Below are positions 1 through 64,000 of a stretch of 64,000 bases of DNA, in pieces. The notes beneath the pieces are model-generated. The model made no database searches and had not been told where the DNA came from. It saw nothing but the letters and a program-made list of their open reading frames with translations. The stretch is taken from the NCBI GenBank assembly GCA_035236585.1, contig CP141137.1, forward strand, positions 42,492,057 through 42,556,056, given 5' to 3'. Source of the DNA: Warburgia ugandensis. Its lineage: Eukaryota > Streptophyta > Magnoliopsida > Canellales > Canellaceae. The position numbers and the translations under genes were made by a program. Numbering within the stretch: the stretch's first letter is position 1; every line of letters begins with the position of its first letter.

Positions 1-1350
1 ATTTGAAAATTTTCTTAAAGAAACATTGATATTCTAAACCTTGATTTCAGTTTGAAGAGATTGTGGATATTCTTGGCTGACAACCTTTAGTGTTTGTTTG
101 AAAATTGAATTTAATTATTTTTATTGCATTTTAGAAGATGAACACTTGAATCATGTGTGCATTAAGGATGCCGCAGTCCTACATCACCATGGTGGAACCC
201 ACCTTTGGTTGATTAGATCCATTCATCTAATTTCTCTTATTCTAGATATCGTACAATATAAAAATCACTTAAATGGAATGACTTCAACACCCAAAAATGA
301 CTTCCAAGTCGTTCATTTTGCACCGTTCTTTAAACAATGTTTATGATTCATGTTTGTGAGAGGCTAACATATTATTTTCTATTGGTTAAACCTGCAAACT
401 AGCAACAACCTCTAGTCGATAAGGTAAAAAGGACTCTCACTCTCTAATCCCATTCCTTCCATCGCAAACAATTGTGCTAGCTGTTTCAATGCAGGAATGA
501 GAAGCCATGCATGGATTAAGTTATGGACAAATGGTGGCCCTGTGCCCTGCATTTTGGAGCCCGTTACATAAATACAATTATATGAACATAGATAGAATAG
601 CTGTCTTGTTCTTAAACAAAGTTTATCTATGAGATTGACAATCCATGAATAACTGAATCCATGAATTGTTATTCCCTTCCCAGATACGCGCATTATGTTA
701 GTGATGGTTTCTACCATGTTTAGGCTATTATTGACCAGTTGCTATCATCCATCTATTCTGAGATGTACACATTTTGTAGCCTGAAACTGTATGGATGGCC
801 TCGAGCTACAGATGAACCTGCCAATTGTTAGCGGAGCGAACAAGCGCGTGCGATGCTCCTAGTGTGGGAATCATAGTATGTTGAAGAGCAAGCAGGCCCG
901 GCAATGTGGGCCCACAACAGATTTTGGTAAAGCTTGCATGCCCGGAACCTTGTCTTCATCGTGCTTCTCCCACATATCATTTCACAGGTGTCTTGGTAAT
1001 TCCGGAGTCATCCACGGTCACTTGCCTGCACAAAAAGAAAAGTGAATCCTTAGACACTCAGTCAACGTGGATTTTAAAACCACAAGACCGATAATGACCA
1101 CATAGGTAAAAGAAGATACACGCAGCAGATAACACCGAACTCCCACCCACGTACCACCCATAAGCTCCTCCACAAACCAAAGGCTTCGAATGAATCATCT
1201 CAAACAGGGGGCACACTCTACTTTTCTCATAATACGCGCGTGCACCATGAAAGAGTGTTTTGCCGCTCCGCTTGTTCAACTTGGAATCCCCTATCCCAGC
1301 GCACGTTAGCCGCAGACCGTCGTCGTTGCCGACGTCGATGACTGGCCGTA
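1..1350. other. Region upstream of the IQD gene, no gene recognised
   Basis: No open frame here resembles a protein family I know. The longest is a 101-codon minus-strand frame at 412-717 with no recognisable motif. The stretch lies before the TATA-like site and the GA-rich leader of the downstream IQD gene, so it probably contains that gene's promoter. This is inferred from position only. Confidence 0.4.
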
Positions 1351-1352
1351 CT

Positions 1353-1362
1353 TTTATTTAAA
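1353..1362 (+). promoter_or_regulatory. TATA-like element, candidate core promoter of the IQD gene
   Basis: The sequence TTTATTTAAA sits about 140 bp before a CT/GA-rich stretch that looks like a plant 5' leader, and no better TATA motif lies between it and that stretch. The link to the IQD gene is inferred from orientation, since the first coding exon is 9.6 kb downstream and 5'-leader introns would have to bridge the gap. Confidence 0.25.
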
Positions 1363-1496
1363 CGGGAAAGTGAAAATGCAGAATGGACAAAGAAAGGAAT
1401 AAAATAAGCAAATAAATAAATAAATAAAACACAAAAATGAGGGAGGTCTTATTCGTAGCAGTCTGTTATTTGGAAGAGGCTTTCATATTCATGCTT

Positions 1497-1543
1497 GAGA
1501 GAGAGAGAGAGAGAGAGAAGAAGAAGAAGAAGAAGAAGAAGAA
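1497..1543 (+). repeat. GA / GAA compound microsatellite in a probable 5' leader
   Basis: About eleven GA dinucleotides run directly into about nine GAA/AAG trinucleotides, followed by CT-rich sequence typical of plant leaders. A 111-codon frame (1437-1772) runs through it and gives an RE/K-rich peptide. This is a property of the repeat, not evidence of a protein. Confidence 0.8.
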
Positions 1544-2720
1544 GGTGGCGAAACAGAAAGATTTGTTTCAGAGTAGGGGCATAATCAGAGCGGATCTTTC
1601 TCCATCTCTCTCACTGTGTCCCTTAGATCCGGTGATTAAGAGAAAGCAAGCCGGTTGTTTCTCTGATTCAAGGATTCATAAAAGGGCTTGTTTTGAGTTT
1701 GTTTTGGTTTCACCCTTTATCCGATTTTTCCTCTTTGGTTTTACTTCTTGGTTTTCCTCCCTTTCTGGTTAGTTGGGGTTTTGAATTCTCTTCGGCTCTC
1801 TCTCTCATTCTCTTCTCATTGAAATCTAACCACTTGCAGTAGACCTACATTGGTATGGATGCTACTGTTTTAGATTTTCGTTTCCTTCTTTGTGATTCTA
1901 GTGGTGGGCTTACTTGCAGTGTTAAATTTCAGGATGATTGTAAATACTCGTCTTCATTGACTGCATTTGCTATATGGGATTTAACGGAGTTCTGGTTCTG
2001 ATTTTGGGTGGGGCTTTTGGGTTTCTATTTACATGATCGACGAGAATGCTTAAATCTGTACTAATGTGGCGGCATTGTGTCAAAATATGCTAACATAAGG
2101 AGATTTAGCGTTCCGACGTTTGTTTTTTTCTGGGTTTTACTGATTTCTTGGCTCCATTTATGTTCACACGTAGTCCAGAAGAAATATGAATTTGGGTATT
2201 GAGTCTTTTGCCTAATGAATATCCGAATGGGTATGTTAAGAACAGACGGGGAATTCTGATTTCCTTGTTTGTCGATGATGAGGTTAGATGGTTAGGTGGA
2301 AGCTTGTAGTAGATTCAGTATTTCATGCCTTGTTCTTACTACGACACAACCTTCATTTCTTTTTAGAGAGCCATATCTGGCCCTGTGGCGAATCAAGATG
2401 GGTTCACTACTCATCCCGCTGCATGTTGTAGAACGATTGCAAGTCTGAATGTGGATTGAGGACTATCAAGCATATCTGTTTTCAAGTGTTTGGTTGAAGG
2501 CCCATGCTGGTCGGAAGGTTAGAGGTGCTTAATCACTTATTCTTTGAAAGTTGGGAGAGAGGGCATACTTGAATCTGCAACCTTTCTGTTGGGCATGGCA
2601 CACCTTACCAACTAGGATACAATTGTTTGATTCACCTAGTTCTTGTAATGCAACTGCATCTCTTTGTCCATTAAGTGGACGACTGGTCTGTACAACAACA
2701 TGTTGTCCAGGGAAAGCTTA

Positions 2721-2889
2721 TTTTGTTGCATTAGAGAGGATGAACTTTTGTAGAAAACTGCCTGTAGATCTCAACCTTTTCTTTTGGTTAATTCAATCTC
2801 AACCTTCTATTTTGTTGTGTTAGAGGGGATGACCTTCTGTTGAAACACTGCCTGTAGAACTCAACCTTTTCTTTTGTCTAATTCTTTTG
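2721..2889 (+). repeat. Tandem duplication, two diverged units of about 89 bp
   Basis: The unit starting TTTTGTTG recurs 89-90 bp later. Each copy contains GCCTGTAGA followed by CTCAACCTTTTCTTTTG, and the copies differ by scattered substitutions. It is non-coding and lies in the presumed leader intron. Confidence 0.7.
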
Positions 2890-4074
2890 GCTTTTCTTTA
2901 CTTTCTTTTTTTAATCTTTTACACAGAATGCTGAACTCTGAAGTTTGAATGTCTTGTATGAATTTCTCGTTACCTGAAGAGCTAATGACGGTGGTTGGTT
3001 GCATTTTACAAGACTTCAGATTAAGAATCACATGAGCTACAGAGAGCAACCTGAGGTGAGAATGTTTCACTTTTTGAGCTTACACTTATTTCAGTATCTG
3101 GTTCACAAGCTCCATGCTTCTCCTGTATGGTATCCTTGGAAATTGCCTGGCTTTAACTTTGATTCTACATTATATTAACTTGTGAAATGGGAACACAAGT
3201 GAAACATAGTTGCTTGCCCTCTGTGTAGTGTGATATTGATGCACTCCAAGCTTGATACTGTTGGACTGTGTGGCTGCTCTTTCGGCTGCCATTGAGGCCC
3301 TTCGCTGTATTTTGTGGCTGTTACATCATGATGTGCATCTTTGTGTTGTTTCTTGATGATCATGTGGGTCCTGCTTGTTATATGTTATGATTCTTTAGCA
3401 TTTACTAGGAACACTGATTTTGTGGTATGTTTGCATGAAATTTGTATCTTGGTGTTACTTCTTCTGTAGTCTGTCCTTTCAACATATTGGTTGTAATATG
3501 GCTTAGTTTCTTTCTTTTATCGCTGTTCATGATCCAGTGTCTGCGTGCTTCATGCTTCTGCCTCATGTGAACTATTATCTGAAGGGCCCGTCAAAACTGA
3601 TCTCTGTTGCGACCATAAACTGCTTTGTTCAGCTGTAACTTAAGTAGATGACTTTTCAAGGCTGTTCAATCACAAAAGTGCAATTGGTATTAAAGATAGA
3701 GGTCTGATCATTAATTCGTGCTCTAGTGAGTCTATTAGGTATAACTGATTAAATAGTGTTTTAGAATTGCTGTTGGTTGTGGAGATTGCTACTGATGGGG
3801 CCCAGACAGAGCTTGGTTTCTAGGAAATTGGTAAACATCATTATTAGATTGACAATATAGAACTGCCATTTGTGCTCCTTAAGTAGTTGTTTGGCATGGG
3901 TACAGCTATACATGGATAACTATTATATCCCTTGCTATTGAATGTCGAGAATAAGCAAACTATTATTGTCAATAATTTCTATATGAGTGTTACCCTTTTA
4001 ATTTTCTAGGGTGATATTAGGTGATAGTGGACAAGTTGATATATTTCACAATAACTTAACCAAAGTTTGCATAT

Positions 4075-4672
4075 TGATGGGGACCATCATCCCACGTTTT
4101 CTTAATGTTATATTATAGTTTAGTTTACTTTGGATATTTACTACTAAGGATATTAGGTTTCTTAGTGTGTTATGACTTAAGTAGGGGCAATTTTGTCTTT
4201 TTCTTAGATTAGGGTTAGATGTCTCGTACTTAAGATGTTTTTCTTTTTTGTGCAAAGAGTTTTTGATGAATAATAAATGAAGATTTCATTAGACTTGGTG
4301 GATTCCTTGTTTTAGCTTTCTTCTCATGGGCATGAAGCCGTGTTCAATACAAGTCCAAATTACTATCGTTTCATCCTGTTCTGTAAGTCAGTAAATTTTC
4401 TACTTTATCTTTTAATAGAGGATCTTTGTACCTCGTATGGTTAAATGGTCTGCATTGGTAATAATTGTTATCTTGCACTAAATTCTTGAAACCCTAGATC
4501 CTAAGCGTAATTAGAAACGTTCATCAATCTGAGGGACGATCCTGATTAAACTTCGACCTTACCTTAATCAGTAGAGATCTGGGACAATTTGTAAATCCTG
4601 TAATTTGTTGTAGGCCATTCATGCTTATTTAGGCTGTTTCTGCATGTCAAAAATGCTAGTGGTAGTTTGATA
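4075..4672 (+). mobile_element. LTR copy A of a Ty3/gypsy family, truncated at its right end
   Basis: It begins TGATGGGGACCATCATCCC and runs parallel to copy C (7592-8239) with many small differences. It lacks the last 45 bp or so present in B and C (a stretch ending CTCAACA) and instead abuts the inverted copy B. No 5-bp duplication flanks it: CATAT precedes it, and TTTAG follows copy C. Confidence 0.8.
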
Positions 4673-5314
4673 TGTTGAGGCCAGATTAGAATTAATTTAA
4701 ATATGAAAAACATAAATTAAACTACCATTAGCATTTTTGACATGTAGAAAACAGCCTAAATAAGCATTAATGACTTACAATGAATTACAAGATCTGCAAA
4801 TTGTCTCAAATCTCTACCGATTAGGATAAGGTCGAAGAGTTAACATGGATCGTCTCTTAGATTGATGAATAGTCTTGAATAAGCTCCGAATTTAGGGTTT
4901 CAAGAATTTATTGCAAAATAACAATCATAGATTATTACCGACATAGATCATATAACCATATAGAGCACATTGATTCTTTGTTAAAAGAGTAGAAAATTTA
5001 CTAACTTACAAAACAGGATGAAACGATAATAATTCGACCTTGTACTGAACGTGGCTACACGGCCGTGGGAAGAAAGCTAAAACAAGGAATCCACCAATTC
5101 TAATGAAATCTTCATTCATTAATTATCAAAAACTCCTTACACAAAAGAGAAAAGTGACATAAGTAGGGGATATCCAACCCTAATCTAAGAAAAAGACAAA
5201 ATTGCCCCTACTTAAGTCACTACTCACTAAGAATATAATACCTTTAGTGGTAAATATTCGAAGTAAACTAAACTATAACATAACATAGAAAGAGTGGGAT
5301 GATGGTCCCCATCA
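4673..5314 (-). mobile_element. LTR copy B, complete, inverted relative to A and C
   Basis: Read on the minus strand it starts TGATGGGG and ends CCTCAACA, the TG...CA ends of an LTR. It is the reverse complement of copies A and C over about 600 bp. On its inner side a purine-rich run (GAGGAGAT on the minus strand) precedes the LTR start, as a polypurine tract should. B is therefore the 3' LTR of the minus-strand gypsy body at 5315-7591. A and B together make a near-palindrome. Confidence 0.8.
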
Positions 5315-7591
5315 ATCTCCTCAGTTGAAATGACTTCGACCTATCGAAGGAGGAACATTGAACCTCTCAAGTGTATGCGTGCCCAATGTGGGGTATTTAA
5401 ATGCATATACATACACTTAGCTCATCATTAAAATCCTCCATGTATGTAGCTTCTCTATGTGGGGTCTTCAAATAGTGCCTATATACATGGGTCTTCAATC
5501 ATCTCTTACATGTACATCTTCCCAGGGTGGGGACTCATAGCAGTTGTCTTATTAACATAATTATTATATGTGAACTCAGCAATTGGTATAATGGTGTCCC
5601 AACTCCTATTGTGCTCTCCCACCAAGTACTTCAACAAATTTCCTAGGCTTCGAAACACAACTCCTATCTTGCTGTGTTTATGGATGGTAAGGAGAGGAGA
5701 ACTGAATCCTCATGCCCATTATGTCACATAGTGTCTTCTAAAAGTAGTTGACAAACTTGACATTCCTGTCAAACACTATGGACTTTGCTAACCCATGTAA
5801 TCGGACTATTTTCTCAAAAAAAATATTGACGATCCTAGATGCGCCTAGTAGTCTTAGAGCAAGGAATGAAGTGGGTCATTTTAGAAAAATGGTCCACAAC
5901 GACAAATATGGAGTCGTGCTTCTTGATAGTCTTGGTAGTCTATGCACGAAGTCCATGCTCAAGTCTTACTGTTAGGCATGTGACACTGGTTAAGGGGTTT
6001 ACATTCTAAAATGCATGACCATCCACTCTCCACTCATATAAACCATCATTCATCTTGAAGACGGTCTTCCACTCATCTCCTAGACGAATACAAACCTAGT
6101 GATAGCCACACTTAAGACCAATCTTTGAAAAGATCATGGCACCCACCAATATGTCCAACATATCGTTGAGCCTCAGTATAGGAAATTGATACTTGATCAT
6201 GATTTTTTTGATAGCTCAACTTTCTACACACATCCTCCATGACTCATCTTTCTTGGGTGTGACTAGTGCGCGTATGACACAAGGGATCAAGCTCTGCCGA
6301 ATGAACCTTTTCTTAATAATTCATCCGCCTATTTCTTCAACTCAACATGCTTGGTAGGATTCATTCTGTAGTGGGGAAGGTTCGGAAGACTGGATTTGAG
6401 GATTAGATCGATATGATGCTGAATATCCCTCATGGGAGGTAGCTCATTTGATAAATCGTTAAGAAAAACGTCCTGACACTCTTGTAGAACTGGTGCTACC
6501 TCGCTAGGGTAAGAAGGAGCTGGTAGCGATGGGATCTCTTTTGCTACTAAGTCATAGAAGAAAGGCTCATCTCTAATGTCCCTCGCAAATGCGGGGGCAC
6601 TAAAAATGTGGAGGCCTTTTAACTTTCGCTTTGCCATCCATGATCTACTACCTTCTTTTCGCTTAGGTGGTGCTTTGGGTGGTAGAGGATTGAGTCGGAT
6701 CTTGTTGCCGTCATGAAAGAAAGGGTATGAATTAGACCGGTCATAAATAGTAACGTCCATATCATAAAGCCATGGTTTGCATAAAGTAATGTGACATGCA
6801 TCTATAGGTGTTGCATCTATAGGTACCACATCACACCATAAGGTGTCCTTATATGTTAGAAAATCAATGGGAACCTGACACTTCTGATTAATTGGGAGCG
6901 ATGAAGAAGCATCAACCCACTCAACTTTATAAGGTCTAGGGTGGGGAAGGGGTGAAAATTCTAAGCTGGATATAGCATGGTGGAAATTATATTCGTGCAA
7001 CTCCCACTATCGATGATAACTTTTCAATTCTTTTCGCCACTCTTGACATATGTATGAAAAATGTTTGTCCTATGCCGATCATCACTATCCTTTAGGTGCG
7101 CGAGAGCACAGTTGACTACTGTCATACATGGGGGTATTACCCTCCCCATGGGCCCATAGGTCTCTCTTACTATGACAAATCCTTGACTGCTTGCCTCAAG
7201 GGCCTCCACATTGATGGCCTTGCCAACAAGCTCATAAACCTCCTTTGGCTATCCTTTATGCTCATTGTCGACATCCTCACCCCCTATAGGGCTCTAGAAG
7301 ACCAGCAACATGTCCAAACCCTTGACATCGATAACACTTAGTGTTGCTGTTTACCCTTGAGCTCTCTTCTGGCACAACCTTTCCTTTATCAACATTGGAT
7401 GCAATAGTCTCTTGTGTTTTAGGTTGTTGACTCCCAAATGTGGATTTAGCCCCAGATTCATATTGCCTAGTGGTTTGTGATTTGAGACACTGCTGTAATT
7501 CTTGCACTATTCGATAGGCATGATCCAAGGAATTTATATCTTGGGAGGTTTGATGTTCCTACTTCTTCAAAGTCTTTTCAGCTAGGGAGAC
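5315..7591 (-). pseudogene. Decayed Ty3/gypsy gag-pol, minus strand, internally deleted
   Basis: Parts appear in the expected gypsy order on the minus strand, in several frames. At 7528-7277 there is a gag C-terminus with a CCHC knuckle (CYRCQGFGHVA, last cysteine lost). Near 7019-6985 there is a retropepsin VIIDSGSC. At 7000-6329 there is the linker up to the reverse transcriptase (PPMRDIQHHIDL). At about 6305-6030 there is N-terminal reverse transcriptase ([22 protein letters not shown]). At about 5930-5590 there is the integrase core (SIFVVVDHFSKM and the HGL..SIV.DR region). The YxDD block of the reverse transcriptase and all of RNase H are missing between about 6030 and 5960. Stops and frameshifts throughout show it is dead. 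The N-terminal part of gag and the 5' LTR are absent; copy C abuts the broken gag directly. Confidence 0.85.
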
Positions 7592-8239
7592 TGATGGGGA
7601 CCATCATCCCCCAGTTTTTTTATGTCATGTTATAATTTAGTTTGCTTTGGATATTTATCACTAAGGGTATTGGGTTTCTTAGTGTGTTGTGACTTAAGTA
7701 GCGGCAGTTTTGTCTTTTTCCTAGATTAGGGTTGGATGTACCCTACTTAAGATGCTTTTCTCTTTTGTGTGAGGAGTTTTTGATGAATAATGAATGAAAA
7801 TTTTGTTAGACTTGGTGGATTCCTCATTTTAGCTTTCTTCCTATGTGTGTGAAGCCGCATTCGGTGTAAGGTCAAATTACTATCTTTTCATCCCGTTCTG
7901 TAAGTCAATAAATTTTCTACTTTATCTTTTACAGAGGATCTCTGTGCTGCATATGGTTAAATGATTTGTGTTGGTAATAATATATGATTGTTATTTTGCG
8001 TTAAATTCCTGAAACCCTAGATCCGGAGCTTAATTAGGACCATTTATCAATCTAGGGACGATTTGGATTAAATCTTCGACCTTATCTTAGTCGGTAGATA
8101 TCTGAGATAATCTGCAGATTTTGTAATTCGTTGTAGGCCCCACTCATGCTTGTTTAGGCTGTTTTCTGCATGTAAAAAATGCAGTGGTAGTTTAATTTAG
8201 ATTTTTCATATTTAAATTAATTCTGATCTGTTCTCAACA
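7592..8239 (+). mobile_element. LTR copy C, complete, + orientation
   Basis: It starts TGATGGGGACC and ends CTCAACA and matches copies A and B along its length. Its left edge is joined without a gap to truncated gag sequence of the minus-strand body. The flanking pentamers (GAGAC and TTTAG) do not match, so it is not a simple solo-LTR insertion. Confidence 0.8.
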
Positions 8240-10810
8240 TTTAGATTAGGCCATTTTGCATGTTGTCCTACATCACATATGCTGTTAGTTTCATTAGTAA
8301 ATTTTCTGTAGACACCTTAAAGCTCATGGATAGAAGTAGTTTGTTGTATTCTACTGTATCTGAAGTCTCTTCAGGTTGTGGTATTGTATACGAAGATAAT
8401 GGAGTTTGGGACATGTGAGCATTTTCAGATACTGATAAGGATGATCTCTGAATGATAGGAGTTCTACTTAAGATCTTACAAATGTGTGGAAGTTTTTGGT
8501 TGGTTAGAAGAAGCAGGTTGGTATAGCTGTCTCTAGTTTGAAGCATAATTCAGGTTGTCAAAGTCAATTTCTTTCTTAATGGACAAGAGAATACCAGTTG
8601 TGTTTATAGTATTCAGTGGTCAATAGCAAGCTCGAGACATGAGATGATCTGGTCAAATTGTTCTTCCTGGCTTGCGTGTTTTTAATCTATGCAGATTTTT
8701 TCAATATCCTCTGCATCTAGTTTTGTATGTGAGAAACAAACCCATAAAAGTAGATGTCACTTTCGCAAGAAAGGTGGAGTTTGAGGTGATCACTAGATAC
8801 ATTGGTCATTGGATCAGTTGTCCTTTTCCATGGCTCCTCCAAATAGCAAGCATCAAACCCTTCCAAGCTATAACATCTATTCCCTGCTTGAGGGAAATGT
8901 TGGAGCTGTATCTTATAGAGGTGTATATTTGTGTATAACTTAGTTGATTTTTGTTCTAGAGTAAATCTCTAACCGATAAATAAATTTAATTTGAGAGGTG
9001 ACAACACAAATATCAACTTTTCACTCCCCTTATTTTTTCTTCATCTCTTTTTCTCTTGAACATTCTCCTTTTTGAAGCTTGGGAGTGAGCTGACTTGAAA
9101 CCACAAATTATGGTTGGGTAACAGTGGACATTACCACTGGGCTATGTGGTCGAGCTTGAATCCTCTCTTCTTCAACTTTCTTCTCTTTATTTTTCTTAGT
9201 TACTCTTACAATTCAGGTCTTGGAACTCTTTAAATCTGGTTAAAGCTTTCTTCCTTCCCTTGTTTTCTATCTTCTGCAATGACCAAGAATAGCACTTCTT
9301 ATGGTAGGAAAGTTTTCTATTGAGATCTCTCAAGACCGAGTAAACATTTCTATTGCTACAATTGGCATTTATTGATTGTCTTGTAACTTCTAAATAGATC
9401 AGTTGACTTACCATTGATTAATATATTTACCCTTTAAAAGAAAATATGGCAGTTGCCTTGAGTTGACATATGCTTTCTTGAAGGGCGTTAAATGGGGTAC
9501 CACACGGTTGTGAGAGCAATAGTTTCTTGGATATAAATTTCTTTTCTAGTCTATGGATATTCATATTTCTATTTCTGGTAAATTTTTGGTCATTTCTTGA
9601 GGTGATTTATGCTTTCCTGAAGGCTTGGATGGTGGGTTGCTTATGAATTAGGGTAAGGTTCTATTGCTACTGTGTCCATCCAGGAAGAGCAGAAAAACAT
9701 GATTTTGAGATATAAGGAGTACTGGTGCTGCAAAGGAGAAGAATTGTGTCATTTATTGGGAAACCAAAAGGAACAAATTATTCTCAAGATTGAGTTTTCA
9801 AATTGTTGGTCTAAAATTGTGAAATTCAAGTATCTTATGAGCAAATAAAAGAAACTCTAGGTTCTGATCTCAACCTTAGTTCATTTGGTCTTTGTTTGAA
9901 GTTTGGTTGGTATTGTCAAGGATAATGTAGCAATAACTAGATTGTTTCCTTTCTGGCTAGGATAAAGAATTTCAGTTCGGTGGTGCTAGCATTAAGCAAG
10001 TTTTGATACTTCTGTCAGCTGGAAGGTGCTTTATGACTGTTGATGTTTCACTAAATATGGTTTACAAGGTTAAATTGTGATGAGGTGTTTTCTGGAAGGC
10101 AGCAATGCAGAATTAATTCTGAAGATAAATGATAAGTACCTGATTAATGTGTATACGACACTATTTTGTAATTTTCTTGGTACATTCATTGGGAGGTTAA
10201 TCCATAAGCTGATTCTTTGATAAAAAGAAGGGTGAAGTGCAAAGACCTTCTCATGGGGGATCATGCTCCTGTTTAGTCTTTTGCCTGTTACTCTTTGTAG
10301 TCTATATTGCTTCTTTCCTAACCATCTTGGTTAGCTCTTTGCATTCGTGTTGTCTATCTGCAAGGCCTGTTATTATTTACTCTTTTGCTCTTGATTGCTC
10401 TTGCCAAACTTAAAAATTGGAAAACCTCTTTTTGAATTGTATAATTGAAAAAGACAGTTTGGTCCAACTAATTGTCATCAACTTGTATTTTGGGGGTAGA
10501 ATTAGTTGCATTTATTACAGAAATATTTACATCCAGAATACTCTACCTTGCAGCATGTAAATAGGTCATGATATAGGCATGAAAAATACTACTTTTTTTA
10601 TGCTGCTTAGGTAAATTTGCTCTGAAAACTTATCATTCTGTCTCCTTTTTATACATTTAATGATATCTATCATCATGCTACAATCTTATTAACTTTGTGT
10701 AGGTCGACATCATAGAAGTCAAATGGTTTTTCAACTTGGTTTTTGTTGCTTTTCTTATTATCTGGTTGTTCTAGCATGCACCATTTTTGTCTGCTGATGA
10801 TTCATTATGA
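8240..10810 (+). other. Non-coding sequence between the LTR cluster and the IQD start
   Basis: This is AT-rich, intron-like sequence on the + strand. Several open frames of 60-92 codons exist on both strands but none shows a known motif. I see nothing else to annotate here. Confidence 0.5.
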
Positions 10811-10940
10811 CTATTTTAATGTAGTCTTGTTATCATAAGATATTTCTTTGTTTATGTTAGTTTTGAATTCATTGGTTTGTCTGCTCTGATTTTTGGAGCT
10901 TATACTATGCTGATTTGCTACAGCTAAACTGACAAGGATT

Positions 10941-13900
10941 ATGGGTGTTTCTGGCAAGTGGTTTAAAACATTGGTTGGTTTTAGGAAGTCAGAAAAGTCA
11001 AAACCATCAGAGAAGGATGACAATGGGGTAACGGCAAATTAATATTTTTATTTTCAGTTAAGGGTGCAATAAGATAGATTGTATTCTGCTTACACTTACT
11101 TGAAAATGTTGAGGTCTTTACAGTTCATCACTTTCTTGAACATATACTCACACCCTTCTATTTGCTGCTCCTGATCTATCTATGTGAGGTCATAAGCTTT
11201 GCTCTAGACTTTGTTGTTTCCTGGCTAAAGCCTCAGGAGCTTGTTGGTGCAAGTAGCATTGGGCAACTTAAATGTTATAAAAGTTATATTTTCAGTTGAA
11301 GACTTGCTTCAACCAGGACTGTTACACCTTTCCCTTTTGTCATTTGTTTCCATTGCTTGCTGAAAACTTATCATGTAACTCAGCCATAACTTTATTGTGA
11401 TCATATTTATTTAGAGGATCGTTTTTGTAACAACATGTAGATAATCTCTTGGGGAAGAACTTTCTCAATGCAGTGAACCAGATTCTGATTTGCACTCCTA
11501 TATCCTTGCTGTTGCATATTCTTTGCATTAATATTCATTTGATTTAGGCAAGGGGAATTAATAAAACCCAGACCTTAGGCATTTTTGACTTGGCACTTGT
11601 CTTTCTAGGGATGTAATTGCTTTCGGGGAAGTGCCACATCACCTTGTCAATTGTCGTTATGCCCACCAATTTCCTTAATAAACTACTAAGAGCTTTAATA
11701 GACGCTATAAGGAGTCACCACATAAAGAAATAGGCTCTAGGACCTTAATAATTTTTTCACCAAAGACTGGATTCAGTGGTTGGTTATGAGATTGGAAGGT
11801 GTTAGAAACCACCTGATCCAGATTGCTTTTACTATATGATTTAGTGAGGGATCATGGGTTAAGTTATGCCTTGGAAGGAAAGAGAACTCCGAATCAGATT
11901 TGTCTATGAACAAGGAAGATATAAGTAATGCAACCATAAATCTCATGGAAAGTTTGACCCTGGCTCAGGATGGACGCTAGCGGCATGCCTAACAGATGCA
12001 AGTGAGACAGGAAGTGGTGTTTCCAGTGGCAGACCAGTGAGTAACACATAAGAACCTGCCCTTGGGAGGGGTGGAAACAGTTGCTAATACCCTGTAGGCT
12101 GAGGAGCAAAAGTAGGAATCTGTTGAGGATGGCTCGCATCTGATTAGCTAGTTGCCGAGGCAATGGCTTATCAAGGCGATGATCAATAGTTGGGCTGATT
12201 AGGTTTCCTCTTGGTAAGCACCACCATTATTAAATGCAACACGCAAGAAAAGTGAACATGCTAAAGATGCAACAGGATAACCCTCTTAGATGTTGGGATA
12301 CAATCAACAAAAAGGTAAATACACTAAAATTACAACAGGATAAGCCTCATGGATGTAGCCAACAAGAAAAGTGAACAGGCTAAAATGTTTTAAAGCTATT
12401 CTAAGGAAAATGTGGTTGGCTCATTATGACAGGCATGCTATAGGCCAAATGCATGTAACTATTGTATGCCATGCGTATGGAGGTTTTCCACCACTATTGG
12501 GTTGGTAAAAAACATGCCATTGAAATGCGGAAATCGTGGTTACTGTGGGTTTTATGAGAATGCACTCAACGCTGGTAAAAACTCAGTTGATGTGGATAAG
12601 TCAGCCCCATTTTATGTCATAGTTTTAATGGAGCTTTAGCCGAACATTCCCACCGGACTAAGCTCTTTTCACACAGAAACCCATAATGGTGTGTTCAACA
12701 TTCAAATTGAAACCCATAATGGTGCCATCCTATTCTCCCCTGATGTTGGCGTGTAGGAATTTAATGTATATGGAACCTGGTACCATGGAACATATATGAA
12801 GAGTTTACCAACAATGAGTGGATGATCATCAGCTGGGTCACTAATGATTTCTCTTTGCTGATTGGTGGAAGTTCAGAAAAGAACTCATTTGAGGTAATTG
12901 TCATGCTCTTACTGTACCTTGTGAACATCATTTGAAGTTGGAAATATTTAAGAACATCTAGTCACCAGAAATTACATGATAGCTTGCTCCATCCTTGCTG
13001 AACCGATGGTCCTAGGCAATTCTCGAGTATGGCATCGGTACTGGACTCTTAGACCTGTGGACCAAGAATGGACACCCTATGGAAAGCCAAAGGATACTTT
13101 GAAAATCACAGAAAGATTCATGAACTTATTCCTACAAAATATGACGTACTTATTCTTGGAACACAGATGCTTAATTTGGGACTGATATCGCATGACCTTA
13201 ATCCTTCAGCTGAAATTACTCATTGCTATCTTGAATTCTATGATGGATTTTGAGATGAAAACCAAAATCACATGTTTTCTCTTGCATCAAGACACTGGTT
13301 TTTAATGCTGAAAACCAAAACACTAAGGTTTCATTTTCCAGAGGATATTTTGATTTCTGTGTTCTTCTTTCTGACCCAAATGGTTTCATTTGTACATGGA
13401 GTTTGATACTCTTGGGCTAGATTATTTTGAGCCCAAATCTGAAATCTACAAATATGACTACCTCTGAAGTCGTCCAAAATGCTGCTAATGAACTCTGAAT
13501 TTGACTCCCTTCGGCAGCTTACCCAAACTGTTAGTAGCTGACCACAACATTTTGTATTGATGGTAGCAGCAATAGAAAGTTGCTCAGAGGAAGACGAAAG
13601 TAATCAGGAAAAAGAAAAGACATGACTACCTTTTTTTTACTTTTTCATATTCATTATTGATTTTGTTGAACAGAGGATTATTATGTACATCTAAAAGTTC
13701 CCAAGTCCTGTACTATCCTCTTTCTATTATATATCCATTAATATTAGAAGGAAGAAAGTATTCTAACACAAGAAAATCATTGAGAAGGAAAATCTAGAAG
13801 GAATTGTGAAAGACCATTATTATGGAATCAGTTCCGGCTGTATTCATGTACATGTTCTTGCCATTAAGCTTTGTCAGGGCAAGAAAACATATTTAAGTTC

Positions 13901-16900
13901 CATGTTCTGGTTTCATGGCTTATGATAGTGAAATAGTATCTGCCTTTCTTTTCATCAATTTGGTGATATTCTACCAGCATCAGAGTCTGAAAATTATCTT
14001 TGCTTGTAGTGAGAATTTGTAGCAGGCTATTGGCATGCATCTTGATCCATGGTCGTGCTTGTTTTCATTTGTTACTTATGCTTCATTTGATTTTGAAATA
14101 TTCTCAGTTGACACTGCCAGAATATCTAGCTTCTCCTACATCTCCCAGTTCATTGGGCTTACTAAATGTCTTTAAGTATTGCAGAAAACCATAGCTGCTA
14201 GTCGGTTTTGGCACCGAAGAAAGCATTCCGTCGAGATTGATAACATTGTTCTTGAAGGCGAGATTGCTGAAAATGCTACTTCGGTAATTGAGGATGCTCT
14301 AATCCAACCAATCTCAAATTCTGCAACCTCTCCCACTAGCTCACTGCATGTACAAACTACTACTCAAATTGAACATAATGAAAAAGAGGAATGGGCAGCC
14401 ACACACATCCAAACTGCTTTTCGAGCATTTCTGGTAAGAATGTATTTATTGTAATCAGTAGATTTGGTATTTCTTCAATCTCCTTAGATCCACTCTTTTT
14501 TTTTGGAAGTTGGCTCGCAACTGTTCCTTATTAAGTAGTTTGCACTTGGCTGAAGAAGCAGAAATGATGTCATGATTCATGACTACTTCTCTTTTCCAAT
14601 TTTCAAGTTATGCACCATCTAGGGTGACTGAAGACTAGTTTAAAGTGGTTTTGAATTCTTGATGGGTTCTTTTTATGGATTTCTTGTTACACTTAAACAG
14701 CTAGTGCTCAATCAGGTAATGAACTAATGAAGCGCAATGTTAATCATTGGAGTTAAATTATCTCATGCTCATTAACCCAGCTCCCTTTCAGTTTGGTGGT
14801 GATAAAAACATAGTGTTAGTGATTACTTGCAGATTTCTGTTTTGTGAAAACCACCAGGCGATTATATTTACTTGTACAATAGAGTGAAGATCCTTGTCCT
14901 GTCTATTGAAACTAATATGAACAAAAGCATGGAGGGAAACAGACCATTAAATGTGGAATTCTGCAAGAGTCTGTGTTAATATTTGGATGCTGACTGTTGC
15001 AGTTCTTCATATGATTGTGTGCCAGGCAAGGCGAGCTCTGCGAGCTTTGAAAGGGCTGGTGCGACTCCAGGCCCTTGTTAGGGGTCATGCTGTGAGAAAA
15101 CAAGCGGCAATAACACTTCGATGTATGCAAGCTTTGGTGAGAGTGCAGGCTCGTGTCAGAGCAAGGCGTGTTCGCATGGCATTGGAGAGTCAGTTGGTGC
15201 AGCAAAAGCTTCAGCAACAACTTGTACACGAGGCTCGTGTTAGAGAGATAGAGGTAAATCAAGTTCAATCACTAATTAAATGTGACAGTATTGGTGGGGT
15301 TGGAAGTTAATCTAATAGCCAACTGTTGGTTTTGCTATTCCTTACAACATACAAAGTAGTGTAATACGCTAATTTGATAAGTTGTTCTACATTACTAGAA
15401 AATCATTGTGAACTGTTTTAGGTAAAACGAACCTCTTTAGCTACTCTTTTTACCCTCCAAAAGTTCCGTGACAATGATCCATACACACATTAGCTTCCGC
15501 TGTTTGAAGAAAACTGGGCATATTTCATAGATGAATTTTTTTTGGCAATGGTCTTGATGACTCATTTTTAGAAGTCTCAGTTCCTCCAATTTGGTTGATT
15601 TGGAAAAATATGGTGTCATTCTTGACTATGTGTTTTATTGGATAAAGAAGAGTTTTTCTTGATTGTTTGTTTAAGTGTTTGTGTTTGCAACAAACTGACA
15701 GTACTACCAAGCCCCGAGTTATTCAGTAATATATAGAAATATGTCTTATTTTTGTGAATTGCACTGTATTTGGTTTCTCTGTTGCCAGTATCTTATTCTT
15801 TGGTTGATTGCTGATGCAGGAAGGGTGGTGTGACAGTGTTGGATCTGTGGAAGATATTCAAGCCAAGTTGTTAAAGAGACAGGAGGCTGCTGCAAAGCGT
15901 GAGAGGGCCATGGCATATGCATTGGCTCATCAGGTGAATTTGGATAGCACCCTTTTTCTAAATATTGCATAGCTATCTTTGAGTTTCAACAAATTTGATG
16001 GGAACTGATATCTCTGGAGTATCAAAATGAAAATTATGTCAAAACATTACATTGCCTTCCAGAATTTTCTATTATTTTTAAGCCAGTCTTTGCCTTCATA
16101 TTCATTTGAAAAACTTATAATGTAGCATGGAAGTGATTTTGTCATCTCAAGCACAAAACTCTCAGCTTCTTTAGTTCCATTATCTTAGCCTTATCGTAAA
16201 TGTGTAACTTTAGTGAAGGGCAATAATTTTATCTATGGAAGAGGATAGGGACTTAGGTAAAAATTACTCCCCCTTTACATTTAAGCTAACTTATCGATCT
16301 CGTATGAGACAACATAGCATTTTTTCCCAAAAGGGTACTTAGTGATGTGAACTTCAAGTTCCAGTTCTGATACTGGAAACAGAAAGAAAATTCAAAAAAA
16401 TTAAAATGAGAGGAGAAAACCCAGTACAATTATGTACACTCAATTCTACTAGTAAAGCATTTGTTTTTATGTTACGAAATCATAAAATATCCATTTGCGT
16501 GGAAGTAAATAACTTGTTGACATTCTTAAAGCATATTAACAAGTTCAAATAAGCATGAGAAATTCACAGCCCACTGAAATAGGAAAATGGAGTACTAAAC
16601 AATTGTTTCCATTGTTTTTCTTCCTATCCTTCTCTCTCATTGTAATCGTCATTGTCAATGTTGTCATCTATTGCAAAATGTCCTCCAGCGTGATACATTT
16701 GATGCTAGTTCCAAATATGGTAGCAGCCTCACACAACTAGAGTTTGATCCGGAGCTTGCTCCTCTTCTTCTTCCTCAAGTGCCTTCAGCTCAAGCCCTCA
16801 CCCTCTCCATTGCTTGTCTACATTTTCAATCAGGATCATGAATACCAAAGTATACCACTTCGTTTACAATCTGGTCAACAACAATATTGGAGTTCTCAAG

Positions 16901-19900
16901 AAAAATTGGATTTACAAGAGCATTAAATTCTTCTTCATGTCCCTACAAAAAGATAAAAATTGTAAGCTGAAAATAAGAATTACATAACAGGTATAGATAT
17001 AGGTACCTATATGTATACCTTGATTGGGATCTGATGTTGTAGTGGACTAAGATTAGATCATGACACTTTGATGCTCTAGTTGATTAATCCTGGCTTACTG
17101 AATGTGATCTAGTTTCTCTCATTTCTTGTCGACTGCCAATCTTGCTCAAGATTCAAATTGTAAAGTTTTGTAGTTCATGAACACCAATCCCTAATAATTC
17201 CAGCATGCAACAACAATGATCATAATACATTAAGATAGCTACCAATTACAATGAATAACAAGATGAACCATTTTATAATTGAAAACTATAATATAAATTA
17301 AGTTTACTTATTCATGCACACTAGCCATTTTCGAGCCTATCTATTAAATGTCAGTGTGAATCTAGTTGGGTACTTATCAGTTCCTGTACCCTGGCATTTT
17401 GGCAAAGCTGTTTATGGCTTTGTTCATTCCATCATGAACCTTATTGTGCTTGGAGAACCTAGGCTAAAGAGTAAGGGGAGCTTCAACATATATTTTGTTT
17501 ATGGAGGTGGATGTGTACAACGTACAACTACTCTCCCCATCTTTTATTAATCACATCCTACATTGGCTGATATTCTGTCTTTTATTCTTTTAGCCTAATC
17601 TCATATGTTTTCCTTTACTCTGTCCAATGCTTCATACTTCTAAAAGTGAATCTTACGCAGTCACCATTCTCAAGGTTCATTGATGTTTATATCATCTAGC
17701 AGTTAAACCAAAATATGGAGTTTAACAGTGTAAATTGCATTGGAAGCAATGTTACTGGGTTTTGTCCCATATTTGCTTTAAGTGACTCAGTGAATACCAC
17801 CATCTGCTATAGAACCTTCTTATGTGTCAGGCAGCTTCGATGGTGAGGAAGTTGGCTGCAAATCTAACTCATGTGTACACAACTCCCTACCATTAGTAAA
17901 CTTGTCCTCATCATAAAGTAAACACTTATAATTCCAAAATTTGTTGGTACTTCACTTGCTTGAAAACCATGTCTGTGCAGTGAGCAGCAGAGTGGCACAA
18001 TGATTTATAATGCTTCATCAACTCCCCCCCTGCAGTTTTATAACTTGTCTTGTCATCACTAATGGATTGGACTATTGTCGCTTTACAGTCTACCAATTTC
18101 TTAAATATACCAAATAGGGAGGTCACATTCTTCACTTGCTTACCAGTGCTCTCATTTTTAGTAAACACAACCCCTTTAGGTTTGTTACCTGGACTGGACT
18201 AGCCTGTGACTCTCCACTGAACTCCTGCAAGTATGAATCCAGGTCTGCCTTCAACTCTAGTTGAAGTCTCCCTTCAGGTCATGGTAGGGGGGGAACCTCA
18301 TACTGAGGTCCCATTACAGCTATTCCATCACGCATAGGATGCCTTAATCTGACCTTGATAATCAAAACTTGTGCCTGTATTATACCGCCCAATGCTTCAC
18401 TCAAACCAGTGTTCTTCGTCTCCTTTGTGGCTATTGCTTTTAGTTGCTAGGTTATACTTCATGAGTGTACATCAAGCAAAAATCCACTAATTTCCTTTGT
18501 TTTCTTACCCGTCTGCCACTAGCTGCTTCCCCCTACTTGCTGAGGGGCTAATAATGATCAACTCTCAGAGCACAAATGGGTAGCCCACTTCCTGGCTTGA
18601 AAATGTTTCCCACTCTTTTCCTCCCTTGCCACCTATAAGACTTTCTTGATGGTGCACTTTACATCATGCAGTGCCTAAGATTTAGGCTACTGCTGTTTAT
18701 GTCCCTTTATTTGAGTAATCTTTTCCCCCCTTCAGGTATTTTGTCACAAAAACTACATGTGTTTTGCTGATACCTGAATTTATGGGCATAGAATAAGTCC
18801 ATGCCAGATCATTCAATTCCCACGGGGTCAGAGCCACTCCTAACTGTTCCTTTCCCTTTGAACTCACATTTTCACCTCCTCAATAGGTTCAATCCCTCCC
18901 CTTGAACTAACATTTTCTCCTCCTCAGCCAACCACCACCTGCTAATAATGGTACCATCACCAACCAATCCCACAACCACCAAAAAACCACCACGACCAGC
19001 ACCACTCAACCTCCAACAACACCAAAATATACTGTAGATGCTACCAAACTAAAAAAAGCAAGCATTTCACCCTAAAAAAAATCATCATCATCATCAAGAC
19101 CTTATCCCAATTAGGGGTCGGCCACCCTAAAAAAAATAAAAAAGGATAAAAAAATAGGGATATATCTCACCAGTAAGTGTGAAAATACCAGCCACAAGGT
19201 CATTGATGTACTAGAAATGCCCCAAAAAGTTCCATTTGGCAAGAAAATCTTGTTGGAGCTATAGGGCCATCTTCCTTGGATCCTATGCACCTTATATGAA
19301 AAATTTCCAAAAATGTAGAACATAAAGGGTTGTTGGTGAAATTAGCCTTGCATATCCATTGTTGCTTTGGTGTAAGGGTGCGGGAGGTGTGCAATGTGTT
19401 TATGTTAAACCCATAGTTTCAACCTTGAGCTCATTAAAGGAGGGCAAAGTTGGAAAAATGATCCTTGTTGCCATAAAAACGATTTGGAAATTGACAGACA
19501 CTACTGTTCGGCAAGATTGGTGGAGTCTGGTACAACCGGCACTGAAATAGTCTTTCCATACCAGTTCCTGGCTGGTGCCAAGGATACTGGCTGTACTGTC
19601 CAGCGCGGTATGGGATTAATAACTAAGCTTTTAATTTTATGAGGTAGTAAAATTCTATTATTACATTGTGAACTTTGAACATATATTTAGTCCTTAAAGA
19701 ACCAATGGTATCTTTTTGATTGTTTGCACTTGTACTCTAGAAGCCGATGGTTGCAGGACTGGCCTGGGTCTGAAGCTTGAATCAGCAGCAGGAAACTTCC
19801 TTTTTGGTTTTATTTTATCTATTTGCTTTTTTTTTTAAGGGAAAATATGCTTAACCAGACTCAAAAGTGTGACATCAATGCATGGAACGTGTTTTCAGGC

Positions 19901-22900
19901 TTATTTCTTGAGGTTTCTACAATTTGTCTTGAATCTTTTGCAATTTCTGCAGTCTTCTGTAATTCTTTTTCACGCTTCAGCTTCCGTGTTTGCTACCCTC
20001 CTAATGATCATTAGCTTCCCTCCTTTGCAAGTTGTGCAAGCCACACTATTTGGCTGTTCTTGTGAAACTTTAAAGTCATTCTGGTGTCTCTAAATATGTG
20101 GATTGTTTTTGTTGTTGTATAAAGTTAGAAAAATGATATGAAAATTTAGATGATATCAGATTGCTGTATCGAAATATATGTATTTACATATTTATGTGTT
20201 TAAGAATATGTATTTCCATACTTGGCAGTCTGCATCTCTTGTATGGGTAATGTGTTCTGTATTATTAGATGGTGCGGTGCCGCCTCTCTTTCTCAATTGC
20301 TCGTTAAGATTCTTGTTAGAGCAAAACTAAGTGATGTGTTGGGTTCGGCTCCATCCTAGTGTTACCTGAAGTTTGCCATGCTTCCCATTTCTAGTAATAC
20401 TTGTGTTCCTTCCAATTGAAATTGGTGCAAATTTGGGCTTCGTTAGCTTGTAGTTTACATGTAATTTGCACTCTGGTGTGGCCCAAATTGCAATGTGAGA
20501 TTAGTAGAAAGTCAAGGAGTGTGAAAAAATAATGAAAAGACATTCTATTAGATGCTTGAAAACATCAAACTATGCTGTCACTGGACGCCAAGCTAAAGAG
20601 ATGAGAAGAATGAAACAAAAATAAAAATTACTCATTCATACTAATATTTCTTCCATCAATTAAGCTTGTGAATGCAGACACGAGCATCTTCATTTGATGG
20701 TACATGGAGACAGTGTAGAAACAGTTAAAGTATGCTAGTCTCAAACAAGATGCTTGATTGGGGCTACGATGCTTTTCCATGAGGCTATGTAGGCGCGACT
20801 AGTTCCTAGGCACACCATGTGCGACTCAATTATGGGTAGTCGCAAAAGGGAAAAGTCACAGTGCAACTAGGCGCGACTAGTTGTGCCCAGAGCCTGGTGA
20901 CTTTTGTGCCCCCGATTCAAGGTGTCAGTAAGTGATATAAAACCCTTATTTCTCATTTTTCCTCTTCTTCTTTTTCTTCCCAGAGCTCTTTTCTGTTCAT
21001 TCCAAGTATTCTTGTGACATTCCTCATCTTCCATCACCGGTTGAACCTAATTCAAGTGTTTGAAGGTAAGAAACTAAGGATTAATCTTGCATTTTTGTTA
21101 TTATCATTTTTTCTAAAAAAAAGTGTAAAAATAATACCCCTTTTTTTTGTTTGTTTTTGTTGTTTGGTTCTTGTTTTTTGTTTGAAATCTCAACCTATCC
21201 ACATCCTAATATAATAGGGAAATTCCATTTCATTTTTCCCTTTATTTTCAAATATTTAATGTTTTATGTACTGTTTTTTATTTTTTCTGTATTTTTGACC
21301 TAAAATGTGAAATACATTATGATTTTTTTTTTTTTGTTAGGTAGCAAATCTCCATAAGTTTCCATTCTAATGTTAAAAATGACAACTTCATTTCATTCTT
21401 TTGATATCTTTCATGTTTTTTTCCTTGTTTTTTAATTTTTTTCATTAATTTCTTCTGAAAAACGTCAAATACAGTACTATTTCTTGTTTTCCTATTTGTT
21501 TTGAAACAAATCTCCACTGGTTTCCATTCTAATGCTAAAAATGACAACTCCATTTCATGAAGATCATGTGTACTAATATCTTTTATGGTTTTTGCCCTTT
21601 TTTAATTTTCTGTCATTTCTACTTAAAAATGTGAAATATAGTACTATTTTTTTTCCTGTCTGTTTTTGTCAATTCTAATGCTAAAATGACAACTTCATTT
21701 CATTCTTTTCACATCTGTTATTATTTTGCATGGTTTTTTTTATTGCTTCTTAAATTCTGTAATTGTCTACTTAAAAACATGGATTTTTTTTTTTATTTTG
21801 TAAAAATTGGGTTATTTTGAATTATCCTTTTTTAATTTTTAATTAATTAATTTTGCACCTAGGGACCTAGTTGCGCAACTAGGTGCGCCTAGTCCCTCCA
21901 AGTGCAAGTTGCATGCTTTGCGCTTGGGTGCACCTTGTGCTTCTGACCACATAGCCATGAGGTTGTTGGAGATGCAATCAGGCTTCCAATTGGAAATTTG
22001 GACTAGAACTAATCATACCCTTTGCATGAAAAAGGAGGTGATTCAATTTCTAGGGTACCCATCAAAAGAAGGGGCAAGAGAGTGAAGAAAGGAGCTTGAG
22101 ATAGAAGAAATAGTTGAGGATGGAGCTAACATTTTGGGAGGGTGAGAGAAATTTCAGGGTTTTCTTTGCGATGGAAGTATATGTAGAGTGACACAAGAAA
22201 GAACAGAAAAAGTGGGTTAGTTTACTTGAAGTAAAGTATTTGGAGAGAGTCATGAACATAAGAGGTGGGTTAGTTAAAAAGCACTCTTCTGAGGAGCTGA
22301 GAAAGATTGGTGGTTTATTTAAAGCATTTGTCTGAACATTCTATTGTTTGTGTTAGACCAGTGCAGGAGAGAGAGACACATTAAAACTACATGGGGGTTC
22401 CACTGTTTGGTGATTGATATCACCACTTCTGGGCTGCATTTTTAGGTAGTTCATGCACCCAAACCATTTTCCTGGAGATCCAGACCACTATTATGATAGA
22501 AAATGGACAGGTCAGATAGTTCAAAGAAACAGTTGGAAACATGTTAACAGGTCTAAGGGTTACCATCTCCCAGTCAAGAAGTTCTCATGTGGTGTTTCTA
22601 AGCTACTATCAAGAAGGTGAAAGGTTTAATTCACCATCTTAACACGTAGTGTTTGCTGTCTACATGCGCACATACCATGCATCACAAATCCTAAAGAGAG
22701 CCCGTCTAGGCTTCTGTAATTGACATATGCTGCTTCATACAGTATCAAGAAAGCTGATTTAGATTAATAGCTAAATAACATGCTGCAGGCTCCCATTGGT
22801 ATATCTACATCACTAACAAATGTGTTTAATGATAAGTTTGCTTGAAGATCCAGCTTGATGAGCTGCTTCTTGGGAATGTATGTTGGATTGTGGAGAAAGG

Positions 22901-24078
22901 CCTTGGACAAAATAAGAAGCATGTGATATGTTTGCGTCTTTTATTGGTCTTTTCTAAATGCCTAGGCTAATAGAAGCCGTTCTGTATTGGCTGCTTTTAG
23001 TTTGTTGGATTTCCTTGGATGTAAACATCCTTTCATGCTTGTCCTCTCCAGTGGCAGGCAGGATCAAGGCAGCAAGCGGCACCGGCAGGGTTTGAACCAG
23101 ATAGAAACAACTGGGGATGGAATTGGCTAGAGAGATGGATGGCTGTTCGTCCTTGGGAAAATCGGTTTGTTGACATAAATATTAGGGATGGGGTGACGGT
23201 CCGGGAGGATGGATCAATGGAAGGGAAACACAATACCAAGAATCATGTCATGACTACCAGCAAAAAGCCTGGTCCATATTCCAACATATCTAATCAGAAA
23301 ACAAATCCATCCAATTCTGATGGAAGTGGCTCTTCATCAAGCAGGTCTGCTAATGTGCTAGCCCCATCAACCATGCTGTGTGCCAAGTCAAAATCCAAAA
23401 CATCACTGGAGCAGCCAATTGAAGAAGCCAGCTCCAAACCTTCTGGAATGGGTCCTCGATCCTACAGTAATCCAAAAGAGAGGCCAGTGGAACCAGATAC
23501 CCAGGCAAAGAAGCGGCTGTCCCTCCCTAGCAACGGTGAGTGGTTTATAGATTCTTTACATTTTTTCATAGACTTACCTTCTGTCATGGAGGCTTACTTT
23601 CAGTCACCAATTTTCTGTTGTCAACTTTTACATGTGAGATGCTTGAGCTATGTGACCGGCGAAGATGTACAAAACCATGCATACATTGCTCAAACTTTGT
23701 GACTTTATGCTTTCTTGATTTCAATTACTTGTCTATAACACACCTAAGCGACAAAACCTTTTATTGGTTTCTGGTCCTATTTTCTCATATCTGATCTTTG
23801 TTCTGCTGGATGTATTTTGTTTTGGCAATGCTTGCTCATTGTCATAGACAGTACTAGTCACTTGAATCCTTGTTTTTCTGATTACTCAGTTTTGCGTATT
23901 CTATTTCTTGCAACCAGGAACAGGTGCTGCAGTGCAAACTGCCAGGCGCCCTAGTCGTACTGCATTAAACTGGACGACAAATGCAGAAAAACGGAGTAAA
24001 GTTCGAATGAAATCAGAAGTAAGACGTGGTACAAATTCCACAGATGTGGTTTCAGAGGGAGTAGAGCAGCAAACTTGA
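10941..24078 (+). CDS. IQD: IQ67-domain (IQD) calmodulin-binding scaffold protein, six coding exons
   Basis: The coding exons are 10941-11027, 14185-14433, 15026-15253, 15820-15933, 23052-23535 and 23918-24078, giving 1323 nt and 440 residues. All introns are GT-AG; the first four are phase 0 and the fifth is phase 1. The N-terminus [19 protein letters not shown] is typical of the family. The IQ67 domain (about residues 98-164) has three IQ-type repeats: [25 protein letters not shown] and [11 protein letters not shown]. The intron inside the first repeat (after FRAFL) is at the position conserved in IQD genes. Later blocks are [20 protein letters not shown], a tryptophan-rich [19 protein letters not shown], and a basic serine-rich tail. 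IQD proteins bind calmodulin and act as scaffolds at microtubules, membrane or nucleus, influencing cell shape. It is probably closest to the Arabidopsis IQD5-8 group, which is a memory-based impression. No lesion is visible. Introns of 3157, 592, 566, 7118 and 382 bp are swollen by transposons. Confidence 0.95.
11853..12208 (+). pseudogene. rrn16: Plastid DNA insertion: rrn16 upstream spacer plus 5' part of 16S rRNA
   Basis: About 355 bp inside IQD intron 1 matches the plastid trnV-rrn16 region. First comes the spacer just before the gene (AAGTTATGCCTTGGAA, GAACAAGGAAG, AAGTAATGCAACC), then the start of 16S rRNA (CTGGCTCAGGATG, GGCATGCCTAAC, AGGAAGTGGTGTTTCC, CTGTAGGCTGAGGAGC, CTGATTAGCTAGTTG, AAGGCGATGATCA). 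Compared with the gene as I recall it, the copy has many transitions and a deletion of about 12 bp in the AACAACAGC stretch. It stops after the AGTTGG motif. It cannot be functional: it is a nuclear plastid insertion (NUPT), transcribed only as intron. Confidence 0.92.
12246..12388 (+). repeat. Imperfect tandem repeat, unit about 60 bp, 2.4 copies
   Basis: A block reading AAGAAAAGTGAACATGCTAA, then CAACAGGATAA, then a TAGATG/GGATG segment, occurs twice, and the start occurs a third time (AAGAAAAGTGAACAGGCTAA). It lies in IQD intron 1, just after the plastid insertion. Confidence 0.65.
15934..17925 (+). other. First part of IQD intron 4, nothing recognised
   Basis: This is AT-rich intron sequence following the donor CAG/GTGAAT. 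Open frames such as 16555-16740 and 17314-17550 show no domain or motif. Confidence 0.5.
17926..18800 (-). pseudogene. hAT-family transposase relic (BED finger and DUF659-like region), antisense in IQD intron 4
   Basis: On the minus strand, in order, there is a BED-finger-like start near 18795-18730 ([13 protein letters not shown]). A block near 18330-18290 ([17 protein letters not shown]) resembles the YGPGYKPPSYHEL block before the hAT core. At 18168-17926 an 80-codon open stretch contains [14 protein letters not shown] and [14 protein letters not shown], matching the TDNASNY..AG..L and CAAHC.DL motifs of plant DUF659/hAT transposases. Several stops and frame changes separate the blocks, and the C-terminal dimerisation domain was not seen. 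Terminal inverted repeats were not found. The relic is opposite in sense to the host gene, as tolerated intron insertions often are. Confidence 0.75.
19079..19130 (+). repeat. Dispersed plant repeat motif (ACCTTATCCCAATTAGGGG...GTCGGCC)
   Basis: The stretch ATCATCATCAAGACCTTATC followed by CCAATTAGGGGTCGG resembles a short motif that recurs in many plant genomes in SINE-like or other repeats. It is flanked by A-rich runs. I cannot assign the family. Confidence 0.35.
20777..20784 (+). repeat. Left target-site duplication CCATGAGG
   Basis: This octamer is identical to 21955-21962 and lies immediately outside CTATGT, the left end of the 1.17-kb element. Confidence 0.85.
20785..21954 (+). mobile_element. 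Non-autonomous DNA transposon, 1170 bp, hAT-like
   Basis: Perfect 8-bp duplications (CCATGAGG) flank an element whose ends are short imperfect inverted repeats: CTATGTAGGC at left, and CTATGTGGTC when the right end is read inward. Just inside both ends are GC-rich subterminal repeats in an otherwise AT-rich element. AGGCGCGACTAG occurs at 20791 and 20869 on the left. On the right is a perfect 16-bp palindrome CTAGTTGCGCAACTAG (21867-21882), followed by GGTGCGCCTAGT. The 8-bp duplication and subterminal repeats point to the hAT superfamily, although CTATG is not the usual hAT terminus. It has no transposase. It sits in IQD intron 4. Confidence 0.8.
21343..21720 (+). repeat. Three diverged repeats of about 165 bp inside the 1.17-kb element
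   Basis: The segment AATCTCCA..GGTTTCCATTCTAATG and then AAAATGACAACT.CATTTCA recurs at about 21343, 21508 and, partly, 21667. The frame at 21317-21553 is open only because it runs through two of these copies; it is not a gene. Confidence 0.6.
21955..21962 (+). repeat. Right target-site duplication CCATGAGG
   Basis: It is identical to 20777-20784 and immediately follows the right end ACATAG of the element. Confidence 0.85.
21963..23051 (+). other. Last part of IQD intron 4
   Basis: No repeat or coding relic was recognised. It ends with a pyrimidine-rich run and the acceptor CTCTCCAG at 23051, immediately before the codon for the tryptophan that opens exon 5. Confidence 0.6.
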
Positions 24079-24290
24079 TGAGTATTTACAGTTATTCAGC
24101 TACAAAAATTGAAGTGCTGAGCGGAAGATTTGAGGCCTCTTTCAGTTTGTATGTATATAGGTCCCTTCTCTAGCTGGGCTACGCGCCGATTGCTTCTAGA
24201 AGCCTGCCTTCTTGCAGCCACCGTCTCACAGTGGCAGGATTTGAAGAACCAGCGTGATCGCCAACTACAATAATTTATTTCGAGGTTGTT
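24079..24290 (+). other. Probable 3' untranslated region of the IQD gene
   Basis: The stretch follows the TGA at 24076-24078. An AATAAT plant-type polyadenylation signal occurs near 24269 (CTACAATAATTTATTTCG). The true cleavage site is unknown. Confidence 0.4.
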
Positions 24291-26100
24291 CGATTGATGG
24301 AATGTTATATGATATACGATGCATTTGTTCCTTGTCTATGCTTGTTGAGTCTGGAGTTGTGCATTTCCTCCTAATGATGTATGCTGGAGTGGGTTCAGAT
24401 ATTGGGACGTGGTAAAATCAGCTCCCAAGGAGGGCGATTTATGTTGGCATCCTAATATGGTGAGCGGACGGTTTCTTTCTTTTATTGGATCATCGTAAGA
24501 CATTTTTATTGCTGAGTCTCGCCTTGGCCCTTGGATCAACACGTCGAGAATGAAAGGCATTTCTCTCATTGACAAGTTTTTAAAAGAGAGGACTTTAAAA
24601 AGAAGTGGAAGTGCTGATCAAGGATTTATGACCGTGAAACCAGGATCGAATTTGTCCTGAGATCACTACAAATTAGCTCTATGGTAGAGCCATGCTGCAG
24701 TTTATGAATTTCAAGTCTAAAGACATAAGGTTACCTACAAATAGAAAGGATTGTTATGGTACCTGCTAGACAGAAATAGGCAGACGTAGTTTAAGCTCCA
24801 TCTCCCTGGAGCGTCATACGGACGGCTGAGATCAACAACAAGAGTAAGCATGGCTCATGTTAATCAGTCACAATATATTTATATTTTGTTCAACTACGCT
24901 GGGGGGTTTAGATGATCCACAAGTAAGGAAATGTTATGATGTTCGGGCATACGAGTACAAGGAACACGTGTACGGCTAAGAGTACTAGTAGGGACCAGCT
25001 TTTCCATATTGAAACCATTTCATATGAAAGATCATTATCTGGGGATATGTCCCACTACTGATAATAATAGTTTGGTTAACTTGACGTGAGATCCACCCAG
25101 TAACTTTATTTTAGCGCATCCTAACCCTCTTCTGACGTATGACAGTTGCCCATGGGCTAGACCCCAGTGTAAAGTGCTTGGACCTGTGCATACCAGTGAC
25201 TGGGATGGGTCTATATTGTACGGACATCTGTAGCTCCCATGTGGACACAGAGCTGAGAAGATTCAAAACGTACACACAAGATGATTCTAAATGCTGTTTG
25301 GTTGATTAGTTAAAATAGATGGTGAGAGAAAGGATCCTCCAATTGATGAGATTCTCAGAGCGTGGCCCCAAAAGTCAAGATCTTCCAAAATCTGAGCCCG
25401 CATGTAGTTATAACATCCACCTTAGACTATCATAAAATTTAGAGAGAGAGAGAGAGAGAGCCAAGTACGGGTGCTGCAGTCCCACTTTACCATGTGGCGG
25501 CTCCACTTTTAGTTAATCAGATTCTCCAACTTGTTAGAACGGTCCAAAATGAAAATACGGGTTTTGGATGTTAAATCGTCCAATCTTTGTAATCTTTATT
25601 ACATGAGATATCTAGAGTTAAAATCAATTGAACGGGTCTGATCAACCAAATGTGGAGTCCCCACACTTGGTGATGCGCTCTGATTTCGACGAGTGTGACG
25701 CTACGTTCATCAGTGCTACTACCACCCTCCCATTCTATTTGTTTAAAAACCGAGGGATAAGATTTGATTTTGAAGCCGTGTGTGAGGTTGTCAGATCCTT
25801 CCTTGGGTTTCCAAGAATCGACAATCTATGGTACAGGAGTTCTAAAAGGTGGCCTTTCGAGATCGGATGTTACCCGGGCCCGTATCTCATTCAATCAAAA
25901 TCACCAATTTGTTGATAGTCTCGTACACGGGCAGCCAGATCCGAGCGATCGTAAGGCGTCTATCTTAGTAGATAACCCTGCCCTACCTTTTCCGTTTCTC
26001 GTATGCAATCTGGACTTCAAATAATTGCGCGTTTGTATCTTCCATCTGCCAACTTACAAAAACACTAACCAGGATAACCCGCTGACAGAGACTCCTGGGG
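24291..26100. other. Intergenic stretch, no gene recognised
   Basis: Several open frames of up to 95 codons (for example 25628-25915 +) have no recognisable motif. A short GA tract lies at 25441-25460. Nothing else stands out. Confidence 0.5.
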
Positions 26101-26773
26101 AAGAGGTCTTGCAATCAACGGTGAAGATCAGTTGAAGTTGAATCCAGTTATACTGATGCCGTTGTAAGATTACTAGCACAGTAGTTTAGGCTATCATTAC
26201 CCTTTCTCGTCATCGCTTTTAACCCAAGATTTCTCTCCCCTGTTCTCTCTTCTTCCGCTTTCCCTGAAACTAAAGCCCTTCTCCATGTTACCCTTTTCCT
26301 TTTGAGTAAAAGCTCCAACAACCTGCTTGCTTTCTCTTTAGCACATTTCAACGTATACTTGTCTTCTTCTCAGGTTTTCTTCCCCTTCCTCTGTTTTCTA
26401 CTTCTTTCTTGAAAAAACTCCAGTCCTTTTTCTCCACTATCTTCTGCAAAACCCTAGCTTTTAGCTTCTTTCTTCTTTCCAAAGCAGCATCTTTGATCTC
26501 ATTTACCCTCCATTTCTCCTCCTTCCAATGCACCCCACCCCAATCCCACTCACAGTGCGATTTTCATCTTTTACTCTTAACCCAAAATAAGATAAAATGA
26601 GAAAGGCCCATTTCTTTCTTTAACCCCCTCTTTATTTCTTCTTGCATCAAGGACATCTCTTTCCTAAACAAAATCCACGTTGCAGATTCACATAGAGAAA
26701 CGCCTATATCTCTCCTTGTTGTAGATCCAGCAAATTTTGACCCCATTTTTTGATACCGACAGCCCCCTGGACC
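26101..26773 (+). other. Pyrimidine-rich stretch upstream of the glycosyltransferase relic
   Basis: The + strand is strongly CT-rich, like a plant 5' leader or promoter-proximal region, and includes AAACCCTAGC. Frames on the opposite strand encode K/E/R-rich peptides only because of this bias. It may be the former leader of the relic that follows. Confidence 0.4.
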
Positions 26774-26961
26774 ATGTTCTACTCTCCTTTCATCCTCTCC
26801 TTCGCTCTCCTCCTCTCCCTTCCACTCCTCTTCCTCCTCGCTCCCCACATTCTTCCCCCCAAACGCCTCCCAGTTACGAGTATCTGTTTGCGAGGAAGTT
26901 TGCTCCTGCTTGTTTGGATCGTCTTATGGAGATTGCGGATTCCGTTATCTTCAGGGATTAG
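26774..26961 (+). pseudogene. Scrambled relic of a Core-2/I-branching (GT14-type) glycosyltransferase gene
   Basis: A start codon at 26774 opens MFYSPFILSFALLLSLPLL followed by FLLAPHILPPK, a type II signal anchor with a proline-rich stem like those of plant Core-2/I-branching enzyme-like proteins. After about 35 codons, in another frame, comes YEYLFARKFAPACL and then LMEIADSVIFRD with a stop at 26959-26961. This resembles the C-terminal LFARKF.P..L..L block of the same family. The whole catalytic domain (about 300 residues in family members) is missing between them, and the two ends are in different frames. It therefore looks like an internally deleted gene fragment. Family assignment is from memory of these motifs; a small unrelated protein cannot be excluded. 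Confidence 0.45.
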
Positions 26962-29800
26962 TATCCACCTCTTCCTTCAAATCCCGTGATTTCAACTGGG
27001 TAATGGTTGATCTGGTACGTTCATCTCTCTATCTCTTTCGTTTGGATTGAATTTGGGTGCTTATGGAGGAGAGTAGTTAACGCAGCTGTCTGGCATGGTG
27101 AATGCGCCTACTTCCAGTCGGAAAAAATATGAGCGGGCTAAAATACAAGTGGCCCCTGTTTCCGTGATCCTAGCCGCTCGGGATGGACATGGAAGTTCTT
27201 CACCGTTTGATTCCAATGGTTTTAGGCTTTGATTTTCGTTTGGCCGGTCTTCCAGTGAACGGGTTTCTATTTTCTAATCGTATGAAAATCAGTAGCTTAG
27301 AATTGTCAGATGGGATCCATATCATGGGATACAAGATAGACGTTTTGGATCCGCTTATTTATTTTGAAAGGGAAAGAAAGACCACGTATCTTCTGATCTG
27401 GATATTTGCCAACTTTTTGGGGTGCTCGGTCCTCTTATAGTAACAGTTTTTCCATAGACAGGTAAGATAAGAATATCTGATTGGCTGCTAGCTACCGTCA
27501 ACCTGTGCTTCTCTTTCTTGTTGGAACTAGCAGTATTTGTTCAAAGAAATTCCTGCTCCGTTCGATGATCTGTCCATTTCTGATCATGTGTGCAAAATGG
27601 ACGGCTGCAAAAGTTCCAACTAAACACAAAACTTGCTCAATTGAGGGTTAGAATCGTCTGATGATCTGTACCCCATGATCTTCTGCTCCATCGGATGATG
27701 TGCCCACTGCTCTAAATGGACGGCTGAAGAAGTTGAATAGTAATACAAACCTTGATACAACGAAGATGCGTGAGAGTTTTGGGTGGATTAGTATCTGTTC
27801 CTTGGCAGATAAATGATGGGGAGATGAGAGTTGCTTGTACCATGTATTAATTCTATTGTTTTCCTCTCATGAGTTTTCTTCTTCCATTATTGTCTTTGTC
27901 CAAATTTTACTTGTGCGGGGGGCATGAACGGGGAAAAAACGTTCTCATTCTCTCTCATACTCTCTATTGTACAGAAGGAAGTATAGACATTGGAGGTGTG
28001 GGTTTTACTTGTATTTGGATAAAGAAAGTGAGAGCACCCGAAACAAACAAGGAAGAACCCTACCGTAAATCAATCACAATCCTTTTTTATGTACGATACA
28101 TACACCCAATATGTATACCTCGCTCTCTCACGAGAGACTCTCGCAATCTCTAGCAAAAAGAAAAAGCACTAAATAAAGAGCCGCTGCTTTTCCTCTCTCC
28201 TTCCTTTTTGTTTCTACTAGAGTTAATGTGGACATCAAAGGCCCACCTCCCCCCTCTCACTCTCTCTCACTCTCCCTCCAACTCCTTTTTGATTATTGAG
28301 TGATCCGCTTTTCTTCGTTCTCTTTTTCTTGTTCTGTTATGTTTTGGGTTCGCATTTTGATGGAGAATTGGGGATAGTTTGGTGCTGAATTAGTGGATGG
28401 GTCCCTCGGCTCCACTCTCAATTTCATATGGAAGCTTTATATTCTAGTAGTACCTTTAATTTGGTCTCACCAACCCCTTATTTTATTTTGCCTCTTGTCC
28501 ACTGCTGTTACTCTTCTTAGGGATCAAACAAAGGGTCTGCCATGGCACTATGTCATGATTCAGGTTAGAAGGGCACAGCAGCAGAAAACGTCAATCTGGT
28601 CTACTATCCTTAATCGGCTTACATGGTTCTTTTCCTGTAGGGATTAGTCTATGTATAATCATCGAAGGAATCTGGTAAAATGATGTGCCAAAGGCCTTCT
28701 GGGCCACTGGTTGGCATTGTCAAATGCGCCTCTCGTGGGGACGCTTGGTCCTGTTTTATTTTGTATTTCTTCACTTCACCAAAAATAGAGCAACTAAAAA
28801 ATCGGAGGCATATAATCACCGACTTGTACAAGGCATTGAAGGATTATGAAATGAAAGTATGGTTTTTGGCATGCAAGGCTAATGTACTGAAATGCCTTCA
28901 CGTGGCTGATTAAGGGCCTAATAGTTGCTGTCTCTGGGGATAATGTTTGCCATAATGATGTGATCAGGTCCAGTAATTTAAATTGATCAGATTTCCATGT
29001 ATTTTTATCTATCAAGCTTGTTTATGAAAAGTAAAGTGTTGACTTATGCGTCCAAATGCAAATCACGACCATATATAGCCACTGGATTTTGTTGGTTGTA
29101 AATTGGATGGTGGTTAAAAGTGAGGTCCAATCCTGTTTGATGAATGGCATAGACGCAGCAAAAGAAGGCCTATGCTAGTGCCTTATATCATATACCAAAA
29201 GAATGGGCCTTAACAAAACCCTGAGAGGTAAACTGCTAGGCTGTTTGTTAACAAATATTGGCACGATTGGCAAAAGCTGGGCTATTTTCTATTAACTACG
29301 GGTCCGATTGGAGAAGTCTAGGTCATTTTTCTAACATGTAGGGCCCGATTGGTAGGCAGGGAAAGGATGGAACTGATTTCCAGGGGAATAGCATTTACAC
29401 ATGTAAAGTGGTAGCAGCTGCACCTGAGGTTTTTTCAGGTAGGAAGCATTGAAACAGAAACAGAAACAGAAAGAATTTCCAGGTCCCATTCACAAACTAA
29501 AGCCTTTCCAGTGAAGGAAAGCTTATAAAGATGATCCCCATGTTAGGAAAATGATACCTGCACTCCTTTGTCTGACTAGGCAATTCTTCACTTCATAAGA
29601 GTCTACTATTGTTATATCCTTTTGATACTTGACTGAAGGTAAGAACAGAGAGAGAAGAGCTAATTAATTATGACATTCCTTTCAGGGAAATGATGAATAC
29701 GCCCGTTTTTACCATCCCCGACGCTCTTGTTTGCCTTTTCAGCTTTACTAAAAAGAATTAGATTGAGAAATTTGGTGCTTTATATGGAGAATTGTAAGTA
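26962..29800. other. Intergenic stretch, no gene recognised
   Basis: No domain was recognised in any frame. Two similar segments near 27555-27610 and 27670-27740 share GATGATCTG..CC and AAATGGACGGCTG, and look like a diverged local duplication. A short hexamer run (GAAACA repeated) lies at 29452-29472. Confidence 0.5.
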
Positions 29801-29879
29801 TAGGAAAGAGTAAATGCTCATAGGCTTTGCCTTTCTTCATTCATGGTGACCACATTTTATAGATTTAAGCAACTCATCA

Positions 29880-29960
29880 TGTTTGGAGTGGTGGTTAGAT
29901 GGACTATAAATCAAATTTCATGACCATTGTGTGCATGTTTATGTTATTTTAAAAAGGCAT
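29880..29960 (+). repeat. Dispersed repeat copy 1 (motif CATGACCATTG)
   Basis: The segment with GTTTGGAGTG, GGACTATAAATCAAAT and TCATGACCATTG recurs in diverged form at 30805-30900 and 38930-39050, and a related motif occurs in the 360-bp units at 31.7-32.7 kb. The family is unknown. Confidence 0.5.
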
Positions 29961-30804
29961 GGCATTAATTATAATTGTAATATTAAAATTGTGATTAATT
30001 GTGAATGATAATGACTCCACTTCATAGAAAAGTTATCATATTTCATAAATTAAGCGGATTAGAAAGGTGTATGTTCTTCTCATTCTCAATGTTTAGCGCA
30101 AAATTGGCTCCAAATATTAGGTTTTTAGCTAAACTACTAGCACGTTATCGCCCCTGTTCATGGAGGAAGGTTATAAAAATCCACTCATTTCGCTAAAAGT
30201 GGTGTAATATGATTCAGCATAGTAGACCTAAGAAGGTCCTCACATTAAAAAATCAGCAATTTTATCTAGTTTGTAGTTTATCTACAACATTATGATATTG
30301 ATAGTAAGGATCCTTGAAGGTTGTTTTCATAGCCATGAATGGAGAAAACTCGTGGTTGTAATGTCATGCCCTATCAGAGGGGATAAATCCATAGTAAAAT
30401 TGCCTAAAGAAGCTAAATCTATTGGCTATAAAAGAGTTTATAATATCAAAGAGACTCATTTGGCAATATCGAATGGAATGGCATGCGTCTAGACTTGGAC
30501 CAAAGAGTTCACTTAAATGGAAGGAATTGACTATTACAAGACCCTCTCTGGTACCAAGGACAAATAAAAAGATATCATGACTTTGATAGCCCATCATGAC
30601 TGAAAGTGTACAATAAATAAAATATAAAAGCACTTCTCAAATCAGGATCTAGTGGAAGTACTGTACATGAAACAATCACAAAGGGTTTAGATGATAGAAG
30701 GATAAATAATTATTAGTAGATTGAGAAAATCCATGTATAGACTTAAGCAAGCTTCCCATTAATAGGATGGACTGTTATAAAGGTCCTATGAAGTATGGTG
30801 ATTA

Positions 30805-30900
30805 TTTATCATGTTTAGAGTGATCTAGATAGACTAAAAATTAAATCTCATGACCATTGGATGCTTTTAGACTGTGTTTCTTTCAGTATAAATCAGGGCC
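30805..30900 (+). repeat. Dispersed repeat copy 2 (motif CATGACCATTGGATG)
   Basis: The copy contains GTTTAGAGTGATCTAGATAG, AAATTAAATCTCATGACC and ATTGGATGCTTTTAG, parallel to the copy at 29880. Confidence 0.5.
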
Positions 30901-30967
30901 ATCTATTACAAAGACCCAGAACAAATGGCTAGGATTGTTCTATAAGAAAATGACATGTCATCTATAC

Positions 30968-33710
30968 CACTTTCGCCATAGCAGATAGACTATAAACTGT
31001 ATCGTGACTATTTGTGACGACTTACTTTAACAAAAGTTACTAATCTGCGATTGCAATTTACCCATATGTTTTTTGCGATGGTACAGTGACTATCTGCAAC
31101 TACAAATAGGCCATAGCAGGTACATACATTTGCGACTGAACCCTTCATATTGGACAGTGCCAAGAAATGATTTGTCTGCTGCAGCAGGCTAACTGTAGCT
31201 GATATCCTTATATGGAACAGTATCGCAATATCTGCAATGAAATATAGGCCATAGTAGATACTATACAATTAAAACCCAAAATCGATGGCATTTGCATCCG
31301 TATCATGAATATGTGCGAGGGTGAGTTCAATGTGGCAGATATTACACATCAGCGACAGCTTAGTCGCTATTGACAATGACTCAAAGTATTGCAGATAATA
31401 GGAAAATAAAAATATCAATTTATATTCAAGGAAACGACTTATCTGCAATGCACTCTAGCTGTAGCAGGTACCCTTATTTGTGGCTTTATCATAACTATCT
31501 AAACTGTAATAGACACTATTTGATACAAAAAAATAAAATCCAACACCTATTGCATTTGGCTTGCGCCCAAATTCTAATTTCACACGATGTTTCTGCGACT
31601 GCTTATTTGATATCTGCGATGGCCCTATATTGTTGCAAATAATAAGAAAGAACCTCCATTACTAATTTTAGAAATCACCTTACCACCTTTGAATGACATG
31701 TCCCATTCAACTTGTTTTCTATCCCCTAGATTAACTAAATACCCAAATCCATGATTGTTGGATTATTTAACCATGCAGTTTGAATTTTTAAATTGTGACA
31801 AATAGATTTTCAACTGAAAATATTAGTAATTAGAAGCATCCAATTTGAGTAAGTTTCTGCAAGTAGCCTAAATGGGAGAGGAAGAGCAAGATGAATGGGT
31901 AAAATTATCCAAATGTGGGGCCTAGCTAGGTGTTCTATATGTGTAAAAGATTCATTTATGATAGCTTTTCTCTTAACCTTTGAGAAACACTATTCTAGAC
32001 AAAATATTCCAGTTTGATTTTTATGATCACCCTATCTAGGAACTACCTCTAGATGATTGACCAGTTCATCTTGTCTAGCCTCCCTTAGATTAACAAGACA
32101 GCAAAATTCATGGCCGTTGGATGGTTATAGCTATTTTATTTGTGTTTTCTAAATTATAATCATCTGATTATTCAATTAATACTATTAGTGGCCACAAGTA
32201 TCCAATTTGCATTTTTTTTTGCAGGTAGTTTAAATGAGAGAGGATGAACAAGATGAATGGGCTAGATCGTCCAAAGATGGATCCTAGTTGGGTGTCATAA
32301 AATCAATGTAGAAGAATCATTTAAGATAGCTTTTCTATTAACCTTTCAGAAATGCTATCTAGATTGAATCTTTGCGATTGATTTCCATTCTTCCCCTATA
32401 TAGAACCCACCTTTGGATAATCTAACTGCTTCATCTTGCTTAATGTCTCTTATTAACTAGATACCAATATTCATTATTGTTGGATGACTTTAGCAACACA
32501 ATTTGAGTTTTTACATTGTCATGAGTAGACTTTTAAATGGAAAATATTAGTAAATTCTAATTTATGTCATTGTAAGTACCCCACTTGTGGGGCCTAGCTA
32601 GGGTTCCTATTAGTGTGAAGCTTTCCTCTTAAGCTTTGAGAAATGCTATCCGAACTGAATCTTCTTTATCAATTTCCATAATAATCTTATCTAAGACCTA
32701 TTTATGGATGGTGTAACCCGTTCATCTTGCTTTGCTTTATTCTTCCCTTTTCTTCGTATTGGCATTCCTTAGTTGTCCTTTTTCATACACTTCTTTATTT
32801 ATTAATGTAGAGCACCCAACTCAAATATCTCTTGTCTACATTCCTTAAGTAGATATTAGTAGTGCTTTGTGCTTTTTAATTTCGTAGAATATATATAATA
32901 CTGATACTCTTTATTGCAGGGTGTGCCACTTGCTTCTTTTTTCTATCATTCAGAATCGGGATATAGTAACATTTGCTATGCTTTAATAGGACTCACAAAA
33001 AATTCCATTTTTATTATAGAGTATTTGAAGTTATGGTTTTTGTTATGTTGATGTATGAGTTTTTTTTATTATGGGTCTAATTGGGAAGAGCCCTTGGGAA
33101 TTGGTAAGAGCTCTTCAAAATTTTCAAGGAAATGATGATTTGACTCTATCAAGATCTCAAAAGTTGACTTTGACTTCTTGAGGAAAATCTCATTCTGTTA
33201 GTTGTTGTTGCTGTGATCTTAACTTTAATAATAAGTTCAAGCAAGTTCTAATGATACAGGATTTGGAACAATAGCTTTTAGTAGATATGACTATATACAA
33301 TGACAATGCTTCATCAAAATCATGATATTTATCTAATATAATTGTTATGCGACAAGTTATCTGATTTTAACAAGAGAGTTACTTATAGATTGTTTGTAGG
33401 GTAAAATTATGATATTTGCTATGGCTTTTAGCTGTAGCAAGTAATAGCTCATTATCTGCTACTAATTCAGCTGTGTAGATAATGTGACATAGCAAGTAAT
33501 AGCTCATATATCAAAAAAAGAAATTGGGCACATTTCCGCCACACCTTCAGCTATCGCAGATAGCGTAACATGGCTTTTGTTGATATTGTAATGTAATTGT
33601 CACGGATAACTTATTAACTACAGCCCCTAGTCGTTGTACATACGCGGCCCTACTTCAAGTCCATAATTGGGTATTGTCTACAGCGGCTAAAAGTTGTAGC
33701 CCACAGGTTA
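30968..33710. mobile_element. Candidate large DNA element with subterminal repeats (CACTA-like?)
   Basis: The left part has repeated motifs of the form ATCTGC....GGCCATAGCAG at about 30975, 31109, 31247 and 31457. The right part has related motifs (TTTAGCTGTAGCAAGTAAT at about 33427, CTATCGCAGATAGCG at about 33552, CTACAGCGGCTAAAAGTTGTAG at about 33680). The outermost stretches (CCACTTTCGCCATAGCAG at left, CAACTTTTAGCCGCTGTAG at right read inward) are similar enough to be decayed inverted ends. No transposase and no clear target duplication were found, so both the limits and the class are uncertain. Confidence 0.35.
31682..32715 (+). repeat. Three tandem units of about 360 bp
   Basis: Anchors repeat in order: AAGTAGCCTAAATG (31861) and AGGTAGTTTAAATG (32223); CTTAACCTTTGAG (31972), ATTAACCTTTCAG (32338) and CTTAAGCTTTGAG (32628). 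The spacing is 362-366 bp between units 1 and 2 and about 290-350 bp for the deleted third unit. The units are non-coding and well diverged. Confidence 0.7.
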
Positions 33711-35059
33711 TTTTCTTAGTCTTCAAAAGCAATGATTTCTAGTACTTACTTAATTTCTGTACTCTGCATATGATGACCAGCTTAGATCTTCCAAATAAAT
33801 ACTCCAGGGACAGCGTCTAAGCTTACCAAGACTCTTATGTGGTATATATCCATAATTTCTTGAAGACTATTAGCAGGCAAACTAAGCCTCATTGCCTAAC
33901 AAATATCTAGTATAGTTGCTCACAAACAACTAGACATCGCCCCAGAAGTACCATTGGTGCCAGATTTGAGTTGCCACCTTTCCTTTGGCCAGGATTAGTT
34001 TTAGGAGTTTGCATGCTTTGTAATTCTTTGATTATTAGAAAAAACTAAGGCCAACATGTGGAAAATAGTTGATCATAGACAGTGATTAAATCTGGGAGAG
34101 TGGCATGAGTGAGAGTGTGCGGTTTACTTAGGAGAGTGGCGTGAGTGAGAGTGTGTGGTTTGCTTTGTAATTATTCTCTTAAGAAAAGAGAAGAAACTAA
34201 TGGCTATTGTTTTAAATATCTAAGCAATTTATCTGGTAAAGTCAGCTATTGGTAAGTCATAATAATGAATTTCTTCGCCCTTCGATGAGCTAGGCCTTTG
34301 ATTTGTTAAGGTTTGCATGTAAAATACACGTTGTTCCAATTTGATTTCATAATGCTGGTTTACCAATTTGATTTCATAATGCTGGTTTAAATGCCAAAAT
34401 TGAATCAGTGTCCTACAACATTCAGATGGTTCTAAGTAATGATTTGTTGCTCATCAATGTTGCTTTATATATTAGATAGAAGGATGTTCACCTTGGAAAA
34501 TATTAGCACGCGAGAGCACAAGTTGGCCTCACTCTTTTGAATGATCCAAACCTTCTACCTAACACACCATTCGATGGATGAGCTACACCTCCAACCTCAA
34601 CGCCCCTCTCCTTCTATTCAAAATAAAGATATCTCCTGCGGTAGGTAATGGGGCTCGAGCCTGCTCCTGGATTTGTGTGTATAACCTAATTGGGCGTATG
34701 AATTGTTTCACCCACTTGGTAAACGGCAAAGTTGAGCAAATTGCCTCTAAGCTTGCTGATTATATACCTAATGATGAAATTAACCTCTCGATCATAGTTT
34801 TTTTTTTTTTTGGGTACAGCGAAAAATTACAAAGCAAACCAGATGAGCCATCTTAATTTTGAACATCTGGGCCTTACATGTAAGGTGAATTGCTCATGCC
34901 AATACCGATAAAAGATTGAGATCGATCATTGAACAAGTAGGCCCTACATATATATCTGCCATTCAAGTTCATCATCTGCAAGCATGATGCTTAATTTACT
35001 ATCTAAACCAAAATAGAAAAAGGTAATTAGAAAACCTCAAACAAGTACTTTAATAAAGT
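33711..35059. other. Intergenic stretch with two short tandem duplications
   Basis: No coding region was recognised. A roughly 37-bp unit (GGAGAGTGGC.TGAGTGAGAG) is duplicated at 34094-34167, and a 27-bp unit is duplicated exactly at 34336-34389. Confidence 0.5.
34336..34389 (+). repeat. Perfect 27-bp tandem duplication
   Basis: The unit beginning CCAATTTGATTTCATAATGC and ending TGGTTTA occurs twice with no mismatch, so the duplication is young. Confidence 0.9.
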
Positions 35060-35240
35060 CCATCTGTAGATGGGGCCTGGACAAAACCTATTCGAAGGGA
35101 AAGTCCTCCTTTGGCAGATTTTCCATCACCGTCCACTTGTTCGATTCCATTCCAAATGGTTAGGGCAGGCAGAAAAAACCTACCCATTCTGCAAAATAGA
35201 CATTGAAATGGAAGATCATATTTTTCTTAGATGCCTAGAG
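35060..35240 (+). pseudogene. LINE relic, part 1: zinc-binding region after the reverse transcriptase
   Basis: The frame from 35070 reads FEGKVLLWQIFHHRPLVR and then YPFCKIDIEMEDHIFLRC, the LW...(H/R)..L....C..C...E...H.F..C pattern of the zf-RVT domain of plant non-LTR retrotransposons. The reverse transcriptase itself is not upstream, so the LINE copy is 5'-truncated or eroded. The domain is cut at 35240 by the LTR element. Confidence 0.75.
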
Positions 35241-35532
35241 TGTTGTGCCAGATCTCACTCAGATTAGAGATCTGATGGTTAAGATCAATAGACTAGTAAA
35301 AGACAAAAACACACATGAAGAGACAAGGAGTTACAGGGTTCTACCAAATTTTGCCTATGTTTACGGGAGAAGATGAATGCTATCTGATCATATTATAATG
35401 GAAGAGAAGCCTTCTCCAACCCTCATCTATTTATCTACATACAAACTGTCACCCATTATACTCAAGCCCTAACATTATATATATGGGATTCTCACTCACA
35501 TAGGTATGAATCACATGCGGTCCATCCCAACA
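35241..35532 (-). mobile_element. 3' LTR of the minus-strand element carrying a PFP-beta fragment
   Basis: On the minus strand it starts TGTTGGGATGG and ends GGCACAACA. It matches 37336-37675 along its length. A purine-rich tract (GAAGGAGAT on the minus strand, 35533-35541) sits just before its start, as a polypurine tract should. Confidence 0.8.
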
Positions 35533-35859
35533 ATCTCCTTCATGCCCACGGGAGGAGGATGCACTAAATCCTTTCAGCTTGATTTAACTCTCCCAAATTT
35601 CAAGTATCTCTTTAATCCAACTCCCCCTCTAATAGTCGTTTGTGCTTTCCCATATTTGTATATTCTCTTGGAAGGGTTGCTACTCCCCCTGCTTAATACT
35701 CTCTGTTGAGTCTAAGTGCTTATGAATCATTGAGTATACCTAAAAGCTTGTTGTTAGAAGCCTGCCAGTGCTTCTTGCACCCTTCCTCATCGGCCATCCA
35801 TATTAGCTACTCACAAAATTCACTCCAAATGGTTACTTCCATTTGGAATGGGGTCACCA

Positions 35860-36140
35860 GGGCCACTCAGAATGGTCACTGAGTCTACTCAGAATCATAT
35901 GTTTCGTCGAGTCATCTCACCAGTATTTATTGAGCCATCCCGCCACTGTTCACTAAGTCATTCCACTACTATTCACTGAGTTATCTCGCTACTGTTCTGA
36001 AGTTAGCCCCACTTATGGTTATCGAGTTTACTCACAATAGTCACCGTGTCCACTTTTTTCACTTATTTACGTGTCCACTCACCCGTCATCATTGAGTTCA
36101 CTCCTAGCAGTCACCGAGTCCACTCACCAGCTATCACTGA
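35860..36140 (+). repeat. Degenerate minisatellite, unit about 25-35 bp (CACTGAGT.ACTC core)
   Basis: Phrases such as GGTCACTGAGTCTACTC, TTCACTAAGTCATTCC, TTCACTGAGTTATCTCG and GTCACCGAGTCCACTCACC follow each other irregularly. The repeat lies inside the LTR element and is non-coding. Confidence 0.6.
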
Positions 36141-36714
36141 ATTTCTTCACCAACATGAATTTTCTTGAGCAGTGGTGTTATTATCAATTTCATGAGATGC
36201 TAATTTTGTTCTCTAGAGGATGTCCTTATCAAAACTGGAGGGGGGGGGGTGTACAAAATTTTCTCCCTTAAGAGTGCCGCTATCAATCCAGTTGGGCGAT
36301 AAACAAGATTTTGTTTTTCTTTCTTTCCTCTCTTTTTCCTTTCTTTCATTTCTCTTCCCCGCACGTCACTGTCTCTCACCTACACCTAGCTTTCCATCTT
36401 CTCTCCACCTGCGCACGGCCACCGTCGTCGACTAGTGAGCGCATAGCCCAGCCCCGCCATTCTACAGTGATCAACAGTCCATCATTAGCAATCAACGTCT
36501 TGTGCTCCACCACCTTCGCTCTTTGTACTGTCCAGCCAAGTCGGTCAGGCGCCTGCGCCTCATCCGATGATGGGTCGATCTCCTTCTGCTGCTCGCAATC
36601 AATGGGTCGACCAATCACGTAGCTAATCTCTCAGGTTTTGCTAGAGGTTTTGAGAATTTAAGATCTTGGTCGCCTGATTTTTCGTTTTCATCCAACTATT
36701 AAGAAGCTTGCATT

Positions 36715-37290
36715 CTATTACCTCAAAGGAAAACTATGTAGAAGGCATTACATCCTTGACATCATCGCTTTCTTCCTTCTTACACCTCATCCACCATGAG
36801 TTAGGATTTCTTTAAGTTTTGCAATATGCTGTTGCTCCTCAGGAATGAAATTGATTAAGTCCTATGGTATAAGTATCACCCCATAGTTGTAACCAAGATC
36901 CGCACGATTACATATTACATATGTAATGTGGGAAGTTGGCCCATGAGCCTTACAAAGTAATAATATTTTTCACTCGATCAAGCATCTGATCATGACATTT
37001 CCTATCATTTCTGTATATATCTTGCATGCAGTATCAAATCCAAACTTGTTGGAACCTCGCATTTCAAATCACCATCAATCTTCCTTGGGCATCCAATAAC
37101 ACGAGTTTTAATATTCTTTACCCGTAGTTCTCAGCCAAGAGACATGCATTGGTATTTGAATCATCTCCCCCAATAACAACAAAACAATCCAAGTCAAGCT
37201 TCAATGCTGTGTCTTCGACTTGCTTAAATTGCTCCAGAGTTTCAACCTTGTTTCCTCCAGTGCTTTTGCAGAAACCACTGCCGCTTGTTA
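36715..37290 (-). pseudogene. Captured fragment of the PFP beta-subunit gene
   Basis: Read on the minus strand from about 37285, one frame gives KVETLEQFKQVEDTALKLDL followed by VVIGGDDSNTNACLLAEN. This matches the substrate/PPi-binding region of the beta (catalytic) subunit of pyrophosphate-dependent fructose-6-phosphate 1-phosphotransferase. Later stretches in other frames match the following family segments (CP..IDGDLK, EVPTSFGFDTACKIY, MIGNVM, YNYGVILIP, DFIPE.QQ). An internal stretch between the GFDTACK and NYGV segments is shortened. Frameshifts and stops show it is dead. No intron-like interruption was seen within the matched blocks, which would fit capture from an mRNA, but exon boundaries of the parent gene were not available for comparison. 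In a living gene the enzyme acts in cytosolic glycolysis. Confidence 0.85.
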
Positions 37291-37320
37291 GGTCAGATCT
37301 AGTCTTGTCTGATCAAACTC

Positions 37321-37335
37321 GCTCTAATACGACTT
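37321..37335 (-). other. Primer-binding site of the 2.4-kb LTR element
   Basis: The minus strand reads TCGTATTAGAGC directly after the inner edge of the 5' LTR. This resembles TGGTATCAGAGC, the complement of the initiator tRNA-Met 3' end used by many plant LTR retrotransposons. Confidence 0.6.
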
Positions 37336-37675
37336 TGTTGTGCCAGATCTTCCTCGGATTAGAGAACTGATGGTTAGGATCGATAGATCTGTAAGAGACA
37401 ATTACACACACATGAAGAGATAAGGAGTTATGTAGTTCAGCTAAACTTGGCCTATGTCTATGGGAGAGGAGGAATGCTATTTGATCAAATTACAATAGAA
37501 GAGGAGGAGGAGGAGGAGGCTCGGAGTTGCCTCCCCCCTTCCTCTATTTATCTACGTACAAACTCTCACCCACTCACACTCAAGCCCTAACATTATACAC
37601 ACACATGCACATACAGATATATATATAATTCTCACTTACATGGGTATATAAACTACATGCTGGTCTACCCAAACA
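37336..37675 (-). mobile_element. 5' LTR of the minus-strand element
   Basis: On the minus strand it starts TGTTTGGGTAG and ends GGCACAACA. It is longer than its partner because of a GAG/GGA-rich expansion near 37500-37525 and a TA-rich stretch near 37617-37630. Confidence 0.8.
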
Positions 37676-38590
37676 CAGAGCTCCTGGCTTTCAGGCAAAG
37701 TATTTCTATGCTCTTGCAAGGCATTGTTTTGATTTTGACAACCTCCAGAAAGCCTTTTCTTATTGGTTTTCAAAGCCAAGTACTAAGGGCAGAATAATTC
37801 TTCATATGCAAATGGCCAGGCATCGCTGGTTACCCCTCCGAACTCTGGAAGTCGGAAATTATATCGTCCGTCATCAGCAGAATCTGGAGAAGAGCAATTT
37901 GTCCAACACTTGGCGTAACATCACTTCTATGATCGCCACCTCATTACCTCAGCTGCATGGCCAACCGTTCTCACACCATCCTCATCCTAGCTTGGCATCA
38001 AACTAACTTCAAGATTTATCAACCATCCCTATTTGGCTTAAATGGTCCCCATCTGAGACAGTACAATTCGGCTCTGTTTTGATGGTGCGGCATCTCGGAA
38101 CCCTGTAACTGCTGGCTCGGGAGGTGTCTTCAGAGACCATGCTGGTCGTTTCCTCTTGGTATATGCTTTCCATGTTGGCCGTACCTCAAATAACATGGGC
38201 GGGCGGAAAGCTCTTTATGCTGGGTAGAAGCTTGCCAAGGTTTCTAATTTTTTACACTTGCAGGTCTGCGGAGATTCCAAGATCGTAATACAGGAAATGC
38301 AAAAAAGAACGCAAAGGAGATTACTGGAGAAGGGAAGGAACCTGTCGTGGACAACTCGTCAACGAGAAATGAGTGTTCTAAACTTCTGTCTAATTTTATG
38401 TCTGTCTTTTTTTCATATGTAGTAATTACGCGGCAAACACTAGCTAAATGGTAAACTAAATTTAAACAATTTGATATTTGGCGAGGTTCTCCGCCACCTT
38501 TCTTGTCCACTCCCTTCGGCGTGATGCTTTAGATGCTTCAGAGCCTCGTTGTTTTGTAAAACCCTAGTTTATTTTAATGAATTCCTCGTT
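37676..38590 (+). pseudogene. LINE relic, part 2: RNase H domain and 3' end
   Basis: After the insertion the LINE resumes with a frame reading YFYALARHCFDFDNLQKAF and SYWFSKP. Near 38060-38310 comes an RVT_3-type RNase H: CFDGAASRNPVTAGSGG, FRDHAGRFLLVY, SNNMGGRKAL and CGDSKIVIQEM. The first and last catalytic aspartates (in CFDGA and GDSK) are visible. The glutamate expected in the (A/G)ELKAL block is replaced (GGRKAL), and a stop follows a few codons later. An A/T-rich tail with AACCCTAGTTTATTTTAATG near 38560-38585 may be the LINE 3' end. Confidence 0.75.
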
Positions 38591-40517
38591 TTATATGATA
38601 AGAATAAAAACAATAGCTTGAAAGCTGACGATCAATGTTTGCAAATATACAGTGATCTTCAGGACAGTCATGGCTTGATGTAGCATATAGCAAGGGTCTG
38701 AAAATCTTGCTTAGTCAATATAAGGTGTTGAACTAAGACCATCCAACGCAGCGGGGCAAGTAGTATCTCCTTTGGAAGGTAAACGGTCCAAGCGTGCGCA
38801 TTCATGTGTCTATCGTACAAAAAGGAAGAGTCTCAGTAAGTGTAAACACTCAATAGGAGATGGAGTACGCTCCTATTTTTCATGCATAGATAAATTGTTT
38901 TTGTTAGATCTAACCTATTTATAATGTTAGGAATGTCTAAGACAGGCTAGAAATAAAATTTTATGACTAATGGATGTTTTTAGCTTATGTTTGTTTAGGT
39001 CAAATCATAATCATCAATTTTTGTTCAGTTTATTAAAGAAAGCAAGTTGTTAGGATTGTCCAAATGCATTGAGTTCTTATAGTTCACCAACTTTTGGTAT
39101 TTTAAACTCGATGAACAGCTTAGATTTGCAAAAGTATTATGCATGGAAAAGGAGCTTATACTCCTTCACTCTTCTTGAGCACATAGGTTTATGAGCACTT
39201 AAAAATATTTGAAACGTATCAAAAGATGATGGCAAAATGTTGGAAAAAAAAGTAAAAAAATTTGAAATGTCAAAAAAGCAGTTTGCTACACGAAGCTCCC
39301 AGATATCAGGGTCATGGGAAGGAGTGGACCATAAAGGGTTTATAGTAGGCAGCCTTACCTTACACGTTTGCAAGAAGCTATTTTCATGCCTCTAACTTGT
39401 GGACTCTAGGTCACACTGCTAAAACTCAACTGCAAAAAAGTAAAAGAAATAACTTATTGAAAATAGGAATAAAAAAAATATTTAACCTACTTAACAACTT
39501 TTTAAGCAAAAATAGATACTATAATAGACAAAGTTAAACATAATGTCCTAACTCCCAACATAATTACATAGTTTGATGCTAAGAAAAAAGCCAATGAAGG
39601 AAAAAGTTTGAAAATTTAAAACATATCGAAAAAGCAAGTGGTCATGAAAAAAGTTAGAAAAATTCTAAAAGTATAAAAAATGAAAAGCTGGTGATTGGAG
39701 TTGAAGAGATCAGAGATTTGAAGCTTAGGATTGAATTATTGAAGAAAATTCTAAAAATGGAAAGTTAGAAAATGAAAATCCATTAAAATTAAAAAATCAT
39801 AAAAGCATTAAGATGTCAAAAGATAAAGAAACTTAAAATTAGAAAGTAAAAAAATGTAAAACTAAAAAAGAGAAAAAGTCACAAACTTAGTTTTTTAAAG
39901 GAACATATTAAAAAAAAATTTGGAACCAATAAAAAGGATTGGTCTTTTTAAAGTATGATACTGCTCATGGAAAGGGGTCTTTTTAAACAAAAAAGAAAAA
40001 TGAAGTTTTTTGTTACTATGGGTTAAAATGATATTTCTCCCTACAATGATCTCAAAAGAACCCGTTATTTCTTAGGGATGAGCATGGGACAGGTATTGAA
40101 ATGTTTTGTTTTACCTTAAAAAAAGTAGATACATGAAAATTCTATCCCATCCCATTCCAAACATGATCTTTGTCCCATCTCATCCCAAACACCCCAGGAC
40201 TGGGACAAGTGTCATCATAATTTAGATTGTTATTGTCATAAAAAAATAAAATTTTACTACTTAAAAACCATATAAGAGTACTTAAAATTCAAGAAAAAAT
40301 TATCATTTATGTAAAAAATTAATTGCTAATATCCAAAAATTCATAATTTTACATCAACAAATTTCTAACATAAAAATAAAGTACCAATAACTACAAAATA
40401 ATGTAGAAGGTTCTCTAATCATCTAAGCAACTATCTTCTATTATATATAAACGGGACTCCCATGGTCTATAATTGAACAACTCAGGAATGAATTTAATAC
40501 AATGATTTATCTATTCA
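38591..40517. other. AT-rich intergenic stretch, no gene recognised
   Basis: The sequence is very AA/TT-rich, with a third diverged copy of the dispersed repeat at about 38930-39050. No convincing reading frame was seen. Confidence 0.5.
38930..39050 (+). repeat. Dispersed repeat copy 3
   Basis: The copy contains AGGAATGTCTAAGACAGGC, AAATAAAATTTTATGACTAA and TGGATGTTTTTAGC, parallel to the copies at 29880 and 30805. Confidence 0.45.
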
Positions 40518-40580
40518 ACATACATACATACATACATACATACATACATACATACATACATACATACATACATACATACA

Positions 40581-40611
<31 letters not shown>
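40518..40611 (+). repeat. (ACAT)n microsatellite, about 23 units
   Basis: This is an uninterrupted tetranucleotide tract of 94 bp. The IHTY-repeat frame across it (40502-40687) is an artefact. Confidence 0.95.
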
Positions 40612-46050
<5,439 letters not shown>

Positions 46051-46055
46051 TCTTA
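46051..46055 (+). repeat. Target-site duplication TCTTA of solo LTR 1
   Basis: The same pentamer follows the element at 48737-48741. Confidence 0.85.
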
Positions 46056-47630
46056 TGTGACGACTTTGGTTTTCTCATGCATTTTTAAATGCAAGATCTA
46101 ATTCCTAAGGCGGGATGCATCCCTATTTGAAAACCATTTTATAAAAACCATGCAATGCAGCGGAAAAATCTTTAGTTTTAAACTCATTTTGAAAACCCCG
46201 AGTGTCATTTGCTTTCACAACCACCAAAGTAGTTTTTGAAAAACTTCAAAAATCATAAATATTTTGCCCCAGGTCTATCCAGTCACAGCACACAGTCCAA
46301 CTGTAAATAAATACAAATACATGTCCAAAGGGTAGAGAGTTTACTCACATGTATAGTTGTCTCCTTTGTTTATTCACTTGCTTGTAGCACTAACATAGGC
46401 GTCCTCTACTCGTGACTGGAACTATCCTGAAAAATGTTAAGGATAGGGTGAGTATATACTATACTCAGTAGGAGTCTATCACTACTAGTTTTATAATGCA
46501 TGCTATGTTTAAAATCATATGCTCTTTAAAACATGTGCATGTTCGAACAATCATGTTTAATATCGATATTAAAAACCACTGTCAAATCGGAATACTGATG
46601 ACTTAAAGAAATAGCATAATCCAAGTTGAAAGTATCATATATTATAAACATAATGATATGCATAAGATGCTCAACTGAATCCAACTCATGGATATCTGGT
46701 ATGGTCGACCAACCTCATGTCATGCCATATGCAATGCAAATAAATCCTCAAACCATAGGATCCAACTATGCCCACCACCTTGCCGCCGTGTGGTCGCCGG
46801 GTACCTAGGGACACAGGGTCATATGCCTCCAAGGGACATATGACACTTCGACCCAGTGCCGTGACACCAATGGTAGCCCCTTCTACCACATGCAGTCAAA
46901 GCAGAGACATGCCCTTTTTTGGGCGTGGTACCCATCCACCTAATAGTGGTAGAGGTTGGAGGCCAACCCAAACCTCTCGGCATAACGCCCATGAGCTTAC
47001 CAGCCCAAATCATATACGATTAAACAAGCAAAAACCTCTTTTTCAAAACTTGTCCTCTTTGGGTCCCTCACAACTGCCTACCTAGTGTCTTTTGGGCACT
47101 CCAACATCTTTTGGTAACCCTCAAGGACATGTAATTTTTCAAGAACTCAATGCTCACAAATTATGTAATATATGCAATTGTTTGCAAAACATGTCTATGT
47201 ATAATGTATTTAATCATATGCATGCTGAATTCATTTATATACTAAACAAGCCATAAAATAAGTCATGCTAAACAAGTCATATAATTTATACTTAAAACAT
47301 ACATTCAAAACAATCATGGCTCTTTTTAAAAGTCTAGTAGCAATAGAGCACCTACCTCAAAGTCTCCTGGAGTTGTGTCCTTTATCACTCAACCCGTCCT
47401 TGGGTCTCATTTATAAACTCTTGGGTATGAATGGATACAAGGAGTCCTTATCAATTTCAGTCTATTTAGACATTAGATTGCCAGATCTGCCTTAAGGGTC
47501 CATGGTCCTTGCCTAATTCATTTTTCAGGCTAGATCCTATGATGTGGATATACTTTCCAATAGTTAAACTCTGTAATTTATCCTCTAATCCTAACTTTAT
47601 TATCTCGTTAGGTCTACGTGTCCTAGTTCC

Positions 47631-47925
47631 CAGGACACCCGTGCATCTTGGTTGGACCACGACCGCCTCACGTGCGTGTGCGCCCAAAGGCCGTGCCAAG
47701 GATTGCGTTTTGCATGCGCACATGCATGCTTAAGTGATGCCATCATCGCACGGATGCACCTTGTAGCATGGCGCGTCTCAGCTCCCAGGGCACCCTGTGC
47801 ACCCTGGTTGAGCCAGGACCTGTGCTCCATGTCGCGCGTGCACTTGAAGGCCACACCTGGGACAGTGTACGCATTGTCGTACATTGGAACCCATCCCAAG
47901 GACCCAGTCCCAGGTGCATGTGCAG
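47631..47925 (-). repeat. Tandem duplication of about 154 bp within solo LTR 1
   Basis: The block CCCAGGACACCCGTGCA..TGGTTG..CCA.GACC recurs 154 bp later (CCCAGGGCACCCTGTGCA). Solo LTR 2 carries the same kind of duplication (about 61181 and 61355), so it predates the split of the two copies. Confidence 0.6.
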
Positions 47926-48330
47926 CATGGCGTCCCTGGGACGCTTGGTTCGTGCAGGGCCGGCCCAAGCTGGCTTGGAATGTTTTTCGGCCAGGAACCC
48001 GGCTGGAAAACGACTGGAAAAGACCAGATCCGGCATGGATCTAGCCCTGGGGAAGCAAAAAGGAGAGGAAAGGGTAAGAACGGCTTACCTGTAGCCTAGA
48101 AACGCCCTTTTTCCCCGGTGGTGTGCTTGCTCGCCAGAAAACTCGAACAAGGGGGAAAACCCTATTGCCAGACCAGAAAGGAGAAAGGGGGCATGGGAAA
48201 TGGCAATGGCAGCTTGACTTGGGCCTGGTCGTTGCCGAAAAACACAGAGAGAAGGGTTTCTGATTTTTTCCTGAAACCTCAGTCCAAAACTTGCCGAAAA
48301 AACGTGTTTTTGGAGAGGGGGAGATGGGGT

Positions 48331-48337
48331 TTTTATA
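48331..48337 (-). promoter_or_regulatory. TATA box of solo LTR 1
   Basis: TATAAAA lies on the minus strand in a GC-rich setting. The second family member has TATAAAA at nearly the same distance (375 versus 399 bp) from its outer end. Confidence 0.6.
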
Positions 48338-48741
48338 GAGGGGAGATGGCGGTGCCCTCAATGGCGGTGCCGCCCTTTCCCTTGGGGTGTTCTGGAGAAA
48401 TCGAGAAAAACGGGTTTTTGGAGAAGTCTGGAGGTGGAAGACGACAGGGGGTGCCGTTATCAAAACGGTCCCCCTGCGTTTTTCTTCCTTTTTTCTTTTT
48501 TTTCGTTTTTCTATTTAAATTCCAGAAATACCCCTAATCTTTAAATGGCCGTAACTTCTTCATACAAACTCCGTTTTGGGTGATTTTTGAGGCGTTGGAT
48601 TCCATTTTTCGAGTAGAATCTAATGGTATCAAGTTTCCTTACAAATTCCTTCATTTAATATTTTAAATAAAATCAAACATTCAACACCGAATGTCCAATT
48701 TTTGTTAAAAATAGCGTAAATTTCTCGGACGTTACATCTTA

Positions 48742-51700
48742 AGGGAGAGAAGATAGGTTGTGTGATCTAATAGGGTGGATAAGAGATAAGATAGCTTGTC
48801 TGTGCTCTTGAGGAGGGATAAGAATGAAAGAAAGAAAGGGGAGGACATCTTATAAAATCTAGAAAAAGGGAGTGCATGGAATCTTGGAAAGACTTGAGTG
48901 CATGCTGGGAAGGAAAGAAAAAGGGATTGCATTGTATACAAAGGGGTGGTTGGTGTGTGAAATCCATTGAGGGAATAAGAGAGAAATAAGGGAGGCATCT
49001 TGAGGTGGGATTTCCTGTGGAGAAAAATGGTGATATCTAGGTAGAGTCTTGACGTTTTGGTGGAAAAAAGAAGAAGAAGAGGAGAACCTGTGGAGAGGTA
49101 ACTTTCCATCTTCCTCTTTTCATTCGATCCATCTCATCGATCCTTCTCTCTCTTAGCCTTACACCCATCACTATCCCATCCTTCATATTTCATGCAATCA
49201 TCACCCTTCATCATCCCATCTCTTTCTAATTTTCAACACACTCATCCCATTCCCTTTAGCATTCTATTAGATGCATCATAACATCTTCTCATTCACCTTG
49301 CTATTCCACGCTTCTCACCCCTCTTATTTCCATGCATTTACATCATATTTCTCTCATTCTCTCTTGATTCAATGCATTAGTCTTCCTCTCTCTCCATGTT
49401 CCATGCACACCACTATATTTTCTTACATGGAAGCGATTGGTGAGTGTTGAATGTTCTCTCTTTCGGTTTGTGGCTGTTGGATGATGTCCAATATACTTGT
49501 TGAGTGGCACAAAAAATCGAAGACACGATTTTGTTAATGTTTGAAGGTGGTAGTGCGATTTGGAAAGGATTGAAGGTGATCTTTGTTGAGTGACATGGCA
49601 AAGGCATTGATGATATCTAATTCATTCCATAGAGGAGTTTGTTTTCTCTTCTTGTTAAATTCATGAATTGAACTTATTGTAATCTTTTCAATTTGGGTTA
49701 ATGAAAGTTGTCTTTTCATTTCATTGCTTGTTAGTTGAAAATTTATTTTTTCTTTTGATGTATGTCACTTTAGATTTCCATTGTCTTTAATTTTTATTAT
49801 TTACTAATACTAGTTAGAATTAGTGTTTTCTTAGATCATTAGTTAGTAGTTGTTTTTATTAGTGTAGCATCTCATACTATAAGTACTTAGAAGAAGTTAG
49901 TAAAATCAATTCTTAGTATAGTCCTCAAATAAATATATCTATAGCTAAATTCTTCACATAGGGTTAGGATAAAACCATCCTAGAGTAGCATATTTTCTAC
50001 ACTCAGGAATTGTTAGATTTAAAAATGCTAAAATATCCACTTTAGGATTAGTAAACTAATTTATATATGTTTGGTGTTCATTTGATAGGAAATATTAGGT
50101 ATTTTCTATTGTTTAGAAACTAAATAGGTTAGTTAATTTTGTACATGAAAATCTTGATAATTTGTGCCATACATAGACAAGTTATGGTTTGAGAAAATAT
50201 ACTAAATTAGGTAAAATCCTAAAATTGAGAAAATCTAAACAATAGGACTTTTAATGATGACATTTTCTACATTGTTAATTCAATCGATGTTTTAGAGTAA
50301 AATCTAAAATTGCTCAATTTTGAATATATGGGATTTAGTTTGGTTGCTTCCTAAATGCTAGTTTTAGAAATTTGAGTAAATTTACCTCTTTTAATTCTTT
50401 TACATTTAATTAATTATTTGTTCTCATTGATTGGCTAGGTTAAATTAAACTAATGTATATTCCAATTAAATTTTTGAGAAGTAAAAAATTGAGTCCTTGT
50501 GGGATTGACCTGTGCCTGCACTATTCTATATTACAATAAATTCATGCCTTTGTGGTTATTTTTTTAAAACACATTAGGAACCAAAACACACTTGGCCAAG
50601 CCTTCATGGAGTTATGACTCTCCTGCTAAGGGATTTTTGGAGTATAATTATAGTTATGAATTAGAAAAAGAATCTCTGTCACGTGACTAACAAACTCCAC
50701 AAATAATTCTTATGAATTAGTTTGTTACTACAATGGTTGTGTGTAGGAAGAATAAGGTTGTTCGTTGTTCATTGGGCTCAAAATGATTCTTGAGCTTTCC
50801 ATGAGTTGGAAGATGTTTTGTTGCATGTTGCAAAAACCCATCAGCTAGCATTTAGATTCTAGATTGCAATTGGAAAATGAGAGAGTTGAAAGAGAAAAAA
50901 ATGAAGTTGTCTCCAAGTTAGTTGGATCCTTGTTTCCTAAAACTCTACTAAGTCCTTATCTCCCAAAGACATGGTCCTTAGTCTATGGAGGGATTCTCAA
51001 GTTGCCTAGTCCAAAACTTATTAGAAGAAACTCTCGTGGTTGGCTTTCAACTATATACTGCCTCCACCAAAATGACCATATTCTCAATAATATCATGTAC
51101 GTCTTGTGAAAAGATCCCAGAAGAAGCATTTTTCTTCTTCCTCCTCTCCATAGGAAGAGACTATGCACATGGTAATACACATCAAATTACTCTACATGAT
51201 TTTATATAAATGGAGTTTGAGAATTCCAAATCTAGATCTCCTCCCAAATTTTCATGTATGATGGTTGTGATCATCAAATTTCACATTGTGTGGTGCAAGT
51301 AAATTCACACAAGGAAACATGAAGGGTGAATTTCCCCAATATAAAGGGGTTTAATTGTATTTCACTATATCAAGTGCTATGAGAGCATTCCTCTAGCTAT
51401 AAAGGCCATTAATTATATTTTCTTGGGACATATTAATAAAATCAAAGAAAAAGACCCTTGATTATAAGTTACTGAGTAATAACCAAAACATAAGCCATTG
51501 ATCTCTTTGTTCTTTCATGCTCTAATATGTTTTAAATATAACTATAAGTGCATAGGTCCACTATAGTATAAATGAGCCAAATAGGGCTTGATCCCATGAG
51601 GAATTCAAATTTTAGGAATTTTAATTAAAAACATTTTTAGTTGACTTTAATCGAGCCAATAATTCAGTTAATTTTAAAATTTCTTAAAATAAAGAATTCT

Positions 51701-54700
51701 TACTAACAATTATGAAATCTCATAGAAAAAAATCCTAGTGTTTAGAATCCATTATAATGTAATTAGACATGTCTATAATCAAGAAATTGAAATTTTTATC
51801 ATTCATTTAATATTTTTCCTTAAAGCTCTATTTTAGAGATTTTCTTATTTCAAAGAATTAACACAAGTTAATATATTTACTCAATGCATAGTCTATCCTT
51901 TTATGACACAGACTATCAAAGATTTTTACATATTAATCTTTACTTGTCCAACATAATTAGTATATCTACCATATGAAGGATAAGATAGAAATCACTAAGT
52001 ATTTGAATTAGTGTTAATTTCTTTAAAATAATATTTAGTACAACTTTTAAGTCCACTTTTAATTAATAAAAAATTCATCCAATTTTACCATAACTTCATC
52101 CTAACCCTAGGAAATAAAATTTACCTATTCATGCTTGGAAATTAAATCACTAAGAATTCAAATCCATCAATTATTCAATGTTATTGAGTAAAAATAACAC
52201 AAATCTAAAGAATTAACTACTAACTAAAAGTTCAAATCTACTAAGAAATAACTAAAAAAAACTAAAATATTCTCATTGATCAAAATAAAATATTACAATG
52301 ATTCCAAAGTAAATAAAATAATAGAAATACAAATCCTATGGTAAGGAGAGAATTTACCAAGTTGTTGCAGCATCACTTGACAAGAACTGCTTCAAACTTT
52401 CTTCAATGCACTACCACCATTCTTTATTCCTCCAAACAAAATGTTGAGAGTTTTCTTGCAAGGGAAAAGCTAGTCAATTGTAGTGTTGTAGGGTTGAATC
52501 CACACAGAAAATTTAGTGTAAATTTCAAGCATCAAATTATTCTATTATCATGATCCTAAGGGATTTATACTAGAAATATTATGAGATGATGTGATAAAAT
52601 GATCAAATGGATGAGATTGATTTAAGAGAATTAAATATAATTAAAAATCAGGCTTAGAGATCACCTATACTAGCATTAGGGTCTACTACTAGTTATTCCT
52701 CTTTGTAACTCAAGATATAGGTTGAAATTATGATCATTTTCTCGAAATGCATTTCTTTAAAAAAATAACTTAAAAATCATTAGTCATTAGAAACTAGATA
52801 GATTACCAAATCCTAACTATTTTTGTGTAAAACTTAACTATAACGAATCAAGGCGTAATTCTAAGTATTCATTGTGAAAGCTAATGACATTGAATCAAGG
52901 AATTGCACTAAGAACACTTCTGCATTATCTAAATTGAGAAAAATTTCAAATTATACATTCTAAGACATTATGAATTAATAAATGGTATTCCCTAGTGTTA
53001 TGCTTGGATTACTCTAACCTTAAGCAAAAATAAATTAAGCTAACATAATTTCTTATTTAACATAAATTATAAAGCTCTAAAATATAAAAATTTAAATAAA
53101 TTAAACTAATCTACAACTCAAGGAAAGAACCACCCTAAACATTGTGCTAAATATTATCTACTTTTCACTATTTTTCCATTTACTTGATTGTTATAACAAT
53201 TGAGAGAAAGAAAATTATAAAAGTTATAGAGATAAAAGAAACAAATAATATTAAGTATTTCAATGTTCTGAGAATATTTTTCATCATGTCCATTGTTCAT
53301 CGTATGTCAAATATATTAAAAAACCTCCATCTCAAATCTCATTAAAATCCAATAAGAATTCAAAGAGAAACCTGTGACTATAGTTAGTGCAACTATAACA
53401 TTGGAGAGTGTTAGTAGCATTTCCTATAGAAAATAAAATTTGAAAACAAGTGACTATTAGCCATGAAATCACATGACAAATTGTTCCTTAGTTAATTAGC
53501 TTCAAAACAAGGTATTATAGTCTAAAATTAGATGATAATTCATGAGATATAAAGGCACATAAATGAAAATAAAGTGTCCATAGCAAGTAGATTTTCTAGA
53601 GACATGCATGAGATCTTTGGGTTTTTTTTTTTTTTTTGTTAAAAAAACATTTTTGAGTTTTTAAAAGTTTTTAAGGTCAAAGTTCCTTTGTTGTGATGAT
53701 AATGCATATGGTTGATTTTTTATTTTATTCATGTCTTGAAGTGTTTTATGAAAGTTACATCATGGAACATAGTTTATACATAGTGCATAGTCTAGACTAA
53801 AAGATGATTATGACATAGAGATCATAAAAAATTAGTGGAGATCTATATACCCTATGAGTATTAGAGGCTAACATTTTTTTGAGGGTTATATGTAATTCCA
53901 TATTTTCTTTAACGTGCGTTAATTTTGAAGGATCCCAATATCTTTGTTTTAGTCAAAATGCCAAGATTTAAAGGGAATACTAACTTTGATTTTTGAACAT
54001 TTATTGACTCAGATAGGTTTTAAGAAACCTAGGAAATGATATAGGCCACATAAAGCCTGCCCAATAATGCATCACTAGTTAGACCCTTTAAGGCTCTTAG
54101 TAAGACTTTTCCTTTTTAAGACCTTATTAAACCTAACCTAAAGAAAACCCAATAAGAATATCCATCACCTAACTTTCAAAAATGAGTAGGGATGATAACA
54201 AAAGTTCAAAAAAAGTAAAAGTACAAAAGTCAAAGAAGTAAAAAATATCAAAAGTACAAAGAAAATGTTCCTTCTTAGACATCTAAGGAAAAGTGAAAAA
54301 GGTATTAGAAAAGAAAAAAAAAGTCATGAAAAAAAGGGAAAGGAAATATAGAAGACTTGACTTAAATATAGGCAAAGTAGAAAAATTGCCCTACATCAAT
54401 TGAAGACCTCTACTTAGATTTGAACCTTTGAATCCTTATACACTTCCTTTTAAAAACCTTTCCTAAGCCAATGTTTCTTCCTATCCAAAGACCTATTGAT
54501 CTTAAGGTGGATGATAGCCTTAAAGAGGACATAAAGAGGAAGGAATTAAGGTGAACTATTCTTTATGGTCTTGGTAATGACATTCATTTTAAAGGGTCAT
54601 TTCTTTGTCTCAATTATGCTTACAAAGGCATGTGAACTATTAGTATCATTGGAATTAGTCACAATGAAAGAATTTTGGTTGACCCCATTTATCTAATAGC

Positions 54701-55137
54701 TTTATTTCTGAGTCTATACCTATGAGAATTTGAGGTCAAAACATCATTCCAATGGAGTATAAGCATATCTATTTAGAAGTCCTAACTTATGTAGCTTGTA
54801 CACCACAATACTCTAAGATATAATTGTAATAAAATGGCTTTGATATGTGTATAACTTGTAGAATTCCTCATTCATCTTTATTAAGTTGTTGAAGTAAGTA
54901 GCATGTTAAAGGATGAGAATTCTCTGAGATAAATAAAAGATAGCCTTATAGAATTTTGTTGGTGTATTCACTGCAAAACCTTATAAGGCCAAACTCATCC
55001 ACTATGGTAACCTAGGGGTTTAAAGGCTTGTTACATGTGCTAATGTAATCATAAGTACCTACGAAAATGGAAACTATTTTGTTTTCATGTTTTTTTGCAT
55101 ATTTTCTTGGGACTAGCAAAATGTTGGTTGGGGGTTG
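48742..55137. other. Degenerate LTR-retrotransposon debris, no intact gene
   Basis: Three places carry the conserved tail motif found near the ends of many plant gypsy LTRs. These are CCTTGTGGGATTGACCTG at about 50494 (+), its inverted counterpart GGCTTGATCCCATGAGG at about 51577 (-), and GTAGGGTTGAATCCACAC at about 52487 (-). Sequence before the first and after the second is similar when one is reverse-complemented (for example CTAGCCAAT and CGAGCCAAT), suggesting another inverted LTR pair. No readable gag or pol was found. A poly-T run lies at 53621-53637. Confidence 0.5.
55124..55137 (+). other. Polypurine-type tract before LTR arm 1
   Basis: GGACTAGCAAAATG, then TTGGTTGGGGGTTG, is immediately followed by TGATAAGTG. 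This arrangement of a GGGACTAGCAA phrase, a G-rich tract and TGATAAG is common just before the 3' LTR of plant gypsy elements. Confidence 0.6.
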
Positions 55138-56213
55138 TGATAAGTGTTCAATTTTGTATAAAAGTTTCCAATTAGTAGCCCATGTGTTATAATTTATATT
55201 GTTAAATTAGGGTTTTGACTGAAATTTTGTAACACATGCATTTCTAACCTAATAATTCAAAAGTTTGATATTTTGCAGGTTCATAGGCTAATCTAGAGTA
55301 AGTATATGAATAATCATAATTTACTAGGACTTAATTAAGGTTTTTCAACTTTTGTAGGTGTTGAGAAGGTAATCCAAAGGTTGAGCTTGATCAACATAAG
55401 AATTAAAGTCATTCATAAGGTTTCTTAATCTAACTAGGAAACCTAATCAAGCCAAAGCCCAAATGTCACCAATGAAAGGTTTGATGAAGGTTCAAAACTA
55501 TCCTAGGGCAAGTAAATAACCAATTAGAGAAGCAGAAGGTGACTGGAAATGGACCCAATCCCAAGTTATGCATTTCTAACACCTTTGCATGGGAGCCATT
55601 TAAGCCACCTTAGCCATTAAAGCCATGAAAAAGGGTAATAAGCTATATGGGCTACTTAAGCCTTGAAGCCAAACATTAAATCCACTTAAGCCATCAAGGA
55701 ATGAGCCATCAAAGTGAGCAATCAAACCAAAGAGGAGTTCCACATGGAGCCACAAAATTGGAGCATCAATTTAAGCAACTTCCTATGTTAAAAGTGTGAT
55801 TTTTAAGGGATTTTGAGATTAAGGTAAAAGGTAAGATGATCATTCTTTAAGGGATCCATCGAGAGAGAAAAATCCACTTTCCTAAACCATTTTTCATCTT
55901 TAATCCACCATTCACTCTAGGGTGCCACGTTTTTAAGTTAGGGAGGAAGATACCTTCCTAGAAGAGGATTCCCACCCATTGCTTAGTTAGCAAAATTCAA
56001 GTGGTTTCTTAATTAGGAAACCCTATATCCAAGTCCATGCAAACATGCAAAAACCCTAGGTTTTCTTCCAAAATTTTCATATTTATATATATTTTTTGAA
56101 TTCCCTCATTCTTCCCACAAGCCAATCACCGTCTAATTAGGAGGGTGGAGAGCCACTTACCAATCAATGAAAATGACATCTCCCTTCCTAATTTAGAAAC
56201 CAGCCAGCCCATG

Positions 56214-56299
<86 letters not shown>

Positions 56300-57281
56300 G
56301 TCATCCTTATTACATAATCTCCACCGAACTTTCCCCTTTCATACTCCACCTCAACCTAGATCTAGATCTCCACCTCTTTTATAGATTAAATATTCATCAA
56401 ATTGGAAGCTAAAACATTTGTATATTGCCCGAGGCTTCCAACTTTGTTTTCTAAGTAGAGGTTGGGTGAGACAACCTTGAAACATCCCACTCTTTGCTTG
56501 GTTATCTTTGGAGTTAGATGTTGGTTTTATTTAGTGCTATTAATCCTTTGGATTTCAAGTTATTTATTTGGTTATTTTCTCTCCAATTCTGGTTAGTAAT
56601 TTTCTTTCATTGTAGTTTCATTGCCTTACTTTCCATTGTTTTGCTTTCTAGTGTTACATTCATCTTCCACTTAGCTTTACCTCTTTTCTTTACTTCACTT
56701 TCATTAGTTTTTCTTACCTATTCTCTCAAGATTCAAGTTGGTTCTTCTCTGGTAGTGACCACCACGAGAAGAAATAACTTGGATGCTTGCCCTTCCCCTT
56801 AGGAATTTCATGTTTTTCTCCTTCAATTCACTTAGTTTTACGCATTTTTTCCATAGTTAGTTCAACCATCTACCCATCTTTTCTCTTGAATTCACTTCTA
56901 AGTTTTATTTGCATGTCATCATACTCTATATTGGAAGCTTTATATTGAATTTTTGTTGTTCTTGTTTATATTAGGTTTTGGGGCTTAGTTTCCTGCATAA
57001 TTTTTAGATTTATACACTTATTTTATGCGCAAAATTGTGATGTGATTTGGCCCTAATTCAATAATATTATTTAAGGATTTTTGTTATGGAATATTTTTAT
57101 CATCAAACTACTTTAGATATGGGTTATTATCTTGAATAAAATTTATTATTTCAGTTGCTTTATTTGCTTGATTTGATTTGAAGATCTACATACTTGAAAT
57201 CTAGAATTTCTCTCCTCAATCTTTATGCTTTGTTTCTAGCCATCAAATCTTTTTTTTTTCTTGAATCCTTAAGCACTCATT
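55138..57281 (+). mobile_element. LTR-like arm 1 of a large inverted repeat (3' LTR, truncated)
   Basis: It begins TGATAAGTGTTCAATTTTG, right after a polypurine-like tract, and its whole length is repeated in inverted order in arm 2. Matching blocks include CTTTTGAATTATTA, GTTTCCTAGTTAGATTAGG, CCTCCTAATT, GGTTGGGTGAGACAACCTTG and TTTGTTTCTAGCCATCA, read in either arm. It stops about 600 bp short of arm 2, where it meets the outer end of arm 2 (TGGTATAGC at 57282). It also contains a (TC)n tract of 83 bp that arm 2 lacks. Confidence 0.75.
56215..56297 (+). repeat. (TC)n microsatellite, about 41 units
   Basis: The tract interrupts arm 1 between AGCCCATGAT and ATGTCATCC. In arm 2 the matching position (GGATGACGAGTCATGGGC) has only a few bases, so the tract expanded after the arms arose. 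Confidence 0.95.
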
Positions 57282-58735
57282 TGGTATAGCTTTAAAATTA
57301 CTCGCAAGCTCATGAATCAAAGTAGTATTTGCATGCAAGAGAGGTCAATCCCATAAGGTATCCAATGAATTTGTATGTTGGATGAATCTTATTTAAAGTG
57401 CTTTACTTCATTCAAAGAGAGAGATTGGATTGATTTGAATTTAAACTATGAAAGAAAATGCATTAAATTAGAAACTATACTTGAAAAAAAACTTGCTAAA
57501 ATTAAAACTAAGCTATGAAGTTAGAAACTTAACTAACATTAAATTAAGAAAAGAAACTAATGTAAAACAAGCATGAAACTATTAAAAGGGAAAGTTTCCT
57601 AATTTGACACTTTCCTAAACAAGAAACTTTTTAAAAAATGGAACTTTATAAAACTAAGAAAGGAAACTTTATAAACCTAAAATAAGATACAAAAAACTAA
57701 TTAACAACTTTCAAAACAAGATTAAGCAACTAAATCAACCAAAGATCAAAGAGGAAAGTAACCCAGTAACATGCGCATGATGCATGGATGGTGCTCATGG
57801 TTCAGTTCATGGGTCCAAAGATGGTCATATTTGATGCTTTAAATGAAAATAAACATGCAAAATAATCTATAAAATCAATAAAGAACATAAAATTATAAAT
57901 AGCTTCTTAAGTATTCAAGCAAATAAGATGTTTTGATGGCTAGAAACAAAGCATAAAGATTGAGGAGAAAAATTCCAGATTTCAACTACGTAGAACTTCA
58001 AATCAAATTAAGCATATAAAGCAACTGGAAAACAATTTTTATGCAAGATAAAAACCAAGATATAACATAATTTGATGATAGAAACATTTAATAACAAGAA
58101 TCCTTAAAGAATTTTATTGAATTAATGCTAGATTACGTCACAATTATGAGCATAAATCAAGTGCATAAATCTAAAAATTGTGTAGGAAACTCAGCCCTAA
58201 TAACTAATCTAAACAACCATAAAAATTCAATATAAATTATGATGACATGCAAATAAAACCTAGAAATTAATTCAAGATAAAAGGTGGTTAGATGGGTGAA
58301 CTAACTGTGGAAAATATGCCTAAAACTAAGTGAATTGAAGGAGAAAAACATGAAATTCCTAAGGAGAAGGGCAAGAATGCAAGTTATTTATTCTCTTGGA
58401 TATCACTAATAGAGAAGAACTAACTTGAATATTAAGAGAATAATTAAGAAAAACCAATCAAAGTGAAGCAAAGAAAAGAGGGAAAGCTAAGTGGAAAGAT
58501 GAGTGTTGAACTATAAAGCAAAATAATTGAAACTAAGGCTTTGAAACTAAAACAATGAAAGCAAATTACTAATCTGAATTGGAGATAAAATATTCAAAGA
58601 AATAAATATAAATATAAAGGAAGAATAGCACAAAATAAAATCAAGGTCTAGCTCGAAAGATAATTAAGCAAAGAGTGCAATTTTTCAAGGTTGTCTCACC
58701 CAACCTCTACTTAGAAAAAATTGTAGGAAGCCTTG

Positions 58736-58774
58736 GCGCGCGCGCGCGCACACACACACACACACTCACACACA
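58736..58774 (+). repeat. (GC)n-(CA)n tract, alternating purine-pyrimidine
   Basis: Seven GC units run into about twelve CA units. The tract is present in arm 2 only; arm 1 has TTGTATATTGCCCGAGG at this place. Such alternating tracts are known to favour Z-DNA. Confidence 0.9.
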
Positions 58775-59471
58775 TAGATGTTTTAGCTTCCAATTTGATG
58801 AATGGTTAATCTAGGAAAGAGTTGGAGATCTTGATATAGGGTTGAGGTTGAGTTGGAAGGGGGAAAGTTAGGGGGAGATGATATAATAAGGATGACGAGT
58901 CATGGGCTGGCTGGTTTCTAAATTAGGAAGGGGGGAGGCATTTTTTTCCTTGAATGGTAAGTGGCTCTCTACCCTCCTAATTGGATGGTGATTTTTTGGT
59001 GGGAGGAATGAGGGAATGAGGAAGAAATAAAGATGGAAAATTTGGAAGAAAACCTATGGTTTTTCCATGAACTTGGATATAAGGTTTCCTATTAGGAAAC
59101 CATTTGAATTTTTCCAACTAACAAGGGGGGCATCCTCATCAAGGAGGGTTGCTCCGTCCTTAAAAACATGGAACCTTAGAGTGAATGGTGGATTAGGAAT
59201 GAGAAATGGTTTAGGAAAGTGGATTTTTCTCTCTTGATGGGTCCCTTAGAGTATGAACATCTTACTTTGTACATTAATCTCCAAATGCCTTAAAAATCAC
59301 ACTTTTAAAATAAGAAAGTTGCTTGAATTGATGCTCCAATCGTGTGGCTCCATGTGGCACTCCCCATTGGCTTGATGGATCACTTTGATGGTTCATTCCT
59401 TATTGGCTTAAGTGGCTTCAAGGCTTGAGTAGCTCATATGGCTTATCACCCTTTTTCATGGCTTTAATGGG

Positions 59472-59476
59472 TAAGG
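59472..59476 (+). repeat. Target-site duplication TAAGG of solo LTR 2
   Basis: The same pentamer follows the element at 62275-62279. Confidence 0.8.
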
Positions 59477-62274
59477 TTTGACGACCCGGGTTTTCCCATG
59501 CATTTTTCAAATGCAATAATTAATTCCCAAGGCAGGATCCCTATTTGAAAAATAATGCAATGCAGCGAAAACATCTTTTCATTTTAAACTCATTTTGAAA
59601 ACCCCGAGTGTCATTTGCTTTCACAATAACCAAAGTAGTTTTTGAAAATTTCTATACTCATAAATGTCTTCCCAGGTCTATCCAGTCACAGCTCACAGGC
59701 CAACTGTAAACAAATATAGATACATGTCCAAAGGAGTAGAGAGTTTACTTACATTCATACTTGTCTCTTCTTCATTACTTGATTGTAATACTAACAGGTC
59801 CTGATGCTTCTTCTACTCGTGACTAGAGCTATCCTGAAAAATAATAGAGTTGGGTGAGTATTTTCCATACTTAGTAGGTCATCTGATACTACTATTTTAA
59901 AAACACGGTATGCATCATGCATGGTTCCAAGAGCTTTTATGTAAAACATCAATGATTTATTTTGCGTAAGCATGCATAGTTATGCATAAAACATAAACTT
60001 ATTGATGCGATGTAAATCATGGAATCCGTATACAAATCACGTCATATGAATACGACTAAAATAGAAATCAATAGGTCCATATACAAAGATTTCGGAAAAT
60101 GTATCAAACCAGCAAGTCATATAGAATACTCATGAAAATCTTAGAATAGTCATCATTCAAATATATGCTAGTATCATGCACATAAGTCTCTCGGCATGCA
60201 TGTCACGCCAACTGGTTACAAGTACTCGTATACGACCATCTCAATGCTATATGCATATCAATCACATTGAAATCATAAGGCCACTACGCTCATACTCAGC
60301 ATACAGCTGGAATCTACCATAGCCTCCACGGCGACTATGGATGTCCCCGAAAGGGTGCCATGAACACCTTCAGTGGTAGTCCCTGTTTATCACAGTAGTC
60401 AGGGAAGGGACAATGCCTTTTTGACAGTAATACCTTCCACCCTTTTGGTGGTAGAGGCCGGGAGGCCAACCCCGTACCTCCTTTCAGCATAGTGCCCACT
60501 AGGCTTATCAACCCATAAAATATAAAATCATGTCCTCTTGGGGTTCCTCACATTGCCTGGGCGTCACACTGCCTCACCAGCGTCTTTTGGGCACTCCAGT
60601 GTCTTTTGGTAACCCTCAACGTTATGCATTTATTCGAATCTCAATAATCGAAAATCATGCAATTTATGCACTTATTCATAATAAATTATGTAATTTATGC
60701 CAAGCATTCTAAAGTATGCGAGCAATGCATTCATAAAATCATCTCAATGCAAATGATCACATTCAAGACCACATATTATGAAAACAACTCGATAATAGAA
60801 GATTAATAAATCAAGTACATTTGGAAATGCATTAAAAACATAGCAGTATCAGACTACCTACCTCGTGCGTTGTTACGTAGCTCATGCCTGTCTTTACTTC
60901 GAGTCCAAGAATATCTTGGTAAGGTCCTGAATGATGTTTAAACAAAGATCTAGGCGTTATTAAAGGTCATATGATGTTGGTTTCTAGGGGCTATTCTATG
61001 ATATTTTTCAGTTGCTCTTTATCTAAGAATGTCATTTATTTTATTGTATAATTGGGTTCATGTCAAAATTACGGACGCAACGGTCCTTTTGGATTATCAA
61101 TCAGAGTCCTATAACTCCTGTAATTGCATTTTAATGTTATAACGTCATGGACAATCTAGCTTTTGTCCATGCGGGCCCCGCACGCCATGTGCCCTGGTCG
61201 AACTAGGACCCATGCTTGCACGTCATGCGCACCCGAAGGCCACACCAGGGACCGCGTTTGTGCGCACATGCAAGCCCAAGCGACGCGGTATGACGCATCC
61301 TTCAGGGCGTCGCACAGATGCATCTTTGGCACAGGCGTGATGCACCTCAGCTCCCAGGACACCCCGTGCATCCTGGTCAAGCTAGGACCCGTGCCCTACG
61401 TCACGCACGCCCAAGGACCGTGCCAGGAACCGTGCCCTAGGCATGTGTCATGCACCACGCCCCTGGGACGCATTGCCTTGGACGGGTTCCCACCCGTCTG
61501 GTTCCGTCCTCAGAGGGCGGTGTTTTTTGGCCGAAAAACCTCCTAGATCCGGTCTGTATGTGGGAAATGATGAAGGGGAGATAGAGAGGGAGATGGGCAC
61601 TTACCTGGGTAGCCGGAGATGCCCTCATATGGGTGGTGCGGCTCCCTCTTTCCCGTCTGAAAACCTAGATCGCCGGATACTCGAAGACGGGAGAAAACCA
61701 CCCACCATCTTGGTGCGATGAGAGGAAGAAGGGGGGGTGGAGAGGTGGGAAGGACGGCCGGCCTGAAGGGATGACCTGGACCGGTGCCAAAAATCGCAGA
61801 GAAGCCTAGGGAGGGGTTTTCCAAATTTTCCAAGAAAACCTCAGCCCCAAATAACCAGGAAAATGTGATTCGAAGAGGAGGGAAATAGGGCTTTTTATAG
61901 CCATTCCATGGCGGTGGTGGAAACCTGTGGAAATGGGGGTTTCCAGAGAAATTGAGAGGAAGAAGATAGGGGGTGCCGTTATCAAAACGGTCCCCTGTGT
62001 TTTCTATGTTTTTTGTTTTTAATGTAAATTACAGAAATACCCCTAATCTTTAAACGCCTATAACTTCTTCATATGAACTCCGTTTTTTGCGTTCTTTGAG
62101 GCGTTAGATTCCATTTTTCGAGTAGAATCTAATGGTACCAAGTTTTCTTACAAATTCCTTAGTTTATTATTTTAAATAAAGGAAAACATTTAACATGGTT
62201 CATTTCCTATATAATGTCCAATTCATTTTTGTCAAATGGATGCAAAAATAGCGTAAATTGTTCGGAGTATTACA
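59477..62274 (-). mobile_element. Solo LTR 2, 2798 bp, same family as 46056-48736
   Basis: It shares order and sequence with solo LTR 1 from one end to the other, is in the same orientation, and is flanked by TAAGG on both sides. Its outer base pair on the right (minus-strand end) has changed, so the + strand reads TTTGACGACC where LTR 1 has TGTGACGAC. On the minus strand it begins TGTAATACTCCG. It splits arm 2 of the inverted repeat: the arm reads GCTTTAATGGG on one side and resumes with GTGTCTGGAATG on the other. It is therefore the younger insertion. Confidence 0.85.
61893..61899 (-). promoter_or_regulatory. TATA box of solo LTR 2
   Basis: The minus strand reads GGCTATAAAAAGCCC, 375 bp from the element's minus-strand start. 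This is the counterpart of the box at 48331-48337. Confidence 0.65.
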
Positions 62275-62740
62275 TAAGGTGTCTGGAATGACTCCCTTGC
62301 AAAGGTGGTGGAAATGAATGACTTTGGATTGAGTCCATTTCTAGTCACCTTTTGATTCTCCAATTACTTCTTTACTTGCCATAGGAAAGCCTTGAACCTT
62401 GATTACACCTTTGATCGATGACATTTAGGCTTTGGCTTGCTTGGGTTTCCTAGTTAGATTAGGAAATCTCAATTCTTATCTTGATCAAGCTTGGCCTTTG
62501 GATCACCTTCTCAACACCTACTATAGATGGAAAACCTTAATTAAGTCCTAGCAGATTATGATCATTCACATACTTACTTTGGATTAGCCTTTGGACCTGC
62601 AAAATATCAAACTTTTGAATTATTAAGTAAAAAATGCATGTTGTACAAAATTTTGGCCAAAACCCCTAAATTTAATACTATAACTTATAACACATGGGCT
62701 ACAATTTGGGTACTTTTTATACAAAATTGAACACTTATCA

Positions 62741-64000
62741 TCTTGCATCTAATGTACTCAAACAATACAAAATTTGGCGTTTTTGGGCACAATATTGAGA
62801 AATCAACAGAAAAGCTTACTCTTATAACTCAATAAGCATATATAATGTTTCCCAATAGGTAAAACCCAAAGGAGAATTTTTACACCAAAGAATCCCAAAA
62901 ATATGTGTGTAAAATAAAGTGGGAGAAAGGATATTCAAAAGACATGTAAATGAGATGATGTTGGTGATGTAATTTTATGGAATGATAGATGATAGGATGG
63001 GAATATAAGGACATGAAAATAAAGTGGATATGATGCGTGAAAAATTTTAGAAAATTAAAACAATATCTGAATGAAAAAGGACGTGTAAAAGAGAGTGAGA
63101 TAGGATGTCAAAAAATAGATGATGGCAAGATATAGCTAGGGTGTGAATTTTGGCATGAATTTTTTTTTTTTTGGATAGATTATAGGATGAAATATCAGGT
63201 TACTGAATTTTGGAGATAGGGATAAATTTAGGAAAAAAAATAGTATAAAGAAGAAAAGTGCATGTAAAAGAGAGTAGAAAATATCATATGGAAGGAAATA
63301 GTTAGGTTGTGAATTTATGGGAGATATTAGGTGGCATGATAGAGTATGGGATTAATATTATAGGGTGTGAAAATCAGGTATTTATGTTGTGAAAAAATAA
63401 TGAAATAAAAATATGGAAGAATGGATGTGTAAAGGAAGGAATAATGTAGGAAAACAATGAAAAATTCACCTCCTTTGGATGTTTTACATGCAGTACCCCT
63501 TTAGAATCCTTTCTCCTCTTCCTATCCAAGAATCCTCCCTTTATTTAGATCTATATGTTGTTGCATTGGGGCTTTGGGAAAGCCTTCCATGGTTTAGATG
63601 TGGCCCCCACCCCATTTATAATTCACATGGGAGCTTAAGGAAGATGTAAGATTTCTGAAGGAAACTCCTTCCTGTCTCCTCCTTATCTCTTTCATTATTA
63701 TCCTCTCTTCTTGACTCTATTTTGTTCTTTGCCCCACATTATAGAACATTCTAGTGTGAGTCTTCCTACATGATGGGATGCCTGGCTCTAAACTAAGCTG
63801 CGGGGCTTACCACCACATCCTCTTCTGATTCGAATGACGACCGATGGCCTCTGGATAAATATGGTTGAAAACAAAGTGGGGGAGGCTTAGGGGAACTTAT
63901 CCAGTAATCTCTTGCTGAAAATGAGGGCGCTCATTTTCAGTTGGACATTGATTTGAACCTCAAACCACCTATTTTCTTCTTTGCAGCCTTTTTATGTTCA
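62741..64000. other. Repeat-like AT-rich tail of the window, no gene recognised
   Basis: At 62900-63470 loosely repeated phrases (GGATGTGTAAA, GTAAAAGAGAGT, TAGGATG, ATGAAAATAAA) suggest a very diverged tandem array. A polypurine-type tract, AAAGTGGGGGAGG, lies at 63873-63885, as found upstream of plant LTRs, but no TG-starting LTR follows that I can support. Confidence 0.4.
63915..63940. repeat. Perfect 11-bp stem hairpin
   Basis: CTGAAAATGAG, loop GGCG, CTCATTTTCAG. It is a perfect inverted repeat with a four-base loop, 30 bp after the polypurine-type tract. Its function is unknown. Confidence 0.7.

Follow-up and report, generated by a model that had tools for sequence, protein, structure and literature searches.

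The element and its contents

The locus at positions 35241-37675 of the window (the whole 64,000-nt stretch analysed here, which we placed at C12:42492057-42556056 in the 1.12-Gb, 14-contig assembly that was searched) is a decayed non-autonomous LTR retrotransposon of 2,435 bp, read on the minus strand. Its features are as follows, in window coordinates and from the 5' end of the element:

37676-37680, unstranded: target-site duplication copy CAGAG, pairing with TAGAG with one mismatch
37336-37675, minus strand: 5' LTR, 340 bp, TGTTT...CAACA, one of the direct repeat pair
37321-37332, minus strand: primer-binding site TCGTATTAGAGC, tRNA-Met type, 10/12, 3 nt inside the 5' LTR
37278-37335, minus strand: leader, common to five other loci that lack the captured cassette
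36796-37259, minus strand: PFP beta-subunit fragment, seven exons, sense to the element, with frameshifts and stops
36922-36929, minus strand: ACATTACA, site of a 99-nt deletion common to all three copies of the cassette
36795-36800, minus strand: CTCATG microhomology at the join of PFP exon F and the inverted PFP 5' end, compared by eye
36770-36801, plus strand: end of the PFP beta 5' UTR and ATG AGT, inverted relative to the other PFP exons, 29/32
36625-36765, plus strand: NAC fragment, early coding region, antisense to the element, 75% to C8:22921292-22921431
35533-36616, minus strand: 3' internal core, all or part of which also occurs in family loci devoid of the cassette
35534-35541, minus strand: polypurine-tract-like GAAGGAGA, a short purine run preceding the 3' LTR, read directly from the sequence
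35241-35532, minus strand: 3' LTR, 292 bp, TGTTG...CAACA, the other direct repeat, about 81% identical to the 5' LTR
35236-35240, unstranded: target-site duplication copy TAGAG, pairing with CAGAG at 4/5 positions

Both direct repeats have TG..CA termini and match each other by blastn with an E value of 1.8e-50. Aligned at 292 sites, they show 37 transitions, 16 transversions and six gaps, a K2P distance of 0.213 (95% interval 0.157-0.282). The two LTRs, the tRNA-Met-like primer-binding site and the polypurine-tract-like run that a preliminary description had read at this locus were all seen. For the primer-binding site, the score of 10/12 against the tRNA-Met motif compares with at most 4 at the 11 other offsets tried. 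Within the window, blastn at E 0.01 returned no second match to the element.

In agreement with the earlier statement that the element carries no gag-pol, none of the 21 stop-to-stop frames of at least 38 amino acids in 35560-36790 has such a domain by Pfam; besides NAM, these frames gave a single chance match, to a pertussis toxin subunit family (E 0.15, far under its cut-off). Degenerate repeats of 23 bp occur in the core, as does a tract rich in pyrimidines on the plus strand. Its GC-rich part, 36386-36616, was considered as a third captured gene and rejected; we count it as core because its relatives (C12:63071924, C8:14329075 and C3:5365947) lie in loci that also hold the family core. With a length of 2,435 bp and LTRs of 292-340 bp, the element exceeds the size used to define TRIMs and is not filed as one. 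The window copy itself is dead, and no product is expected from it.

An older LINE probably surrounds the element, as weak Pfam traces of a non-LTR element in the neighbouring DNA suggest (RVT_3, E 0.001, and, with the flanks joined, zf-RVT, E 0.042; both under curated cut-offs). Elsewhere in the window, open frames at 14951-15310 and 23025-23702 (plus strand) resemble exons of an IQ67-domain (IQD) protein by their motif and have no convincing Pfam match. A 225-amino-acid frame at 6329-7006 (minus strand) looks like a decayed piece of Gypsy pol and has no Pfam match. Long repeat pairs lie at 55138-59902, 61958-62740 and 46058-48686, including an inverted pair of 1,009 bp at 81%, and a long CT/GA and CA/GT microsatellite at 43684-44082 opens frames on both strands.

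A broken PFP beta-subunit sequence in the sense of the element

The peptides KVETLEQFKQ and VVIGGDDSNTNACLLAE, from which the PFP fragment was originally recognized, are present in the sense of the element as described, and the match to PFP is significant; the fragment extends well past these two peptides, covering 464 bp from 37259 to 36796. Its first and last exons are partial and two others are cut by the 99-nt deletion. Of 80 long-form PFP proteins fetched from bacteria, 69 were built into a profile, which matched in four ordered stretches distributed over three minus-strand frames (profile positions 142-190, 189-252, 216-249 and 289-350 of 552; domain E values of 1.2e-16, 1.6e-10, 2.5e-10 and 3.5e-6), and 20 random windows with matching dinucleotide composition scored at most 2.9 bits against it. 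The NCBIfam model TIGR02477, named diphosphate--fructose-6-phosphate 1-phosphotransferase, matched at its positions 138-184, 187-208, 212-233 and 291-329. Against the PDB, the best piece had a sole match at E <=1, the Borrelia enzyme 1KZH.

An intact reading frame at insertion was rejected, as the frameshifts (a 1-nt deletion and a 1-nt insertion), a TAG stop and the 99-nt deletion are shared by all three copies described below. The missing 99 nt run between the only two ACATTACA words in the seven spliced exons. Among columns invariant (>=90%) in bacteria, 12/63 are replaced, compared with 20.4% expected from half the LTR divergence. Taken alone this had favoured an intact frame, but it is a test of low power in which the columns are bacterial and the plant parent has Y at one of the 12, W244.

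The fragment has neither the poly(A) tail nor the target duplication of its own that would mark a processed pseudogene. No word of 7-12 nt is shared between 37255-37335 and 36640-36800, and on the element sense strand an A run of at least 6 occurs only at 36059, far from the fragment. An insertion boundary belonging to the PFP fragment, which had been named as evidence against its capture by the element, was thus not found.

The parent gene and its missing introns

Searching the genome with TIGR02477 identified a multi-exon PFPB gene near C14:54110725-54143106, whose exons are 79-90% identical to the element fragment. Seven of its exons, each with AG/GT borders and measuring 54, 107, 106, 64, 89, 132 and 171 bp, can be spliced into an uninterrupted reading frame that contains a PFK domain (E 2.1e-26). 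The introns between them measure 154, 206, 20039, 1609, 2795 and 321 bp. The comparison with a parent gene that had been proposed therefore has a clear outcome, with the parent in the same genome and its introns missing from the element: five of the six exon borders are joined directly. The sixth, D/E, falls inside the 99-nt deletion, and the D-E intron is also absent; its absence alone is no proof of splicing, since it could equally result from a jump on unspliced RNA. Taken over the PFP joins, the loss of introns shows that there was an RNA intermediate.

Four other multi-exon TIGR02477 loci (L101-L104), which may be alpha-subunit genes, were not taken as the parent, as the fragment matches them weakly. 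Further TIGR02477 loci at C2:1698238 and C13:1523048 were absent among the matches listed for the DNA search with the fragment. Cassava MePFPB1 has been described with 16 exons (PMC8365977), in keeping with a structure of numerous short exons.

An inverted PFP 5' end and an antisense NAC piece

The preliminary description was right about PFP and overlooked two further pieces of cargo, an inverted PFP 5' end and an antisense NAC fragment. Orientation within the cassette is therefore mixed, with the PFP exons in sense and both of these pieces in antisense.

The inverted PFP piece has its counterpart at C14:54110458-54110489. When the three copies were compared with 400 bp around the PFPB start codon, they gave local scores of 49, 40 and 43; in a control of 2,000 random 42-mers from the window, the 99th percentile was 22 and the maximum 41, the latter perhaps from a 42-mer that overlaps the true site.

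Pfam NAM matched 36625-36765 below its cut-off, with an E value of 0.014 within a single frame and of 0.0027 when a frameshift was read through. Every PDB match at E <=10 was to a NAC chain (1/1 with a best E of 0.21, and 4/4 with a best E of 0.0099). By tblastn, three NAC segments scored 27.3, 23.9 and 24.3 bits against random bests of 21.6, 21.9 and 23.9 among 60 random windows, the margin of the third segment being narrow. The match to the C8 locus, 141 bp at 75% within a frame that holds an intact NAM domain start (E 7.4e-15), is what decides the NAC identity.

The same chimera on C11 and C6

Searching the genome with the whole element returned at least 64 matches (40 of 1,105 first-look candidates were scored). 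Queries with parts of the cargo returned 7 and 11 matches, which were the window, C11:9922850-9925380, C6:49690372-49692343 and parent exons, core or leader. The C11 and C6 copies contain PFP, the inverted PFP 5' end and NAC in an order identical to that in the window. The parent and the three copies align without gaps in 392 columns (the C6 row being the second of its tandem pieces), and at 19 of these the copies agree with one another against the parent. Private differences number 29 in C11, 15 in the window copy and 17 in C6, and those shared by pairs 4, 1 and 1. From the shared lesions and differences we conclude that there was one capture, of a piece already broken when it spread. The genome-wide DNA search thus confirmed, through the same fragment in the C11 and C6 elements, the suggestion that this would be a transducing family.

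The flanks of the window element, taken for 3 kb in each direction, gave no match to the C6 locus and one 119-bp match to the C11 locus, away from the element; judged by their flanks, the three carriers occupy unrelated sites. For the window and C11 copies, which have both LTRs, 18 informative sites group the LTRs within a copy, 5 by LTR end and 3 crossed. The LTRs are thus closer within than between copies, as retrotransposition predicts. The C11 copy has the primer-binding site TGGTATTAGAGT, also 10/12 when counted by eye, and flanks GTTTC/GTTGG that make a poor target duplication (3/5). The C6 copy has a weak 5' LTR match (L100:1955-2070, with 2/8 LTR queries), and its cassette contains a 206-bp tandem duplication at 97% (L100:2219-2631).

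Together, these results identify one capture of spliced RNA that later spread, so that a mobile family has distributed pieces of host messages. The cassette was dead coding sequence already when it spread.

Cassettes and cores with probably different relatives

Twelve further loci, fetched by their match to the 3' core, lack the cassette, and 11/12 also match LTR queries. We built a core tree from these twelve and the three carriers, leaving out L127 (partial) and L084 and L085, which are the same places as L116 and L115. Between carriers, the cassettes are 83-86% identical and the cores 73-74%, which makes the carriers' cores no closer to one another than to those of the remaining loci. The cassette has probably moved between element lineages, most plausibly by template switching: a test of the carriers as one clade rejected it (AU p 0.0119), the clade appeared in 0/200 bootstraps, and the window core is nearer that of the cassette-less L116 (0.777) than those of C11 (0.730) and C6 (0.744).

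Against this, cassette and cores may have descended together, with fast-evolving and badly aligned cores misleading the tree, and we give this reading appreciable weight while holding it to be the less probable. None of the 12 inner branches of the core tree is well supported, the tested group was chosen for its cargo, and identity between the carriers' cores and those of the other loci is only 70-78%. Cassette and core also lie less far apart when transversions are counted (0.055-0.063 in the cassette, 0.081-0.084 in the core, and 0.065 and 0.070 in the LTR pairs). As this contrast is smaller than that in total identity, part of the gap reflects faster transition change in the core and the LTRs. 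The 3' breakpoint can be placed no more closely than within about 36386-36625, as a cassette-less element otherwise closest to the window copy was not found.

A probable route for the uptake of host messages

We consider it very probable that a non-autonomous LTR retrotransposon acquired host messages in the course of reverse transcription and subsequently retrotransposed. The sense PFP capture fits a jump during first-strand synthesis, and the antisense pieces need a change of strand. In the order of events that we infer, reverse transcriptase would have jumped from the element RNA onto PFP mRNA, copied it from exon F back to an internal exon while skipping the 99 nt between the ACATTACA repeats, and then returned from the PFP mRNA to the element leader by a further jump. 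While the second strand was being made, a jump at CTCATG would have led to PFP mRNA near the start codon and a run toward its 5' end, and the next jump to NAC mRNA, again with a run toward the 5' end before the return to the element. Both antisense pieces do run toward the 5' ends of their mRNAs, as a model of second-strand jumps predicts. Later jumps probably put the cassette on lineages with different 3' cores.

The main alternative is that a PFP-NAC chimeric retrocopy, made by a LINE or by cDNA break repair, was inserted into the LTR element and carried along passively. Any cDNA route would produce absent introns, and chimeric cDNA capture by LINEs and by break repair has been published (PMC2104539, PMC4516963). 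Antisense capture is moreover unusual for LTR transduction, in which the pieces usually lie in the sense of the element, a feature described as usual and not as defining (PMC7264820). We nevertheless consider this origin improbable. No poly(A) tail was found, and the PFP end regions share no direct repeat of 7-12 nt, although short duplications may have become unrecognizable in boundaries this old and decayed and the check covered the PFP ends alone. Neither end of the fragment reaches an end of the mRNA, and its breakpoint in the leader, 37278-37291, is where five other loci change sequence. Capture of genomic pieces at the DNA level by a Helitron, a MULE or break filler DNA, in the last of which mixed orientation is common, would be compatible with a NAC piece that lies within one open frame and alone cannot separate RNA from DNA, but it is largely refuted by the intron loss at five PFPB exon joins. 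The TG..CA LTR ends with a 5-bp duplication also speak against it, and we regard it as scarcely credible.

A possible cargo slot

The five loci that share the leader (L138, L139, L140, L152 and L153) match the element up to its positions 385-398 (window 37291-37278), and in L139 and L140 a different sequence of 1.0-1.2 kb separates this match from the core. A comparison of eight inner regions revealed common sequence in three pairs, of 23, 48 and 63 nt. Sequence from the cargo of L139 and L140 was also seen inside or next to further members of the family. In another family member, at L108:401-688, we found a piece of a GUB_WAK-domain receptor gene, with a parent at C3:2487385-2487629 and about 160 nt skipped; as its 5' LTR is truncated, we treat this as a lead rather than a second proven capture.

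We tentatively suggest that the stretch from the leader (about 58 nt) to the core is a refillable cargo slot that accepts various sequences, among them host mRNAs in either orientation, with LTRs, leader and core retained, and that cassettes pass between lineages. It is possible, though we would not call it probable, that the family is in this respect a retrotransposon counterpart of Pack-MULEs, with switching at the recurrent element positions 385-398.

Two further observations concern members of the family. The L140 cargo at L140:1558-2181 is shared with C8:458895-459647, C10:16740658-16741415 and C10:16981339-16982141, and these three relatives have the same 135-bp gap relative to L140, for which an insertion or an intron is possible. 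A WHIM1 frame at L111:1359-1532, whose motif scores above the curated cut-off, is not claimed as a capture, as it adjoins the edge of another repeat and no parent was found.

Relation to known gene-capturing elements

Exon capture by LTR elements is already known; a mixed-orientation cassette and its possible reassortment are less usual. Maize Bs1 holds three transduced host-gene segments, exon-only pieces inside one retrotransposon (PMC13317346, PMC4717578). It resembles the present element in having exon-only pieces from several genes and no full open frame, a likeness of description, and differs in that here PFPB occurs in both orientations and NAC in antisense. TRIMs such as soybean GmaRetroS15 likewise have two LTRs, 5-bp duplications and spliced pieces of more than one gene. 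Gene-capturing TRIMs are described as mostly having two or more copies and measuring 1,172-1,449 bp (PMC4717578), whereas the element here has 2,435 bp and a 1.1-kb family core of its own.

In rice and sorghum, 672 and 1,343 LTR-captured genes have been reported inside full-length LTR elements (PMC3726574). These are, as here, host genes within LTR elements; mixed-orientation joins and the apparent cassette movement found here have no mention in the accessible part of that report. Veju and BARE-2 are described as cases in which abnormal template switching between packaged RNAs gave chimeric elements (PMC13317346). There, element RNA was joined to RNA of another element or to DNA of unknown origin, whereas here two host mRNAs are involved. 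The view that transduction by LTR elements is rarer in plants than that by MULEs or Helitrons, with which the locus had been introduced, holds in a species-dependent way (PMC3726574, PMC7264820). Among the literature matches listed on capture of a phosphofructokinase by LTR elements, no paper named the enzyme.

At this locus, the uptake of host messages by an LTR element has left a legible record: the parents, the lost introns, a skip between repeats, an inverted join at a microhomology and three copies are found within a single genome. Should the cargo slot and the movement of cassettes be confirmed, LTR elements would resemble Pack-MULEs and Helitrons in shuffling gene pieces from lineage to lineage, and the order in which such pieces were joined could be derived from many copies.
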